Positions 1-64,000 of a stretch of DNA of 64,000 nucleotides are shown piece after piece (position 1 is the stretch's first letter; each line of letters opens with the position of its first letter). This DNA comes from Pseudomonadota bacterium (GTDB lineage Bacteria > Pseudomonadota > Gammaproteobacteria > Xanthomonadales > Xanthomonadaceae). Where the stretch lies: contig JAFEFT010000036.1 of the NCBI GenBank assembly GCA_018240435.1, positions 67,489 to 131,488 on the forward strand, written 5' to 3'. The notes below the pieces were generated by a model. It had not been told where the DNA came from, did no database searches, and saw nothing but the letters and a program-made list of their open reading frames with translations. The translations under genes were made by a program, and so were the position numbers.

Positions 1-1
1 G

Positions 2-3000
2 GGACGGCTCGCCGCCGCGTTCCAGTCCAACCCGCTGACGCCGATCCTCGCAATCCTCGGCCTGCTGTTGGGCCTGGTCGCGGTGATGATCACGCCGCGT
101 GAGGAAGAGCCGCAGATCGACGTGACGATGGCGAACGTGTTCGTGCCGTTCCCGGGCGCCAGCGCGCGCGACGTCGAGCAGTTGGTCAGCACGCCGCTGG
201 AGCAGAAGCTCTCCGAGATCGAGGGCGTCAAGCACGTCTACTCGACCAGTCGCCCGGGCATGGCGGTGCTCACCGTCGAATACACGGTCGGCGTGCAGCG
301 CCAGCCGGCACTCGTGCGCCTGTACAACGAGGTGTTCTCGAACCAGGACTGGATGCCGGCCGGCGCCGGGGTCGGCCAGCCGCTGGTCAAGCCCAAGGGC
401 ATCGACGACGTGCCGGTGATGGCGCTGACGTTGTGGACGGACGATCCGCAACGCGGCGCCATCGAGCTGGCCGAAGTGGCGCACACGCTGGAAACCGAGA
501 TCAAGCGCATCCCCGGAACGCGCGACGTCTACACGATCGGCGCGCCGGATCGGGTGGTGCTGGCGACGCTGGATCCATCGAAGCTCGCCGCGTACAACCT
601 GACCGTATCGGATCTCGCGCAGACGCTGCAGGCGGCCAATGCGGTGCGCCAGGCCGGCGAGCGCGTCGGCGGTGATCGCGCGGTACCCGTCACCGCGGGC
701 ACGTTCCTGGCCGACGCGGACGCGGTGTCCGGCCTGGTGATCGGCGTGAAGGACGGTCGCCCCCTGCACCTGTCCGACGTCGCCGAGGTGCAAGCCGGTG
801 CCGATGTCGCCGCACGCTACGCCTGGCATGGCGCGCCGCCGGGGCGCGCGGGACCGGTGGGCGGACTCGCCCCCGCGGTGACGATCGCCATCGCCAAGAA
901 GCCCGGCAGCAACGCCGCTGACATCACCAGCGCCGTCACCGGGCGCATGGACCAGATCAAGGGCGAACTGATTCCGCAGGGTGTCCATGTCACCGTCACT
1001 CGCGACTATGGACAGACAGCGACCGACAAGGCGGTAAAGCTGATCGAGAAGCTGGTGTTCGCGACCGCCTCGGTGATCCTGCTCGTGCTGTTCGCGCTCG
1101 GTTGGCGCGAGGCGATCGTGGTCGGCAGCGCGGTCGTGCTCACCTTGTCGGTCACGCTGTTCGCCTCGTGGGCCATGGGCTTCACGCTCAATCGCGTGTC
1201 GCTCTTCGCATTGATCTTTTCGATCGGCATCCTGGTCGACGATGCCATCGTGATCGTCGAGAACATCCACCGGCACATGACGCGCGATGGCAAGTCTCTG
1301 CGCGAGGCGATCCCGCCAGCCGTGGACGAGGTCGGCGGGCCGACGATCCTGGCCACTTTCACTGTGATCGCAGCTCTGATGCCGATGGCCTTCGTGTCCG
1401 GGCTGATGGGTCCCTACATGCGGCCGATTCCGATCAACGCTTCGGTCGGCATGCTGCTGTCGCTGGCCATCGCGCTGATCGTCACACCATGGCTGTCGCT
1501 GAAGCTGCTCTCGCGGCATGCGTCGAGGCAGGCCGACGACAGCCACGAACCGGCGACGCCGGAAGGCGGCAATCGCCTGCATCGGCTGTTCGGCACGATC
1601 ATGCGGCCGTTCCTCGACCCCGCCACCGGTGGCCGTCGGCGCACGCTGTTCTTCGGCGGCATCGTCGTGCTGGTCGTGCTGGCGGCTTCGCTCGCGGTGA
1701 TGCAGTTCGTGGTCCTGAAGATGCTGCCGTTCGACAACAAGTCCGAATTCCAGGTGGTCGTGGATACCCCGGAAGGGACCACGCTGGAGGAGACGAATGC
1801 ATTGCTGGTCGAACTGGCCGCCGCCGTCGACCGCGTCCCCGAGGTGCTGGACTACCAGGGTTATGCAGGCACGTCGGCGCCGATGAATTTCAACGGACTG
1901 GTGCGCCAGTATTTCCTGCGCAGCGGCAGCAATGTCGGCGACCTTCAGGTCAACCTCGTCGACAAGCGCCTGCGCAAGCGCCAGAGCCACGAGATCGCCA
2001 GCGCGCTGCGCCCGGCACTGGCCGCGATCGGCATGCGCCACGGCGCTTCTGTCAAGGTGGTGGAAGTCCCTCCCGGTCCGCCGGTGCTGTCGCCGCTGGT
2101 GGCCGAGGTCTACGGCCCCGACTACGCGCGCAGCCGCACGCTGGCGCTGGCGCTGGAACAGCGCTTCCTGAGGACCCGGGACATCGTCGATGTCGATACC
2201 AGCGTCGAGAGCGACGCGCCGCGCGAAACCCTCGTCGTCGACCGCGCCCGCGCCGCGACCCTGGGAGTGCCGCAGTCAGCGATCGCCGATGCACTGGCCG
2301 CCGCCGTGTCGGGGCTGGACGCGACGTATCTGCACGACGGTGCGTCCAAGTACCCGCGGCCGATCCGCCTGCGATTGCCAGCTTCCGAACAGGCCACGAT
2401 CGACCGCCTGCTCACCCTGCGCGTGCGCGGCGGCCAGGGTCAACTGGTGCCCTTGTCCGAGCTGGTCACCGTGCAGCGCGCGCCGTGGGACGGCGCGATC
2501 CTGCACAAGGACCTGCTGCCGGTCGTCTATGTCACCGGCGACGAGGCCGGTGGGCTGGACAGCCCGCTGTACGGCATGTTCGACCTCGTGAGCCAGTTGA
2601 ATCGCAACACCGTGGAGGGTCAGAAGATCGCGCAGACCTTCATCGCCCAGCCGGCGGACACCAGCGATTTCGCGATCAAGTGGGACGGCGAATGGCAGAT
2701 CACCTACGAGACCTTCCGCGACATGGGCATCGCCTACGCGGCCGGGATGGTCCTGATCTACCTGCTGGTGGTCGCCCAGTTCCGCAGCTACCTCGTGCCG
2801 CTGGTGATCATGGCGCCGATCCCGCTGACCGTGATCGGGGTGATGCCGGGCCACGCCCTGCTCGGCGCGCAATTCACCGCGACCTCGATGATCGGCATGA
2901 TCGCGCTGGCCGGCATCATCGTGCGCAACTCGATCCTGCTGGTGGACTTCATCAACCAGTCCATCGCCGAAGGCCGCAGCCCCGAGGATGCCGTGGTTGA

Positions 3001-3241
3001 AGCCTGCGCGGTGCGCGCCAAGCCGATTGTGCTGACCGGCGTGGCGGCGATGATGGGCGCGTTCTTCATCGTCGACGACCCGATCTTCAACGGCCTGGCG
3101 GTCTCGCTGGTGTTCGGCATCCTGGTGTCCACCGTGTTGACGCTGGTGGTGATTCCGTTGCTGTATTACACCTTGCTCAAGCGCGTAAAGATCGCGCCAG
3201 CGTCCCCGCCCATCGTGGCCGGCCCCGAGCGAGCGTCATGA
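2..3241 (+). CDS. RND efflux pump inner-membrane permease (5' end outside window)
   Basis: AcrB-type resistance-nodulation-division permease that would export substrates with proton energy as part of a tripartite envelope pump. The frame is open from the first codon of the window and already reads as the cytoplasmic helix and TM1 region (SNPLTPILAILGLLLG), so only the extreme N-terminus is missing. Two repeats of periplasmic loop plus TM block are visible. The TM4 acidic pair is present in SIGILVDDAIVIVEN, while the TM10 position usually holding Lys in AcrB reads VRNSILLVDF, with Arg. About 1080 residues are seen, close to family length. The stop overlaps the trxC start by 4 bp, so they are co-transcribed. 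The membrane-fusion partner is expected upstream of the window. Substrate cannot be told from sequence. Confidence 0.9.
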   Translation, partial: GRLAAAFQSNPLTPILAILGLLLGLVAVMITPREEEPQIDVTMANVFVPFPGASARDVEQLVSTPLEQKLSEIEGVKHVYSTSRPGMAVLTVEYTVGVQRQPALVRLYNEVFSNQDWMPAGAGVGQPLVKPKGIDDVPVMALTLWTDDPQRGAIELAEVAHTLETEIKRIPGTRDVYTIGAPDRVVLATLDPSKLAAYNLTVSDLAQTLQAANAVRQAGERVGGDRAVPVTAGTFLADADAVSGLVIGVKDGRPLHLSDVAEVQAGADVAARYAWHGAPPGRAGPVGGLAPAVTIAIAKKPGSNAADITSAVTGRMDQIKGELIPQGVHVTVTRDYGQTATDKAVKLIEKLVFATASVILLVLFALGWREAIVVGSAVVLTLSVTLFASWAMGFTLNRVSLFALIFSIGILVDDAIVIVENIHRHMTRDGKSLREAIPPAVDEVGGPTILATFTVIAALMPMAFVSGLMGPYMRPIPINASVGMLLSLAIALIVTPWLSLKLLSRHASRQADDSHEPATPEGGNRLHRLFGTIMRPFLDPATGGRRRTLFFGGIVVLVVLAASLAVMQFVVLKMLPFDNKSEFQVVVDTPEGTTLEETNALLVELAAAVDRVPEVLDYQGYAGTSAPMNFNGLVRQYFLRSGSNVGDLQVNLVDKRLRKRQSHEIASALRPALAAIGMRHGASVKVVEVPPGPPVLSPLVAEVYGPDYARSRTLALALEQRFLRTRDIVDVDTSVESDAPRETLVVDRARAATLGVPQSAIADALAAAVSGLDATYLHDGASKYPRPIRLRLPASEQATIDRLLTLRVRGGQGQLVPLSELVTVQRAPWDGAILHKDLLPVVYVTGDEAGGLDSPLYGMFDLVSQLNRNTVEGQKIAQTFIAQPADTSDFAIKWDGEWQITYETFRDMGIAYAAGMVLIYLLVVAQFRSYLVPLVIMAPIPLTVIGVMPGHALLGAQFTATSMIGMIALAGIIVRNSILLVDFINQSIAEGRSPEDAVVEACAVRAKPIVLTGVAAMMGAFFIVDDPIFNGLAVSLVFGILVSTVLTLVVIPLLYYTLLKRVKIAPASPPIVAGPERAS

Positions 3242-3708
3242 ACGAATCCATCGTGATGGTCTGCCCGCATTGCCTCGCAGCCAACCGGGTGCCGTCCGCG
3301 CGGCTGGGCGACGCGCCAACCTGCGGGCGTTGCCACAAGCCCCTGTTCGACGCACATCCGTTGGTGCTCGATGGCGCCCGTTTCGACCTCCACGCGGCGC
3401 GGAGCGAACTGCCCCTGCTGGTGGACTTCTGGGCGCCGTGGTGCGGTCCGTGCCGGATCATGGCACCGCACTTCGAAGCGGCCGCCGCGCAACTCGAACC
3501 GCACATGCGGCTCGGCAAGGTCGATACCGAGGCCGAACCCGGGCTGGGCGCGCGCTTCAACATCCGCAGCATTCCGACCCTGGCGCTGTTCGTCGGCGGT
3601 CGCGAAGTGGCGCGCCAGGCCGGCGCGCTGTCGACCGCCGATATCGTGGCCTGGGCACGCGGGCAGTCGCGCCAGGCGAACGTGTCAGCGCGTGCCAGGA
3701 AATCGTGA
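3238..3708 (+). CDS. trxC: Thioredoxin 2 (zinc-containing thioredoxin TrxC)
   Basis: Cytoplasmic disulfide reductase, 156 residues. The N-terminal zinc-binding extension that separates TrxC from TrxA is clear: C9-x-x-C12 (VCPHC) and C29-x-x-C32 (TCGRC). The thioredoxin fold follows with active site WCGPC (C69, C72) and the cis-proline segment IRSIPTLALF. The ATG overlaps the stop of the RND gene (ATGA), which fixes the start and implies translational coupling. In E. coli trxC responds to oxidative stress. Here its partners are an efflux pump and, convergently, an ECF sigma gene, which suggests an envelope or redox stress locus (inference). Confidence 0.95.
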   Translation: MNESIVMVCPHCLAANRVPSARLGDAPTCGRCHKPLFDAHPLVLDGARFDLHAARSELPLLVDFWAPWCGPCRIMAPHFEAAAAQLEPHMRLGKVDTEAEPGLGARFNIRSIPTLALFVGGREVARQAGALSTADIVAWARGQSRQANVSARARKS

Positions 3709-3729
3709 CGGGCGCGCCTGCCGGCGAAG

Positions 3730-4260
3730 TCAGTCGCCGCCGGCCAGCAGGTATTCGCGCACGAGTTCCCGCGCGCGATGCAGGCGGCTCTTGATGGCAC
3801 CGGCGGGTTCGCCCAGGCGCTGCGCAATCTCGGCGATGGTGAGCTCCTCGAAGTCGCGCAGCAGCACGACCTCGAGGTAGTGGGCCGGCAGCGATTCGAG
3901 CGCGTGCGCCAGGTCCAGTCGCAGCGTGGCGTCGCTGCGCTGTTCCAGGCGCTGCTCGATCTGGTCCTCCGCGGTCGGTTCGTGACGGAACATCATCTGT
4001 TCCAGGCGCTTGCACTCGCGGCGGATCACCGTGAACAACCATGAGGAGAACGCCGCCGCGGCTTTCAGCGCGCGCACCTTGCGGGTGATGACCAGCAGCG
4101 ACTCCTGGACCGCGTCGTCGACGTCGCTGGCGTGGCAATGCCGGCGCGCGTAGCGACGCGCGTCGGCCTGGCAGACCGTCAGCAGCCGTTCGACCGCCAC
4201 CGCGTCGCCGGTCTGCGCCGCGTGGATCAGATCCGTTCGGTCGACGACGCCAGCGCTCAC
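3730..4260 (-). CDS. ECF-type RNA polymerase sigma factor
   Basis: Sigma-70 family protein of 176 residues, the usual ECF size. Region 2 is recognisable in DVDDAVQESLLVITRKV followed by FSSWLFTVIRRECKR. Region 4 with its helix-turn-helix reads LTIAEIAQRLGEPAGAIKSR. The start chosen is the GTG at 4260, which overlaps the stop of the upstream membrane-protein gene by 4 bp (GTGA). The same frame is open further upstream but there only shadows that gene. No anti-sigma gene is adjacent unless the small DUF2892 protein plays that part (speculation). It may drive its own operon and the divergent Cys-rich peptide gene through the palindromic region at 4535-4578 (inference). Confidence 0.85.
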   Translation of the reverse strand: MSAGVVDRTDLIHAAQTGDAVAVERLLTVCQADARRYARRHCHASDVDDAVQESLLVITRKVRALKAAAAFSSWLFTVIRRECKRLEQMMFRHEPTAEDQIEQRLEQRSDATLRLDLAHALESLPAHYLEVVLLRDFEELTIAEIAQRLGEPAGAIKSRLHRARELVREYLLAGGD

Positions 4261-4472
4261 CGTGCGTGCCCCTTGTCGAGCTTGCGGCCGACCATAGCGC
4301 ACATCGGGCAAAAGCCGAACAGGCCCGTCATCGCCAGCATCGCACCCATGACGCCCAGGCCCACCGCGAGCATGGAAGCGCCCCAGTTCATGCCGGCATA
4401 GGCCAGCCCGGCGATGCCCATCGCGATGCGCAGGACGCGTTCCCATTGCGGGACATTCTTGACGTAGAACAT
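4257..4472 (-). CDS. DUF2892 (YgaP-type) small inner-membrane protein
   Basis: 71 residues with two hydrophobic segments separated by a glycine turn: VLRIAMGIAGLAYAGMNWGA, then a second ending in GLFGFCPMCAMVG. The Arg/Trp-rich start (PQWERVLRIAMGI) and the terminal CPMC motif are typical of DUF2892, the membrane part of the rhodanese protein YgaP. The exposed CxxC could bind metal or sulfane sulfur (inference). A strong ribosome site (AAGGAGA) precedes the ATG. It is the first gene of a two-gene unit with the ECF sigma gene, overlapping it by 4 bp. Confidence 0.85.
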   Translation of the reverse strand: MFYVKNVPQWERVLRIAMGIAGLAYAGMNWGASMLAVGLGVMGAMLAMTGLFGFCPMCAMVGRKLDKGHAR

Positions 4473-4534
4473 GTCGATCTCCTTTCTCGGTTGGGTTGAG
4501 GACGACCCTCATCCACCCAGAGGCGGCAACCTGC

Positions 4535-4578
4535 CCAAACGGTTCGCGGGAATTTTTTCCCGTTCGCGAACCGTTTGG
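4535..4578. promoter_or_regulatory. Nested palindrome in the divergent intergenic region
   Basis: A perfect 14-bp inverted repeat (CCAAACGGTTCGCG at 4535-4548, its complement at 4565-4578) encloses a second palindrome, GGGAA-TTTT-TTCCC (4548-4561). It lies 63 bp upstream of the DUF2892/sigma operon and 72 bp upstream of the Cys-rich peptide gene, transcribed in opposite directions. Both strands carry GGAA followed downstream by CGTTT, loosely like ECF -35/-10 pairs. It is probably an operator or divergent promoter. A bidirectional terminator is unlikely because no gene ends here. Confidence 0.55.
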
Positions 4579-4649
4579 CCCCTTCGCCGCCTCCTGTCCG
4601 ATGAGGCCCAGCCTCTCGACGATCCAACCCCACCGACCGGAGATACCCG

Positions 4650-4949
4650 ATGAAGACTTCCCTGAAGATGGCCTCGCTGGCCGCCCTGACCGCCGCTACC
4701 CTCGCGCTCCCCGCCGCGGCTGCCGGACGGCAGGACGCGCAGGGCTCCTGCCAACCCGCCGCGGGCATGAGCAAGTGCGGCACCGCATCCGCCACCCGCT
4801 GCGGCGCCACGCACGCCTCGATGTCCGGAGCCAGGTGCGCCAGCAAGTGCGGCGCGCATCGCCACCATCGTTCCCGGCACCACCGGAACGCATGCGCCGC
4901 CAAGTCAGGGGCAGCATCATGCGCGCCCAAATGCGCCGCCAGTCACTGA
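4650..4949 (+). CDS. Exported Cys/His-rich peptide, bufferin/HvfA-like (putative metallophore)
   Basis: 99 residues. The first ~25 form a Sec signal peptide (Lys-rich start, hydrophobic core, AAAAG). The mature part holds 8 cysteines, several in K/R-C-G contexts (SKCG, TRCG, SKCG), and a His cluster (HRHHRSRHH). Small exported peptides with repeated KCG motifs are known as HvfA or bufferin-type RiPP metallophore precursors, whose Cys are modified by a DUF692 enzyme. No DUF692 or DUF2063 partner is visible in the window, so this one is an orphan or an unmodified metal chaperone (inference). A ribosome site (CGGAG) precedes the ATG. The 3' end overlaps the next gene. Confidence 0.7.
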   Translation: MKTSLKMASLAALTAATLALPAAAAGRQDAQGSCQPAAGMSKCGTASATRCGATHASMSGARCASKCGAHRHHRSRHHRNACAAKSGAASCAPKCAASH

Positions 4950-5632
4950 GGCGACCAGCCAGGCCGCGGAGCGGGCAGCGTTCCAGCTGCCCGCTCATCG
5001 CTGGGCATCGGTTGCTCGCGGTCTACGCCGGCCTGGCCGAACGCGGCGAGCACCTGCTCGATGGCTTGCTGCGAGGCGAGTCCCCGAAGCAGTGGATGCA
5101 CTATCCCGCCGAAGACGCCATCGACGCCCAGAGCGGCTTCCAGTGGTTCTACCACTCGCATGCCCCCGGAGACCGAGCGGGGTCGGAAGAGCATGGGCAT
5201 TTCCACGTGTTCGCCCGCCGCTCGCTGTGGTCGCGCCGGCTGCGATCGACGTCGGAGAAATCTTTCGCTGCGATGACCGGACACCCGGGCCAGCGGGTCC
5301 AGACCCGTCACCTGTTCGGTATCGGCATGAGCGCGAAGGGAGTTCCAGTCCAACTGTTCACGGTCAACAGTTGGGTCACCGGCGACTTGATGCTCAGCGC
5401 CCAGACGACAGACAACCTACTCGCGGGAATGACACTGGCGACCGGTCATCCGGACATCGATGCGGTCATCGAGAGCGTGGCGACACTGTGCCGGGACGAG
5501 ATCCGCTGCCTGCTCGCCCTGCGTGACGCCAGGATCGCGACGGCGTCGCCGCAGCATGTACTGGACGAACCGCGCCTGGAGGTTCTGTCGGAAGTAGCGA
5601 TCGACCTTGACCGGAAACTCGCAACGACCTGA
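4919..5632 (+). CDS. DUF6969-like protein
   Basis: 237 residues, no signal peptide or TM segment. Conserved-looking core: WMHYPAEDAIDAQSGFQWFY, then HSHAPG, EEHGHFHVF, and later PVQLFTVNSWVTGD. The three His-rich motifs suggest a metal site. The pattern matches what I recall of DUF6969, a family without assigned function; recognition is from memory. The ATG at 4919 has AGGGG 8 bases upstream and lies inside the preceding gene, giving a 31-bp overlap and likely coupling. The Arg-rich first ~30 residues could be untranslated if a later start (for example TTG near 5009) is used. Confidence 0.65.
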   Translation: MRAQMRRQSLRRPARPRSGQRSSCPLIAGHRLLAVYAGLAERGEHLLDGLLRGESPKQWMHYPAEDAIDAQSGFQWFYHSHAPGDRAGSEEHGHFHVFARRSLWSRRLRSTSEKSFAAMTGHPGQRVQTRHLFGIGMSAKGVPVQLFTVNSWVTGDLMLSAQTTDNLLAGMTLATGHPDIDAVIESVATLCRDEIRCLLALRDARIATASPQHVLDEPRLEVLSEVAIDLDRKLATT

Positions 5633-5646
5633 AAGGAGAGCAACCC

Positions 5647-5802
5647 ATGTTCTGCAGTGCCTCAATCACCGAACACCTGCTGCGCGGCGCGCTGGCATGC
5701 ATCGCGATTGCGGCCGCATTCGCCGCGATGCCCCAGGTCTGGCCGACGTTTGTCCTTCTGCCCATCGCGCTGGTTCTCATGCGCGGATGGCTTGCACGAT
5801 GA
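5647..5802 (+). CDS. 51-residue membrane protein
   Basis: Short gene directly downstream of the DUF6969-like gene. A strong ribosome site (AAAGGAGAG) starts immediately after that gene's stop, and an ATG follows 7 bases later. The product has two hydrophobic stretches (LLRGALACIAIAAAFAAM and TFVLLPIALVLM) and a final Arg, with layout like the DUF2892 protein across the divergent promoter but without its CPMC ending. It is probably the last gene of the Cys-rich peptide operon. Function unknown. Confidence 0.7.
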   Translation: MFCSASITEHLLRGALACIAIAAAFAAMPQVWPTFVLLPIALVLMRGWLAR

Positions 5803-5867
5803 CCTGTTCGGTTGTCAGCGTGGCGAAGTCGTCGGGTACTTTGCCCTCAATTCAGTCGCGTTCTGTA

Positions 5868-6479
5868 CTACGCTGTATTGGGGAGCAATCCTTCGAACAT
5901 TTCACGAGACCAACGTGCGTGATCCTCGATCAGCTGCACGTATGCCGCGTTTCTCCACACCACCAGATCAGCCACTATTTCTTCTATCGACAAGACATCG
6001 CCGAAACCGAAAGCTTCGGAGACCGCCGTTCGACCTGCCACCGAACAACGCCCCCAGATGAGGATCCCGCCGGCGATGGCGATCGGCTTTCGAGCCACCT
6101 GGACCTCGAAGTGAGATGGGTCTCGACACGAGCGCAGGAAGATGTCGAAGGCCGGTTTGTTGTGATGTGCCAGCTGCTGAGGGGATTCGAGCTCGAAGTA
6201 CTTGAAGCCCTCGTATGCGATCTCGCACTTCATCTCGGCAACGAAGGCATGTCCCGTCGCGCGCGATCGCAAGGTGAAGTCGAGTGTGTGTGCCTTGCGT
6301 TGTCCAGGTTCGCGCAAGGAAGGACGTCCCAGGTTTTCGTACGGCGCCCGAGGATCGTCGGCCCAACACGCAACAATCTGTTCGCTGAAGATTCCGAACT
6401 GTCGGGAGAGAAAGTTGTCGCGAGCGCGCAACTGTGACTTGAACAGACGCTCGAACGAAGTCTCGGCTGCGATAGCCAT
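5868..6479 (-). CDS. Putative PD-(D/E)XK-fold nuclease linked to AbiE-like genes
   Basis: 203 residues from the ATG at 6479; a GTG one codon upstream is possible. The segment HTLDFTLRS...AFVAEMKCEI gives D67, then E82-x-K84 on a hydrophobic strand, the spacing of the PD-(D/E)XK nuclease core. The rest is mixed alpha/beta with no recognised domain. It lies 17 bp after the stop of the AbiEii-like toxin gene on the same strand, so it is the third gene of that operon. It may be a nuclease effector of a mobile defence locus (inference). Not recognised as a named family. Confidence 0.6.
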   Translation of the reverse strand: MAIAAETSFERLFKSQLRARDNFLSRQFGIFSEQIVACWADDPRAPYENLGRPSLREPGQRKAHTLDFTLRSRATGHAFVAEMKCEIAYEGFKYFELESPQQLAHHNKPAFDIFLRSCRDPSHFEVQVARKPIAIAGGILIWGRCSVAGRTAVSEAFGFGDVLSIEEIVADLVVWRNAAYVQLIEDHARWSREMFEGLLPNTA

Positions 6480-6496
6480 CACTGCCCCATGGGTCG

Positions 6497-7504
6497 TCAG
6501 TTGCTGTTAATTGCCTCTTCCAGCACCCGCAGTCGCTCCATGACAGCATCGAAATCCGGTGGCTCTCCGTAGAACATCCCGCCGGCGATCATCGCCTTCA
6601 GATCCGCGCCGACCGCCTCGCGGAGTGCGTCGGTCGGAGCAAGTCGGAAGCCGCCTGCGAGGCACGCGTCATAGTTCGCGTAAGAAGTGCTGTAAAAGAC
6701 CTTCTTGTGCTTTACGACGTCCGCGAGAAGATCGCGGTTCGCTATCGCGCGACTGCCGATCTCGTGATCGGCGAGCGATGCCAGATCGCACCAGTGCCTC
6801 GACATGCGATGAGCATCGGCCTTCAGTTCCTTGCGATGGCACTCCACATGGATCAGCGTGGCCTTCTCCCAGAACGTTCGTTCGGGAGCCAGCACGGTGG
6901 CCGTCGCGATCGGGAGTTCGAGGCCTGAGAGATGCTCAGCGATGTAGGGCCGGATGACGTGCCCTGCGTTGGGCTCCGTGATGTTCCTGCCGCCGAGTTC
7001 TATCAACACGCTTTCGGTCAGATAGCCGCCGCTCTTGTCCAGCGCGGACGGGTAGTAGATTCGAACCTCTTCACCGTTGTCACTGACTTCGACGTGCGCC
7101 TGACCGTCTGGGATTTCCTCTCGCAATCTCGTCTCGAGAAAGGGAACGATGACACCTCGGGAGTGGTCCCGCACGAAGCCTTTCAACTGATCGCTGAACT
7201 TCTTCAGCTTGGTTCCGGAGTGGGCCGGATCGAAGGGGTCCAGATCGTGTCCGAAGCCCCGATAGTCCAGGGTGACGTCGACATCTTCCGAGAAGCGATG
7301 GATCGCACCGTACACCTTGGAGAGCGACGTCCCGCCCTTAAATGCCATCGGCAGCCGCTCCGGCATGCCGAACAGCTGCTGCAACGCCCAGCAGACCCAC
7401 ACGTCCTTTTCCAGGACGAGCGGCAGGCGCCCGAGCTCGGGCGCCAGGCCGTTCAGGATTTCCGCTTGCTCGCTGAGGGGCAGGCGCACGAAGTGCTCAG
7501 CCAT
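6497..7504 (-). CDS. AbiEii/AbiGii-type nucleotidyltransferase toxin
   Basis: 335 residues. The nucleotidyltransferase core is clear: KGGTSLSK (56-63), then SEDVDVTL (72-79) supplying the two acidic metal ligands, and a later PERTFWEKATLIH block typical of AbiEii (COG2253). AbiEii-type toxins transfer nucleotides to target RNAs such as tRNA and are neutralised by AbiEi-type antitoxins. They act in abortive phage infection or plasmid addiction. The ATG overlaps the stop of the antitoxin gene by 8 bp, the usual type IV arrangement. Confidence 0.9.
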   Translation of the reverse strand: MAEHFVRLPLSEQAEILNGLAPELGRLPLVLEKDVWVCWALQQLFGMPERLPMAFKGGTSLSKVYGAIHRFSEDVDVTLDYRGFGHDLDPFDPAHSGTKLKKFSDQLKGFVRDHSRGVIVPFLETRLREEIPDGQAHVEVSDNGEEVRIYYPSALDKSGGYLTESVLIELGGRNITEPNAGHVIRPYIAEHLSGLELPIATATVLAPERTFWEKATLIHVECHRKELKADAHRMSRHWCDLASLADHEIGSRAIANRDLLADVVKHKKVFYSTSYANYDACLAGGFRLAPTDALREAVGADLKAMIAGGMFYGEPPDFDAVMERLRVLEEAINSN

Positions 7505-8108
7505 GAACTGCCGATTCCCGTTCGAAGCGTCGGAAAGTCTCGATCATCCAGCCGGGCATCGACTCCTTCGCCGAAGCCAAGGCTTCGAACTCCTCGGCCG
7601 ACAGTTTTCGGCGAATCCTTGAGATGGCCTGAGGCGTGACCTGCTTGCGGCCGAGGTACCACAACGCCGACAGCGCCAGCCCCGCCGGCCGGCCAGCCAG
7701 CGCCAGCTTCCGGGGCGCAACGTGCTTGAGAACGACCTGCATCTTGCCCATTCGGAATCGCTTGCTCGCACCGGAAGTGCAATAGACGGGCTGTGTCGGT
7801 GTCTGGGTCGTGAGCTCGAAGCGTCGCGCCGCCTCGGCGCCATGCACCTGCACGGTGCCGCCCGAGGCCTTGGCAACGGACTCGGCCACCTTGCCTGGTT
7901 CGGGCAATACCTTGCCGAGATACCGATTTTCCGCGGGCCGCACAAAGACCCCTCGGGTCACGCGGGTGATGAAGCCGCTCTTGACCAGTCGGGAGAGTGC
8001 CTGATCCACCGACGCGCGCGAACCTGCGCCCAGAAGCGCAGCCGTGGTGAACGGCTCGCCGGCAGGCAGGCTCTGGACATGGGAACGGACGCGCTCGATC
8101 GTGTTCAT
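7497..8108 (-). CDS. AbiEi-like antitoxin / transcriptional regulator (DUF6088 type)
   Basis: 203 residues. An N-terminal winged helix-turn-helix (residues about 5-65, reading FTTAALLGAGSRASVDQALS then SGFITRVTRGVFVRP) is followed by the antitoxin-type C-terminal domain. This is the pattern of DUF6088/AbiEi proteins encoded just upstream of AbiEii toxins. These antitoxins repress their own operon through inverted repeats. The ATG at 8108 is chosen because a good promoter ends exactly there; an in-frame extension to 8144 would overlap the promoter. The toxin gene overlaps its end. Confidence 0.85.
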   Translation of the reverse strand: MNTIERVRSHVQSLPAGEPFTTAALLGAGSRASVDQALSRLVKSGFITRVTRGVFVRPAENRYLGKVLPEPGKVAESVAKASGGTVQVHGAEAARRFELTTQTPTQPVYCTSGASKRFRMGKMQVVLKHVAPRKLALAGRPAGLALSALWYLGRKQVTPQAISRIRRKLSAEEFEALASAKESMPGWMIETFRRFERESAVHG

Positions 8109-8144
8109 GTCAGAAAATATATCAATGTTTCTGACAAATGGCAA
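8106..8144 (-). promoter_or_regulatory. AbiE-like operon promoter with overlapping palindromic operator
   Basis: On the minus strand TTGCCA (8144-8139), a 17-bp spacer and TATATT (8121-8116) form a near-consensus sigma-70 promoter. The -10 ends 7 bases before the antitoxin ATG, so transcription should begin at or one base before the start codon and the mRNA would be leaderless. A perfect 9-bp inverted repeat, TGTCAGAAA with its complement (8128-8136 and 8108-8116), straddles the -10 and start codon. It is the obvious candidate for self-repression by the AbiEi-like protein. Confidence 0.7.
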
Positions 8145-8597
8145 CTTGAGCGTTCAGCTGAAGGGACGGTTGGGTCACTGGAATGTGCCGAGAACCAGCA
8201 ACAGGTCGGCGCCAGACAGATCCAAGGACATGTCGTGGTGATCGGTTTTCCGGTGAATGAAGGGCGTGCGGTCACGCTAGGCCATAGGGGCGAATTGCCC
8301 TAATCCAACCGGGAAGGAGGTCGTCGCCCGAGAACTGGGCCGATAGAGCCCGAAAGCGCTCGTTTTCGACCGACAGCCGCCACGAAGTGATCGGAGAACC
8401 CCCCTCACGACCACGCTTTACGACACCACGAAGCCTTCCCGCTCGGGCAGAGTTCCCCCGCCCGAGTTCGGCTGCACCGGCAAATCCGGCGGGTTCGGGC
8501 GAAAAAAACCGGAAGTGCGCCGGCTAATGCCCTCATTCAGGGGGGCGCAGACCCCGTTCTGGCCGCACGCTTCCCGTGAATCCACGGAGACCTGGCC
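8145..8597. other. Gene-free stretch upstream of the uncharacterised pair
   Basis: About 450 bases with no convincing gene. Reading frames here are short or shadows of neighbours. A 38-codon frame from 8124 to the right has no ribosome site or recognisable product. A purine-rich stretch GGGAAGGAGG near 8310 has no open frame behind it. Short A-runs (GCGAAAAAAACC near 8500) occur before the start at 8598. Perhaps the region holds the promoter for the two genes to its right. Confidence 0.4.
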
Positions 8598-9386
8598 ATG
8601 ACCCTCGATAGTCCCTCCCTCCAACCCGACATGAAACCCGAACACTCCACCGGAGAACGATCTCCGGGCTCCCTGCCTGCGCTGGGCCTCGACCACATCT
8701 GGATCGCGGAAGGTGTCCAGTCGCGCGAAGCGGGGGTCCGATACGATCGCCGCCGTCTCTTCCGATGGGAAATGGACGCCCATGCGGTCCATGTCCTGGC
8801 CAGCGTGTTGCTGCACCGAGGCATCGACCCTCAGCTGATCCTCCGCGCCGATGGCGTCTTCGTGCGTCTCGACCGCCAGGGATTGCTGTTCCAACCGAAG
8901 GATGGCGCCGCCAACCTCATCGCATTCGTCGAGCCACTGAACCTCTGGCTCCAGCATTGGGCGATGCAGGTACAGGAGCAGGTCGAACTCTCCCCCGAGG
9001 AGGAGGACGCCGCCGAAACGCGGTTCGGCGTGCCGCTCGGACGACTCCACGACGCGGTTTGTGAAATCGCCGTCTCGTGTGAGCGCCGGCTGACGCTCGG
9101 TTGTCCCTCCATGAAGACCGTCGAACTGGTCGTACCGCCGGTGTCGCAACTCCGTAAAAGGCGCGCAATGAGAGACGCAACGGAGCCGGACGATCGCACC
9201 ATCGTGCTACGCATCGTGGAAAAGACCCATCTGATCAACGACGTCGGGCTGGTCTGCAGCGTGGATTCGGTGGCGGTCGACGCCAAGGTGCAGGAGGGCA
9301 CGAAGGCTCACCTGAAGCAGACAAGCAAACACGCGACCCAGGAGTGGCGCTCGGCAACACGCGTCTCTCCGTTGGAAGAGAAATGA
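8598..9386 (+). CDS. Uncharacterised island protein A
   Basis: 262 residues, not recognised. No signal peptide or TM segment. It looks like a real soluble protein: the N-terminal 30 residues are polar and Pro-rich, a compact core follows (LDHIWIAEGVQ... RRLFRWEMDAHAVHVLASVLL), and the C-terminal 80 residues are charged (TIVLRIVEKTHLINDVGLV). A weak ribosome site (GGAG) lies about 11 bases before the ATG. It is followed after 15 bp by another unknown gene with a good ribosome site, so the two form an operon convergent to the giant recombinase gene. Confidence 0.6.
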   Translation: MTLDSPSLQPDMKPEHSTGERSPGSLPALGLDHIWIAEGVQSREAGVRYDRRRLFRWEMDAHAVHVLASVLLHRGIDPQLILRADGVFVRLDRQGLLFQPKDGAANLIAFVEPLNLWLQHWAMQVQEQVELSPEEEDAAETRFGVPLGRLHDAVCEIAVSCERRLTLGCPSMKTVELVVPPVSQLRKRRAMRDATEPDDRTIVLRIVEKTHLINDVGLVCSVDSVAVDAKVQEGTKAHLKQTSKHATQEWRSATRVSPLEEK

Positions 9387-9401
9387 TCAAGGAGAATCAG
9401 C

Positions 9402-10136
9402 ATGACTGAGAGGAAGAACAGGCGACTTCGTCGCGCGCGAATCATCGGCGAGCTGCGTGTACAAGTCGCGGCTGTCGCCGCGTGCGGCGTGGCCTTGTTG
9501 GAGTTGGCGGAAGCCCAGCGGATACGTCACTGGCTGGCCCTTCTCGCAAGAATGTTGAAAAGCGAAGGCCCCTTCAGGATCGGTCGCTTTCTCGAAATCG
9601 AACCGGGGGTACTGAGCGTGCCGGTGCGCGATATCAGCGAATTGCAGGACGCCACGTTCGACCCCGACAAGCTCGTGGATCTGGCCCGTCATATCGACGA
9701 ACGGCATCGGACGGGCGCGAGAGTGAAGCCGACCGATGCGCCTGGCAACAGTGACAGCCGTCCGGAAGGAGCCGATGCCAAGAATGCGGACACTGAAATC
9801 GAGATCATCTGCAAAATGATCGACGAAGGCGGCGGCGTGACGCTGCTCAGCCCCACAGGTCGTCCTGTGCAGATGGGGCCCGAGCGTCCGCCACGGCGCA
9901 TCCGTGGCCATAGTCCGAACCCGGACATGCAGATGGATGTCGCATGCAGACGAGAGATGCGCCTGTTGATCACCAACAAGGGCTCCTACGTCGTCCGGCG
10001 AGACCGGAGCATCGGAGTGAAGGTCGGGGATGCTGTCGAGATCGTCGAGGAGGCCGATGGCGGCCTGATTCAATGCGTCCGCGCCAGAGCCGCCGTGAAG
10101 GCCGACAGTCAGCTGTCCCTGAAGTTGCTGTCCTGA
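9402..10136 (+). CDS. Uncharacterised island protein B
   Basis: 244 residues, not recognised. The start is strongly basic (TERKNRRLRRARIIGELR) and helical, which could contact nucleic acid. A variable Asp/Glu-rich linker lies near residues 110-130. The C-terminal half is beta-rich (MRLLITNKGSYVVRRDRSIGVKVGDAVEIVEE). AAGGAG lies 8 bases before the ATG. Its last 28 bp overlap tail-to-tail with the end of the 1863-residue recombinase gene on the other strand. It may be an accessory factor of that element (inference). Confidence 0.6.
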   Translation: MTERKNRRLRRARIIGELRVQVAAVAACGVALLELAEAQRIRHWLALLARMLKSEGPFRIGRFLEIEPGVLSVPVRDISELQDATFDPDKLVDLARHIDERHRTGARVKPTDAPGNSDSRPEGADAKNADTEIEIICKMIDEGGGVTLLSPTGRPVQMGPERPPRRIRGHSPNPDMQMDVACRREMRLLITNKGSYVVRRDRSIGVKVGDAVEIVEEADGGLIQCVRARAAVKADSQLSLKLLS

Positions 10137-13100
10137 CCGTCCCTGCCATCAGGAAGGTCAGCAGCCGAGTGATTCGGTCCCTTGGATGCACTGGCTCGCA
10201 CCGGAGTTGTCGACGCCGAATCCCCTTCGGACAAGCGCAGGCTGAGCCACACCATGCCCAGCACGCGCTTCAGGGCGATGCCAAGAAACTGATCGGCGGA
10301 CTGGCCGCTCTCCCTGGCCGGGGACGCTTTACGCTCCCGCTGGATTCGGATCGTCTCGAGCCCCTCGCCGAGGTCGCCACGCTCGATGCAGTCGTGACTC
10401 ACTCCGAACCCGTGCAGCACGGATACCAGGCGGGCGGCAGTGGCAGCAGGTAGCCGTATCCGGTCGGCATCTTTCGGCTGCATCCAGTCGTAGACCGAGC
10501 GAACAATCTGACTGATCTCGGCGACCATTTTCTCGTTGCTGCCGTCGAAGGATTTGCACAGCTCGCTCAGTGGCTCCGCCCCCCTGGTCTTGCGAGCCAG
10601 CCTTTTCGGGTGACCTGGCGAAGGATCGGCACCTCCGCCGATGAGCCGGCGTCCGAACCGCTGCTCGAAGGGCTTCGCAGCAAGCCGAATCCGCGCAGCA
10701 TCATCGGGATTGCCGCCGAGTGCCTCGAGGGCCCGATCCAGAGTCCCCATACGATCCACATGGTTCAGCAGGACGTCCAGTTCCTGAGCAGTCCATTTTC
10801 GCTGGACAGCCGACACGGGAGACGACGTTCGACGCACCGGTTGTGGCAACGTTCTCACCGGCTTGACGCTGTCCATCCATGCCTGTGCACGCGGCGTGCT
10901 CCTGTCCTTCTGCGTGATCTCATCGACCCGTGGGAGCGCCACCCCCAGGACGGACGCCACGGTCCTGCGATGCAGGTACCTATCGCTGATCCTTGCCTGT
11001 GGCCGCGATAGCAGGAGCCAGGGAAGGTGGTGATAGCACGTCAGCGTCGTTCGCCAGTGCGTGTGGCCCATCGTGATGACTTCTGCCATGAGGTCCCTGG
11101 GAAGCGCCACGTGCTGGCAGGCATGGCCATTCACGTTGCCTAATGCCACGCCGGACATCCGGCAGGCATCCTCACGGCTCAGGAAATGGGGCGTCGTGCG
11201 GTCAAACGCGACCAGATGCCGCAGACGATGAAGGCGTTCGGTCGGCCGTCCCGTGGCGGCCGCCAGGAATTTCTGGCAGGTTGCAGCGATCTCTCCGCGA
11301 CCATCGGCACTTCGCGGCGCGTTCAGCGGTGAAAACACGAAGGCGTGTTCGCTACGCGATTCCTGCAGGCGACGGCGATCGGTTTCGAGCCAGCGCGTGA
11401 TGTGCTCGGTCACGCCGGCCGGAAGGCCATGGGCCACCTCCACGATCCTCCTGGCGGCGCGCGTCTTCAACCGCCGGGAATGATTGGCACGAACGCGCAT
11501 GCGCGGGATGCCGCTGCGGACGGAGAAGTCTGCGAAGCGGGTGCCCAGGACCTCGCTGCGGCGTGCGCCGCCAAACGCATAAAGAGGAATGGCCGCGCCG
11601 GCCTGTCGCATCAGGCGACCCTGCCGCCTGGAATCAGCGTCCACACCCTCCGCCTGTCGGGCGCGCTCGATCAGGGAGGAGACCGCCGCCTGACGTTCGA
11701 CCGGAAGGATCAAGTGTGCATCGACCGAACGTTGATCACTGCGTAGGAACGCCCGCACCTCACACAGGTCCAGTTCGGGCAAGCCGAACCTGCGCACGCA
11801 ACAGTCGTGAAAGCTGAGGATTGCGGAAGCAGCGTCGTCGCAGGATTTATTCTCCACCTTGATGGCCGTGAGATAGGCGTCCTCGAGTTCCGCGCCGTCG
11901 ACGTCGACCATGGACGAGTTCCCGAGCGCTTCCACCAACGCGGCTCCGATACGGGTCAAATATGTGCTGATCGTGATGTCGGCAGGATCTACCTTGGCTT
12001 GCGTGCCTTCCTCGAGCATCTCCAGCGTCCACCTCGCCAGCATCCGCACAATCGGCTGCAAGCAGCGCGCTGGCGCTTCCTGCGCGAGCGTTGCGCTGAC
12101 CTCGGCGATGACTTTCGGGCGTGTTGCCGGGGCGAACAGATCGCTCGCCGGCACGTTGACTGCCGTCAACGGCAGCGCCAGATCCTTGCCCTTGTGCGGG
12201 AGTACGGCGCAAAGCGAGAGGTATTGTGTCCTTGCGCTGCTCTTGCTGGGCGGTGGCGTCCTTGCTTTCTCTCGCGCGGGCCCAGGGTCCACAGGCGCTT
12301 CCCAGTCCCGCACGAGGCTGCCGGGTGGATCGGCATCGATGAGCGCCAGTTGTTCGCGCATGTGGGCGCCGACCGAACCCTGCTCCGGATGCATGACCAG
12401 GCGCGCCGCCGGCGAGAGTTCGATGCGGTTACAGACCCCGACCGTCTCGCAGATCAGATCCAGCAGGTCGACAGTCTTCACGGACGAACCGATGGAATCG
12501 CCCTTGCCGCGCTTGGGCAGAGCCCATTCCGGCAGCATGACCGCCAGCGCGCCGTTGATCTCCTCGCGCGACGGCATCTCGTTGATCTTGTATTTCTTCG
12601 CAAGCTTGCCCAAGGCAAATGCCGCAAGGTCGCGCAAGGCGACCGGATCGGCGGCATCGTCGCGCCACGGCGCAAGCAACGTGTCGTCGAGGACGGCCGA
12701 CCTGACGCATTGCGACCGGTGCTTCAGCACACCCAGAATGCGATCAGGCTCCTCGCAGAAACCGAACAGGGCGATCGCGAGTGCCGCCCGTGCGCAGGCC
12801 CGGGGGAAGTCACGCCAGTCGTCGGGGGTATCCTCGCCGCGTTGGACCATCCATTCACGCAGTCCCTGCACCTGCCGGTAGGCGCGCAGCATTTCCGGAA
12901 AGAAGGCATTGTCGACCTGGCGCCGCATGCCGATCAGACGTGCAGGTTCCTGCTTCTTGACGCCGGCGCGCTTGTTGACGGCCTTCAGGATGCGGTGCAG
13001 CGCCACCGAACGCGCAAGACCCAACGCCACATCATCGTCGGCCTGCTCGTAGAGTTCGTCCCGCAGAGCCTCGGCCTCCTGCTTGGACAACAGCCTCATC

Positions 13101-15700
13101 GGCTGGGCCTCCGACTGGAAGGCGGCTGCTATGCCTGCCTCGACGATCGCGGGATGTTGAAGGACATCTTCGGTAGCGCGCTTGCGGTAGTGCTTCATCC
13201 GCGAGAGCTGTTCCAGGCGGGAGGCTTTTTGCCGGTCCCGGATGGCCTGCTCATGCTTCGCGATCGTGCTCGCCCAGGATCGCAACGGCGTCAGGGGCAA
13301 GCCGACCTGCTCATCCGCGCAGGGAAGACCCTTTCGGACCTTCCAGCCCTGCTGACGGGCGACCTTTTCCAGAAAGGGTCCAGCAGCCTCGACAAATGCC
13401 AGCGGCTCCGTGGGGCTACCGTTCGAGAATGGATAGTCGACTGCTTCCAGATGTCCCAACTGGATGGATGCCCACTCAGGGGGAAGTCCCGCCTCGGTCC
13501 CCCGCGTCCGGATCCAGCTGCGGCCCCAATGGAGCGGAAGGGTGCGCCAGATCTCCGGAAGCGTCGGCTTCCACGATTCCATCGTCAGCGCGACGACCTG
13601 GCTTTCTGACGAGACATGGAACAACAAGGGCTCTCGACCCTGAAGCACCCTGCGCACGTGGCCGGCCAGGGCCGGAAGAACCGAAGCCAATCCCCGGAGG
13701 TGAGCAAGATACTGCGTCAGCTGATCCCGCAGGCAGCGCGGGAACGCGACCAGCCTCGGGTTGTGGGCTGGATCGAAGATCTTGTCCAGGAATAGTCCCA
13801 GGCCCGCGTCCGCATCGGCACCGCCCACCGTGATCCGGAACAGAGCGTCTACCGCGCGGTGACCGGCCAGGGCCAGCAGCATGCAAGCCAGATGATTGAC
13901 GATCGCCTGGTGAACCAGCCAGGCATGGCCTTCCTTGATCAGCTGGCTTACTCCGGCTTGCAGCGGCGTGGACGGCGCGCTGGCCATCGCACGAACGGTG
14001 TCCTCGTTCAGGAGCAGATGACAGCCAACCCGAAGGTCCGGATCTTCGATGGCCGGCATGGCCTCGTCACTCGGAACCAGCGAGCGCAATGTCTTCCAGT
14101 AGGCGTTTGCCAGCGTGGATCGGGTGGGGGCGTAATAGTGAAGAGAGTTTGTGGACTGACCCAGCGAGTCCATGCAGATCAACTGCGTCAATGCGCTGTC
14201 ACGGCAATGCTCGTACAGGTGGGCCGAGAAGGACCGGCGCACCTGGCCGGCAGACAGCCGCAGGCCGAGCCTCGAACTGACATGGCGGGCCGCGGCCCGA
14301 AGGCGTCCGTCAAGACCGTCCGCGGTTGTTCTGGACAACCTGTCGAGCAGGTCGCGTTGCCTTCGCAGGGCCTCGGCGATTCCCGACCCGAGTGGTAACA
14401 GGAAGGATTCCCCAACCGGTTCTAGAAGAGGGATCTGCTCGGGTGTGGGAAGGAAATAGCCCAGTGGCTTGTCGGGCTTCTTTTCCTCTTTCCAGAAGAC
14501 CCCCAGTTGAAAGGTGCCCCGGGCCGGGCACAGTTCGAAGCGTCCGGCTTCCAGTTCCGAGGAGTGTCGCTCGACGACCTGGATGCTGCGCAGCGTCTTG
14601 CTGGTGCGACCGGTGATTCCCTGAAGGAGCAGGCATACCAGGCCCAGGTGCAGGTCCTGGTCTGCGGGGGCAGCTTGAAGGTCGGCCAGGATGAGACCCA
14701 TGACCTCACGCAACTCACCAGCCGGCAGTACGTCCGGGTGATTCGTCAGCAGGAACCGGTTCTGCCCCCAGATCGCCTGACGGGCCTGATAAACGGAGAG
14801 GCGCCCGGCGTCCGGATTGGTCGACGCGCCAACGGGGCAAACGAACTCCGACGTGGAGACCTCTCCCGCCGGCTCACCTTCGGTCGGCTCGCCCTCCGGC
14901 CCCGCCACGCGGGCCGAAACGCGACGGATGGGGCGGACGATGGCATCGATCGCATCGTCTTCATCGAACACCTTCTTCCTGGATTTTTTCTGGCCTCCGC
15001 CCGAAGGTCCCGCTACGACCGGAGGTGGTATAGGGATCGGCTCCGGTCGCGGCATCCGGGCCAGGCTCATTAGCGTGCCTTCAACGTGGTTTGACCAGGC
15101 GTCCTCGATGCTGGCCTGCCCACACCCCTTCAAGACAGCGGCCCGGTCGATGAACCCGGGAAGGTCGGCAGCCCCACCGAGTTTCGTGACATGGCGGACA
15201 ACCGGGTGCGCGTCCATCTCTTTGGGACCACGCACCAGCACGATGCTTCGGATGCTGGAGGCCAGGTCTCTCACTGCCGTCCAGCGCGGTCGGCCTTCGG
15301 CGAACCAGTTGGCATGGCACGTCCAGAGGGCTGCTCGCAGTGCCTCGGTTCCGCGTGCGGGTTCCTCGTCGGCACCCACCATGGCACCCGCGAGACCAAA
15401 CTCCTTGCCGCTCATCTGGTGGGCCGCCACCTTCCGGCTTCCTTTCGGGAGGCCATCGATGCGCTCGATGACCCGCTCGAGCCGACCCATCAGGCTTTCG
15501 TTGGGTTCTGGCAATCCCGCCCAAGAAATTTCCCGGGCGACGCGGCGCAGGGAGTAGAAGAGCTGGGGGGCCTCCAGGATGCTCGGCACCTGGAACAAGT
15601 GGAGGGTGAACTGGACCCATTCCTCGTCGGGTCCGAAGCCGTTGACGCGCTTCGATAGCGAGCTGCCGACGCGCGTTGGTTCGAGCTTCGGAAGGGTCAT
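10109..15700 (-). CDS. Giant tyrosine recombinase with three integrase-like modules
   Basis: 1863 residues in one unbroken frame. A complete tyrosine-recombinase core lies near residues 1370-1570: Arg in GGARRSEVLG, Lys in RLKTRAARRIVEV, His-x-x-Arg in LHRLRHLVAF, His in MGHTHW, and the nucleophile Tyr in LTCYHH (about 1556). A second integrase-like module near 590-760 has AGHRAVDAL, HWGR, QLGH and VDYPF. A third near 350-530 has GRTSKTLR, VRRSFSAHLYE and SLHYYAP, with the box II His replaced by Gln. Long helical stretches separate them and a small helical domain ends the protein. No ribosome site precedes the ATG. It is the likely mobility gene of the island. Trio-type elements encode several recombinases separately, so a fusion is possible (inference). 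Confidence 0.75.
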   Translation of the reverse strand: MTLPKLEPTRVGSSLSKRVNGFGPDEEWVQFTLHLFQVPSILEAPQLFYSLRRVAREISWAGLPEPNESLMGRLERVIERIDGLPKGSRKVAAHQMSGKEFGLAGAMVGADEEPARGTEALRAALWTCHANWFAEGRPRWTAVRDLASSIRSIVLVRGPKEMDAHPVVRHVTKLGGAADLPGFIDRAAVLKGCGQASIEDAWSNHVEGTLMSLARMPRPEPIPIPPPVVAGPSGGGQKKSRKKVFDEDDAIDAIVRPIRRVSARVAGPEGEPTEGEPAGEVSTSEFVCPVGASTNPDAGRLSVYQARQAIWGQNRFLLTNHPDVLPAGELREVMGLILADLQAAPADQDLHLGLVCLLLQGITGRTSKTLRSIQVVERHSSELEAGRFELCPARGTFQLGVFWKEEKKPDKPLGYFLPTPEQIPLLEPVGESFLLPLGSGIAEALRRQRDLLDRLSRTTADGLDGRLRAAARHVSSRLGLRLSAGQVRRSFSAHLYEHCRDSALTQLICMDSLGQSTNSLHYYAPTRSTLANAYWKTLRSLVPSDEAMPAIEDPDLRVGCHLLLNEDTVRAMASAPSTPLQAGVSQLIKEGHAWLVHQAIVNHLACMLLALAGHRAVDALFRITVGGADADAGLGLFLDKIFDPAHNPRLVAFPRCLRDQLTQYLAHLRGLASVLPALAGHVRRVLQGREPLLFHVSSESQVVALTMESWKPTLPEIWRTLPLHWGRSWIRTRGTEAGLPPEWASIQLGHLEAVDYPFSNGSPTEPLAFVEAAGPFLEKVARQQGWKVRKGLPCADEQVGLPLTPLRSWASTIAKHEQAIRDRQKASRLEQLSRMKHYRKRATEDVLQHPAIVEAGIAAAFQSEAQPMRLLSKQEAEALRDELYEQADDDVALGLARSVALHRILKAVNKRAGVKKQEPARLIGMRRQVDNAFFPEMLRAYRQVQGLREWMVQRGEDTPDDWRDFPRACARAALAIALFGFCEEPDRILGVLKHRSQCVRSAVLDDTLLAPWRDDAADPVALRDLAAFALGKLAKKYKINEMPSREEINGALAVMLPEWALPKRGKGDSIGSSVKTVDLLDLICETVGVCNRIELSPAARLVMHPEQGSVGAHMREQLALIDADPPGSLVRDWEAPVDPGPAREKARTPPPSKSSARTQYLSLCAVLPHKGKDLALPLTAVNVPASDLFAPATRPKVIAEVSATLAQEAPARCLQPIVRMLARWTLEMLEEGTQAKVDPADITISTYLTRIGAALVEALGNSSMVDVDGAELEDAYLTAIKVENKSCDDAASAILSFHDCCVRRFGLPELDLCEVRAFLRSDQRSVDAHLILPVERQAAVSSLIERARQAEGVDADSRRQGRLMRQAGAAIPLYAFGGARRSEVLGTRFADFSVRSGIPRMRVRANHSRRLKTRAARRIVEVAHGLPAGVTEHITRWLETDRRRLQESRSEHAFVFSPLNAPRSADGRGEIAATCQKFLAAATGRPTERLHRLRHLVAFDRTTPHFLSREDACRMSGVALGNVNGHACQHVALPRDLMAEVITMGHTHWRTTLTCYHHLPWLLLSRPQARISDRYLHRRTVASVLGVALPRVDEITQKDRSTPRAQAWMDSVKPVRTLPQPVRRTSSPVSAVQRKWTAQELDVLLNHVDRMGTLDRALEALGGNPDDAARIRLAAKPFEQRFGRRLIGGGADPSPGHPKRLARKTRGAEPLSELCKSFDGSNEKMVAEISQIVRSVYDWMQPKDADRIRLPAATAARLVSVLHGFGVSHDCIERGDLGEGLETIRIQRERKASPARESGQSADQFLGIALKRVLGMVWLSLRLSEGDSASTTPVRASASKGPNHSAADLPDGRDGQDSNFRDS

Positions 15701-16135
15701 AATCGGGGTGCCGGGCCCGGTGATGCTTGAGTCTACCGCCCCCTCTGTTGCCGTGCCAAGTTTTATGGTTTTCTTGTGGTCGGATTTACCTCAATCTACG
15801 TGAGGCGACGGAAGGGCGCCGACTGCAACTGCCTGAACCAAGTAATTTTAAGGCCTCTTAGAAAAAGTTATTGTTTTTCGGGTAGCGTTCGCGTGACGGA
15901 CTCATAATGCCAACTTTATTTCAATGGATTCAAGACGTTGTGTTCGCCCCAAGGCGGGCGTAGTCGTTGGGCGCAGGCCTGTGACAGGTTCTGTGACAGG
16001 TTCTGTGACAGTCGCCACTGTCACAAGGCAGATCGCCCATGCTGTTTTGACCCCGGCACACTGTGGCGAACCGCCATGGCTGCGTAATGCGACCCATGCC
16101 GGTACGCGATTCCGGCCCAACTCGGGGGCCGGGCC
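15701..16135. other. Intergenic region at the right edge of the island
   Basis: 435 bases with no supported gene. The half next to the recombinase gene is AT-rich for this genome (TTTTATGGTTTTCTTG near 15760, GTAATTTTAAGG near 15840, GTTATTGTTTTTCGG near 15870) and should contain that gene's promoter, though no -35/-10 pair stands out. The other half holds the CTGTGACAG repeats described separately, then normal high-GC sequence leading into the sigma-28 fragment. This looks like the junction between imported and resident DNA. Confidence 0.5.
15979..16025. repeat. CTGTGACAG repeat cluster, candidate recombinase binding/attachment site
   Basis: Three copies of the 9-bp palindrome CTGTGACAG at 15979, 15991 and 16003, spaced exactly 12 bp apart and joined by GTT. 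The third forms an inverted repeat with 16017-16025: TGTGACAGT, 4-base spacer CGCC, ACTGTCACA. Read as 8-bp arms the centre is 6 bp, within the 6-8 bp crossover size of tyrosine-recombinase core sites. It lies about 280 bp upstream of the giant recombinase gene. No second copy was found elsewhere in the window, so attachment-site status is unproven. Confidence 0.5.
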
Positions 16136-16456
16136 TCAAGCCGAAAGGTGCAATTGCGCGGTCTGGCCGAGCAGCACCCTCAGTCTCCCCAGTGCAGCCT
16201 TGTGGACCTGGGAGATTCTTCCCTTCGTCAAGCCCAGCAGGGCGGCAATGTCCACGAATGCCATGTGCTGGTGATAGTGCAGCGTCACCACCAGCCTTTC
16301 CTGCCCGGACAGGCATGAGACGGCGGCTGCCAGGAGCTCATCCATCTCCTGCCTTTCCGCGTTCATGCTGGCGTCGAAGGGGGAAATGAACTGGTCTGCC
16401 GCCGCGTTCGAATCCAGCAGGAACCCCAGGCCTAGCCCAATCACGGACTCGACCAC
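16136..16456 (-). pseudogene. Sigma-28 (FliA)-like fragment containing region 4 only
   Basis: The encoded C-terminus reads ERLVVTLHYHQHMAFVDIA and LGLTKGRISQVHKAALGRLR. This is the region 4 DNA-binding part of FliA/WhiG-type sigma factors. Full-length FliA is about 240 residues; regions 2 and 3 are absent. The GTG at 16456 is only nominal: the frame stays open upstream with plausible coding (FDAPGRDNPLEEVVESV) and then runs into a REP-like palindrome. Either this is the stump of a flagellar sigma gene cut at the island edge, or a small stand-alone region 4 protein. No other flagellar genes are nearby. Confidence 0.55.
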
Positions 16457-17027
16457 CTCTTCCAGAGGATTGTCGCGACCCGGGGCATCGAACGAACTCG
16501 CACGGTCCCTCCATCGATGCTGGCTGTCCCCGCCTTCGCGGGGATGACGAGCACTGGCTTCATGTCAGGGGATGACGATCGCCGCCTTCGTGAAACTCAG
16601 CCGTTGCGCCGCCATTGGGTCGCGAGTTCGAACGATCCGGTCGCTGCGCGCTACGGCACCAGCGCATCGATCGACGTCGCGTGGATGTCGGTTTGCAGCA
16701 CTCACGCAAGGCCGCACCGGCGTCGCCCGCGATCACCCGTTGCGCTTGTACTGCCAGTGCCAGCAAATCCAGACGCAGCTCGCCGACGTGCCGGGCGCCA
16801 TGCGCGCGGCGCGGCATCATTCGGATCCTTGAATCGGCATCAGCCCGACACTGGCATCTCCGACTCGCTGGAGGCGGCGGATTCGGCAGACAGCACACGC
16901 CACCGTCGCGACAGGACGTGGCACGCGGCGCTTCCATTGGGCGCGCAACCGGGACTCGCCGCGAACGCACCGTTGGCCTCACCCCGGAAGTGATGAGGCC
17001 TGGGTCGTGCCCGGCCACCGCCGGCCG
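16457..17027. other. Non-coding or decayed stretch between the island and the GGDEF gene
   Basis: 570 bases with no gene I can support. It contains a perfect palindrome CCCCGC-CTTC-GCGGGG (16528-16543) within GTCCCCGCCTTCGCGGGGAT, a REP-like unit of the type scattered through Xanthomonadales-like genomes. A 152-codon frame on the minus strand (16560-17018) has Arg/Cys/Pro-rich translation with no recognisable domain and is probably spurious. Decayed remains of a gene, perhaps the missing sigma-28 N-terminal part, were looked for and not found. Confidence 0.45.
16528..16543. repeat. REP-like palindrome
   Basis: CCCCGC-CTTC-GCGGGG, a 6-bp perfect stem with a 4-base loop, sitting in the upstream edge of the sigma-28 fragment. 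Intergenic palindromes of this composition are common in high-GC gammaproteobacteria. It could also act as a transcription pause site. No poly-T follows on either strand. Confidence 0.5.
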
Positions 17028-18266
17028 TCAGCCGGTTCCGCCTGCCCTGCCCTCGCCGACCACCACGCGGTTGCGGCCGGATTGCTTGGCGCGATAAAGG
17101 GCGGCATCGGCGGCCTCGATCAAGGCCTGCGGGGTGCTTCCGTGCGCGGGGAAGATCGCCACGCCCAGCGAAGCGGTGACTCGATCGAGCTCCCGCTCGC
17201 CGTGGCTGAGCGCCAGCGTGCGGATGTTTTCGAGCAGGTCGTTGGCCAGCCGTTGGGCGGTGTCGAGTGCGGTGTCGGGCAGCAGCACGGTGAACTCCTC
17301 GCCGCCGAAGCGACAGGCAACGTCGCTGCGCCGGAAGCGCGCCTCGATCGTGCGCGCCACCTGCTGCAAGACCAGATCGCCCGCCTGGTGACCGAAGGTA
17401 TCGTTGAATTTCTTGAAGTGATCCACGTCGATCATCAACACCGCGAACGACGCATGCGTACGCCGACTATGCGCGATCTCGCGCGCCAGCACTTCCTGCA
17501 GATAGCGGCGGTTGTACAGGCCGGTCAGCGGGTCGCGGATGGATTGCTGCAACAGCGCCTCGCGCAGTTGCACGTTGGCGATCGCCAGCGCCACCTGCTC
17601 GGCCATCGCCACCGCCAGCCCGTATCGACGCTCGGCCTCGGCGCGGCCTTGCTCGCGCAGGTGCTCGATGGTCAGCACGCCGAAGGTCTTGCCCTGCGCG
17701 GTCAGCGGCAGGCAGACATGAGGATGCACGGCCCCGCCATCCGTGGCCAGATGGGCGCAGACCAGTGCCTCGGATGGGCGATCGACGCGGTAGGGGCGGC
17801 TGCGGCGCAGGGCCCAGCAGTCGTCGTCGGAGAAATGCGCGGACACCGGCGCAGTACCGCCCCAGACCGCCTGCTGGCTCCAGGCCCTGCCTGCGGGGTC
17901 GCGCAGATACACCCTGCCGGCACTGCCAGCGAACAGGCGCGGGCCGAATTCGCTGATCCGGGCCAATGCCTCGACCGCGGTCGATGATGCTTGCAGGAAG
18001 CCGGTCAGCTCGCCCAGCTGGGTGATCTGCCGGTTGAGTTGCTCCACTTCCCGCAGGCCGCCCTCCAGTTGCTGCTTGGCCTCGAGCAGGGCAAGCTCGC
18101 TGCGCTTGCGCTCGCTGATGTCGGAGGCAACCCAGATCGAACCCTGTTCGACATGCGCCGGGTCGAGCGCCCGGCAACGATAGGATGCCCAGAAGCGCTC
18201 GCCGTTCTTGCGGCGCAGCTCGATCTCGCCCTCGGCGACGGCGCCGGCCTCGATCAGCGGGCGCAC
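17028..18266 (-). CDS. C-terminal piece of a split sensor diguanylate cyclase (PAS end, GAF, GGDEF)
   Basis: 412 codons from a GTG at 18266. It begins in the middle of a PAS domain (EGEIELRRKNGERFWASYRC, then WVASDISERKR), followed by a helical linker, a GAF domain (about 90-235) and a GGDEF domain. The active site is intact as FGGEEF, and an RxxD product-inhibition site (RRSD) lies five residues before it. It should make cyclic di-GMP if expressed. The frame is the same as that of the upstream gene, from which it is separated by a single TAG at 18270-18272. It is therefore the output half of one interrupted gene. Whether it is translated on its own is unclear, as no good ribosome site precedes the GTG. 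Confidence 0.85.
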   Translation of the reverse strand: MRPLIEAGAVAEGEIELRRKNGERFWASYRCRALDPAHVEQGSIWVASDISERKRSELALLEAKQQLEGGLREVEQLNRQITQLGELTGFLQASSTAVEALARISEFGPRLFAGSAGRVYLRDPAGRAWSQQAVWGGTAPVSAHFSDDDCWALRRSRPYRVDRPSEALVCAHLATDGGAVHPHVCLPLTAQGKTFGVLTIEHLREQGRAEAERRYGLAVAMAEQVALAIANVQLREALLQQSIRDPLTGLYNRRYLQEVLAREIAHSRRTHASFAVLMIDVDHFKKFNDTFGHQAGDLVLQQVARTIEARFRRSDVACRFGGEEFTVLLPDTALDTAQRLANDLLENIRTLALSHGERELDRVTASLGVAIFPAHGSTPQALIEAADAALYRAKQSGRNRVVVGEGRAGGTG

Positions 18267-18269
18267 TGC

Positions 18270-21200
18270 CTACCCATGCGCCATCCACGCCGCATCGTCG
18301 AGCGCGTACACGCGCGTGGACTGCCCGATCAGCTCACCCGGCGCGTAGCCGAGCATTTCCTCCATCGTGCGGTTGCAGCGATGCACGGCGCGATCCTTGA
18401 CGATGAAGATCGCCGCTGCCGCGTTCTCGTAGATCGCCTGCTGCTCGCGCAGCAGTGATTGCAGCGAGGCATCGGCATCGGCGAGGTGACGGTAGGCGCT
18501 GGCGTTGTCCAGCGCGATCGCGCCGTAAGCGCACAAGGTGCGGAACACCAGCCGTTCGCGGTCGCCGTAGGCGTGCCGGCGCGCGCACTGCACGGTCATC
18601 ACGCCGAGCAGGCGATCGCCGGCCAGCAAGGGTGCGAACAACGCGCTCAAGGTGATCAGGGTACCGGCGACGTGGCTGGGGTCGGACTCGTCATCGGCCT
18701 GGTCGAGCGAAAGCTCGCAACGATCGCGCGCGCAGCGCGCGGCATGCTTGCTGGCATCGGCGATGGCGATACGCTCGATCGGCAGTTCGCGCCCGCCCTC
18801 GATCGACAGCACCGACGCCAGCGTGTCGCCGTCGAGGCGATAAAGGGTGAAGCTGTCGGTGGGCAGCAGCTCATGCACGTGCCGGTGCAAGGCGTCGCAG
18901 ATCGCCGCCTCGTCGAGCTTGGCGGTCACCTCGCGGCCGATTTCGCCCAACACCGACAAGGTGGCATGCGATCGTTCGATGGCTTCCTTCTGCTGCACCA
19001 CTTCGGCGGTGCGGCTGCGCACCTGGGCTTCCAGCTGCAGGCGCGCCCGCGTCGACCCGCGTTCGCGAATGCGGATGACCGCATACAGGCCGGCCAGCAG
19101 GGCGATGCCAGCCAGCATCCGAAACCACCACGTCGCCCAGTACGGCGGAGCGATGGTGATGACGAGACTGGCACCGGCATCGTTCCAGACGCCATCCTTG
19201 TTGGCTGCCTTCACCCGGAAGGTGTACTGGCCCGGATCGAGGTTGGTATAGGTCACGAACCGCCGCGCCGCGTCGGTGCTGATCCAGCCCTTGTCGAAAC
19301 CGACCAGCTGGTAGGCGTAGCGGTTGCGCGCCGGATCGGCGTAATGCAGGGCCGCGAACTCGATCGAGAACACCGACTGCGCCGGCGCCAGCTTCAGGCT
19401 CCGGGCGGTTTCGATCGGGCCGTCGATCTGCACGCCGGGCGGCGGCTGCCAAGGGTCGACGTTGCGGTTGAACAATTGCAGGCCGGTGATCACCACCTGC
19501 GGCGGCACCGGATTGTCGTGGATGGCGTCGGCGCGGAAGGCGGTGAGCCCGGCATTGCCGCCGAAATAGAACGTGCCATCGGCACCGGCGAGCGCCGATC
19601 CGATGTAGTAGCTGCCGTCGATCAGGCCATCGCGGGCGCCGTAGTTGCGAAAGCGGCCGGAAGCCGGATCGAAGCGGCTGATGCCGGCGGTCGAACTGAT
19701 CCACAGGCGGCCATCGCGATCTTCGACAATGGCGCCGATGGCGTCGGCCGGCAGGCCATCGGCCTGCGTGTAGCCGCGGAAATGCAAGCTGTCGCCGGCG
19801 ACGTGGTCGAGACGATCCAGACCACCGGAAGTGCCAACCCACAAGTGCCCGGCGCGATCTTCATACAGGTAGGTGATACGGTCATGCACCAGGCTGTCGG
19901 CATTGCTAGGATCATGGCGAAAATGGGCGAAGCCGCGACCATCGGCCGCGAGCCGGTCCAGGCCGACATCGGTACCTACCCACAAGGTGCCGGATCGATC
20001 TTCCAGCAAGGCCCACGCGGTGTTCTGCGCAAGGCTGGCCGGGTCGCGCGGATCGTGGCGGTAGGCGCGGCTGGCGCCGGTCGCCGGATCGTAGCGATAC
20101 ACACCGGCCTCGGTGCCGATCCACAGCCCGCCGGCGCGACGCGGCACGATCTGGCGGATCTTGCGCGCCGCCGGATCGGCGTCATCGAGAGGACGGAGCA
20201 CGAAACGATCGCTGCCCGGCTCCAGCGTGGCCAGGCCGGCATCGGTGCCCACCCATAACCGGCCATCGCCATCGACATGGACGGCGCGCACGAAATCGCT
20301 GGGCAGGCTGCCGGCATCGCCCGCGCGATGCCGGTAGCCGAGCACGGCATCGCTGCCGCGATCCATCCGCAGCAGGCCACCGCCGACGGTGCCCAGCCAG
20401 ATGCGCCCGGCGCGATCGGCCGCGATCGCGTAGATCTTGTCACCGGCATTGCTGCCGCTTGCGCCACCGAGGCCGGCAAAGCGTTCGAAGCCGCCGCTGG
20501 CCAGATCGATGGTGCTGATGCCGGCGGTGTGGGTGCCGATCCACAAGGTTCCGGTGCGATCCTGGAACAGCGCGTCGATGTTGTCGTCGGCCAGGCTGTG
20601 ACGATCGACGGCCTCGTGGCGATAGGTGAGAAAACGCCGATTGCGGTCGCTTCCGCGCAGCACCCCGGAGGCGGCCGTGCCCACCCACAGCACGCCATCG
20701 CGATCGGCGAGGATCGCCTTGACCAGATCGGCAGGCACACCCTCGGCGCCGGCGAAGACATGCACGCCGACACGATCACCGGCCAGCGTCCGCAAGCCGT
20801 CGGCGGCGCCGATCCACAACGTGTCGGCATCGTCGACATGCAGGGCGGTGACCGCCACCGGCGGCGCGGCGGCACCCGCGCTCGCCAGCGCGACATGTTC
20901 GAAACCGCGGCCATCGCTGCGCAGTCGATCCAGGCCGGATGCGGTGCCGACCCAGAGCACGCCGCGTCGATCCAGCGCCAGCGCCCGTACCGAATCGCTG
21001 GCCAGACTGGCGGCGTCGGCCGCGTCGTGATGCCATGCCGAAAACCGGCCGGTGCCGGTGTCGAGGCGCTCCAGGCCATCCTCGGTGGCGATCCACAGCA
21101 CGCGGCTGTCGGCATCGGCGGCGAGGGTGGCGTGGATCTGCTGGTCGCCAAACCCCCGCCGCGCCGAATCCGGCGGTGCGTAGCGCCGAAACACGCCACG

Positions 21201-21560
21201 CCGGGTATTCAGGCGCAGCACGCCGCCACTGCGGGTGCCCACCCACAGCCCGCCGTCGGCAGCCTCGTGCAGGACGGTGACGTAATTGTCCGACAGCGAC
21301 GAGGCATCATCGGGGCGGTTGCGATAGACCACCGAGCCGTAGCCGTCGAAGCGGGCCAGGCCGGCCTGCGAGCCGATCCAGACGAAGCCCTGGCGATCCT
21401 GCACGATGGCGGTGGCCGACTCCTGCGCCAGCCCCTGTTCGACCCCCAGATGCTCGAAGCGCAGCATCCGCGGTGGTGCGGCCATCGCGACCGCTCCGGC
21501 CAGAGCCAGCCAGATCGCCAGCAGCCACGCACCACTTCGGATTGCGCAACGCCACGCCAT
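18270..21560 (-). CDS. N-terminal piece of the split sensor: periplasmic two-component-type propeller, Y_Y_Y, TM, GAF, truncated PAS
   Basis: 1096 residues from the ATG at 21560, chosen because GGAGGG precedes it and a signal peptide begins there (LLAIWLALAGAVAMAA). About a dozen Reg_prop repeats of the type GLWVGTRSGGVLRL / LWIGTEAGVYRYD form a two-bladed periplasmic propeller. A Y_Y_Y domain (YTNLDPGQYTFRVKAANKDG) and a TM helix (FRMLAGIALLAGLYAVIRI) follow, then a coiled segment, a GAF domain, and a PAS domain that stops abruptly after YALDDAAWMAHG at an in-frame TAG. The rest of the PAS and the GGDEF output continue in frame in the next entry. Without read-through this product senses but has no output domain. 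Confidence 0.85.
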   Translation of the reverse strand: MAWRCAIRSGAWLLAIWLALAGAVAMAAPPRMLRFEHLGVEQGLAQESATAIVQDRQGFVWIGSQAGLARFDGYGSVVYRNRPDDASSLSDNYVTVLHEAADGGLWVGTRSGGVLRLNTRRGVFRRYAPPDSARRGFGDQQIHATLAADADSRVLWIATEDGLERLDTGTGRFSAWHHDAADAASLASDSVRALALDRRGVLWVGTASGLDRLRSDGRGFEHVALASAGAAAPPVAVTALHVDDADTLWIGAADGLRTLAGDRVGVHVFAGAEGVPADLVKAILADRDGVLWVGTAASGVLRGSDRNRRFLTYRHEAVDRHSLADDNIDALFQDRTGTLWIGTHTAGISTIDLASGGFERFAGLGGASGSNAGDKIYAIAADRAGRIWLGTVGGGLLRMDRGSDAVLGYRHRAGDAGSLPSDFVRAVHVDGDGRLWVGTDAGLATLEPGSDRFVLRPLDDADPAARKIRQIVPRRAGGLWIGTEAGVYRYDPATGASRAYRHDPRDPASLAQNTAWALLEDRSGTLWVGTDVGLDRLAADGRGFAHFRHDPSNADSLVHDRITYLYEDRAGHLWVGTSGGLDRLDHVAGDSLHFRGYTQADGLPADAIGAIVEDRDGRLWISSTAGISRFDPASGRFRNYGARDGLIDGSYYIGSALAGADGTFYFGGNAGLTAFRADAIHDNPVPPQVVITGLQLFNRNVDPWQPPPGVQIDGPIETARSLKLAPAQSVFSIEFAALHYADPARNRYAYQLVGFDKGWISTDAARRFVTYTNLDPGQYTFRVKAANKDGVWNDAGASLVITIAPPYWATWWFRMLAGIALLAGLYAVIRIRERGSTRARLQLEAQVRSRTAEVVQQKEAIERSHATLSVLGEIGREVTAKLDEAAICDALHRHVHELLPTDSFTLYRLDGDTLASVLSIEGGRELPIERIAIADASKHAARCARDRCELSLDQADDESDPSHVAGTLITLSALFAPLLAGDRLLGVMTVQCARRHAYGDRERLVFRTLCAYGAIALDNASAYRHLADADASLQSLLREQQAIYENAAAAIFIVKDRAVHRCNRTMEEMLGYAPGELIGQSTRVYALDDAAWMAHG

Positions 21561-21807
21561 GCCGCCACCCTCCCCGACGCCAAGCTGCACTTCCCGCCGC
21601 GCATCCTCGCACGGCGGCGCCGGCGATGGCAGCGCCGGCGCGCGGCCGCCGCCGGCCCAACCCGGATCGCGCCGAAATCCCACCGCCCTTCACGTTTCGT
21701 CCATGTGGATTGCGCCATCCTGCGCGACGCCGCCGACGCCGCCAGCCTCCGCATGCAGGCCGACTCGTGGCATCCTCGCAGGTGCCCACGCGGCATGAAG
21801 GCCAGCC

Positions 21808-23814
21808 ATGAACGACGCCGTTCCGTCCGACCGAACCGCCGAGCGCCTCGCCCGCCTCGAAGAAGTGCAGTCGGTGGTGCTCGACATCAGCCACCGCGCC
21901 GCCCGCTGCCACGACCTGCATGATTTCTTCACCGCCGTGCATGCGGCGCTGGCGCGCATCATGCGCGTGGACAATTTCTACATCGCCCTGTACGAAGCCG
22001 CCGCGCATGGCGTGCGCTACGTCTATTACGCCGACGAGAAGGATCCGCCACCCGACCCCTCCCGCCACTTTCCGCTGCGCAGCGAACACGATTCGGCCAC
22101 CGCGATGGTGGTGATTCGCGGTGAGCCGCAAGTGTTCACCGCCGAACAATGGGCCAGCCGTCGCGCCAAGGGCGCGCGCTGGGGCGTCGGCACGCGGCCG
22201 CAGCACTGGGTCGGGATGCCGTTGATCGGCAACGACGGCGGCGTGTTCGGGGCGATGGTGATGCAAAGCTACGCGCGCGGCTTCCGCTACGGCGAAGAGG
22301 ACATCGCCCTGTTCGGGCTGATGTCCGAACACGTCGCCGACGCCGTCGAGCGCGTGCAGTTTGCCGCCCGCCTGGAGCAGGCCATCGCCGAGCGCACGCG
22401 CAGCCTCGAACGCGAAGTCGCCGAGCGTCGCCGCGCCGAACAGATGCAGCGCACGCTGTACGAGATTTCCGCGCTGACGGTGAAGGACATCGATCTGGCG
22501 TCGTTCTACCCGGAGGTCCATCGCATCCTCGGCGGGCTGCTGTATGCCCGCGATTTCGCGGTGATGATCTATTGCAACGACGAGCACGACCTCGTCAGCT
22601 TCCCCTATTTCAGCGACGACTTCGCCAAGGATCTGCCGAAGAACCAGCGCCGTCCCGCCGGCCACGGCCTGACCGGCTTCGTGCTGCGCACCCGCATGCC
22701 GCAGCGCATCGATCAGCAGCGCTTCCAGGCGCTGCTCGAATCGGGCGTCGTCCATCACGTGCTCGGCCGCACCGACTTCACCTCGTGGATCGGCGCGCCG
22801 ATGATCCATCAGGGCAAGGTACTGGGCGTGCTGATGCTCACCAGTTACGCCGCCGACATCCTCTACGACGACGACGACCTCGCCTTGCTGACCTTCGTCG
22901 CCGAGCACATCGCCGCGGCGCTGGCCCGACGCCAGGCCGACGACGCCCTGCGCGCCGCGCACGCCAACCTCGCCACCGGCAACCTGGCACTGCAGGAAAA
23001 AAATCGCGAGCTGGAAATGACCCTGATGCACCTGGGCATGGCGCAGAACGAACTGGTGCGGCAGGAAAAGCTGGCCTCGCTGGGCGCGCTGGTGGCCGGC
23101 ATCGCCCACGAGGTGAACACGCCGCTGGGCATCTGCACGACCGCGGTGAGCCTGCTGATGGAAGAATCCCGGCGCCTGCGCGAATCGTTCACCGCCGAGC
23201 AGCTGGCCTGGCCGAACGTGCGCGCGTTCTTCGATTCGTGCGACGAGTTGCTGGCCGTGCTCAGCAGCAACACCTTGCGCGCCAGCGGACTGATCCGCAG
23301 CTTCAAGCAGGTCGCGGTCGACCAGTCCTCCGAGCAGGTGCGCGAGATCGCGATGGCCGAGTACATCGAGGACACCCTGCGTTCGATCCGCCCGAAGTTC
23401 AAGCGCACCGGCCATACCATCGAGGTGGACTGCGATCCGGCGCTGCGCCTGCGCAGCATTCCCGGCGCGCTCTCGCAGGTGCTCACCAACCTCGTGCTCA
23501 ACTCGATCACCCACGCTTTCGAGCACACCGACCATGGCCGCATCACGATCGCCGTCGGCCGCGCCGGCGCCGACGTCACGATCGACTATCGCGACGACGG
23601 CATCGGCCTGTCGGCGCCGGCGCTGCGACGCTTGTTCGAACCCTTCTACACCACCAAGCGCGATCGCGGCGGCAGCGGGCTGGGCACCAACATCGTCTAC
23701 AACCTCGTCACCGGCAAGCTCGGCGGCTCGATCAGCGTCCATTCGCAACCGGGCAAGGGGCTGCATTACGCCATCCGCCTGCCGGCCGAGCCGCCCGAGG
23801 CGAGCCACGCCTGA
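21808..23814 (+). CDS. Cytoplasmic sensor histidine kinase with two GAF domains
   Basis: 668 residues, no signal peptide or TM segment, so a soluble sensor. GAF domain 1 spans about 15-190 and GAF domain 2 about 215-375, joined by an AERTRSLEREVAERRRAEQ coiled coil typical of this architecture. A second coiled coil leads to the dimerisation/phosphoacceptor helix with GIAHEVNTPLG (His near 434), then the ATPase: N-box NLVLNSITHAFE, G1 DDGIGLS, F-box FEPFYTTK, G2 GGSGLG. There is no receiver domain and no response regulator next door, so the partner is elsewhere. It is divergent from the propeller sensor gene across about 250 bp. Confidence 0.9.
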   Translation: MNDAVPSDRTAERLARLEEVQSVVLDISHRAARCHDLHDFFTAVHAALARIMRVDNFYIALYEAAAHGVRYVYYADEKDPPPDPSRHFPLRSEHDSATAMVVIRGEPQVFTAEQWASRRAKGARWGVGTRPQHWVGMPLIGNDGGVFGAMVMQSYARGFRYGEEDIALFGLMSEHVADAVERVQFAARLEQAIAERTRSLEREVAERRRAEQMQRTLYEISALTVKDIDLASFYPEVHRILGGLLYARDFAVMIYCNDEHDLVSFPYFSDDFAKDLPKNQRRPAGHGLTGFVLRTRMPQRIDQQRFQALLESGVVHHVLGRTDFTSWIGAPMIHQGKVLGVLMLTSYAADILYDDDDLALLTFVAEHIAAALARRQADDALRAAHANLATGNLALQEKNRELEMTLMHLGMAQNELVRQEKLASLGALVAGIAHEVNTPLGICTTAVSLLMEESRRLRESFTAEQLAWPNVRAFFDSCDELLAVLSSNTLRASGLIRSFKQVAVDQSSEQVREIAMAEYIEDTLRSIRPKFKRTGHTIEVDCDPALRLRSIPGALSQVLTNLVLNSITHAFEHTDHGRITIAVGRAGADVTIDYRDDGIGLSAPALRRLFEPFYTTKRDRGGSGLGTNIVYNLVTGKLGGSISVHSQPGKGLHYAIRLPAEPPEASHA

Positions 23815-23889
23815 CCATCCGCAATCCCGCCGCGATGGCGCGACCGGGAATTCGTCCCGGCGGCGTCCCGCGCGGCGACCGTTGCCCGC

Positions 23890-23895
23890 TACACT
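23890..23895 (+). promoter_or_regulatory. Putative -10 element of the helicase gene
   Basis: CCGCTACACTG, 38 bases upstream of the helicase ATG. Two other genes here have nearly the same string at a matching place: CCGCTATACTG before the first autotransporter (29317-29322) and CCGCTACATTG before the amidohydrolase (46295-46300). That repetition supports a local form of extended -10 box. No clear -35 is visible. Confidence 0.4.
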
Positions 23896-23932
23896 GTGCG
23901 TCCGCTCGCCGCAGGGCGACATCGAGTTCGCC

Positions 23933-26083
23933 ATGAGCACCCCCATGCCGCCCGCGCCATTGCGATTTGCCGACCTTCACCTGCCCGAGCCTCTGCTGCG
24001 TGCGCTCGCCGACGTCGGCTATGAATCGCCCTCGCCGATCCAGAGCGCGACCTTGCCGCCGTTGCTCGCCGGTCGCGACCTGATCGGGCAGGCGCAAACC
24101 GGCACCGGCAAGACCGCGGCCTTCGCGCTGCCGATCCTTGCCCGCATCGCCAGTGAAGGGGTCGTCGCCAGCGCGCGCGAACGTGCGCGCGGCCCGCGTG
24201 CGCTGGTGCTGGCACCGACGCGCGAGCTCGCCATCCAGGTCGCCGAGGCCTTCGTCCGCTACGCCGCCCACCTGCCCGGCTTCCATGTGCTGCCGATCTA
24301 CGGCGGGCAAGGCTACGCACCGCAGTTGTCATCGCTGCGGCGCGGTGTCGACGTGGTGGTCGGCACGCCCGGCCGCGTGATCGATCATCTCGAACGCGGC
24401 ACCCTCGATCTGTCGGCATTGCAATGTCTGGTGCTCGACGAAGCCGACGAGATGTTGCGCATGGGCTTCATCGACGATGTCGAGACGGTGCTCAAGAAGA
24501 TTCCCGAGCAGCGCCAGATCGCGTTGTTTTCGGCGACCATGCCGACGCAGATCAAACGCATCGCCCAGACTTATCTGCGCGATCCGGTCGAGATCGCGAT
24601 CAAGGCGAAAACCACTACCGCCGCCGGCATCCGCCAGCGTTACTGGCTGGTCAGCGGCGTCAACAAACTCGACGCGCTCACCCGCATCCTCGAAGCCGAG
24701 CCGTTCGCGGCGATGCTGGTGTTCGCACGCACCAAGCAGGCTACCGAGGAGTTGGCCAACAAGCTCGCCGCACGCGGGTTTTCGGCAGCGGCGATCCACG
24801 GCGACATCGCCCAGCCGCAGCGCGAACGCGCCATCGCCCAGTTGCGTGACGGCCAGATCGACATCCTCGTTGCCACCGACGTCGCCGCCCGCGGGCTCGA
24901 TGTCGAGCGCATCAGCCATGTGCTCAATTACGACATTCCCTACGACACCGAAAGCTACGTCCATCGCATCGGCCGCACCGGCCGCGCCGGCCGCACCGGC
25001 GAGGCGATCGTGTTCGTCGCCCCGCGCGAACGCGGCATGTTGCGCGCGATCGAGCGCGCCACCCGGCAAACGATCGAGGCGATGACGCTGCCCAGCGTCG
25101 AGGCCGTCAACGACCGCCGGGTGGCGAAGTTCCTCGCCCGCATCGACGCCGCGCTGGCCGGCGACGGGCTGGCACCGTTCCGCGCCCTGGTCGAGCGTTA
25201 TGAGCGTGAGCATGGCGTGGCCGCGATCGAAATCGCGGCGGCGCTGGCCAAGCTGGTGCAGGGCAAGCAGGCGCTGTTTCTGGATGCACCGGCGCAGGGC
25301 GCGCGGGCGGAATGGAAGAGCGCGATCGACGCCGGGGCGGCAGCGGCGGTCGCCGTCCGTGGTTCGACAGGCTCACCACGAACGGATTTCTCTGCGAACG
25401 CACCACGAATGGAGACTTCGGAACGGTCGTCTCGATCGGATTTTCCGACAACCTCGGCACACGCTGACGCGGCGGAGGTTCCAGCCCGCGCCAACGCCGA
25501 CTCCTTCCCCCGCGCGCGGGGGAAGGATGGGATGGGGGCGTCGGGCGCAGATTCCCTTCATGGTTCGACAGGCTCACCACGAACGGATTTCTCGACAGGC
25601 TCACCACGAACGGATTTTGCGACAGGCTCACCACGAACAGCGGCGCCGGCAGGCTCGATGCGAACGGATCATTCGCGAGGCGCGACGCGCAAACCCGCGC
25701 GCCGCCGCGACGAGCCGGAAGCCGGCATGGAAACCTTCCGCATCGAAGTCGGCCACGCCCACGGCGTGCAGCCCGGCAACATCGTCGGCGCCATCGCCAA
25801 CGAGGCGGATCTGGAAAGCCGCTACATCGGGCGCATCGACATACGCGACGGTTACAGTCTCGTTGATCTGCCGCAGGGGATGCCGCGCGAGCTGCTGGAG
25901 CTGCTCAAGCGTGTGCGCGTGGCCGGGCAGATGCTGCGCATGCGCCGCTGGGATGGGTCGACCGATTCCGACGGCGCGGCGGATGCCGGATTTCAGGCGC
26001 CCGATCGCGCGCGCAAACACCGCGCCGCGGCACGCGCGCCGACCAGGCCGCATCGCAAGGGGCCGCCGCGCCATCGCGGCTGA
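23933..26083 (+). CDS. DEAD-box ATP-dependent RNA helicase (DeaD/CsdA-DbpA type)
   Basis: 716 residues. Q motif YESPSPIQSAT (30-40), Walker A AQTGTGKT (54-61), PTRELA, VLDEADEM (DEAD box, about 168-175), SAT, VATDVAARGLD and HRIGRTGRAGRTG give a complete helicase core to about residue 370. The C-terminal end (about 600-685: METFRIEVGHAHGVQPGNIVGAI...) matches the DbpA-type RNA-binding domain, and the tail is Arg/His-rich. Such proteins remodel rRNA and cold-shock mRNAs. Oddly, residues about 477-580 are a low-complexity linker of SPRTDF repeats and other intergenic-type repeat DNA read in frame. A start further upstream is rejected because the ATG at 23933 begins the standard fold. Confidence 0.93.
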   Translation: MSTPMPPAPLRFADLHLPEPLLRALADVGYESPSPIQSATLPPLLAGRDLIGQAQTGTGKTAAFALPILARIASEGVVASARERARGPRALVLAPTRELAIQVAEAFVRYAAHLPGFHVLPIYGGQGYAPQLSSLRRGVDVVVGTPGRVIDHLERGTLDLSALQCLVLDEADEMLRMGFIDDVETVLKKIPEQRQIALFSATMPTQIKRIAQTYLRDPVEIAIKAKTTTAAGIRQRYWLVSGVNKLDALTRILEAEPFAAMLVFARTKQATEELANKLAARGFSAAAIHGDIAQPQRERAIAQLRDGQIDILVATDVAARGLDVERISHVLNYDIPYDTESYVHRIGRTGRAGRTGEAIVFVAPRERGMLRAIERATRQTIEAMTLPSVEAVNDRRVAKFLARIDAALAGDGLAPFRALVERYEREHGVAAIEIAAALAKLVQGKQALFLDAPAQGARAEWKSAIDAGAAAAVAVRGSTGSPRTDFSANAPRMETSERSSRSDFPTTSAHADAAEVPARANADSFPRARGKDGMGASGADSLHGSTGSPRTDFSTGSPRTDFATGSPRTAAPAGSMRTDHSRGATRKPARRRDEPEAGMETFRIEVGHAHGVQPGNIVGAIANEADLESRYIGRIDIRDGYSLVDLPQGMPRELLELLKRVRVAGQMLRMRRWDGSTDSDGAADAGFQAPDRARKHRAAARAPTRPHRKGPPRHRG
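25361..25680 (+). repeat. Intergenic-type repeats inside the helicase reading frame
   Basis: Units of TCGACAGGCTCACCACGAACG start near 25364, 25567, 25594 and 25621, the last three exactly 27 bp apart, with a degenerate copy near 25648. Between them lies a different GC-rich motif, CCCGCGCGCGGGGGAAGG (near 25509). In the helicase frame the 27-bp unit reads as TGSPRTDFS. The same family forms the array at 40387-40548 between rsfS and rlmH. Confidence 0.75.
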
Positions 26084-26112
26084 ACACGATCAGTCCCGCG
26101 CATCGACGAAAC

Positions 26113-26727
26113 TCAGCTCAGCAGGGCCGACAGCGAATCCGGATGGATGTGCCAACCCAGCAGGCCCGCCAGGCCCATGACGACGCCGAAGCCGGTGGGT
26201 AGCAGCGCGATCCAGAACAACCAGCGCTTGTGCGTCAAGGCGGTCATGGCCAGCATCGAAATGGCGATCGCGAGCAGCGCGTCGGACAGGTCGAACTGAT
26301 CGTCGCGATAATTGAGCGCATCGTATTGCTGCGCGTCGGCCTGCGCCTGCGCGAGGATCTGCTTCTTCTTGCTGTTTTGTTCCTTCGCCAGTGCTTCGTA
26401 CTTGCCGATCGTGGCGGCGATCGCCGCTTGCTGCGACGGCAGCGCCGCCGCTTGCTGCACACCCAGTTGTGCCAGCGTGGCGCGAGCGATTTCCTCACGC
26501 AGATTGCGCGCCTGGTAAAAACCCCAGTCGTCGATCCGGCTCGCCTGCGCCTGCTGCATCGCCTGGCAGATGTTGTCGTCCTTGATCTTGCAGACCGCCA
26601 TGAAGGTCGCCAGCAAGGCGACCGTGATCGCCACCCATGCATTCAACCGAGCGACGGCAGCGCCATCGCCGCCGCCTGACTGCTCTTGCTGCGACTGCTC
26701 TACCGTCTGCATCGCGTCGATGTCCAT
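26113..26727 (-). CDS. DUF4337 membrane protein
   Basis: 204 residues from the ATG at 26727, preceded by GGAG; a GTG at 26739 is an alternative. Layout: polar N-terminus rich in Gln, TM1 (AWVAITVALLATFMAVC), a long helical region with SRIDDWGFYQARNLREEI and coiled-coil character, then a conserved LNYRDDQFDLSDALLAIAIS leading into two more TM segments. This matches DUF4337, a family of unknown function. It lies downstream of the caspase-like gene on the same strand with a 190-bp gap. Confidence 0.85.
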   Translation of the reverse strand: MDIDAMQTVEQSQQEQSGGGDGAAVARLNAWVAITVALLATFMAVCKIKDDNICQAMQQAQASRIDDWGFYQARNLREEIARATLAQLGVQQAAALPSQQAAIAATIGKYEALAKEQNSKKKQILAQAQADAQQYDALNYRDDQFDLSDALLAIAISMLAMTALTHKRWLFWIALLPTGFGVVMGLAGLLGWHIHPDSLSALLS

Positions 26728-26917
26728 CGCCGACTCCACTTGAGGAAAGCAGGCGATGCTAACGGCTGATCGTTATGGCCGGCTGCACACGCCCCGATCT
26801 TCGACCTGCCAGGCGCAGCGCCGCCGCCCGCGAACGGCGGCACGACCGAAAGATGCGGGCACCGGCGGCAACGCGCCGGCGCCCGTCTGGCCGTGGCTCG
26901 CCGGGCGATCGCAGCCT

Positions 26918-29251
26918 TCAGCTGCGCGGCATGATCATCGCGACATGCGCGCCCGCCCACGCCCGCAATGGCGAGCGCGGCGGCAACGGCGGCTCGCTGG
27001 CTGGCGCCGCGGCCTGCGTGGCGAGCACCGGCCACGGCCTGGCGGCCGCCACCCACGCCGGCGACGACAGCGCAGCCGGTTCGGCTGCCGCCGTCTTGAC
27101 GCCCTTGGGCAGGAAGAAATAATCGCCGCTCTCGTGCCCGGCGAACTGGATCGGCGAATATCCGGGCGACTGCGGAATCGCCGAATCGACCACCGTAAGC
27201 GCCATCGAACTGGCGACCTGCCGATACAGCCGCTGCGCGTTGAGCAAACGCGTGTTGTCCTGCAAGGCATTGAGGAAAGCGCGCGTGAAATACGAGTGCT
27301 TGCCCGAGCCGGTATCGGCCACCGGTTGCACGCCGCCGGAGGTCAACGCCGTGCGCGACTTGCCGCCGACCATCTTGTCGACCCACGCCGTCCACTGGCT
27401 GGCACCCATCGCCGCAGGATCGAACACCGGCACCGCCGCGCGGGTCATCGTGCCCGAATAGCACGAGTCGGCAACGACCAGCACATGGCGCGACTTGATC
27501 GTGGTCAGGATGTCGCTGATGGCGGCGTTGGAAATCCACGTCGAGGCAACGCTGGCCTTGGCGTCGGTCGGAATCCAGTAGCCTTGGTTGCCCTTGAGCT
27601 CGCCGTGGCCGGCGAAATAGATCAACAGGCTGTCGTTGGGCCCGAGCTTTTCGCGCATCGCGTTGAGCGCGGTGAGGATTTCCAGCCGCGAGGCGTCGAG
27701 CAGCAAGGTGGTCTGATAGCCATAGCGGGCCTTGAGCACCTGCGACACCGCGGTGGCATCGCTGCGCGCGCTCTTGAGCGTGGTGTAGCCGCCATCCTGA
27801 TAGTCGTCGTTGCCGATGATGACGGCATAGCCGTTGCCGAGGCGAAGGTTGGCCGGCACCTCGCCGATCACGCTCTCGGCGCTGGCCACGCTGCCGCTGC
27901 CGCCGCCGGCCTGGGCGATGACGTTGAAGTCCATGCCCATCTTGCCGCCGGCCTTGCCGGTGGCGACGATCTGCACGGCAGCACCGCCCGCCGGGACATT
28001 GACCTTGGCGGTGAAGGTGCCATTGGCGGTGAGTGGAATCGGCTGGTTGTTCACCGTCACGCTGGCGATCGCCTGCGGTTGGGTGATGCGGCCGACGAGG
28101 TCGTGCGGGCCCGGCGCGCCGCGCACCACCGCGGTGTTCTTGCCGCGGGTGGCGACCACCATCGGCGAGAGCATTTCCAGCGTCGGCGATCCGCCGGCGA
28201 GCACCGTCGCGCCCGAGCCGGCGCTGCCGATGCGCTGCTGCAACGAGGCGATGGCGCGGTTCTGCTGGCGCACCTGCGCCTGCTTGTCGACCAACTGGTT
28301 CTCCAGCAAACGCATCAGTTCGAAATCCTGCCGTGACTTGGCCGGCGCCCGCGCCTGCATCGACTTGATCTGCGCCTGGAACTGGGCGCGCTGGCTGGCC
28401 AATTGCGCCTTGAGCTGATCGACGCGCGCCGCGTCGGCGTCGTCGCCCTGCGCATCGGCCAGCGCGTCGGCGCGGGCCTGCAACTGCGCGCGCGCCTGCG
28501 CCACCTGTGCTGCCACTTGCGCGCCCACCGAGGCGCGCACCTTGTCCAGCCGCGCCTGGGTGTCATTCAACTGCGCACGGGAATCGTCCAGCGCCTTTTT
28601 CTTCTCGTCCAGTTGCGTCTGCAGATCCTTGACCTGCTGTTGCAGGTTCTGGATCTGGGTGTCCTTCTGCCGCAACTGGACTTCCACCGTCGAGGAGAAC
28701 ACGAGGTTGTCGCCGGTGATGCCCTGTGCTTCGCGATACAGGTTGAGCGCCTGCACTTCGTCCTTGGCCACGCCGAGGCCTTCCTCGTACATGTAACCGA
28801 GGTTGATCTTGGCGCGATTGTTGCCCTTGTCGGCGGCCTTCTTGAACCACGTCATCGCCAGCGCGTAGTCCGGCTCGGTGCCCAGGCCCTTGAGGTAGAT
28901 CTCGCCGACGTAGTTCATCGCTTCCGGATCGCCGGCGTCGGCCGAATCGCGCCAGACCTTGAGCGCGGTCTGGTAGTTGGCGCGATCGAAGGCGACGTAT
29001 TCGCCGCCACGGATCTGGCAATCGGCCTGGGTGGTGCGAATCGGCCGGCGCGCACTCATGAACGTGGCCTGCGAACCGAGCCGGCGAATCTGCCCGGGCA
29101 GCAGGCAGTCGACGACGAGCAGGTCCTCGGCGTTCTGGATGGTGGCGGCGCGGGCGACGGGTACCGACGACCCGGTGCCGACGATCAGGCCGATCGCGGC
29201 GGCCAAAACGGCGGTTCGGAGGAATACCGGACAAGCAGTCTGTGCGTTCAT
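26918..29251 (-). CDS. Exported caspase-like (peptidase C14) protein with Sel1 repeats and coiled coil
   Basis: 777 residues from the ATG at 29251, which begins a signal peptide (FLRTAVLAAAIGLIVGTGSS). Order: Sel1-type repeats (about 95-185: AMNYVGEIYLKGLG, KINLGYMYEEGLG), a Gln/Lys-rich coiled coil (about 200-370), a beta-domain (about 395-470), then a caspase fold from VIIGNDDYQDGG. The catalytic dyad is visible as His549 in YFAGHGE and Cys597 in VADSCYSGT. Bacterial C14 proteases cleave after Arg/Lys or Asp, but most are cytoplasmic, and export here is unusual. The substrate is unknown. The C-terminal 60 residues are Pro/Ala-rich. Confidence 0.85.
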   Translation of the reverse strand: MNAQTACPVFLRTAVLAAAIGLIVGTGSSVPVARAATIQNAEDLLVVDCLLPGQIRRLGSQATFMSARRPIRTTQADCQIRGGEYVAFDRANYQTALKVWRDSADAGDPEAMNYVGEIYLKGLGTEPDYALAMTWFKKAADKGNNRAKINLGYMYEEGLGVAKDEVQALNLYREAQGITGDNLVFSSTVEVQLRQKDTQIQNLQQQVKDLQTQLDEKKKALDDSRAQLNDTQARLDKVRASVGAQVAAQVAQARAQLQARADALADAQGDDADAARVDQLKAQLASQRAQFQAQIKSMQARAPAKSRQDFELMRLLENQLVDKQAQVRQQNRAIASLQQRIGSAGSGATVLAGGSPTLEMLSPMVVATRGKNTAVVRGAPGPHDLVGRITQPQAIASVTVNNQPIPLTANGTFTAKVNVPAGGAAVQIVATGKAGGKMGMDFNVIAQAGGGSGSVASAESVIGEVPANLRLGNGYAVIIGNDDYQDGGYTTLKSARSDATAVSQVLKARYGYQTTLLLDASRLEILTALNAMREKLGPNDSLLIYFAGHGELKGNQGYWIPTDAKASVASTWISNAAISDILTTIKSRHVLVVADSCYSGTMTRAAVPVFDPAAMGASQWTAWVDKMVGGKSRTALTSGGVQPVADTGSGKHSYFTRAFLNALQDNTRLLNAQRLYRQVASSMALTVVDSAIPQSPGYSPIQFAGHESGDYFFLPKGVKTAAAEPAALSSPAWVAAARPWPVLATQAAAPASEPPLPPRSPLRAWAGAHVAMIMPRS

Positions 29252-29316
29252 GGTAGCGAAGCTCCCGAGGGGAAATTCGCGGCCCGCGCCGACCCTTGCA
29301 GCGGCGCGCGAGCCGC

Positions 29317-29322
29317 TATACT
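29317..29322 (+). promoter_or_regulatory. Putative -10 element of the first autotransporter gene
   Basis: TATACT in CCGCTATACTG, 40 bases upstream of the ATG at 29362, with TTGCAG 15 bp further upstream as a weak -35. The box lies between the divergent caspase-like and autotransporter genes. Confidence 0.45.
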
Positions 29323-29361
29323 GGGTGCCGCGAGTATAAGCATGCTTCGGGGAGAAATGCG

Positions 29362-32300
29362 ATGCGCTCACTCCGTTCGGTCACGCCGTTCATCCGTCAT
29401 TCCATGCACGCGAACCGCGCGCAGCGATCGCGTTCGTTGTTCTCCAGGATGATGCTACTGCTGCTGATGCTGATCGGCGGTGGATGGAGCCATCAGGCGT
29501 TGGCCGCGCGCGCGATCTGCAATCTCGCCAACGCGAGCCCCACGAGTCAGACGGGTGCGGTCAATTCCGCATTGTCGTACTCGTTCGATGTCGTCGACGT
29601 TTTCGCCTGTGGTGCCGCGAGCGGCACGGTCACCATCGCTTCCGACACCACCGGCGGCGCATCGATTTCCTCGGGCGGCACCTTCAACGACACCGGTGTC
29701 CCGCCCTTCGCCAACAGCTTCGTTCTGCAGCTCGGCCCGTACCCGGGGGCGGTCAGCATCACGATCACCTGCACCAGCATCGAATGCGCAGGCGCGACGC
29801 TCACCTACACCGCCACCGCCGTCACGCCGACCTGGACGGTGGTCGCCAGCCTGGCTTCCTATCGCGACAACGACGGCTCGGGCAGCGTCACTCCTGGCGA
29901 CTCACTGGACTACACCACGGTCGTCACCAACACCAGCGGCGGCGGCCTGTCGCTGACCAACGTCAGCATCACCGATTCGCTCGGCGGCACGCTCGCCTGC
30001 GGCACCCTGGCCGATGGCGCCAGTTGCACGCTGTCGAGCAGCTACGCGGTCACCACGGCCGATGTCGGCAATACGCTCACCTATCAGGGGCGTGCGCGCT
30101 CGTTCGAACTGGGCGGTCGCCTCGGCACGCTCAGCAATCAGGTCACGACCCCGGTGGTCGCGGCCACGCCCGGGCTGTCCGTGGTCAAGTCCCAGCCCAG
30201 CTACGTCGATGCCGACTATTCGGGCAACATCACCGCCGGCGACACCCTCACCTATCAGGTGGTGGCCACCAACACCGGCAACATCACGCTCAACAGCGTG
30301 AGCATCAACGACCCGACCGTTCCCAACCTCGCTCTGAATTGCCCCAACCTCGCGCGCAGCGGCCAGCCCGGCGATTCGTGCACGGCCACCGGCACCTATG
30401 TGGTGACCGCCGCCGATGCCACCGCCGGCGTCATCGTCAACACCGCCCAGGGCATTTCCAAGCAGACCGGCGCGATCGCCAGCAATACCGTGCGCACCGC
30501 CGTGGCGGCCAGCCCGGCGATGACCGTGACCAAATCGCTGCAAAGCAGCACCGATCCGGACCAGTCGGGCAACGTCACCGTCGGTGACGTGCTCACCTAC
30601 CAGATCGCCGTCGAAAACATCGGCGGCGGCACCTTGACCAACGTCACCGTCACCGACCCGAACGCGACCCTCGGCGCGACCACCTGCGCCACCTTGCTGG
30701 TCGGCAACACCTGCATCTGGAGCGCCACGCACACGGTGGATGCCGCCGACCTTCGCAGCGGCCAGGCCAGCAACCAGGCATCGGCCACGTCCGCCCAGAT
30801 CACCACCGCGGTGCCCAGCAACATCGTCAATACCCCCGTGTTCGCCAGCCCGGCGATGACGGTGGTGAAGTCGCTGGCCAACAACGCCGACGGCGACGGC
30901 TCGGGCACCGTCACCGAGGGTGACGTGCTCACCTACACCGTCACCGCCACCAACAACGGCGGCGGCGCGCTCACCAATGTCGTCGTCAGCGATCCGTTGA
31001 CGACACCCGGCAGCATCACCTGCGCATCGGTTGCGATCGCCGGCAGCTGCGTGCTGTCCGGCACCTACACCGTCACCCGCGCCGACGTGAACGCCGGCGC
31101 CATCATCAACACCGGCACCGCGACCGCCAGGCAATTCCCGGCCGGCATGAGCAGCCGGCTGAACACCCCCGTGTTCACCAGCCCGGCCGCCACCGTCACC
31201 AAGGTGCTCGCGCACAATCAGGATGGCGACCATTCCGGCACCGTCACCGTCGGCGACATACTCACCTACACCGTCACCGCCACCAACAGCGGCAACGTCG
31301 CACTGGCCAGCATGACCGTCGACGATCCGCTGACGACGCCGAGCACGATCACCTGCAACAACGTGCCGATCGGCGGCACTTGCGTGCTCAACGGCATTTA
31401 CACGGTCACCGCCGCCGACCTGAACGCCGGCTCGATCAGCAATACCGGCACGGCCAGTTCGCCGCAGTTGCGCGCGCCGGTCACGGCGCGACTGGTGACA
31501 CCGGTGCTGGCCACGCCGGCGATGACCATCAGCAAGGCGCTCACCGCCAATGCCGACGGCGATCACTCCGGCACCGTCACCGTCGGTGACGTGCTCACCT
31601 ACACCGTCACCGCCACCAACAGCGGCAACGCGACGCTCACCAATGTCACCGTCGACGATCCGCTGACCACGCCCGCCACCGTTACCTGCGCCAGCGTCGC
31701 CGTTGGCGCGACCTGCGTGCTCACCGGCACCTACACCGTCACCGCCGCCGATGCCAGCAACGGCACCATCCGCAACACCGGCTCGGCCACCGCGCGCCAG
31801 CTCACCGGCGCAGTGACGGCCAGCCTGATCACCGCCGTCGCCCGAACCGCGCCGGCGATGACGCTGGCCAAGGTGCTGACCGGCATCACCGGCGGTGATG
31901 CCGGCGGCAACGCCATCCAGGGCTCGGTGCTGGCTTATTCCGTCACCGCGACCAACAGCGGCTCGACCATCCTCGGCAACGTCCAGATCAGTGACCCGCT
32001 GACCACGCCTGGCACCGCCACCTGCGCGAGCTTGCAGCCTGGCCAGACCTGCGTGCTCGACGGCAGCCACACCGTGACCGCCGCCGACGTCGCCCGCGGC
32101 AATGTCGCCAACACCGCGACCGCGACCGCCAACCAGTTGACCGGCAGCGTCACCAGCAACACCGTCACCACGCCGGTGCTGACCACCGCATCGATGTCGG
32201 TGAGCAAGCAGCTCACCGCCAATGCCGACGGCGACCACTCCGGTACCGTCACCCCCGGCGACGTGCTCACCTACACGGTCACCGCCACGAATACCGGCAA

Positions 32301-35031
32301 TGTCACCCTGGCCACCGTCAGCGTCAGCGATCCGTTGACGACGCCGTCATCGGCCACCTGCAGCAACGTCGCCCCCGGTGCCACCTGCGCGCTGGCCGGC
32401 ACCTACACGGTGACGGCGGCCGACGCCAGCAACGGCTCGATCAGCAATACCGGCTCGGCTACCGCTGGCGCGCAGATCACCACTCCGGTCACGCAGACGA
32501 TCAACACCCCGGTGACCACGCTCACCCGCACGATCGCCATCGTCTCCGGCGATGGCCAGACCGGCACCACCAACACCGCGCTGGCCGATCCGCTGGTCGT
32601 CTCGGTGCTCGATGGCGGCAACCCGGCGACTGGCGTGGTGGTGAACTGGGCGGTCACCTCCGGTGCCGCCACCCTTGCCAGTGCCACCTCGACGGTGGCA
32701 GCCAATGGCCAGGCCAGCAATACCATCACCCTGGGTGCGACCGCCGGGCCGGTGACGATCACCGCCACCCGCGCCGACGACAACAGCAAGTCGGTCACCT
32801 TCCACGCCACCGTCGCGGCGCCGACGCTGACGATCGTCTCGGGCGACAACCAGCTCGGCGTGGTGGGTGCGGCAGCCGTGCATCCGCTGGTCGTGATCTT
32901 GCGTGATGGCAATGGTCAGCCCTATGCCAGCCAGACCGTCAACTGGCAGGTGGTGAGCGGCCCGGCCACGGTGGCTGCGGCCAGTTCGCTCACCGATGCC
33001 AGCGGCAATGCGCAGGTGAACTTCAGCTACGGCGCCAGCACCGGCGCGATCGTGATCCGTGCCAGCGCGGGCGGCGCCAGCGTGGATTTCCATGCCACCG
33101 CCGCGTCCTACCAGATCACCATCACCGGCGGCAACGGCCAGAGCGCCGGCCCCGGCCAATCGCTGCCACAGGCCTTCGGCGTGCAGGTTTCCTACCCTGC
33201 CGGCATGACCACCCTCGCCCATCCGCTGGCAGCACAGCCACAGGCCACGGCGCCCTCGCTGGCCGGGGTGGTGGTGCAATGGAGCGTGCTGGCCGGCGGC
33301 GGCAGTCTGGCGCAGGGCACCAGCACGACCACCGATGCCAGCGGCTACACCAGCAACCATTACACGCTCGGCCCCGGCACCGGCCTGAATCAGGTCCAGG
33401 TCATGGTGCCAGGTGGCAACACGACGACCTTCACCGCCAATTCGGCGATCGTCAATGCGACTTTGAAGATCGTCTCCGGCGCCAACCAGAACCTGGCACC
33501 GGGAACGGCTTCGCAACCGCTGGTGGTGGAGCTGACCGACAGCAGCGGCACCCCGCTGTCGGGCGTCACCGTCAACTGGACGGCCAACCACGCCACCGTG
33601 GCCAATGCCAGCTCGGTGACCGGCAGCGACGGCCGGGCCAGCAACACGGCCCAGGTCAGCCAGATCGGCGCGGCCACGGTGACGGCCTCCACCAGTTCGC
33701 CCTCGGCCGGGCCGGTGGTGTTCGGCCTCAATGGCGGCCTGTCCTTCATCGCCGGCCTGACGCCGCTGCAAGGGCAGATCACCGGCGCCCTCGACAATGC
33801 CTGCTCGGCATTGGCGGCCATGGGTTCGCTCACCGCCGCCCAGCAGGATCTGCTCAACCAGTGCAATGCGCTGGCCGGCTCGGCCGGGCAGAATCCGGGG
33901 CAGACGGTGGCGGCGATCAACCAGATGTTCGCCGATGAGGCGTATCTGGAAACGAGCGCGGCGATGCTGATCTCGACCACCCAGTTCGACAACATCAAGG
34001 CCCGCATCGCCGCCCTGCGCAGCGGTACCGGCGGCGACCACTTCGGCGGCCTGGCGTTCACCTCGCCCAATGGCAGCCTGCCGGTCGGTTCGCTGGGCAT
34101 GTCGGCCCTGACTGCCACCGACAAGGACAAGGGCGAGGCCGGCGCCGGCTTCGATCGCTGGGGCTTCTTCGTCTCCGGCACCTTCAGCCACGGCTCGGTC
34201 GACCCGCGCCAGTCGCTGCCCGGCTACGGCTTCAACACCAACGGCATCACCGGCGGCATCGACTACCGCTTCAACGACCACTTCATCCTCGGTGTCAGCG
34301 CCGGCTATGCCAAGTACAGTTCGGCACTCGATGCCGGCATCGGCCGGATGGACACCAGCGGCTGGACGTTGTCGGCCTACTCCACCTTCTTCCAGAAGGA
34401 CAACTGGTACCTCGATGGCGTGCTCAGCTGGGGCAAGAACAGCTACGACCTGTCGCGCAAGATCACCTACACCCTGACCGGCCCGGGCGGCACCACGACG
34501 GTCAGCCAGATCGCCGATGGCAACGATGGCGGCAACACCTTCGCCGCCGCCTTCACCTTCGGTCGCGACTTCAACAAGGGGCCGTGGTCGTTCGGGCCGT
34601 ATTTCCGCGGCACCTGGACGCGGGTGAGCTTCGACGGCTATCAGGAAGTCATGCAGGCCGGGCCCGGCAGCGGCCTCGGATTGGCAGTGCAAACGCACCC
34701 GCTGACCTCGACCGCGACCGTGCTCGGCGCCAAGATCAACTATGCGTCCAGCCAGAGCTGGGGCGTGTTCATGCCGCACGCCGAGGTCGAATGGCAGCAC
34801 GAGTTCAAGGACAACCCGGATACCGTCACCGCCTACTTCCTGCAGGATCCGACCAAGACGCCGATCAACGTCAACGGCTTCCCGGTGGACAACAACTTCT
34901 TCCGCCTCGGCCTCGGCGCTTCGTTCGTGTTCCCGATGGGCCGTTCGGGCTTCATCTACTACGAGAAGACGCTGGGTCGTTCGGGCGTGACCCAGGACAA
35001 CATCGCGATCGGCCTGCGGATCGAGTTCTGA
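29362..35031 (+). CDS. Autotransporter adhesin with DUF11-type repeats, Ig-like repeats and beta-barrel
   Basis: 1889 residues from the ATG at 29362 (GGGGAGA upstream). A long signal peptide (hydrophobic MMLLLLMLIGGGW, AxA near residue 50) is followed by eight tandem repeats of about 111 residues (about 155-1050), each built as GDVLTYTVTATN...DPLTTP...TCVLTGTYTVTAAD. This is the DUF11/DUF7507 surface-protein pattern. Seven of them carry an EF-hand-like loop such as DGDGSGTVTEGD. Then come four invasin-type Ig-like domains (VSGDGQTG starts), a helical linker with two conserved Cys, and an autotransporter barrel from about residue 1596 ending in aromatic Phe (RIEF). It should be secreted by the type V pathway and displayed on the cell surface. 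Confidence 0.88.
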   Translation: MRSLRSVTPFIRHSMHANRAQRSRSLFSRMMLLLLMLIGGGWSHQALAARAICNLANASPTSQTGAVNSALSYSFDVVDVFACGAASGTVTIASDTTGGASISSGGTFNDTGVPPFANSFVLQLGPYPGAVSITITCTSIECAGATLTYTATAVTPTWTVVASLASYRDNDGSGSVTPGDSLDYTTVVTNTSGGGLSLTNVSITDSLGGTLACGTLADGASCTLSSSYAVTTADVGNTLTYQGRARSFELGGRLGTLSNQVTTPVVAATPGLSVVKSQPSYVDADYSGNITAGDTLTYQVVATNTGNITLNSVSINDPTVPNLALNCPNLARSGQPGDSCTATGTYVVTAADATAGVIVNTAQGISKQTGAIASNTVRTAVAASPAMTVTKSLQSSTDPDQSGNVTVGDVLTYQIAVENIGGGTLTNVTVTDPNATLGATTCATLLVGNTCIWSATHTVDAADLRSGQASNQASATSAQITTAVPSNIVNTPVFASPAMTVVKSLANNADGDGSGTVTEGDVLTYTVTATNNGGGALTNVVVSDPLTTPGSITCASVAIAGSCVLSGTYTVTRADVNAGAIINTGTATARQFPAGMSSRLNTPVFTSPAATVTKVLAHNQDGDHSGTVTVGDILTYTVTATNSGNVALASMTVDDPLTTPSTITCNNVPIGGTCVLNGIYTVTAADLNAGSISNTGTASSPQLRAPVTARLVTPVLATPAMTISKALTANADGDHSGTVTVGDVLTYTVTATNSGNATLTNVTVDDPLTTPATVTCASVAVGATCVLTGTYTVTAADASNGTIRNTGSATARQLTGAVTASLITAVARTAPAMTLAKVLTGITGGDAGGNAIQGSVLAYSVTATNSGSTILGNVQISDPLTTPGTATCASLQPGQTCVLDGSHTVTAADVARGNVANTATATANQLTGSVTSNTVTTPVLTTASMSVSKQLTANADGDHSGTVTPGDVLTYTVTATNTGNVTLATVSVSDPLTTPSSATCSNVAPGATCALAGTYTVTAADASNGSISNTGSATAGAQITTPVTQTINTPVTTLTRTIAIVSGDGQTGTTNTALADPLVVSVLDGGNPATGVVVNWAVTSGAATLASATSTVAANGQASNTITLGATAGPVTITATRADDNSKSVTFHATVAAPTLTIVSGDNQLGVVGAAAVHPLVVILRDGNGQPYASQTVNWQVVSGPATVAAASSLTDASGNAQVNFSYGASTGAIVIRASAGGASVDFHATAASYQITITGGNGQSAGPGQSLPQAFGVQVSYPAGMTTLAHPLAAQPQATAPSLAGVVVQWSVLAGGGSLAQGTSTTTDASGYTSNHYTLGPGTGLNQVQVMVPGGNTTTFTANSAIVNATLKIVSGANQNLAPGTASQPLVVELTDSSGTPLSGVTVNWTANHATVANASSVTGSDGRASNTAQVSQIGAATVTASTSSPSAGPVVFGLNGGLSFIAGLTPLQGQITGALDNACSALAAMGSLTAAQQDLLNQCNALAGSAGQNPGQTVAAINQMFADEAYLETSAAMLISTTQFDNIKARIAALRSGTGGDHFGGLAFTSPNGSLPVGSLGMSALTATDKDKGEAGAGFDRWGFFVSGTFSHGSVDPRQSLPGYGFNTNGITGGIDYRFNDHFILGVSAGYAKYSSALDAGIGRMDTSGWTLSAYSTFFQKDNWYLDGVLSWGKNSYDLSRKITYTLTGPGGTTTVSQIADGNDGGNTFAAAFTFGRDFNKGPWSFGPYFRGTWTRVSFDGYQEVMQAGPGSGLGLAVQTHPLTSTATVLGAKINYASSQSWGVFMPHAEVEWQHEFKDNPDTVTAYFLQDPTKTPINVNGFPVDNNFFRLGLGASFVFPMGRSGFIYYEKTLGRSGVTQDNIAIGLRIEF

Positions 35032-35313
35032 TCGGCGGCGAGTTTTTCAGCCTCGAAGGCCGGCCACGGAAGGCCGGCATGTTTCCACGGCAAGTGGAGG
35101 GTCACTTGCTCCGCGCGACACCCCCGCGCAACGCTTGCGATGGGCGGGGATTTGGAATAAATCGTGGGCGTGGGATGACGCCTGCTGCGTGGGGTCGACG
35201 GGAGGTCGACGACCGATGAGCAAACCGTCTGCGGTTGCCTCATCGTGACGGTGCCAACGGCAGCATCCGGACGCCTCCGGCTGCCGCCATCGCTACTCTC
35301 CGGGGAGATCGAG

Positions 35314-38300
35314 ATGAACATCCGACACGGTTCCAGCCACCCGATGCAATCGCGTTTGGCCGGGTTGGCACGCACATGGCGGCAGACGCTCGCCGGGCTG
35401 GCGATCGTCGGTGCGATGGGCATCACCATGGTCGCTGCTGCCGCCACCGCCGATCCGGCGGCGACGTTGGTGCGCGTACACGCCGATACCGGCGCCCTGA
35501 GCGTGGATCAAGGCAGGGAACTGCGCCTGCAGGTGGTCAAGCAGATCGACGGCCACGGCCTGGCGGGTCAGCCGGTGACGTGGACGGTCGCCGGTCCCGG
35601 CAAGGCGGAATTGTCGGCCACCCGCAGCCTGACCGCGACGGCGACGAAAGATACCCAGGCCGGCAGCGCCAGCACGGTGTTCCATGCCAGTGTTCCGGGC
35701 GACTACACGATCACCGCCACCACCCAGAAGAATCCCGGCTGCGGCACACCCGGCTGCGCCACCTGGGTCAGCACCCGTTTTGCGGTGAGCGTTGCCGCGA
35801 CGGGCAGTGAAGCGGCCGGCGGCGCGGTCGAAGATCATCACGGCGCCGTTCTGGCGGCGACCGCAGCGGCGCTGGTGGGCGGCTTGGCGATCGCGGCCGG
35901 CACCTCGCACGGCAGCGATCACAACGTTGCTCCGCTCTCGCGCGACCTCGTTCTGGTATCGGGCGACGGGCAGGCGGCCGGCGCCAACGCGGCGCTGGCG
36001 GTACCGCTGCGCGTGCGCGCGATCAGCGGCGGCTCGCCCTCGGCGGGCGTGGTCGTGCAATGGAGCGCCACCGGCGGTGCGGTGCTGTCGGGTTCGAGCA
36101 GCACCACCGATGGCGGCGGCGTCGCCAGCATCAATGTCACCAGCATCGGCCCCGGCCCGGCGCCGGTGACGATCACCGCGACGCGCAGCGACTATCCCAA
36201 CGCCAAGGTGACCTTCTCGGCGAGCGTGCTGCAGCCGGCGCTGAACATGGTTTCCGGTGATGGCCAGTCGGCCTTCCCCGGCAATGCGATCGCGCAGCCG
36301 TTGGTCGTGCAGGCCGTACTCGGCCCCAATCCGCAATCCGGGGTGCCGATAAGCTGGGTCGTCACCAGCGGTGATGCCACGGTTTCCGCCGTATCCAATG
36401 GCGGCCTGACCAACCCATCCGGCACCAGCAGCGCCCGCATCCAGTTGGGCCCGAGCGCCGGCCCGGTGGTGGTCACCGCCACCCGAACCGATGTCGGCCT
36501 CAGCCAGAGCTTCAATCTGTCTTCGGCGGTCAGCAACGCGTTGACGATCGCCACCGGCAACGGCCAGCTCGCTTGCCCGAACCTGCCGCTGCCGCAGAAC
36601 CTGGTGGTACGCGCGCTCACCAACAACCGGCCGGTCGCCGGCGTCACCGTGAATTGGTCGGCCAGCGGCACGGTCGTGCTGAACAACGCCAGCAGCATCA
36701 CCGATGGCAACGGCTTCGCCCGCGCCCATGTCACCAACATCGGCCCTGATTACCAACCGGGCGCGTCGTACGTCTCGGTGCTGGCCAGCCGCAGCGACGA
36801 CCCGACGGCCACCGCCACGTTCACCGCTTCCGTCGCGGCCTCGACCATGACGGTCAGCAGCGGCAACGGCCAATCCGGCGCCATCGGCAGCACTTCCAGT
36901 CCGATGGTGGTGGCGCTGGTCGATGGTTGTGGCCACGCCATCGTCAACCAGCCCGTCGCCTGGACGGTCATCTCCGGCTCGGCGACGGTGTCGGCCAGTA
37001 CGACACAGACCAACGGCAGCGGCCAGGCGCAGGTCACCGTCACTTATGGCAGCGTGCCCGGCAACGTCGTCATCCAGGCCAGTGCCCTGGGCGGCGGCTT
37101 GATCTCCAACTTCAACGCGACCGCGACCACGGGCGGCGTGAACATCGGCATCGGCAACAATCAGACCGGCAACCCGGGCACGATCTTGCCGCAGCCGCTC
37201 ACGGTGCACGTGGTGCCGGCGATCGCCGGCGTGCCGGTGAGTTTCACGGTCATCAGCGGCAGCGCCACCGTGTTGACGCCGTCCACGTTCACGGACGGCG
37301 CGGGCATGGCCTCGACCCAGCTCCAGCTCGGCCTGACGCCAGGTCCGGTGCAGGTGCTGGCGCAAGCCGGCAACTCCACTGCCACCTTCTCGGCGACCGT
37401 GGCCGGCACCATCGTCGGCAGCAGCCTGACCATCGTTTCCGGCAACAACCAGATCGTCGCCCCCAACACCGCATCGCAACCGATGGTGGTGCAGCTTCAG
37501 TCCGGCGGGTCGCCCCTGTCGGCCATGACGATCCAGTGGAGCGCCAGTGGCGGCGCCTTGTCGGCCAGCAGCACCACCACCGGTGCCAACGGCCAGACCA
37601 GCGTCACCCTGACGCCCTCGGGCAGCGGCCCGGTCACGGTGACGGCAACCTTCCTGCCGTATGCGCAGTACACCGGCGCCCAGGTCAGTTTCGCGCAGAA
37701 CACCACGCTGGCGAGCGTATCCGGGCAATCGGCCAACGACGAGTCGATCGCACACGCCCTCGACAGCGCCTGCGCGGTATTGATCAACACCGGCAACCGC
37801 ACCCCGCAGCAGCAGGACATGCTCAACCAGTGCCTGGCCTTGGGTGAGGCCAGCAGCCAGTCGCCCGGCGCCGTCGCTGCGGCCATCAACCAGATGGCAC
37901 CGGCCGTCGCCGAAACCCAGAGCGCCACCGCCACCACCGCCATCACCACCCAGTTCAACAACCTCGCCGGGCGCATGCAGGCCCTGCGTGGCGGTGCGCA
38001 AGGGGTGTCGTTCGCCGGCCTGGCGTTCAACAATGACACCGGCAGCTTGCCGATCGGCGATCTCGGTGCGGCCATGCTGTCGGCCAACGACCAGAAAAAC
38101 GACGCCTCGTCGAGCTTCTCGCGCTGGGGTTTCTTCGGCTCCGGCCAGATCCAGCGCCAGAACGGCAGCGCCCAGGCCGCCACCCCCGGCTACCGCTTCG
38201 GCAGCAATGGCCTGACCTTCGGCGCCGATTACCGCGTCAGCGACAGCTTCGTCCTCGGCGGCGCCCTGGGTTACACGCACCAGTCGACCACTCTGGACCT

Positions 38301-39000
38301 CGCCCAGGGCGACATGTCGATGCGCGGCTGGAGCCTGTCGGCCTACGCCACCTGGTACGACAAGAGCGATTGGTACGTCGACAGCTCGATCACCTGGTCG
38401 AACAACAGCTTCGATGCCAGCCGCCACATTGCCTACGCCCTGCCGGTACCGGGCGGCGTGACGATCGTCGACCAGATCGCGCGCTCGTCGTCGGGCGGCA
38501 ACGATTTCGCCGGCTCGGTGACCTTCGGCCGCGATTTCCACTTCCAGGCGGTCGCCTACGGTCTGTACGGCAAGTTGCAATACGACCACAGCAGTTTCGA
38601 CGGCTTCTCCGAGTACCTCACCGCCGGCCTGCCCGGCAGCGGCCTGGGCCTGCGCGTGAATGCCCGCTCGACCACGTCGATCGCCTCCGTGCTCGGCGCC
38701 AAGGTCGATTACAACGCCAGCATGAAGTGGGGCGTGATGGTGCCGCACGCAGAGGTCGAATGGCAGCACGAGTTCCGCACCGACCCGAACACCTTCATTG
38801 CCTATTTCATCGACGATCCGACCAACACGCCGATCCTGATCCGCGGCGACCAGACCGACTCCGACTTCTTCCGCTTCGGTGCGGGCATGTCGTTCGTGTT
38901 CCCGCAAGGCCGCTCGGCGTTCCTGCTGTACAACCGCACCGTCGGCCGGCAAGGCATCAGCGCGTACAATCTGAGCCTCGGCTTCCGCCTGGAGTTCTGA
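35314..39000 (+). CDS. Second autotransporter adhesin with Ig-like repeats, paralogue of its upstream neighbour
   Basis: 1228 residues from the ATG at 35314 (GGGGAGA 7 bases upstream). Signal peptide: WRQTLAGLAIVGAMGITMVAAA. Then an Ig-like domain (about 50-170), a short hydrophobic stretch (LAATAAALVGGLAIAAG, about 184-200), and six invasin-type Ig-like repeats of about 100 residues with signatures like LVSGDGQAAG, MVSGDGQSAF, IATGNGQLAC. The linker with paired Cys (LDSACAVL, DMLNQCLAL) and the barrel (from about 936, ending LEF) closely resemble the first autotransporter. The two probably arose by tandem duplication. The DUF11 repeats are absent here. Confidence 0.87.
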   Translation: MNIRHGSSHPMQSRLAGLARTWRQTLAGLAIVGAMGITMVAAAATADPAATLVRVHADTGALSVDQGRELRLQVVKQIDGHGLAGQPVTWTVAGPGKAELSATRSLTATATKDTQAGSASTVFHASVPGDYTITATTQKNPGCGTPGCATWVSTRFAVSVAATGSEAAGGAVEDHHGAVLAATAAALVGGLAIAAGTSHGSDHNVAPLSRDLVLVSGDGQAAGANAALAVPLRVRAISGGSPSAGVVVQWSATGGAVLSGSSSTTDGGGVASINVTSIGPGPAPVTITATRSDYPNAKVTFSASVLQPALNMVSGDGQSAFPGNAIAQPLVVQAVLGPNPQSGVPISWVVTSGDATVSAVSNGGLTNPSGTSSARIQLGPSAGPVVVTATRTDVGLSQSFNLSSAVSNALTIATGNGQLACPNLPLPQNLVVRALTNNRPVAGVTVNWSASGTVVLNNASSITDGNGFARAHVTNIGPDYQPGASYVSVLASRSDDPTATATFTASVAASTMTVSSGNGQSGAIGSTSSPMVVALVDGCGHAIVNQPVAWTVISGSATVSASTTQTNGSGQAQVTVTYGSVPGNVVIQASALGGGLISNFNATATTGGVNIGIGNNQTGNPGTILPQPLTVHVVPAIAGVPVSFTVISGSATVLTPSTFTDGAGMASTQLQLGLTPGPVQVLAQAGNSTATFSATVAGTIVGSSLTIVSGNNQIVAPNTASQPMVVQLQSGGSPLSAMTIQWSASGGALSASSTTTGANGQTSVTLTPSGSGPVTVTATFLPYAQYTGAQVSFAQNTTLASVSGQSANDESIAHALDSACAVLINTGNRTPQQQDMLNQCLALGEASSQSPGAVAAAINQMAPAVAETQSATATTAITTQFNNLAGRMQALRGGAQGVSFAGLAFNNDTGSLPIGDLGAAMLSANDQKNDASSSFSRWGFFGSGQIQRQNGSAQAATPGYRFGSNGLTFGADYRVSDSFVLGGALGYTHQSTTLDLAQGDMSMRGWSLSAYATWYDKSDWYVDSSITWSNNSFDASRHIAYALPVPGGVTIVDQIARSSSGGNDFAGSVTFGRDFHFQAVAYGLYGKLQYDHSSFDGFSEYLTAGLPGSGLGLRVNARSTTSIASVLGAKVDYNASMKWGVMVPHAEVEWQHEFRTDPNTFIAYFIDDPTNTPILIRGDQTDSDFFRFGAGMSFVFPQGRSAFLLYNRTVGRQGISAYNLSLGFRLEF

Positions 39001-39160
39001 TGGGTGACATGGACGTCCTCGTGAACCCTCCCGCGCGCCGCGCCACTCGAGGCTCGGCGCGCGGGCCCTGTCACATGAGCGCGTCGTGCCTGCCCTCGCC
39101 AGCCGACGCGGCGACGTCGGCGCTATCCACGCCCTCCCACCCGACCTGCCGGCGCGCACC

Positions 39161-39862
39161 ATGATCGAATTCGGCCACCTCAGCCACGTCGGCCTGCGCC
39201 GCGAGCTCAACGAGGACACCTATTACGGCAACGCCGAAATGGGTCTGTGGCTCGTCGCCGACGGCATGGGCGGCCACGAATTCGGCGAAGTCGCCAGCGC
39301 CGTGGCGCGCGAGGCAATCGTCGAGGCCATCCGCAAGGGCAAGTCGCTGATCGAAGCGATCCGCATCGCCGACGAGGAAATCATCCGCCATTCGAAGCTG
39401 CGCACCGAGGGACTGCCGATGGGCACGACGGTGGCAGCGGCGCGCCTGACCGGCAACAAGTACGAGGTCGCCTGGGTCGGCGACAGCCGCGTCTACTTGT
39501 GGAACGGGCAATTGCGCCAGCTCTCGCAGGATCACTCCTACGTGCAGGAGCTGATCGACCAGGGCGCGATCACCGCCGAGCAAGCGCGCAGCCACCCGCA
39601 TCGCAACGTCGTCACCCAGGCGCTGGGGGTGACCGACCCGGCGCATCTGAAGGTCGAGTCGATCACCGGCGAGCTCAAGCCGGGCATGCAGCTGCTGCTT
39701 TGCAGCGACGGCCTGACCGAGGAAGTGGACAATGCCGCGATCGGCCGCATCCTCAACCAGAGCCAGTTCACCGCGCAAGAATGCGTCGACCACCTGATCG
39801 CGGCGGCGCTCGACGGCGGCGGCACCGACAACGTCACCGTGCTGCTGGTGCGGCAACTGTAA
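39161..39862 (+). CDS. PP2C-family Ser/Thr protein phosphatase
   Basis: 233 residues, a stand-alone catalytic domain of the Stp/PrpC type. Metal-binding motifs are intact: RRELNEDTYY (E18, D19), VADGMGGHEFGEVAS (34-48), MGTTVAAARL, VAWVGDSRVYLW, LLLCSDGLTEEV and GTDNVTVLLV. It is the expected counterpart of Ser/Thr kinases, and two kinase genes lie 9-12 kb downstream. ATG 39161 is used because the fold starts there; the frame is open 25 codons further upstream without a ribosome site. It is convergent with rlmH, 26 bp apart. Confidence 0.93.
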   Translation: MIEFGHLSHVGLRRELNEDTYYGNAEMGLWLVADGMGGHEFGEVASAVAREAIVEAIRKGKSLIEAIRIADEEIIRHSKLRTEGLPMGTTVAAARLTGNKYEVAWVGDSRVYLWNGQLRQLSQDHSYVQELIDQGAITAEQARSHPHRNVVTQALGVTDPAHLKVESITGELKPGMQLLLCSDGLTEEVDNAAIGRILNQSQFTAQECVDHLIAAALDGGGTDNVTVLLVRQL

Positions 39863-39888
39863 AGCGGCGAGCACGCCGCAGGCCATCA

Positions 39889-40359
39889 TCAATCGCGATG
39901 GTAGGGATGCCCGGCGAGGATGCTCGCCGCACGGTACAACTGCTCGGCGACCAGCAAGCGCACCAGCATGTGCGGCAAGGTCGCCGGCCCCAGCGACCAC
40001 GTCTCGTGCGCGGCGGCGCGCACCGCCGGCGCGTGGCCCTCGGGGCCGCCGATAACGAACGCCAGATCGCGCCCCTGCCCGCGCCAATGCGCCAGCCGCC
40101 GCGCCAGCGCCGGCGAATCGTGCATGCGGCCCTTGTCGTCGAGCAGCACCACCTGCGCGCCTTTGGGTATTGCCGCCAGCACACGCACGCCTTCGTCGGC
40201 GGCGGCACGCGCAACATCGCGGTTCTTGCCGCGCAAGCCGGGCGGGATTTCGATCAGCTCCAGCGGCAGCCAGTGCGAGAGGCGTTTGCCGTAATCGGCG
40301 AAGCCGGTGGTCAGCCATTCGGGCGCGCGTTCACCAACGGCGATCAGGCAGGCTTTCAT
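39889..40359 (-). CDS. rlmH: 23S rRNA pseudouridine-1915 N3-methyltransferase
   Basis: 156 residues, the family length (155 in E. coli). SPOUT-type SAM-binding knot: FVIGGPEGHAP then the LGPATLPHMLVRLLVAEQLYRA helix and the YHRD end. It methylates pseudouridine 1915 in helix 69 of the assembled 70S ribosome. It is the last gene of the leuS-lptE-holA-nadD-rsfS-rlmH line and is separated from rsfS by a 27-bp repeat array, though in many relatives the two are adjacent. Confidence 0.95.
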   Translation of the reverse strand: MKACLIAVGERAPEWLTTGFADYGKRLSHWLPLELIEIPPGLRGKNRDVARAAADEGVRVLAAIPKGAQVVLLDDKGRMHDSPALARRLAHWRGQGRDLAFVIGGPEGHAPAVRAAAHETWSLGPATLPHMLVRLLVAEQLYRAASILAGHPYHRD

Positions 40360-40386
40360 GCCATGCGACAGGGTCGTTCATGGTTC

Positions 40387-40548
40387 GACAAGCTCACCAC
40401 GAACGGGAATCGCGACAAGCTCACCACGAACGGGAATCGCGACAAGCTCACCACGAACGGGAATCGCGCCAAGCTCGCCACGAACGGATTCACGGGCCGG
40501 TTCACCACGAATGGAAGTCGTGGCAGGCGCACCACGAACGAAATCGTC
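40387..40548. repeat. 27-bp tandem repeat array between rsfS and rlmH
   Basis: Six units of 27 bp, starting at 40387, 40414, 40441, 40468, 40495 and 40522. The first three are almost identical (GACAAGCTCACCACGAACGG then GAATCGC) and the last three decay. A TTCG precedes unit 1. The same sequence family is found in frame within the helicase gene (25361-25680). It has no spacers, so it is not a CRISPR. It probably belongs to the dispersed intergenic repeats of this lineage. Confidence 0.8.
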
Positions 40549-40574
40549 AAAAATTTCGCCACGCCCTCTTCCTG

Positions 40575-40964
40575 TCATTCCTCCGGCGGCTGGTCGCCGA
40601 CCGTCCACAGCCGCTCGATGGCGTAGAACTCGCGCACCCGCGGCAGCATGACGTGGACGATCACGTCGGCCAGATCCACCAGCACCCATTCGGCTTCGCG
40701 CTCGCCTTCCACACCCAGCGGCATCACGCCGACCTTCTTGGCGAACTTCACCACCTCGTCGGCGATCGACTTGACGTGCCGGGTCGAGGTGCCGGAGGCC
40801 ACCACCATGAAATCGGCGATGCCGGTCTTGCCGCGGATGTCGATTTCGACGGCATCCTTGGCCTTGATCTCCTCCAGCGCGGCGCGCACCTGCGCCAGCA
40901 GGGCTTCGGCCGATGGCGGCGGTGCCGGCATGCGGGTCTTGATGACGACGGCTTGGCTGGTCAA
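40575..40964 (-). CDS. rsfS: Ribosomal silencing factor
   Basis: 129 residues. The RsfS/Iojap core is plain: LEEIKAKDAVEIDIRGKTGIADFMVVASGTSTRHVKSIADEV then GEREAEWVLVDLADVIVHVM and FYAIERLW. RsfS binds uL14 on the 50S subunit and blocks subunit joining under starvation. The gene lies 42 bp after nadD on the same strand, the usual partner. An N-terminal 17-residue extension precedes the core. A start at the second Met (MPAPP) would remove part of it. Confidence 0.95.
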   Translation of the reverse strand: MTSQAVVIKTRMPAPPPSAEALLAQVRAALEEIKAKDAVEIDIRGKTGIADFMVVASGTSTRHVKSIADEVVKFAKKVGVMPLGVEGEREAEWVLVDLADVIVHVMLPRVREFYAIERLWTVGDQPPEE

Positions 40965-41006
40965 GTGGGCGAATCCTCGTTACGGGCGGATGTCGATGAG
41001 TATAGA

Positions 41007-41663
41007 TCAAGGTTTCGGCGGTGGCGCTGGCCTGCATCCGTACAGACGTTGCGCGCCGATCCAGGCGGCCACTGCCGGCGGCAGGTCCTCCTGCCAGCGC
41101 GCCCCCCGCGCAAGCCGGTCGCGCACGTCGCTGGCCGCCTCGGGGCGCAGCGGAAGGTCGAGACGAAACAGGCAGCCGGCGGCGGTGCGTGCCAGTTGCG
41201 CCGGATCGTCGCGCCAGCGCCCGGCCGTCGCCGCCCGCAGCGCCGCATCGGTGCCATCGCTCGCATGCCCCGGCCGCACCGCGACGATCAGATGCGCCAG
41301 CGCAAACATCTCGCACCAGCGATGCCAACGCGGCAAGCCGGCGAAAGCATCGGCACCGAGCAACCAGGCCAAGGGCGCGTCATCGCCGATTTCGGCACGA
41401 ATCGCGAGCAACGTATCGACCGTGTACGACGGCCCTGCCCGCTGCAATTCGCGCCGATCCACATGCAGATGCGGATGGCCGACGATGGCCAGATCGAGCA
41501 TGGCCGCGCGCTGGGTGGCGCTGGCGCCCGGTGGCGCACGAAGCGGTGGATCGGCCGAAGGCAGCATGAAGACATCGGACGCAAGACGCGCCGCAGCGGC
41601 ATCGGCCACCGCCAGGTGGCCGTTGTGCACGGGGTCGAAGGTGCCGCCGTAGAGGATGCGCAT
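41007..41663 (-). CDS. nadD: Nicotinate-nucleotide adenylyltransferase
   Basis: 218 residues. Nucleotidyltransferase start MRILYGGTFDPVHNGHLAVA with the (T/H)xGH signature, RRELQRAGPSYTVDTL and the SDVRDRLARG C-terminal motif (the ISSTxxR equivalent). It makes deamido-NAD from nicotinate mononucleotide in NAD synthesis. ATG 41663 is fixed by the fold; the frame open upstream overlaps holA. It follows holA by 16 bp and precedes rsfS. Confidence 0.95.
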   Translation of the reverse strand: MRILYGGTFDPVHNGHLAVADAAAARLASDVFMLPSADPPLRAPPGASATQRAAMLDLAIVGHPHLHVDRRELQRAGPSYTVDTLLAIRAEIGDDAPLAWLLGADAFAGLPRWHRWCEMFALAHLIVAVRPGHASDGTDAALRAATAGRWRDDPAQLARTAAGCLFRLDLPLRPEAASDVRDRLARGARWQEDLPPAVAAWIGAQRLYGCRPAPPPKP

Positions 41664-41679
41664 GGCCGGCGGGCGCGGC

Positions 41680-42714
41680 TCAGGCCACCAGCAGGCGGCG
41701 TCCGCGCGGATCGGCGATCGCCACCAGCAAGCGCTCCAGCGCCAACCACGGATCGCCGTCGGCGCGCCCCTTGGCCATCCGGTCGATGCCGCCCAGCGTG
41801 ATTGCGAAGCTTTCCCACGTCGCTGCATCGTGGCGTTCGAGCGCGCGCCGGAACTGCGCCTGCCGCGCATCCCAGATGCGCTGCGCGGTCATCGCCGCGC
41901 GCAGGTCGCCACCGCGCGCGGCCACGCTGGCCAGCGTCGCCAATTGCAGCAACTGCGGCGCGATCGCACCGACCAGTGCCGGCACCTGCTCACCCTCGCC
42001 GCGCAGGCCGCGGACGATGCGCAAGCTGCGGGCCGCATCGCCGGCGAGGGCGGCATCGACCAGCTTGAACACATCCAGCCGCGACGAATCGGCGACCAAT
42101 TGCTGCATCCGTGCCAGATCGACCCGCTGCTTGCCATCGGCGAGCAAGGCCAGTTTGTCCACTTCCTGCGCCGCCGCCAGCAAATTGCCCTCGACCCGCT
42201 CGGCCAGCAATTCGGCGGCATCGTGGCTGGCGTCGATGCCGCGCGCACGCAGGCGCGCCAGCAGCCAATCGGGCAGCTTGTGGCGCGGCAGCGCCCACAT
42301 CGCCAGCACCTGCCCGCCCTTGCCGATCGCCTTCACCCATGCCGACTCGGCCAGCCGCTTGCTCCACTCCATGCAGGTCAGCAGCAAGGTGATGCCGGGC
42401 GGCGGATTCTTGCAGAAATCGGCGATGACATCGCTGCCTTCCTTGCCCAGCTTGCCCTCCGGCGCACGCACGTCGAGCAGACGGGCGCTGGCGAACAGGC
42501 TCATCGCGGAAAAGTCGGCGACCAGATCATCCCAGTCGAAGCGGCCGTCGACATCGTGGATGGAGCGTTCGCAGCCTTGCTCGCGCGCTTTCGCACGCAC
42601 CGCATCGGCCGCTTCGATCACGCGCAGTTCCTCGACGCCGGCGATCAGGATCACCGATGGCAGTGGCGCCTTGGCCAGTTGCCGCAGGAACGTCGCCTCA
42701 TCGTCGAATTGCAT
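41680..42714 (-). CDS. holA: DNA polymerase III delta subunit
   Basis: 344 residues, family length. Subunit of the clamp loader that opens the sliding clamp. Recognised by the N-terminal LPSVILIAGVEELRVIEAADAVR, FDWDDLVADFSAMSLFASARLLDV, LPDWLLARLRARGIDASHDAAELLAERVEGNLLAAAQEVDKLAL pattern. It starts 12 bp after lptE stops, in the standard lptE-holA-nadD order. Confidence 0.94.
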   Translation of the reverse strand: MQFDDEATFLRQLAKAPLPSVILIAGVEELRVIEAADAVRAKAREQGCERSIHDVDGRFDWDDLVADFSAMSLFASARLLDVRAPEGKLGKEGSDVIADFCKNPPPGITLLLTCMEWSKRLAESAWVKAIGKGGQVLAMWALPRHKLPDWLLARLRARGIDASHDAAELLAERVEGNLLAAAQEVDKLALLADGKQRVDLARMQQLVADSSRLDVFKLVDAALAGDAARSLRIVRGLRGEGEQVPALVGAIAPQLLQLATLASVAARGGDLRAAMTAQRIWDARQAQFRRALERHDAATWESFAITLGGIDRMAKGRADGDPWLALERLLVAIADPRGRRLLVA

Positions 42715-42726
42715 TGCCCGATCCGG

Positions 42727-43242
42727 TCAGTGCAGCTTGCGCAGGATGATGTCGAGCTGGCGCATGATCGCCGCCGCCATGTCGCGCTGCATTTCCTCGC
42801 GAATGGTTTGCTGCTCCTGCGCCGAACCCAGTGCATTGCTCGCGTTGTAACTGAAATTGCGCTCGATGCGCACCTCGCGCACAGGCGCGATGGGTTTGCC
42901 GTCGGCGGCGGTGAACTCGTACTTGACCACATAGGTGACGTCATATTCGGTCGCCTGCGCATGCACGTCGATCGACAGCGGTTGCTGGTTCCAGGCTTCG
43001 CTGACGATGTGCAGGCTGGCGGCCCCGGCGCCCGCATCGCTCGCATCGGCCGGCGCCGCGTGCGCACGCGTGAGTGCGCGCGACAAGGCCAGCGCCAGCG
43101 GGCTGTACGGGTCGCCGCTGACGATGCGGACCGGGCCGATGTCCGCCGGCACCCGCAGCTCGCCGCGCGGGTGGAAGCCGCAGCCGGCCAGGACCAGCAG
43201 GCACAGGCAGGCGAAGGCGATCGAACGGGGGCGATGGTTCAT
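42727..43242 (-). CDS. lptE: LPS-assembly lipoprotein LptE
   Basis: 171 residues. Lipoprotein signal peptide with lipobox LVLAGC and downstream GFHPRGE, the typical LptE start. The mature protein has the two-strand/helix layout with YDVTYVVKYEFTAADGKPI and a C-terminal IREEMQRDMAAAIMRQL helix. It plugs LptD in the outer membrane and completes LPS export. CAGGAG lies upstream of ATG 43242. It lies between leuS and holA, as in other gammaproteobacteria. Confidence 0.93.
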   Translation of the reverse strand: MNHRPRSIAFACLCLLVLAGCGFHPRGELRVPADIGPVRIVSGDPYSPLALALSRALTRAHAAPADASDAGAGAASLHIVSEAWNQQPLSIDVHAQATEYDVTYVVKYEFTAADGKPIAPVREVRIERNFSYNASNALGSAQEQQTIREEMQRDMAAAIMRQLDIILRKLH

Positions 43243-43363
43243 GCACTTGCTCCTGAACGCGGGCGACAGCCGTCTGCGTCGAATCCGGTTGGATGGCATT
43301 GCCACTGGAGCGGCCGTGGCAGGCACGTTCGATGACGGCCAGCGACCGCATCGGCCGTCGCCA

Positions 43364-46162
43364 TCACGCCGCAGCGACGATGTTGACGATCTTGCCCGGT
43401 ACCACGATGACCTTGCGCACCTGCAGGCCGTCGAGAAACCGGGCGACGTTCGGCTCGCCCAGCGCCGACTGTTCGATCACCTCGCGGGCGGCATCGGCGG
43501 CGACCTCGATGGTGCCGCGCAGCTTGCCATTGACCTGCACCGCCAGCTTGACCACGAACCGGTGCAGTGCCGCCGGATCGACCTTCGGCCAGGACAGATC
43601 CTCGATCAGCTGTTCGGGATTGCCCAACCGCTGCCAGAGCGCGTGCGCCAGATGCGGCGTCATCGGGTCAAGGATGCGCAGCAGCTTGGAATAACCTTCG
43701 TACTGCACCGCCAGGCGGTCATCGGCCTCCCCATCGCCGCCCTCCAGCGGCAGCGCCTCGAGCGCACGCAGCATCTTCATCGCCGCCGAGACCACGGTAT
43801 TGAACTGCATCCGCCGCATGTCGTGGTCGGCCTGGGCGACGTGCAGATGGATTTCACGCCGTGCCCGCCGCAGGCCATCGCCCAGCCGCTGCGCGGCGAC
43901 CGCCTGCGGCCGCCCACGCAAGATCACCTGCGCCGCCAGCCTTTCGCCCCAGGCCCACACCCGGCGCAGGAAGCGCGCGCAGCCCTCGACGCCGGCCTCG
44001 TTCCATTCCAGCGACTGCTCGGGTGGCGAGGCGAACATCGAAAACAGGCGCACCGTGTCGGCACCGTACTTGCCGACCATCTCCTGCGGGTCGACGCCGT
44101 TGTTCTTCGATTTCGACATCTTCTCGATGCCGCCGATCTTCACCGGCTGGCCGTCGGCCTTGAGCACCGCACCGACCACATGCCCGCGCGCATCGCGCTG
44201 CATCTCGACATCGGCCGGATTGATCCAGTCTTTCGCGCCGTGCGCGTCCTCGCGGTAGAAGGTTTCAGCGATCACCATGCCCTGACAGAGCAGGCTCGTC
44301 GCCGGCTCGTCGGAATCGACCAGGCCTTCATCGCGCAGCAGCTTGTGGAAGAAGCGGAAATACAGCAGGTGCAAGATCGCGTGCTCGATGCCGCCGATGT
44401 ACTGATCGACCGGCAGCCAATGGCGCGCGCGCGCATCGACCATGTCCTGCGCACCCGGCGAGGTGTACCGCGCGTAGTACCAACTCGACTCCATGAAGGT
44501 GTCGAAAGTGTCGGTCTCGCGCTCGGCGGCGCCACCGCATTGCGGGCAGTTCGTCTTGCGCCACTGCGGATCGGCCTTGATCGGCGAACCGGTGCCCATG
44601 AACGCCACGTCCTCGGGCAGCCGCACCGGCAGGTGCTCCTCCGGCACCGGCACCGCGCCGCAGGCGTCGCAGTAGATGATCGGAATCGGACAGCCCCAGT
44701 AGCGCTGCCGGCTCACGCCCCAGTCGCGCAGGCGGAAGTTGACCCGGCGCCGGCCGCTGCCCTCGCGTTCGAGCCGTTCGGCGAGCGCCGCGAACGCCTC
44801 GTCGAAATCCATGCCGTCCAGCGCGCCCGAGTTCACGCAAGTGCCGTATTCGGTGTAGGCACCGTCGGTGATGATCGCCTGCTCGAACGCCGACACCATG
44901 TCGACCGCGCCAGCTGCTTCGTACACGTCCAGCGGCCGATCCTGGCCCAGCGCCGCGCTCATCGGATCGGCGTTGCGCTGCGCATCGCGGCCCAGTTCGA
45001 GGATGGCGTCACGCACCGGATCGCTGACGATCACCATCTTGATCAGCAGGTCGTACTTGCTGGCGAACTCCCAGTCGCGCTGGTCGTGCCCGGGCACGCC
45101 CATCACCGCGCCGGTGCCGTAACCCATCAGCACGAAGTTGGCGATCCACACCGGCAGCCGCTCGCCGCTGATCGGATGGATGGCGTGCAGGCCGGTTTCG
45201 ATGCCTTTCTTTTCCTGGGTCTCGATCTGCGCGGTGGCGGTGCCGCCGTGCCGGCATTCGGCAATGAAGGCGGCGATCGCCGGATTGCCGGCAGCGGCCT
45301 GCAGCGCCAGCGGGTGTTCGGCGGCGATCGAGATGAACGTCACCCCCATCAGGGTGTCGGGCCGGGTGGTGAACACCGTCAGCGGATCGCGCACGCCATC
45401 GACGGCGAAGTCCACCTCCAGGCCTTCGCTGCGGCCGATCCAGTTGCGCTGCATGGTCTTGACCGAATCCGGCCAGCCCGGCAACGCATCCAGGCCGTCG
45501 AGCAGTTCCTGCGCGTAGTCGGTGATCTTCAGGAACCACTGCGGGATTTCGCGCTTTTCGACGATCGCGCCGGTACGCCAGCCACGGCCGTCGATGACCT
45601 GTTCGTTGGCCAGAACGGTGTGGTCGACCGGATCCCAGTTCACCACCGATTGCTTGCGATACGCCAGGCCCTTCTTGAACAGACGCACGAACATGCGCTG
45701 CTCATGGACGTAGTAGTCGGGCTTGCAGGTGGCAAATTCGCGCGTCCAGTCGATCGCGTAGCCCATCGTTTCGAGCTGCGTGCGCATGTGCTCGATGTTG
45801 GCGTAGGTCCACTTCGCCGGCGCGGTCTTGTGCTTGATGGCCGCATTTTCCGCGGGCAGGCCGAAGGCATCCCAACCCATCGGCTGCAGCACGTTGCGGC
45901 CGTTCATCCGCTGGAAGCGGCTGATCACGTCGCCGATGGTGTAGTTGAGCACATGCCCCATGTGCAGCGCACCCGAAGGGTAGGGCAGCATCGACAGGCA
46001 GTAGAACTTGGGCCGCGGGTCGGCCTCGTTCACCTCGAAGGCGCGGGTACGCGTCCAGAACGCCTGCGCGGCCGCTTCGATCGCTTTCGGATCGTAGGCG
46101 GCCGATGCCGCGCCGGCGCCGGGTTCGGCTTGAGGACTGTCGGGGCCTGCTGGGGTGGACAT
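43364..46162 (-). CDS. leuS: Leucyl-tRNA synthetase
   Basis: 932 residues from the Met at 46162; the ATG seven codons upstream (46183) is equally in frame. Class I synthetase: HIGH motif [14 protein letters not shown] (about 65-78), the CP1 editing domain with [20 protein letters not shown], a zinc-like insert ([12 protein letters not shown]), [12 protein letters not shown] (about 680) and the anticodon domain. A slightly long, Pro/Ala-rich N-terminus (first 22 residues) precedes the usual YDPKAIE start. First gene of the lptE-holA-nadD-rsfS line and divergent from the amidohydrolase. Confidence 0.96.
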
Positions 46163-46294
46163 GGACGACGGCAACCGGGCCAAGGCATTGGATTGTGCAG
46201 GTTATCGCAGTGCAGCATGAGGCGAAAGACGTTTTTTTCACATCTTTTGCCGCCGCCATGCGTGAAACATATGGGCATCGGCGCGCGCAGCCGC

Positions 46295-46300
46295 TACATT
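46295..46300 (+). promoter_or_regulatory. Putative -10 element of the amidohydrolase gene
   Basis: TACATT in CCGCTACATTG, 31 bases before the ATG at 46332. The context matches the -10-like boxes before the helicase and first autotransporter genes. Confidence 0.4.
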
Positions 46301-46331
46301 GCCTGTCTTCCCATCGCCCGTGGATCGCCCC

Positions 46332-47714
46332 ATGCGCCTGCCTCGCCTGCCGCTCGTGCTCGCCCTGCTGACCGCCCTGCCCGCCGCCATCGCCCAGGAT
46401 GCGCCGTCGACGCCGACACCGGCGACGACCATCGTCCATTGCGGCCATCTGTTCGATTCGGTGAACGGCAGGATGCTCGGCGAAACCAGCATCACCGTCG
46501 TCGGCGAGCGCATCCGCGCCGTCACCCCGGGTGCGCCGGCGCCTGGCGCCACCGTGATCGAGCTGGGCAACGCCACCTGCCTGCCGGGCCTGATCGACAC
46601 CCATACCCATCTCACCGACCAGACCAGCCCGACCGGCTACAGCGACCAGTTCCGCTGGAACATCGCCGACTACGCCATCCGCAGCACCGTCTACGCGCGG
46701 CGCACCCTGCTGGCCGGCTTCACCACCGTGCGCAACCTCGGCGACCACGATTACGATTCGGTGGCGCTGCGCAATGCCATCGACGCCGGCGCCATCATCG
46801 GGCCGCGCATCTTCACCGCCGGCACCGCGATCGGCTCGACCGGCGGCCATGCCGACGACAGCGACGGTTACCGCCACGACCTGCAAGGCGACCCGGGCGC
46901 CAAGGACGGCATCATCAACTCGCCCGAGGATGCCTGGAAAGCGGTGCGCCAGCATTACAAGGAAGGCGTCGATCTGATCAAGATCATGCCCTCAGGCGGC
47001 GTGCTCGACGAGTCCAGCAGCGTCGACAACGCCCAGCTCACCTTGCCGGAAATCCAGGCCGTGGTCGCTGCCGCGCACGACTACGGCTTCACCGTCGCCG
47101 CCCACGCGCATGGCGCCGAGGCGATCCGCCGCGCCGTTCTGGCCGGCGTGGATTCGATCGAACACGGCACCTTCATGAACGACGAGGACATGAAGCTGAT
47201 GGTCGCCCACGGCACCTGGTACGTGCCGACCATCATCGCCGGCAAGTTCGTCGGCGAGAAAGCGAAGATTCCCGGCTACTACCCGCCGCAGGTGGCGCGC
47301 AAGGCGGCGATGGTCGGCCCGGCAATCCAGGCCACCGCCGGCAAGGCCTGGCGCGCCGGCGTCAAGATCGCCTTCGGCACCGATGCGGCGGTGTATCCGC
47401 ACGGGCAGAACGCGAAGGAATTCGAATATCTGGTGCAGGCCGGCATCCCCGCCGCCTACGCCATCCAGGCGGCGACCACGCACGCCGCGCAACTGCTGCA
47501 TCAGGAGCAGAACATCGGCAGCGTCAGTCCCGGCAAATACGCCGACATCGTCGCCGTGCAGGGCGATCCGCTGGCCGACATCACCCGCCTGCAGCACATG
47601 GCCTTCGTGATGAAGGCCGGCGTCGTCTACGAGCGCGACGGCGCGCTGCTGCCGTCGGCGGCGGCGTCCGCTGCGGCAACGTCGACCTCCGCGATCGCGG
47701 CGCAGGGCCCCTGA
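46332..47714 (+). CDS. Exported metal-dependent amidohydrolase (imidazolonepropionase/prolidase-like)
   Basis: 460 residues from the ATG at 46332; signal peptide LPLVLALLTALPAAIA. Amidohydrolase superfamily metal site: LPGLIDTHTHLTDQ (HxH), Lys in DLIKIMPSGG, His in VAAHAHGAEAI and DSIEHGTFM, Asp in IAFGTDAAVYPHGQN. Relatives include Xaa-Pro or Xaa-Arg/Lys dipeptidases hydrolysing peptides in the periplasm. The exact substrate cannot be inferred. The final 25 residues are Ala/Ser-rich. Probably monocistronic, divergent from leuS. Confidence 0.88.
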   Translation: MRLPRLPLVLALLTALPAAIAQDAPSTPTPATTIVHCGHLFDSVNGRMLGETSITVVGERIRAVTPGAPAPGATVIELGNATCLPGLIDTHTHLTDQTSPTGYSDQFRWNIADYAIRSTVYARRTLLAGFTTVRNLGDHDYDSVALRNAIDAGAIIGPRIFTAGTAIGSTGGHADDSDGYRHDLQGDPGAKDGIINSPEDAWKAVRQHYKEGVDLIKIMPSGGVLDESSSVDNAQLTLPEIQAVVAAAHDYGFTVAAHAHGAEAIRRAVLAGVDSIEHGTFMNDEDMKLMVAHGTWYVPTIIAGKFVGEKAKIPGYYPPQVARKAAMVGPAIQATAGKAWRAGVKIAFGTDAAVYPHGQNAKEFEYLVQAGIPAAYAIQAATTHAAQLLHQEQNIGSVSPGKYADIVAVQGDPLADITRLQHMAFVMKAGVVYERDGALLPSAAASAAATSTSAIAAQGP

Positions 47715-47784
47715 CCCCGGCCGCTTGCATCGGCCGCCGCCGCCCGCAGATCAGCCGCATCTTCCGCCACCGCCGCCCACCACC

Positions 47785-48648
47785 ATGACTGCCACCGCCC
47801 AGGTTTTCGACGCCACCGTCAGCACCTTCGAAACCGAGGTGCTGCAAGGTTCGCTGCAAACGCCCGTGCTGCTCGATTTCTGGGCCGCTTGGTGCGGCCC
47901 CTGCAAGACACTCGGGCCGATCCTCGAAAAACTCGCCGCCGAGTTCAATGGCGCCTTCCGCCTGGCCAAGGTCGATGTCGACAAGGAACAGGAGCTCGGC
48001 GCGGCATTCCAGATCCGCTCGATTCCGACCGTCATTCTCGTCAAGGATGGCCAGCCCATCGACGGCTTTCAGGGTGCGCTGCCGGAAGGGCAGGTGCGGC
48101 AGTTCCTGCAACGGCACGGCATCGTGCCGGCGGCGGCCGAACCCCAACCCGAACCCGAACCGGCAGCCGTGGCCGTCGATCCGCACGCCGACGTGGTGCG
48201 TCTGCGCGCGGCCGTCGCCGCCGAGCCGGGCAAGGACGAGCTCAAGCTCGATCTGGCGCTGGCGCTGCTTGCCACCGGCGCCACCGCCGAGGCCAGTTCG
48301 CTGCTCGATGCCCTGCCCGCCAATCTCGCCACCGACGATCGCAGCCTGCGCGCGCGTGCGCATCTGGGCTTTGCCGCCCTGCTCGTCGGAGCGCCACCGG
48401 CTGGCGCGCTGGCAGCGGCCATCGCCGCCAATCCCGACGACCTGCGCGCCCGCCACCTGCTCGGCGCCCGGCAATTGCTGGAAGGCCAGGCCGGCGCCGG
48501 CCTCGAACAATTCATCGAGATGCTGCGTCGCAATCGCGGCTACGAGGATGGCCTGCCCAAACGCGCCCTGATCGATGCCTTCCGCGTCGTCGCCGATCCC
48601 GACTTGGTCGGCGTGTATCGCCGCAAGATGTCCTCGCTGCTGTTCTGA
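47785..48648 (+). CDS. cnoX: CnoX/YbbN-type thioredoxin-fold chaperedoxin
   Basis: 287 residues. The N-terminal thioredoxin domain has a full active site WCGPC (C37, C40) and IRSIPTVILVKDG; a Pro/Glu linker (about 115-130) leads to a C-terminal TPR-like region (KLDLALALLATGATAEASSLLDAL and ARHLLGARQLLEGQ). This is the layout of CnoX, which holds unfolding proteins for GroEL/DnaK under oxidative stress. E. coli CnoX lacks the redox CxxC, whereas this one retains it, as in Caulobacter. An inverted repeat just after the stop (48664-48687) may end transcription. Confidence 0.87.
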   Translation: MTATAQVFDATVSTFETEVLQGSLQTPVLLDFWAAWCGPCKTLGPILEKLAAEFNGAFRLAKVDVDKEQELGAAFQIRSIPTVILVKDGQPIDGFQGALPEGQVRQFLQRHGIVPAAAEPQPEPEPAAVAVDPHADVVRLRAAVAAEPGKDELKLDLALALLATGATAEASSLLDALPANLATDDRSLRARAHLGFAALLVGAPPAGALAAAIAANPDDLRARHLLGARQLLEGQAGAGLEQFIEMLRRNRGYEDGLPKRALIDAFRVVADPDLVGVYRRKMSSLLF

Positions 48649-48804
48649 CCTGCACGGCAAGCTGAACGCACGCCGTCCGGCGTGTTCAGTCGCGGTCAAC
48701 CGCAGCCGACCGGCCTTCGTTGCCGCGGCCAGGCCGGTGGCGCCGGGGTGGTTTTCGCGCTATCGGCCGGCGCCCCGCTGCCGTATGCTGCCTGAAGCCC
48801 GATC

Positions 48805-51213
48805 ATGGATCGCCAACCGCCCGTCGTGCCGCCGACCAACCCGTCCGATCCGCGTGCCACCGCCGTGCATGTCACCGGCGACAACGCGGTGTTGCCCGAG
48901 ATTCCCGGTTACCGGGTGATCCGCAAGCTCGGCCGCGGCGGCATGGCCGAGGTGTATCTGGCCAACCAGCTCGCGCTCGACCGCGAGGTCAGCGTCAAGG
49001 TGATGGAACGCGGCGCGCTGGCCGACGAAACCAGCATGCAGCGCTTCGAGAACGAGGCGCGCACGATCGCCAGGCTCAGCCATCCCAACATCGTGGCGAT
49101 CCACGAGATCGGCCGCACCGCCGACGGCCGGCTGTATTACACGATGCCGTTCCTGCCCAACGGCGATCTGGCGCAGCGCGATCTCGGGCACGACGACACG
49201 CGCATCATCCACATCCTGCGCACCTTGTTGTCGGCGCTGGACTACGCCCATCAGCGCGGCATCGTGCATCGCGATGTCAAGCTCGAAAACGTGCTGTTCG
49301 ACGCCGACGACCGGCCACTGCTGGCCGATTTCGGCATCGCCCTGTCGCGCCACGAGGACGTGCGCATCACCACCGCCGGTTTCGCCGTCGGCAGCGCCGG
49401 CTACATGGCGCCCGAGCAGGCGCGCGGCGACGCCGTCGATGCCCGTGCCGACCTGTACAGCGTCGGCGTGCTCACCTGGGAGCTGCTGACCGGCGAGTTG
49501 CCGTTCCGCTCCACCGATCCGCTGGCGCTGGCGCTGATGCACGCACAGAAGGACATCCCGCGCCTGCCGGCGGCGAAAAAACACTGGCAGGGCTTCATCG
49601 ATACAGCGATGGCCAAGGATCCGGCGCAGCGCTTCGGCAACGCCCGCCAGATGCTGGACACACTCGATCGCATCGGCCGCCGCAGTGGCCCGCTGCGCCT
49701 GCGCCCGATGCCGGTGCGCAACGCCAGCGCGGCGCCCTCGCCCGCACGGCGGCTGGCGTTGATCGGCGCGATCGCGGCGCTGGCCGTCGCCGGTGGCGGC
49801 TACGCCCTGCGCGATCGCCTGCCGTGGCACAGTCCGGCGCCTCCCGTGGCCAGCGCTGCCGTCACCGGCGCGTCGGTGCCAGCCCCCGCAGCACCCGCCA
49901 GCGGCGCGCGTGCCGATACCACCATGCCGGCGCCGGCATCGCCTCCGGTGCTGGCCGCACCCAGCGCACCGCCGCCGGCAGCGGCGACCGCCAGCGCCGA
50001 AGCCGTTGCCGCCGACCGCGCGCACGCGCGGCTGGCGCACGACGAGCTGATCGATCCGGCCGGCAGCAGCGCCGTCGACATGGCCCTGGCGGCATGGGAA
50101 CTGGCGCCGGCGACGCCCGCCAACAAGGCGCTGGCAAACGACCTGCTGCAGGCGCTGGGCCGCGCCGGATCGCGCGCCATCGCCGCCGGCAACGATAGCC
50201 GCCTGCACGCCATCGACGACAAGGCGACGATGTTCGCCAATGCCACGGTCGGCACCCAGGCGTCGGGCTGGAAGGTCTACCGCACGATGCTCGGCCGCGC
50301 CCTGGCCGCGCGCGCGGCCGGGGCATCGGGCACGCCGGACGCACTGGCACGCACGCAGGCGTTGGCGGCGCAACTGGGTCTGGCCTCGGCCTTGCCGGCC
50401 ACCATCGCGCCGGCATCTCCCGGCCCGGCCAACCGACCGCCACCGGCGATCGCGATGGCAGCGCCGAAACCGACCCCGGCATCGGCGCCGCCGGCGCCGC
50501 CCAAGCCCGATGGCAGCGACGAGCTGCCGGTCGATCGCGGGTTCGTCAAGCTGCACGGGCCGATCGGCATTTTCCCCGCAGCGGCGGTCGCGACCACCGA
50601 GGTCACCCGCAACCAGTTCGCGCAGTTCATGACCGATTCCGGCCGGCCTGCCAGCGCCTGTCACGAAGGCAAGCCCAAGCCGTGGCAGGCGCCGGTGGCG
50701 GCGCCACGACGGCCGCACGCGCCGTGGCGACGCGCCTTCGAACGCCGCTACGCCCCGGCCGCGACCGCTGCGGCCACCGCCGATCACAGCTGGAACAACC
50801 CCGGATTCGCGCAGGCGGGCGATCATCCGGTGGTCTGCGTGAGCTGGGCCGACGCCGATGCCTATGCGCGCTGGCGGGGCCAGCTCGATCACCGGCGTTA
50901 TCGCCTGCTCTCGACCGCCGAATGGCAGATGCTCGCCACCCACGGCCTGGGTGGCGTGGAAATCCAGCACGGCACGGCGCCGGCACGGTCCGGAGCGCCC
51001 AATGCGATCGGCGTGTACGGGCTCGACGGCAACGTCAGTGAATGGCTGGCCGATTGCGGCAGCGGCGGTTGCGGCCATCGCAGGGTGGCCGGACGTTCGT
51101 GGAAGGGGCGCGGCAACGATGCCGATCCCGGCCAGCGCCCGGCCGACGCCGCCTACGATGATCTCGGCTTCCGTCTGGTCGAAATCCTTGGCCGCCGCAC
51201 GGCGGCGAACTAG
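48805..51213 (+). CDS. Membrane Ser/Thr protein kinase fused to a formylglycine-generating-enzyme-like domain
   Basis: 802 residues. Hanks-type kinase (35-300): glycine loop LGRGGMAEVYL, Lys65 in SVKVM, HRDVKLEN (D157), DFG (175-177), MAPEQARGD. A TM helix (LALIGAIAALAVAGGGYAL, about 315-335) is followed by a long Ala/Pro-rich periplasmic region. A C-terminal FGE/SUMF1-type domain completes it (VTRNQFAQFM, SWNNPGFAQAGDHPVVCVSWADADAYARW, GLDGNVSEWL, DLGFRLVE). The extracellular module may bind ligand rather than act as an enzyme. Paralogue of the next gene. Confidence 0.88.
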   Translation: MDRQPPVVPPTNPSDPRATAVHVTGDNAVLPEIPGYRVIRKLGRGGMAEVYLANQLALDREVSVKVMERGALADETSMQRFENEARTIARLSHPNIVAIHEIGRTADGRLYYTMPFLPNGDLAQRDLGHDDTRIIHILRTLLSALDYAHQRGIVHRDVKLENVLFDADDRPLLADFGIALSRHEDVRITTAGFAVGSAGYMAPEQARGDAVDARADLYSVGVLTWELLTGELPFRSTDPLALALMHAQKDIPRLPAAKKHWQGFIDTAMAKDPAQRFGNARQMLDTLDRIGRRSGPLRLRPMPVRNASAAPSPARRLALIGAIAALAVAGGGYALRDRLPWHSPAPPVASAAVTGASVPAPAAPASGARADTTMPAPASPPVLAAPSAPPPAAATASAEAVAADRAHARLAHDELIDPAGSSAVDMALAAWELAPATPANKALANDLLQALGRAGSRAIAAGNDSRLHAIDDKATMFANATVGTQASGWKVYRTMLGRALAARAAGASGTPDALARTQALAAQLGLASALPATIAPASPGPANRPPPAIAMAAPKPTPASAPPAPPKPDGSDELPVDRGFVKLHGPIGIFPAAAVATTEVTRNQFAQFMTDSGRPASACHEGKPKPWQAPVAAPRRPHAPWRRAFERRYAPAATAAATADHSWNNPGFAQAGDHPVVCVSWADADAYARWRGQLDHRRYRLLSTAEWQMLATHGLGGVEIQHGTAPARSGAPNAIGVYGLDGNVSEWLADCGSGGCGHRRVAGRSWKGRGNDADPGQRPADAAYDDLGFRLVEILGRRTAAN

Positions 51214-51291
51214 CCCGGCGACGCTTTCCGGGCGCCCTCTGCCTGCCGTATGCTGCCGACAACACCAGCTCCGGCTGCTGCCCCAAGGCCC

Positions 51292-53421
51292 ATGCCTCGC
51301 CCTGCCACGCCACCTGCCGATTCAGCCGCATCCGCGGACGCCACGGCCGTGGGGTTCCCGCAGATTCCCGGCTATCGCGTGCGCAAACGCCTGGGCGAGG
51401 GCGGCATGGCCGCGGTGTATCTGGCGACGCAGGAATCGTTGGATCGGCCGGTGGCGATCAAGGTCATGGAAAGCGCCGGCCTGAAAGACGAGGTCAGCAA
51501 GCAGCGCTTCGAGAACGAGGCGCGCACCATCGCCCAACTCAGCCATCCGTGCATTGTGGCGATCTACGAGGTCGGTCGCACCCGCGACGGGCGGATGTAC
51601 TACATCATGCCGTTTCTCGCCAACGGCGATCTCGGCCAGCGCGACCTGCGCAACGACGAAACCGCGATCATCCGCGTGTTGCGCGCCTTGCTGTCGGCGC
51701 TCGACTACGCGCACCAGCGCGGCATTGTCCATCGCGACGTCAAGGCCGCCAACGTGCTCTACGACATCGCCGACCGCCCGCTGCTCACCGATTTCGGCAT
51801 CGCCACCAGCCGCCGCGACACCAGCCGCATCACCACCGCCGGATTGGCCGTGGGCAGCTCTGGCTACATGGCACCCGAACAGGCCCGTGGCGATGTCGTC
51901 GATGGCCGTGCCGACCTGTACGGCGTCGGTGTGCTCACCTACGAATTGCTGACCGGACACCTGCCGTATCAGGCGCCCGATGCGCTGGCACTGGCATTGC
52001 TGCATGCGCAAAGCCCCATCCCGTCGTTGCCGGCCAGCAAGCGCCATTGGCAGTTTTTCATCGACAAGGCGATGGCCAAATCGCCCGACCAGCGCTACCG
52101 CGATGCAAGGCAGATGCTGGAGGCGACCAATCGCATCGAGCGCCGTACCCGTCGCCGGTTTTTCGGGCGGCTCTGGCGCGGTCACGCCGCGGCTGCCAGC
52201 GACAGCGGCCATAGCCATCGCAGCCTGATCGCAGCGGCGATCGTGGCGGTCGTGGCAATCGGGCTGTATGCCGCGCGCGATCATCTGCCGTGGGCAGGCG
52301 GCCGCGACGGCGATCATGCGCAGGTCGCGACCGATCGCATGCCATCCGGCGCTGCCACCAGTCATCGCCCGGCGCCGCCGCTCGCCAGCGCCTCAGGGGC
52401 GCCGCCGTCGACAGTTGCCCCTCCGGTGCCGAGGCCCGCCGCGGCGGTCACGCCGCCCGCCAGCGGCGCCTCCGATTCGCCCGACGCCACCATGCTCGCC
52501 GCCGCCCGGCAAGCCCTGCGCAAGGGCGATCTGACCAGCCCGGCCGACGCCAATGCCGTCGATCTGGCGCGCATGGTCTGGAAGCTCTCCCCCGGCAGCG
52601 ACGGCAGCCGCGTGCTGGTTGGCGACGTGCTCAAGGCGCTAGCGGCGCGCGAAGCGCAGGCGATCGTCGAACACCACGATCCGCGCGTGCTCGACGATCG
52701 CCTCAAGTCGCTGCAACTGGCCGATGCCACCATCGGCCGTGACGCGCCGGTATGGCGGGAAGTCCGGGCGATCCTGTCCGGGGCGATCGATCGTCGCGTA
52801 CAGGCCGAACGCTCGATCACCGACAAGCTCGCGCTCAAACGCACCGAATCGCTGAGCCGGCAAATCGATCTGACCGATGTCTATCGCCATGCGCTGGCCG
52901 CCAACCAGCAGGCCTCCGCCGAAGCGGCCAACGCGGCGGCCAGTGCCGCCTTGCTCAATTCGCTGGCTGCCGGCTACGTCGTGCTGCCCAAAGCCTCGCC
53001 GCGGGCGCCGCAGGTGGCGGTCGCGCGCGCCCCGGTGACCCGTCACGAATACGCCGAATTCGTCAACGCCACCCGGCGCCCGGCCTCGGCCTGCGTCGGC
53101 GGCAAACCGGCACCGGCAACCGGTCGCAAGACCTGGAGCGATCCGGGTTTCAGCGTGACCAGCGAGCAGCCGGTGGTCTGCGTGAGCTGGAACGATGCCA
53201 ACGCCTACACGCAATGGCTGGGCACGCACACCGGCAACCACTACCGGCTGGCGACCGCCGCCGACTTGCAGGCGGCCCGCAGCCAAGGCGGCATCACCGG
53301 CGGCGGCGGCGAATGGTTGCTGGATCGCACCATTGCCGGGCACGGCGGCAGCCACGATGCCAGCCAAGGCAACGACGACGTCGGCTTCCGCGTCGTGCGC
53401 GTGATCGACCCACGCCGTTGA
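51292..53421 (+). CDS. Second kinase-FGE-like membrane protein, paralogue of the previous gene
   Basis: 709 residues from the ATG at 51292. An ATG at 51250 is in frame but lies inside TATGCT, which looks like the gene's -10 box. Kinase: LGEGGMAAVYL, Lys57 in VAIKVM, HRDVKAANVL, DFGIATS, MAPEQARGD. TM helix LIAAAIVAVVAIGLYAARDH, an Ala/Pro-rich stalk, a helical part, and a shortened FGE-like domain (ARAPVTRHEYAEFVNATRRP, WSDPGFSVTSEQPVVCVSWNDANAY, DVGFRVVRV). The typical GLxGNVxEW block is degenerate (GGGGEWLLDR). Gene order and identity point to tandem duplication. Confidence 0.87.
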   Translation: MPRPATPPADSAASADATAVGFPQIPGYRVRKRLGEGGMAAVYLATQESLDRPVAIKVMESAGLKDEVSKQRFENEARTIAQLSHPCIVAIYEVGRTRDGRMYYIMPFLANGDLGQRDLRNDETAIIRVLRALLSALDYAHQRGIVHRDVKAANVLYDIADRPLLTDFGIATSRRDTSRITTAGLAVGSSGYMAPEQARGDVVDGRADLYGVGVLTYELLTGHLPYQAPDALALALLHAQSPIPSLPASKRHWQFFIDKAMAKSPDQRYRDARQMLEATNRIERRTRRRFFGRLWRGHAAAASDSGHSHRSLIAAAIVAVVAIGLYAARDHLPWAGGRDGDHAQVATDRMPSGAATSHRPAPPLASASGAPPSTVAPPVPRPAAAVTPPASGASDSPDATMLAAARQALRKGDLTSPADANAVDLARMVWKLSPGSDGSRVLVGDVLKALAAREAQAIVEHHDPRVLDDRLKSLQLADATIGRDAPVWREVRAILSGAIDRRVQAERSITDKLALKRTESLSRQIDLTDVYRHALAANQQASAEAANAAASAALLNSLAAGYVVLPKASPRAPQVAVARAPVTRHEYAEFVNATRRPASACVGGKPAPATGRKTWSDPGFSVTSEQPVVCVSWNDANAYTQWLGTHTGNHYRLATAADLQAARSQGGITGGGGEWLLDRTIAGHGGSHDASQGNDDVGFRVVRVIDPRR

Positions 53422-53423
53422 CG

Positions 53424-54107
53424 ATGCCGACCGCGCCCGATCGGCCACCGCCCGAATCGCCCCTGACCATCGTGCGCGGGCTGTTCGTCACCGGCCTGTT
53501 GACGCTGCTGCCGCTGTGGCTGACGTGGGTGGTGTTCACCTTCGTGTTCGGGCTGCTCTCGGACCTCAGCCGGCCCTGGGTCGGGCCATTGCTGGTCGAA
53601 TTCGCCCGCGCCCATCCCGATGCCGGCTGGCTGGCCCAGCCGTGGGCGCTGACCGCGATCGGCGTGATCGCCACCGTGCTGCTGATCCTCGCCGTCGGCC
53701 TGTTGACTCGCCGCGTCGCCGGGCAGCGCCTGCTGGCCTGGTTCGAAGCGGCGATCCGCCGCATCCCGCTGGCCAAGACGGTATATGGCAGTTCGCGGCA
53801 ACTGCTGGACATGATGTCCTCGCCCTCCGGCAGCGGCCAGCGGGTGGTGCTGGTGCCGTTTCCGCATCCGGGCGCGAAAACCGTCGGCTTCGTCACCCGC
53901 ACCCTGCGCGAGGATGCAACCAGTCGCCAACTCGCCGCCGTGTTCGTGCCGACCACGCCCAACCCGACCGGCGGCTACCTGCTGGTGGTACCGGTCGAGG
54001 ACCTGATCACCACCGACTGGACCGTCGACCAGGCGATGACCTTCATCATCTCCGGCGGCGCGGTGACCCCGCCGTCGATGCCGGGCGCAACAGGGACGCA
54101 GGCCTGA
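53424..54107 (+). CDS. DUF502 membrane protein
   Basis: 227 residues, starting 3 bases after the kinase stop, so likely co-transcribed. Two TM segments (FVTGLLTLLPLWLTWVVFTF and ALTAIGVIATVLLILAVGLL), then the conserved cytoplasmic part: FEAAIRRIPLAKTVYGSSRQL, PFPHPGAKTVGFVTR, VFVPTTPNPTGGYLLVVP, and DQAMTFIISGG. This is DUF502 (COG2928). Function is not established. Neighbouring kinases do not prove a functional link. Confidence 0.9.
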   Translation: MPTAPDRPPPESPLTIVRGLFVTGLLTLLPLWLTWVVFTFVFGLLSDLSRPWVGPLLVEFARAHPDAGWLAQPWALTAIGVIATVLLILAVGLLTRRVAGQRLLAWFEAAIRRIPLAKTVYGSSRQLLDMMSSPSGSGQRVVLVPFPHPGAKTVGFVTRTLREDATSRQLAAVFVPTTPNPTGGYLLVVPVEDLITTDWTVDQAMTFIISGGAVTPPSMPGATGTQA

Positions 54108-54143
54108 CAGAGCGCAAATCGGAGCCCGCATTCGGATTCCAGG

Positions 54144-54213
54144 CTTCCGGCTTCCGGCTTCCGGCTTCCGGCTTCCGGCTTCCGGCTTCCGGCTTCCGGC
54201 TTTCGGCTTCCGG
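54144..54213. repeat. Heptamer tandem array 1 (CTTCCGG)
   Basis: Ten 7-bp units, nine of them exactly CTTCCGG and unit nine CTTTCGG. It lies 36 bp after the DUF502 stop in a convergent intergenic region. Confidence 0.9.
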
Positions 54214-54216
54214 CTT

Positions 54217-54286
54217 TCTGTCCTCTGCCCTCTGTCCTCTGTCCTCTGTCCTCTGTCCTCTGTCCTCTGTCCTCTGTCCCCTGTCC
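54217..54286. repeat. Heptamer tandem array 2 (TCTGTCC)
   Basis: Ten 7-bp units immediately after array 1, eight of them exactly TCTGTCC, with variants at units two and ten. It ends 61 bp before the 3' end of the glutamate dehydrogenase gene. Perfect 7-bp microsatellites of this length are prone to slippage, so copy number should vary between isolates. Confidence 0.9.
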
Positions 54287-54347
54287 TCCGGCAACGCGCG
54301 GGCGGCCTTCGTCGCGGCGCGGATCGGTGATCCGCGAGCGCCGCTCC

Positions 54348-57300
54348 TCAGCCCCTCGATGCGAGCTGGGACAGGCGCTGGACGGCCACCGAGGCCGTCG
54401 GGTAATCGAGGGTCTTCTGCGCCGCCAGTTCGGCCAGCATCGACAGCGTGAAGCGCAGCGAGGCATCGTCGCGTTCGACCCAGGCCTTGACCTTGCCATC
54501 GGCCTGCGCACCCGGCATCGCCAGCGCCTGCTCCACCAGCACGCGCTGGTGGTGCGCCAGTTCGTCGCGCAGCACGCCGCGGGCGACGGCATGCCAGCGG
54601 CCGTCGACCTTCAGGCCGTCGATCTGCCCGCTCAGCCACGGCAGGTTGAGCACGTCGCCGAGGCGGAAATACACCCGCGCCACGTCCACCACCTTGAGCT
54701 TGCGCTCGCGCGCGATTTCGATGATGTCGCTGCACGGGCCCAGATACGGCAATGCCGCGATCTGCCCGGCCAAGTCGTCGGGCAGGCCCTTGTCCTTCCA
54801 GTCGCGGATCGATGCGACATAGGCCGGGCGCTGCGAATCGGGCAGGATGCCGGCACCGGCGCGGATGTCGCGGAAGCCGTCGTGGTAGCGCTCGACCGCG
54901 GTGGCGATGTCCGGAATCGCCCCGGGCCGCGCCAGCAACCAGCGCGTGAAAGTCCGTTGCAGATTCCAGATCACCTGCAGGGCGTCGATCTGCACCGACT
55001 CGGGCAGCTTGCCGTCGAGGGCGTCGATCTGCGCCCACAGATGGCGCGCATCGAGCGTTTCGCGGGTGATGGTGAACGCCTTGGCGACCTCGCCCGGAGA
55101 ACGGCCGGTATCTTCCTGCATGCGCAGCATGAAGGTGGCGCCGGCGCGGTTGACGATCGAGTTGGTGACGACGGTGGTGATGATCTCACGGCGCAGGCGA
55201 TGGCGATGCATGTGCGCCTTGTACTTCTCGTGCAGCGGCTCGGGGAAGTAGCGCACCAGTTCGCGCGACAGGAAGTCGTCCTCGGGCACGTCCGAATCGA
55301 GCAACTGCTGGAAGATCACGATCTTCGCGTACGACAGCAGGATCGCCAGCTCCGGCCGCGTCAGCCCCTGCCCCAGCGCCTTGCGATCGGCGATCTCGGC
55401 ATCGGACGGCAGGAACTCGATCTGGCGATCGAGCAGGCCCTGCTTTTCCAGGGTGCGGATGAAGTGCTGCTTGGAGCCCAACCGGGCCACGCTCATCCGC
55501 TCCATCAGGCTCAGCGTCTGGTTCTGCCGGTAGTTGTCCATCAGCACCAGCTGCCCGACTTCGTCGGTCATCTTCGCCAGCAGCGCGTTGCGCCTGGCTT
55601 CGGTCAGTTCACCTCGGCGCACCGCATCGTTGAGCAGGATCTTGATGTTGACTTCGTGGTCGGAGGTATCCACGCCAGCCGAGTTGTCGATGAAGTCGGT
55701 GTTGAGCAGCACCCCGACCTGCGCCGCCTCGATGCGGCCGCGCTGGGTGCAGCCGAGATTGCCGCCCTCGCCGACCATCTTGCAGCGCAGCTCGCCACCG
55801 TTGACGCGCAAGGCGTTGTTGGCGCGGTCGCCGACGTCGGCATGGCTTTCGGCCGACGATTTGACGTAGGTGCCGATGCCGCCATTCCACAGCAGGTCGA
55901 CCGGCGCCTTGAGGATCGCCGACATCAGTTCGGCCGGAGTGAGCTGCTCGACGCCCTCGGCGATGTCGAGCGCGGCGCGCACCTGCGGGGTGATGCGGAT
56001 CGCCTTGGCGCTGCGCGGATGCACGCCGCCACCTTCGCTGATCAGCGACTTGTCGTAGTCGGCCCACGACGAGCGCGGCAGCTTGAACATGCGCTCGCGC
56101 TCGACGAACGATCGCTCGGCATCCGGATTCGGGTCGAGGAAGATGTGGCGGTGGTCGAACGCCGCCAGCAGTCGCGTATGGCGTGAGAGCAGCATGCCGT
56201 TGCCGAACACGTCGCCGGACATGTCGCCGATGCCCACGCAAGTGAAATCCTGGCTCTGGCAATCGCGACCGAGCGCACGGAAGTGCCGCTTGACCGATTC
56301 CCACGCACCGCGCGCGGTGATGCCCATGCCCTTGTGGTCGTAGCCGACCGAACCGCCGGAGGCGAAGGCATCGCCGAGCCAGAAGTGGTGCGCGGCGCTG
56401 ACCGAGTTGGCGATGTCCGAGAAGCTGGCAGTGCCCTTGTCGGCGGCGACGACGAGGTAGGGATCGTCGCCGTCGTGGCGAACCACCGCATGCGGCGGCA
56501 CCGTCTTGCCGTCGATGATGTTGTCGGTGATGTCGAGCAGGCCGTTGATGAACAGCTTGTAGCAGGCGATGCCCTCGGCCAGTTGGGCGTCGCGGTCGCC
56601 GCCGACCGGCGGGCGCTTGACGAAGAAACCGCCCTTGGAACCGACCGGCACGATCACCGTGTTCTTCACCATCTGCGCCTTGACCAGGCCCAGCACCTCG
56701 GTGCGGAAATCTTCGCGCCGATCCGACCAGCGCAGACCACCACGCGCGACCGGCCCGAAGCGCAGGTGCACGCCCTCCACGCGCGGGGCGTACACGAAGA
56801 TCTCGCGGTACGGGCGCGGCTTGGGCAAGTCGGGCACCTTGGCGCAATCGAACTTGTAGCTGATGTATTCGCGCGCGGCGCCGTCGTGGAGCTGGTAGTA
56901 ACTGGTGCGCAAGGTGGCGTTGATCACGCCCAGATAACTGCGCACGATGCGATCCTCGTCGAGGCTGGCGACGTTCTCCAGCATCAGCGCCAGCGCATCG
57001 GTGCAAGCGTCGATCTGGGCGTCGCGATCGAGCGCGCGGGCGTAGGCGACTTCCTCGGTGAGGGTGGCGGCCGCCTGGCGCAGCGCCGGCGGCGTGATCG
57101 CCTCCAGTTCGGCGCGCAAACTCTCGCGCATCGCCTCGTCGTGGCTGCCACGGCCGTCCTTGCCGGCGCTGTGCGCCGGGTCGAAGCGCGATTCGAACAA
57201 CTCCACCAGCAGGCGGGCGATCAACGGATAGCGGTTGAGCGTGGCCTCGACATAGGCCTGCGAGAACGGCACCCCGGTCTGCAGCAGGTATTTGCAATAG

Positions 57301-59432
57301 CCGCGCAGCATCGCCACCTGCCGCCAGCTCAGGCGCGCGCCCAGCAGCAGGCGGTTGAAGCCGTCGCTTTCGGCCGCTCCCGACCAGATGTGCTCGAACG
57401 CCTCTTCGAACGTGCGCCCGACCGCCTCGATGTCGACCGGCATCGCGCTTTGCACTTCGAAATCCTGGATGTGCAAGGTGCGCCCGTCGCCCAGTTCGAT
57501 CTCGTAGGGATGCTCGGAGAGCACGCGCAGGCCCATGTTCTCCATCATCGGCAGCGCGTCGGACAGGTGGATGGTGTCGCCGATGCGCATCAACTTGAAA
57601 CGCAGCGCATTGGCATCGCCCGGATCGCGGTACAGACGCTGCTCCAGATCGTTCGGGCCTTGCAGGCGCTCGATCTGGCGCAGGTCGGCGATCACGCCGG
57701 CCGGCGTCACCGCGTCGACGTAAGCGACCGGCAGCAGCGGAATCCACCGCGTCGCCAGCCGCGCGCCTTCGTCTTCGCCGTGCGCGGCCAGCAGCCGTTC
57801 GCGCAACTCGTCGCGCCAGTCGCGCACGATCTTCGCCACCTCGGCATCGAGCAAGGCGGTATCGACCTGGCGCAACTCCGCCGTGCGCGGGCGCACGATC
57901 ATGTGGATCTGCGCCAGCGAGGATTCGCCGACCAGCAGATTGGTGTCGACGCGCTCGCCATCGAGCGCGTCGATCAACAGCGCTTCGATGCGTTCGCGGA
58001 CATAGGTATTGAAACGATCGCGCGGAATGTAGGCCAGCGCCGAAAAGAGGCGCCCGTAGCGATCGCGGCGCAGGAACAGACGGCTGCGGCCGCGATCGAG
58101 CAGGGCGAGGATGCCCATGCTGGTGGCCAGCAATTGGTCGGCACCGGCCTGGAACAACTCGTCACGCGGCAGGTTTTCGAGGATGTGCCGCAGCGCCTTG
58201 CCGTTGTGGCTGCTCGGCCCGAAACCGGAGCGGTTCATCACCCGCTCGTAGCGATCGCGCACCACCGGAATGTCCCACGGCCGGCGGCTGTAGGCGCTGG
58301 AGGTGTACAGGCCGATGAAGCGCTGCTCGACCACCGCCTTGCCCTTGTCGTCGTAGGCCAGCACGCTGATGTAATCCATGTAGCCATCGCGGTGGACGGT
58401 TGCGCGCGCATTGGTCTTGGTCAGGATCAGCGGATGGCCGGCGCCGCCGGGCTGGTTGGCGGCCAACGCACCGGCCGGCCGCGAACGCGCCGGGCGCATG
58501 TCGTCGCGCAGCACGCCCAGTCCGCTGCCTTCGACGGCGACGAGCATGTCTTCCTTGCCCTGCTTGACGACGCGATATTCGCGGTAGCCGAGGAAAGTGA
58601 AATGGTCCTCGGCCGCCCAGCGCAGGAAGGCGCGGATTTCGCTGCGCCGATGTTCGTCGACCGGCAACGCCCGCATCGGCAGTTCATCGGCGATCTGCAC
58701 CATGCGATTGCGCATCGCCGACCAATCCTCGACGCTGGCACGCACGTCGGCCAGCACCGCCAGCACCTTGGCCTGCATCGCCTTGAGCGCCGCCGCATCG
58801 GGCAGCCGCTCGACCTCCAGGTGGATGATCGACTCGGGCTTGCCCTCGCCCACCGCCAGCAACTTGCCGCGCGCATCGCGCGTCACCGCCGGCACCGGAT
58901 GCATCAGCATCGATACGCTCAGACCGGCGCGCGTCATCGCCAGCGACACGCTGTCGACGAGGAAAGGCATGTCGTCGTTGACGATCTCGATGGCGGTGTG
59001 CGGGCTCGACCAGCCATCCTTCTTCAGCTCCGGATTGAACACGCGCACCACCGGCGTGCGTGGCTTGCGGGCCTGCATCAATTCGAACAGGCCGGCACCG
59101 ATCGCCAACCAGTCCGCCGGCGCCCGCGCGGCAAGATCATCGCGGGCGACGCGATCGAACAGGCGCTCGCAGAACCGCAGGTAGCCGGCATCCTTGCCGG
59201 AACGCCCACGCTGCACGGCGGCCAGCAAATCGGCCGGATTGGCGCCGGCGACGGCCGTCGAAGCCGCCGCCCGCGCTGGCGCCGGCGCGGATTTCACGAT
59301 GGCTTTGGACGCCGGCCGGGTTGCGGATTTCGCGGCGGCCGACTTGGCAGCGGCCGACTGGGCGGCGGCCGGCTTGCTGGTTGCAGCGGCGCGGGTGTCA
59401 GCGGTGCCAGCCTTCTTCACGGTCTTGTTCAC
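54348..59432 (-). CDS. gdhB: NAD-specific glutamate dehydrogenase, 180-kDa class
   Basis: 1694 residues. Oxidative deamination of glutamate to 2-oxoglutarate, linking amino-acid breakdown to the TCA cycle. N-terminal ACT-like regulatory region (about 70-400: HTAIEIVNDDMPFLVDSVSLAMTR; LRWAAEDHFTFLGYREYRV), then the dehydrogenase core with ARGGLRWSDRREDFRTEVLG and KAQMVKNTVIVPVGSKGGFF (about 895-930), NAD domain, and a long C-terminal helical domain (RPELAILLSYAKI). Usual family length is about 1600. The excess is a 60-residue Ala/Lys-rich start (AAAKSAAAKSAT), resembling histone H1-like tails, that may be unstructured. Confidence 0.94.
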   Translation of the reverse strand: MNKTVKKAGTADTRAAATSKPAAAQSAAAKSAAAKSATRPASKAIVKSAPAPARAAASTAVAGANPADLLAAVQRGRSGKDAGYLRFCERLFDRVARDDLAARAPADWLAIGAGLFELMQARKPRTPVVRVFNPELKKDGWSSPHTAIEIVNDDMPFLVDSVSLAMTRAGLSVSMLMHPVPAVTRDARGKLLAVGEGKPESIIHLEVERLPDAAALKAMQAKVLAVLADVRASVEDWSAMRNRMVQIADELPMRALPVDEHRRSEIRAFLRWAAEDHFTFLGYREYRVVKQGKEDMLVAVEGSGLGVLRDDMRPARSRPAGALAANQPGGAGHPLILTKTNARATVHRDGYMDYISVLAYDDKGKAVVEQRFIGLYTSSAYSRRPWDIPVVRDRYERVMNRSGFGPSSHNGKALRHILENLPRDELFQAGADQLLATSMGILALLDRGRSRLFLRRDRYGRLFSALAYIPRDRFNTYVRERIEALLIDALDGERVDTNLLVGESSLAQIHMIVRPRTAELRQVDTALLDAEVAKIVRDWRDELRERLLAAHGEDEGARLATRWIPLLPVAYVDAVTPAGVIADLRQIERLQGPNDLEQRLYRDPGDANALRFKLMRIGDTIHLSDALPMMENMGLRVLSEHPYEIELGDGRTLHIQDFEVQSAMPVDIEAVGRTFEEAFEHIWSGAAESDGFNRLLLGARLSWRQVAMLRGYCKYLLQTGVPFSQAYVEATLNRYPLIARLLVELFESRFDPAHSAGKDGRGSHDEAMRESLRAELEAITPPALRQAAATLTEEVAYARALDRDAQIDACTDALALMLENVASLDEDRIVRSYLGVINATLRTSYYQLHDGAAREYISYKFDCAKVPDLPKPRPYREIFVYAPRVEGVHLRFGPVARGGLRWSDRREDFRTEVLGLVKAQMVKNTVIVPVGSKGGFFVKRPPVGGDRDAQLAEGIACYKLFINGLLDITDNIIDGKTVPPHAVVRHDGDDPYLVVAADKGTASFSDIANSVSAAHHFWLGDAFASGGSVGYDHKGMGITARGAWESVKRHFRALGRDCQSQDFTCVGIGDMSGDVFGNGMLLSRHTRLLAAFDHRHIFLDPNPDAERSFVERERMFKLPRSSWADYDKSLISEGGGVHPRSAKAIRITPQVRAALDIAEGVEQLTPAELMSAILKAPVDLLWNGGIGTYVKSSAESHADVGDRANNALRVNGGELRCKMVGEGGNLGCTQRGRIEAAQVGVLLNTDFIDNSAGVDTSDHEVNIKILLNDAVRRGELTEARRNALLAKMTDEVGQLVLMDNYRQNQTLSLMERMSVARLGSKQHFIRTLEKQGLLDRQIEFLPSDAEIADRKALGQGLTRPELAILLSYAKIVIFQQLLDSDVPEDDFLSRELVRYFPEPLHEKYKAHMHRHRLRREIITTVVTNSIVNRAGATFMLRMQEDTGRSPGEVAKAFTITRETLDARHLWAQIDALDGKLPESVQIDALQVIWNLQRTFTRWLLARPGAIPDIATAVERYHDGFRDIRAGAGILPDSQRPAYVASIRDWKDKGLPDDLAGQIAALPYLGPCSDIIEIARERKLKVVDVARVYFRLGDVLNLPWLSGQIDGLKVDGRWHAVARGVLRDELAHHQRVLVEQALAMPGAQADGKVKAWVERDDASLRFTLSMLAELAAQKTLDYPTASVAVQRLSQLASRG

Positions 59433-59676
59433 GCGGTGCCTTCAGGTTCGGGCCAAGCGCGCATTTTACGGCCGCGGCACCAGCGCGACCAGCACGACAC
59501 GACGATTCGACTGAACCGGCATTCATCGCCACACCGGCACACGCGTGATCGGCTCGCAGCGGCGCGGGCACTCGTGCCGCCAGCGTCAGCGATCAGCGTC
59601 TGGATCGATCATCGCGCGATCGCGCCAGTGCCGGTCATTCGTGGCCAGCCTTGGCGGCAGAAAGGCGCACCGCCGC

Positions 59677-60609
59677 TCAGCCGCTGCGCGGGTCGAACGT
59701 GAATGCCGTGGCCATCTGCCGATACAGATCCTTCTGCGCGGCGGTTTCCGCCTTCGGCACATGGATCTCGATCTCCACCAGCTGATCGCCAGCGGCGGGC
59801 TTGCCGGGCAGGCCTCGACCTTTCAGGCGCAAGCGTCGGCCGCTGTCGCTGCCCGGCGGAATCTTCAACTCCACCGCGCCGCCGAGCGTGGGCACGCTCA
59901 CGCTCGCGCCCAGCGCCGCTTCCCACGGCGCCAGCGGCAAGGTGTAGACGACGTTGCTGCCATCGACCTCGAACTGCGCGTGCGGTGCGTATTCGACCTC
60001 CAGCAGCAGATCGCCGGCGCCGCCGCGACGACGTGCGCCCTGCCCGGCCAGGCGGATCGATTGCCCCGGCTTGATGCCGGCGGGAATCTTCACATCCAGC
60101 ACGCGATCGTCGATCTGGATGCGATGACTGCCGCCGGCGAACACCGTCTCCAGCGGCACCAGCAGCTTGGCGCGCACGGCCTGCCCGGCATCGGCCTCGG
60201 CATCGGATGCAAAGCCGGCCCCGGCCGGCCGACCACGACCGCGCCCGCCGAACAGTGACTCGAAGAAATCGCTGAAGCCGCCACCGCGACCGCCACCGTC
60301 GCCGCCGAAATCGAAACGGAATTCGCGTCCGCCATGCGCGCCTTGCCAGTCGCCGAAATCCGGCGGCGCCCGGAAATCATCGCCGGGCTTGTAGCCGCGT
60401 GCACGCAACTGGTCGTAGGCGGCGCGCTTTTGCGCATCGCGCAGCACCTCGTAGGCCTCGTTGATCGCCTTGAACTTGTCCTCGGCGCCGGCTTCCCTGC
60501 TCACGTCCGGATGATACTTGCGCGCCAGCCGGCGATACGCCGCCTTGATTTCGGCGTCGCCGGCACCCGCCTCCAGGCCGAGGATCTTGTAGTAATCCTT
60601 GAACTCCAT
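59677..60609 (-). CDS. cbpA: DnaJ-type co-chaperone, CbpA-like
   Basis: 310 residues from the ATG at 60609 (GAGGGGGAA upstream). J-domain (about 4-70) with the HPD motif KYHPDVSREAG, a Gly/Phe-rich linker (GGGRGGGFSDFFESLFGG), then two C-terminal substrate-binding beta-domains (KLLVPLETVFAGGSHRIQI; PGSDSGRRLRLKGRGLPG). There is no zinc-finger region, so it is CbpA-like and not DnaJ. It acts with DnaK and in E. coli also binds curved DNA. It follows hsp20 by 171 bp on the same strand. Confidence 0.9.
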   Translation of the reverse strand: MEFKDYYKILGLEAGAGDAEIKAAYRRLARKYHPDVSREAGAEDKFKAINEAYEVLRDAQKRAAYDQLRARGYKPGDDFRAPPDFGDWQGAHGGREFRFDFGGDGGGRGGGFSDFFESLFGGRGRGRPAGAGFASDAEADAGQAVRAKLLVPLETVFAGGSHRIQIDDRVLDVKIPAGIKPGQSIRLAGQGARRRGGAGDLLLEVEYAPHAQFEVDGSNVVYTLPLAPWEAALGASVSVPTLGGAVELKIPPGSDSGRRLRLKGRGLPGKPAAGDQLVEIEIHVPKAETAAQKDLYRQMATAFTFDPRSG

Positions 60610-60671
60610 CGTTCCCCCTCGAAAATTTGCCGCCGACGCCAAGCGCCGGCCGCGCCGCGCCCGCAAACGAC

Positions 60672-60701
60672 GACGGCCCGCGAACGCAGGCGCGGGCCGT
60701 C
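60672..60701. terminator. Intercistronic hairpin between hsp20 and cbpA
   Basis: Perfect 11-bp stem GACGGCCCGCG / CGCGGGCCGTC with an 8-base loop. No T-run follows on either strand, so it is more likely an mRNA-processing or attenuating hairpin than a full terminator. Confidence 0.45.
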
Positions 60702-60780
60702 ATGGTGCCGCATTTCACGCCGCGCGTGCCGATCGACGCCGGGCGCGGCGCCGATCGCGTCGCCGCGAACGGCGTTGCCG

Positions 60781-61230
60781 TCAGCTCACCTGGATGCGCC
60801 GCGGCGTGGTTTCCGGCTTCTTCGGAATGCTCACTTCCAGCACGCCGTTCTTTCCGGTCGCGGCAATGCCGTCGGCGTTGGCACTGTCCGGCAGCGCGAA
60901 GCGGCGGTAGAAGCTGCCGTGCACGCGCTCGGCGCGCGAGTAGCGGTCGGATTCCTTGCGGCTTTCGGCAGTGCGCTCACCCTTGATGGTGAGCAAGCCC
61001 TTGTCCATGTGGATTTCGATGTCCTTGGGCTCGACGCCGGGGATGTCGGCGAAGATGACGAAGCGATCGGCTTCTTCGCGGATGTCCACAGGCGGCGCCC
61101 ACTGACTGGTGACGACGTTCGACTCGCCATCGGCCTCGCCGAAGAACTTGTCGAACACCTGCTTCATCTCGTCGCTGAAGCCCACGCCATTCCAGTTGCG
61201 CAGTGAGGGTGCAAAACGATGTGCATTCAT
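60781..61230 (-). CDS. Small heat-shock protein, Hsp20 family
   Basis: 149 residues. Alpha-crystallin domain (about 45-140): WAPPVDIREEADRFVIFADIPGVEPKDIEIHMDKG, LTIKGERTAE, then YRRFALPDSANADGIAATGKNGVLEVSIPKKP with the GVL motif. C-terminal RRIQVS provides the IxI/V-type anchor. Holds unfolding proteins for refolding by DnaK. AGGAG lies 7 bases before ATG 61230. A CTTGAAA box upstream points to heat-shock sigma control. Confidence 0.93.
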   Translation of the reverse strand: MNAHRFAPSLRNWNGVGFSDEMKQVFDKFFGEADGESNVVTSQWAPPVDIREEADRFVIFADIPGVEPKDIEIHMDKGLLTIKGERTAESRKESDRYSRAERVHGSFYRRFALPDSANADGIAATGKNGVLEVSIPKKPETTPRRIQVS

Positions 61231-61276
61231 GGCCAACTCCTGATCGGGTGATGGCGGCGGCGCCGCCTTGCACACC

Positions 61277-61305
61277 ATCTGCGGACGCGCGCACGCGCTT
61301 TCAAG
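61277..61305 (-). promoter_or_regulatory. Putative sigma-32 promoter of hsp20
   Basis: On the minus strand, CTTGAAA (61305-61299), a 14-bp spacer and CCGCAGAT (61284-61277). The -35 equals the E. coli sigma-32 consensus. The -10 matches CCCCATNT at 5 of 7 defined positions. It lies 47 bp before the hsp20 ATG. The gap to cbpA lacks such a box, so both genes may be read from here. Confidence 0.6.
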
Positions 61306-61340
61306 TCGCCGGTTCAGCCAGCGTTGCCCTGGTCGTGCCG

Positions 61341-61370
61341 AATAAACAAAACCCGCCATGGCGGCGGGTT
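61341..61370 (-). terminator. Rho-independent terminator after tRNA-Leu
   Basis: On the minus strand AACCCGCC, loop GCCAT, GGCGGGTT, followed by TTGTTTATT. An 8-bp GC-rich stem with a U-rich tail, 25 bp beyond the tRNA 3' end. It would end the tpiA-secG-tRNA transcript before hsp20. Confidence 0.75.
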
Positions 61371-61394
61371 GCAAGTGCTGCATGAAGCATTGTG

Positions 61395-61479
61395 TGGTGC
61401 CCAAGAGAGGACTCGAACCTCCACGACCGAAGTCGCTACCACCTCAAGGTAGTGCGTCTACCAATTCCGCCACCTGGGC
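61395..61479 (-). tRNA. tRNA-Leu (anticodon GAG)
   Basis: 85 nucleotides including an encoded CCA (61397-61395). Read on the minus strand it starts GCCCAGGTGGCGGAATTGGT, pairing with the 3' acceptor TTGGGC. The anticodon loop is TTGAGGT between ACTACC and GGTAGC, giving GAG, which reads CUC/CUU. A long variable arm (CGACTTCGGTCG) marks it as class II, as expected for Leu. T-loop GTTCGAGTC is normal. It lies 66 bp after secG. Confidence 0.96.
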
Positions 61480-61545
61480 AATTCATGACCCGTGCCGACG
61501 GCGCGGGCTGCGTATCTTATCCTCGTTCGTCCCGTTTGCCGAGCC

Positions 61546-62040
61546 TTACTTGCCGCTGCCGGCCGGCTGCGCTGGCGAGGCCACCGGCTGCGGCGCGGGA
61601 ATGGCCGGGGTCGCCGACGATGCGTTCGGCTGCGCCGGCGAGGCCGGCAAGGTTGGCGCGGGTATCGCCGGCGTGGCGCCGGCAGGCGACGCGGCAGGCG
61701 ACGGCGCGGGAGCGGACGGCGTTGCGCTGGCGGGCGAGGCCGGCGAAGCGACTTGCGTGGCCATGCCCATGATGCCCAGATCGCTCGACGAGGTGGCCTT
61801 GCCGCCGGCGTGATTGGCGTACCACGCAAGGCCGAGGCTGACCGAGAAGAACACCACCGCCAGCCATTTGGTGGCCTTGGACAGGAAGTTGGCCGAACCA
61901 CGGGCACCGAACACCGTCGCCGAGGCGCCGCCGCCGAAACCCGAGCCGGCCGCCGCACCGGAGCCTTGCTGGAGCAGGATCAGCACGGTCATGGCGACCG
62001 CGCTGAGGACGAAAATCACGTTGACGATGATCAGAAGCAT
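61546..62040 (-). CDS. secG: Protein translocase subunit SecG
   Basis: 164 residues. Two TM segments (LIIVNVIFVLSAVAMTVLIL and ATKWLAVVFFSVSLGLAWYA) flank the conserved LLQQGSGAAAGSGFGGGASA...FGARGSANFLSK loop. SecG assists SecYE protein export. The C-terminal 75 residues are a Pro/Ala-rich tail (PAPSPAASPAG), longer than E. coli SecG (110 residues) but common in high-GC relatives. It follows tpiA by 90 bp, the usual gammaproteobacterial order. Confidence 0.95.
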   Translation of the reverse strand: MLLIIVNVIFVLSAVAMTVLILLQQGSGAAAGSGFGGGASATVFGARGSANFLSKATKWLAVVFFSVSLGLAWYANHAGGKATSSSDLGIMGMATQVASPASPASATPSAPAPSPAASPAGATPAIPAPTLPASPAQPNASSATPAIPAPQPVASPAQPAGSGK

Positions 62041-62130
62041 GCCGTCGATTCTGGATTGGAAACCACAGGGGCGCCGCCCGCACCGGCACCCGCGATCGGC
62101 GCCGGAACGCTTGCGCGCTCGAAAAAACCG

Positions 62131-62928
62131 TCAGACGTGACGCATCGAGCGCACCGTCTTGTCGGAACCGCCGCCGGACCGGGCCGCGGCGGCGATGATG
62201 GCGAGGAATTCCTTCGCCGTCAGCGACGCACCGCCGATCAAGCCGCCATCGACATCCGCCTGCGCGAACAGCTCGGCGGCGTTGGCAGCCTTCACGCTGC
62301 CGCCATAGAGGATCGGCAGCCAGCTGGCAATACTAGCATTTCCGGCGGCCACCTCGCCACGGATGAAGGCGTGCACTTCCTGCGCCTGCTGCGGCGTCGC
62401 GGTGCGACCGGTACCGATCGCCCACACCGGTTCGTAGGCGATCACTGCCGCACCCAGCGCATCGGGCCCGGCCAGTTCGCGCACCGCCTCGATCTGGCGG
62501 CCGATGACCCATTCGGTCTGGCCGGCTTCGCGCTGCTGCAAGGTCTCGCCCACGCACAGGATCGGCGTCAGCCCGGCCTTGTGCGCGGCGACGAACTTCT
62601 CGGCGACGAGGCGATTGTCTTCCTGGTGATATTCGCGGCGCTCGGAATGGCCGACGAGGGTGTAGCGACAGGCGACGTCGTGCACCATCCGCGCCGAGAT
62701 CTCGCCGGTGAAGGCGCCCGACTCGTTCGCACTCACGTCCTGGGCGCCAAAACCCAGCCCGAAGCGGGAATAACGGGCGATCAATTCGCCGATGTACAGG
62801 GCCGGCGGCAGGATCACCACCTCGACACCCGGCGGCCTCCGGCTCGCTGCCACTTCGTCCAGCAAGGCTTGGGCGAAGGCGCGATCGCCATTCATTTTCC
62901 AATTGCCGGCGACGATACGACGACGCAT
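62131..62928 (-). CDS. tpiA: Triosephosphate isomerase
   Basis: 265 residues. TIM barrel with VAGNWKMNG (substrate Lys), YTLVGHSERRE (catalytic His), AYEPVWAIGTGRTA (catalytic Glu) and ILYGGSVKAANA (phosphate loop), then GGLIGGASL. Interconverts dihydroxyacetone phosphate and glyceraldehyde 3-phosphate. GGGAGA precedes ATG 62928. A C-terminal tail of about 15 residues (GGGSDKTVRSMRHV) is longer than usual. Confidence 0.97.
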   Translation of the reverse strand: MRRRIVAGNWKMNGDRAFAQALLDEVAASRRPPGVEVVILPPALYIGELIARYSRFGLGFGAQDVSANESGAFTGEISARMVHDVACRYTLVGHSERREYHQEDNRLVAEKFVAAHKAGLTPILCVGETLQQREAGQTEWVIGRQIEAVRELAGPDALGAAVIAYEPVWAIGTGRTATPQQAQEVHAFIRGEVAAGNASIASWLPILYGGSVKAANAAELFAQADVDGGLIGGASLTAKEFLAIIAAAARSGGGSDKTVRSMRHV

Positions 62929-63085
62929 GGCGGTCTCCCTGGATCGCGGATAATCGCCTAGGATATCGGGTCGAGCGAAGCATCGGCAATGCACGCACGC
63001 TCGACACGCGCGCACGCCCGACCCGCACACACGACGGCTCGCCGCCGCACCGTCGCTTCCGCCACGCCATCCTCAGGAGGCCGCG

Positions 63086-63907
63086 ATGCCCTCAGCCGAG
63101 ATCCCACCCGTGACCGCGGCCGGCCACGCCCTCGTCACCGGTGCTTCGAGCGGCATCGGTGCCGAGATTGCGCGTGAATATGCGCGGCGCGGCAAACCGC
63201 TGATCCTCACCGCCCGCCGCGAAGACCGCCTGCTGGCGCTCGCCGACGAGTTGCAGGCGCGCGTGCCCTGCACCGTGCTCGCCGCCGACCTCGCCGACCC
63301 CGCCGTGCCGGAAGCGCTGTTCGCGCAGGTGCAGGCGCTGGGCCTGCATGTCGACACCTTGGTCAACAATGCCGGCTACGGCGTGCCCGGACAATTCCTC
63401 ACGCCGACGTGGAGCACCCACGCGGACTTCCTGCACGTGTTGCTGACGGCGCCGTGCGAGCTGACGTATCGCTTCCTGCCGGCGATGCAGCAGCGCCGGC
63501 ATGGCCGCATCCTCAATGTCGCCTCGCTGGCCGGGCTGGTGCCCGGTTCGGCCGGGCACACGATGTACGGTGCCAGCAAAGCCTTCCTGATCAAGTTCTC
63601 GCAATCGCTGGCACTGGAGAACGAGACCACCGGGGTACACGTGTGTGCGCTGTGCCCGGGGTTCACGTATTCCGAATTCCATGACGTCACCGGCACTCGC
63701 CAGCGGGTGTCGAAGATGCCGCCGCGGATGTGGATGCAGGCCGATGTGGTAGCGAAGATCGGCGTGGACGCCGTCGAACGCGGCCAGATCGTGTGCGTGC
63801 CGGGACGGCTCAACCGAACCATCGCGCGATTGCTCAAATACCTTCCCGACGGCGTGGCGCTGCGCATGATGGCCAGGCGATCCAGAGACTTCCGCAACCC
63901 GGAGTGA
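63086..63907 (+). CDS. Short-chain dehydrogenase/reductase
   Basis: 273 residues. Rossmann start ALVTGASSGIGAEIA (TGxxxGIG at 18-25), DLADPAVPEAL, TLVNNAGYGVPG, ILNVASLAGL with the catalytic Ser, and YGASKAFLIKFSQSLALE (YxxxK). Sits in the COG0300-type group of classical SDRs. A strong ribosome site (AGGAGG) precedes ATG 63086. It is divergent from tpiA across about 160 bp. The hydrophobic RLLKYLPDGVALRMM near the C-terminus may contact membrane or lipid. Substrate unknown. Confidence 0.9.
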   Translation: MPSAEIPPVTAAGHALVTGASSGIGAEIAREYARRGKPLILTARREDRLLALADELQARVPCTVLAADLADPAVPEALFAQVQALGLHVDTLVNNAGYGVPGQFLTPTWSTHADFLHVLLTAPCELTYRFLPAMQQRRHGRILNVASLAGLVPGSAGHTMYGASKAFLIKFSQSLALENETTGVHVCALCPGFTYSEFHDVTGTRQRVSKMPPRMWMQADVVAKIGVDAVERGQIVCVPGRLNRTIARLLKYLPDGVALRMMARRSRDFRNPE

Positions 63908-63944
63908 TGGGGCGGGCATTGGCTTTTCCTTTTTCTGGCTTGCC

Positions 63945-63963
63945 CTTCTCCCAGCGGGAGAAG
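63945..63963. repeat. Inverted repeat after the SDR gene
   Basis: CTTCTCCC-AGC-GGGAGAAG, an 8-bp perfect stem 37 bp after the SDR stop. It has no poly-T tail and is of the type scattered between genes in this lineage. It may end or stabilise the SDR transcript. Confidence 0.45.
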
Positions 63964-64000
63964 AGCCTGCCCCAAAGAAGGCGGAGGTGGCGCGGAGCGC

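Follow-up and report, generated by a model that had tools for sequence, protein, structure and literature searches.

The 64,000-nucleotide stretch of DNA analysed here (the window) carries a giant fused tyrosine recombinase gene, P0001, whose parts are listed in Table 1 together with neighbouring features. The gene displays G+C fractions of 0.69/0.49/0.76 at codon positions 1/2/3, a coding-gene pattern, and matches to its homologues in other genomes cover almost its full length. It probably runs an island of ~10.5 kb that includes an AbiE pair. The 244-aa plus-strand gene is convergent with the giant gene and overlaps its 3' end by 28 bp. Small minus-strand frames lie upstream of the giant gene. 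After the A+T-rich stretch listed in Table 1 come three iterons of 12 bp that contain TGTGACAG, at 15980, 15992 and 16004, and one inverted copy at 16018; together these are a candidate for an element end or for sites of the recombinase or a regulator. Among four other genomes of the genus, the left flank is kept up to 5623–5632 in two, and a continuous right flank is found in none. Between the presumed island edges, no direct repeat exceeds 9 bp, a length that 38 of 100 shuffles also reach. Because a search for an empty site, a clear att repeat and a second copy found none, the evidence for mobility is indirect; P0001 would be the enzyme that moves the island.

Table 1. Features of the P0001 locus, in window coordinates
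Feature	Position	Strand	Remarks
AbiEii toxin and AbiEi-type antitoxin pair, probable cargo	6497–7504, 7497–8144	minus	Pfam, PADLOC
Two genes, 262 and 244 aa, probable cargo	8598–10136	plus	No Pfam or PADLOC match
Giant fused tyrosine recombinase gene P0001	10109–15700	minus	ATG start, unbroken frame, 1863 aa
Module M3, complete, core-binding and catalytic parts	10901–12103	minus	Residues ~1200–1600; hhalign 99.3%, E 4.6e-20
Region X, possible fourth, fully degenerate module	12206–13003	minus	Residues ~900–1165; weak
Module M2, pocket without nucleophile Tyr	13331–14038	minus	Residues ~555–790; hhalign 97.1%
Module M1, recombinase catalytic domain	14081–14683	minus	Residues ~340–540; hhalign 85.7% to ordinary recombinases
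Tyr522 codon	14135–14137	minus	Tyr in 41/41 rows with a residue (43 rows, 2 gaps)
A+T-rich stretch, then iterons	15820–16025		40.5% G+C at 15820–15930

No Pfam or NCBIfam model matched P0001, even at E 10, nor did PADLOC, and phmmer against the PDB gave chance-level matches only. PHROG returned 'integrase' at E 0.015 only, over M3, and the Pfam Phage_integrase model stays under its cut-off on the relatives of P0001 (best P0003, 26.8 versus 27.1 bits). Profile comparison with hhalign against 30 ordinary recombinases recovered M1 at 86%, M2 at 97% and M3 at 99%, the E-values for modules referring to one target each. M1 scores 42.5 against 16.0 for the best of 60 column-shuffled copies, and M2 76.6 against 19.0. 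AlphaFold2 gave a mean pLDDT of 41.6 for M1-M2, from three sequences only, and of 36.7 for region X, from two only, too low for either model to be used. Judged from the profiles, P0001 is a chain of at least three tyrosine recombinase modules.

Relatives were fetched from 20 of the 29 listed places other than the window. At the 43 loci examined, the modules are carried by two genes, N (M1 and M2) and C (with M3), in 29, and by one fused gene in 10. Profile matches numbered 45 for N and 49 for C; the alignments kept 43 N and 37 C rows after removal of those below 45 bits or too short, including the separate M1 frame of L058 and a partial M2 at L114. The distances of N and C are correlated (Spearman 0.62 over 36 loci, with none of 1000 permutations as high); the two halves co-evolve. 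Fused forms cluster on the trees, where the fused/split label requires one change on the N tree, built from 42 of the 43 rows, and two on the C tree. We infer that split N and C genes became fused in the window's lineage. In a junction table covering 25 of the 29 split loci, 15 have a candidate start codon within the N gene, 4 or 8 bases from its end. At locus L058, M1 lies in a frame closed by a separate stop codon, which overlaps an ATG of the M2 frame (TAATG); this M1 frame reaches only 21 bits against the N profile. L050 has a stop at the same M1/M2 border followed by GTG, on a contig that is cut short.

Plasmids of Acinetobacter, Vibrio and Sphingobium carry pairs labelled 'hypothetical protein' and 'tyrosine-type recombinase/integrase' by automatic annotation, which differ from P0001 in being two genes. 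Of these, L017, L018 and L019 match both the N and the C profile, as does L016, a locus of Aeromonas without annotation; L148 and L149 were assigned as such pairs from gene size and annotation alone. A literature search of partial depth found no description of the N and C pair. P0001 itself had no tblastn match in plasmids, and scans of genome contigs gave no relative in the first and two loci in the second, among them L061 of the cultured Wenzhouxiangella limi C33. A phage origin was considered and set aside: one split N protein had no tblastn match in 50,697 phage records, and five scans of viral contigs queried with family members were likewise empty. A sixth returned six loci, five of them weak (C-profile, 13–14 bits); viral locus L062 has two 335-aa frames at 32–33 bits, integrase-like and of ordinary size, without the N half.

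A tyrosine recombinase is usually conceived as a single domain that holds one entire active site. The catalytic set that defines such a domain (box I Arg, Lys, box II His-x-x-Arg, Gly-His and Tyr) is complete in M3, as Arg1380, Lys1412, His1491, Arg1494, His1546 and Tyr1556. These residues are conserved in 36–37 of 37 rows, except for the box-II His (His in 30, Tyr in 6, Gly in 1). PDB searches, which used 36 of 41 sequences for M1, 38 of 42 for M2, 36 of 37 for M3 and 30 of 36 for region X, matched M3 to Int, XerA, XerD and Cre entries from E 1.1e-14. Region X had no recombinase match in the PDB; residues 845–1190 score 27.1 against M3 in hhalign (E 0.0055; maximum of 60 shuffled copies, 10.7), a lead that weakly supports a fourth, degenerate recombinase module. 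Column shuffling is a lenient control, and the C-terminal region also beats its own shuffles (15.9 versus 13.5).

The same catalytic set is found in M1 and M2 jointly and in neither singly. M2, which matches 4a8e (E 1.3e-6) and XerD (E 1.6e-5), keeps a pocket: among the N residues, counted over 43 rows taken as stop-to-stop frames, Arg615, Arg649, Arg727 and Gly749-His750 are each present in 42 of 42 rows and Lys640 in 41 of 42, the exception being an Arg. In 34 of 42 rows Asn stands in place of the box-II His of M2; the window has His. A Tyr occurs at H+7 to H+10 in 3 of 42 M2 rows, the window not among them, against 37 of 37 for M3, and position H+8 holds Trp in 11, Phe in 10 and Tyr in 2 of the 42. 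M1 retains the nucleophile Tyr522 only, the whole catalytic pocket being missing across the 43 N rows; its box-I site is Arg in 3 of 39. In an alignment of 36 M1 rows, Tyr522 is the sole invariant column. It is aligned by hhalign to the catalytic Tyr of ordinary recombinases and, in our column-by-column reading, by HMMER to that of 4a8e. This entry ('probable tyrosine recombinase XerC-like') is the top PDB match of M1 at a modest E 0.0046, with unrelated cell filamentation proteins next at 0.023. Direct hhalign matches of M1 to its sister modules are weak (5.7% to M2, 16.5% to M3), and in earlier 9-row alignments M1 never matched any other module better than E 0.075. Taken together, Tyr522, Arg615, Lys640, Arg727 and Gly-His750 depart from invariance in one Lys-to-Arg change. 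What is new here, as read from the alignments, is the complementary conservation of M1 and M2 across the 43 N rows: one module has only the cutting Tyr and the next has the remainder of the site. This pattern suggests that the enzyme is divided in nature.

A preliminary description of this DNA, made from its letters, had recognised a single unbroken 1863-residue frame with recombinase modules in three regions, the last holding all the catalytic residues, and these points agree with the results above. It had also proposed searching with each module and for full-length homologues; M1, M2 and M3 each match recombinases in the PDB, and long relatives were found. The Tyr that it assigned to the middle module does not lie at a conserved nucleophile position. 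Its first module does lack the box-II His, as described, although the loss is larger and leaves the Tyr only. Its suggestion of one active module beside two structural or DNA-binding ones agrees poorly with the complementary halves of one catalytic set that M1 and M2 hold.

A related alternative, which we regard as unlikely, is that M3 alone is catalytic and that M1 and M2 are what remains of recombinase domains, shaping the synapse as DNA-binding or structural parts. The full set of M3, the missing pocket of M1, the missing Tyr of M2 and the frequent Asn at the M2 box-II position are consistent with it, and incomplete recombinases do exist as essential partners, such as GinC, which lacks the first Arg (PMC5385486, excerpt). 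In pure remnants, however, one would hardly expect Tyr522 in every row with a residue there or Arg615, Arg727 and His750 in all 42, and Tyr522 is retained although M1 has no other invariant column.

The divided site has a precedent in Flp of the yeast 2-micron plasmid, where the active site is shared between domains. According to the excerpted account, Tyr-343 is given to a neighbour supplying the other five residues, and R191A is complemented by Y343F (PMC6594588). Flp monomers are identical and each carries both halves, whereas P0001 would place the halves on specialised modules of one chain. By this analogy and the residue patterns, we infer that Tyr522 of M1 reacts in the M2 pocket as in Flp. 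The wiring could differ, with Tyr522 reaching the M3 pocket, Tyr1556 reaching the M2 pocket, or donation occurring only between chains in a cyclic tetramer. Tyrosine recombinases do form cyclic tetramers in which C-terminal parts are exchanged, and M1 can occupy a separate frame, as at L058; M3, however, needs no donor because it has its own pocket and Tyr (37 of 37 rows), and we hold these other wirings to be quite improbable.

The preliminary description had further proposed a fused trio or a new giant recombinase class. Fusion and a giant class are both supported; a trio is not supported as proposed, the unfused relatives being mostly two-gene pairs. That three ancestral single-domain genes of a RIT or GInt merged is suggested by the three modules in a row, by the short start/stop overlaps, which resemble those between adjacent recombinase genes of RITs (PMC3414803, excerpt), and by a 145–213-aa gene upstream of some split pairs, which recalls the TnpC-like GinD of GInts. 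Such an origin is nevertheless very improbable: pairs and not three genes occur at 29 of 43 loci, and GInt and RIT enzymes keep a Tyr in each protein, according to the excerpted descriptions.

As known from those descriptions, neither system includes the window's element. RITs have three separate proteins with a possible R-H-Y motif per family, some RitB members excepted (PMC3414803, excerpt), whereas the window has one gene and most loci two. The GInt islands (ginABCD) of Pseudomonas and others are likewise genomic islands, and each depends on several tyrosine recombinases, none of them dispensable; these are, however, three separate integrases accompanied by GinD, with RHRHY in GinABC except for the first Arg of GinC, and the excerpt describes neither a division into Tyr donor and pocket nor a fusion (PMC5385486). 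In the window, all modules lie in one gene.

The gamma-mobile-trio was also compared, and membership of P0001 in the GmtY family was rejected. NF040693 (441 positions), the model for its recombinase GmtY, matches no family locus among the places listed in 19 genomes; its sole above-cut-off match listed there lies on contig C9 of genome G309, where the family locus is on C2. GmtY is the recombinase of a defence-rich island, and in serving an island with defence genes it would resemble P0001.

We favour, as moderately probable, a single-chain island recombinase in which M3 is complete, M1 gives the Tyr, M2 gives the pocket, and the N and C halves are fused. The N-terminal half would be a duplicated recombinase whose two copies divide the labour. 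M2 would bind and activate the scissile phosphate through Arg615, Lys640, Arg727 and His750, and M1 would supply Tyr522 from outside, as a Flp monomer does for its neighbour. The C-terminal half would contribute the complete active site of M3, and each chain would therefore carry two working sites, each serving one strand of the crossover site. Two P0001 chains would form the full synaptic complex, and in most examined relatives the same parts are encoded by two coupled genes, N and C. More tentatively, and on balance doubtfully, the four recombinase-fold modules (M1 as donor, M2 as pocket, X degenerate, M3 complete) may make up a pseudo-tetramer within a single chain or a pair of single-chain dimers, evolution having placed the Tyr and pocket of one site on separate domains and, in one relative or more, on separate proteins.

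If this account is true, a lineage that keeps nucleophile and pocket permanently apart would reproduce in nature the half-site complementation experiment done with Flp, and the cis or trans nature of strand cleavage would be directly testable by single mutations. Each of the two strand exchanges of P0001 could then be turned off without affecting the other. A function would also follow for the 'hypothetical' genes that neighbour big integrases on plasmids and islands, most of them from Gammaproteobacteria among those examined.

The 1863-residue tyrosine-recombinase protein of the window (P0001) is divided into regions M1 (residues ~340–540), M2 (~555–790), X (~900–1165) and M3 (~1200–1600). 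At thresholds as loose as E 10 it has no Pfam or NCBIfam match, and the PHROG 'integrase' match (E 0.015) is confined to the last module, M3. Family profiles of the modules were aligned by hhalign with 30 ordinary tyrosine recombinases, giving 85.7% for M1 (E 5.5e-6), 97.1% for M2 (E 5.8e-11) and 99.3% for M3 (E 4.6e-20). The M1 score of 42.5 compares with at most 16.0 for 60 column-shuffled copies, and the M2 score of 76.6 with at most 19.0. Aligned directly, M2 and M3 reach 86.3%; M1 aligns weakly with M2 (5.7%) and M3 (16.5%), and from the first 9-row alignments it matched no other module (best E 0.075). Against PDB sequences, the M3 profile finds Int, XerA, XerD and Cre entries from E 1.1e-14. 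The top entry for both M2 (E 1.3e-6) and M1 (E 0.0046, followed by cell filamentation proteins from 0.023) is 4a8e, titled 'probable tyrosine recombinase XerC-like', which we take to be Pyrococcus XerA. Tyr522 of M1 (P0001 numbering throughout) aligns to the catalytic Tyr of ordinary recombinases and, in printed columns read by eye, to that of 4a8e. AlphaFold2 models built from few sequences were unusable. Separately, PDB chain 9i5v_14 (401 residues), labelled ribosome-associated inhibitor RaiA, matches M2 (E 0.0047) and M3 (E 2.3e-11), so its label looks wrong.

Catalytic residues are distributed unequally among the modules. We compared 43 rows of the half carrying M1 and M2 (N), read as stop-to-stop frames, with rows of the half carrying M3 (C). 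Tyr522 is Tyr in all 41 N rows with a residue there, and in the 36-row alignment of M1 no other column is invariant; the M1 box-I Arg site holds Arg in 3 of 39 rows. M2 keeps Arg615, Arg649, Arg727, Gly749 and His750 in 42/42 rows each and Lys640 in 41 (one has Arg instead), while its box-II His is Asn in 34 of the 42 and His in the window. A Tyr seven to ten residues after the Gly-His His (H+7 to H+10) occurs in 3/42 M2 rows versus 37/37 M3 rows; at H+8, M2 has Trp in 11, Phe in 10 and Tyr in 2 of 42 rows. M3 retains Arg1380, Lys1412, Arg1418, Arg1494, Gly1545 and Tyr1556 in all 37 rows, His1546 in 36 and the box-II His in 30. By these counts, M1 and M2 each lack what the other keeps.

Region X is a lead towards a fourth recombinase module, on sequence comparison. 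The alignment of residues 845–1190 with M3 spans 177 columns, among them the box-I helix and the strands after it, and scores 27.1 (E 0.0055) against at most 10.7 for shuffled copies. Against ordinary recombinases, X scores 18.3, barely exceeding shuffles (17.9); its family rows show no conserved catalytic residue, and its profile found no recombinase in the PDB.

Counting the window's genome each time, matches occur in 6 of 199 relatives searched, 13 of 369 genomes in the class sample and 22 of 398 in the phylum sample; homologues with a named source come from a Lysobacterales MAG (L060) and from Wenzhouxiangella limi (L061), which makes it probable that the host belongs to the same order. 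Searches of viral and phage collections found no clear family member. We examined 43 loci, taking in 20 of the 29 other places on the phylum-sample list. Ten carry the fused frame (the window, L009, L010, L011, L051, L052, L054, L108, L111 and L113), and the incomplete L008 resembles it. The split layout, with separate N and C frames, is found at 29 loci, and three (L050, L058 and L114) have odd layouts. Where complete, N frames span ~740–910 aa and C frames ~730–1220 aa; a few N frames fall short of this or are truncated at contig edges. In 15 of 25 split pairs tabulated, a possible start codon lies within the N gene, 4 or 8 bases before its end. At L099, C-type recombinase fragments (9173–10059) lie downstream of the intact pair, which points to the decay of a second copy.

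In the N tree (42 rows, with L008 scored as fused), a single group with 83/89 support is made up of L050 and all 11 fused rows. The fused and split states require one change without the two M1-split rows and two with them, matched by 0 of 500 shuffles. The C tree (37 rows, nine fused) requires two and three, respectively, and these counts do not distinguish fusion from splitting. N and C distances correlate (0.62 over 36 loci; 0 of 1000 permutations), which argues that the halves travelled together.

In the window, G+C is 56–64% between about 5633 and 16130 and 67–68% around it. This stretch holds an AbiEi/AbiEii pair as well as unknown genes, and an A+T-rich segment and the iterons are located past the giant gene's start. 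Four of the five occurrences of the TGTGACAG octamer on either strand of the 64-kb window fall within the iterons. Of four further genomes from the genus, two preserve the left flank to 5623–5632 and all four lack the giant protein; within its own genome (71 contigs), the one match to P0001 is itself. The setting is consistent with a mobile island some 10.5 kb long, with putative ends.

Features in and beside the low-G+C stretch (window coordinates)
Feature	Position	Strand	Remarks
AbiEii/AbiEi (DUF6088) toxin-antitoxin pair	6497-8144		
Gene of unknown kind	5868-6482		204 aa; downstream of the AbiEii/AbiEi pair
Giant recombinase frame	10109-15700	minus	1863 aa; coding G+C pattern
Iterons, 12 bp	15980-16025		three tandem, starting TGTGACAG, and one inverted copy
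Sigma-70 region 4 domain only	16136-16456		106 aa; Pfam Sigma70_r4; possibly a gene fragment adjoining the island

Relatives also reside on plasmids. Six records were inspected, from Acinetobacter (L018, L019, L149), Aeromonas (L016), Sphingobium (L017) and Vibrio (L148); both N and C profiles match in L016–L019, and L148 and L149 were assigned from size and annotation. One C protein matches 204 plasmid records at E 1e-5, 201 of them from Acinetobacter, and some may hold ordinary integrases, since all 30 matches listed fall within the M3 part. The Sphingobium yanoikuyae plasmid p-A-Sy (L017, 4830–8911) has a short N frame, which retains M2 but no more of M1 than its end, adjoining a 947-aa integrase. 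A small gene (145–213 aa) precedes the split pair in L016, L018, L019, L105, L106, L148 and L149, by tblastn matches in all but L149, which was assigned on position alone. Its proteins are related among L016, L148, L105 and L106 and, separately, between L018 and L019; no match was seen in the window. Some systems thus have three components: the small protein, N and C.

The M1/M2 border can also fall between frames. At L058 (7683–13063), M1 occupies its own 529-aa frame (a weak profile match, 21 bits) whose stop overlaps an ATG of the M2-to-M3 frame (TAATG), and L050 has a stop and GTG at the same border, so M1 and M2 can sit on different frames. Chemical precedent for a divided site exists in yeast Flp, for which tyrosine donation is a feature: in excerpts of PMC6594588, a neighbour with the other five residues receives Tyr-343, and Y343F complements R191A. 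We infer that Tyr522 of M1 would enter the pocket of M2, and the stoichiometry and mobility are put forward with the same reserve. Novelty was judged against literature including excerpts of PMC5385486, PMC3414803, PMC8138268, PMC10653934 and PMC6594588. With M1 on a frame of its own, L058 is a naturally occurring case in which donation of the tyrosine from one protein to another could be examined.
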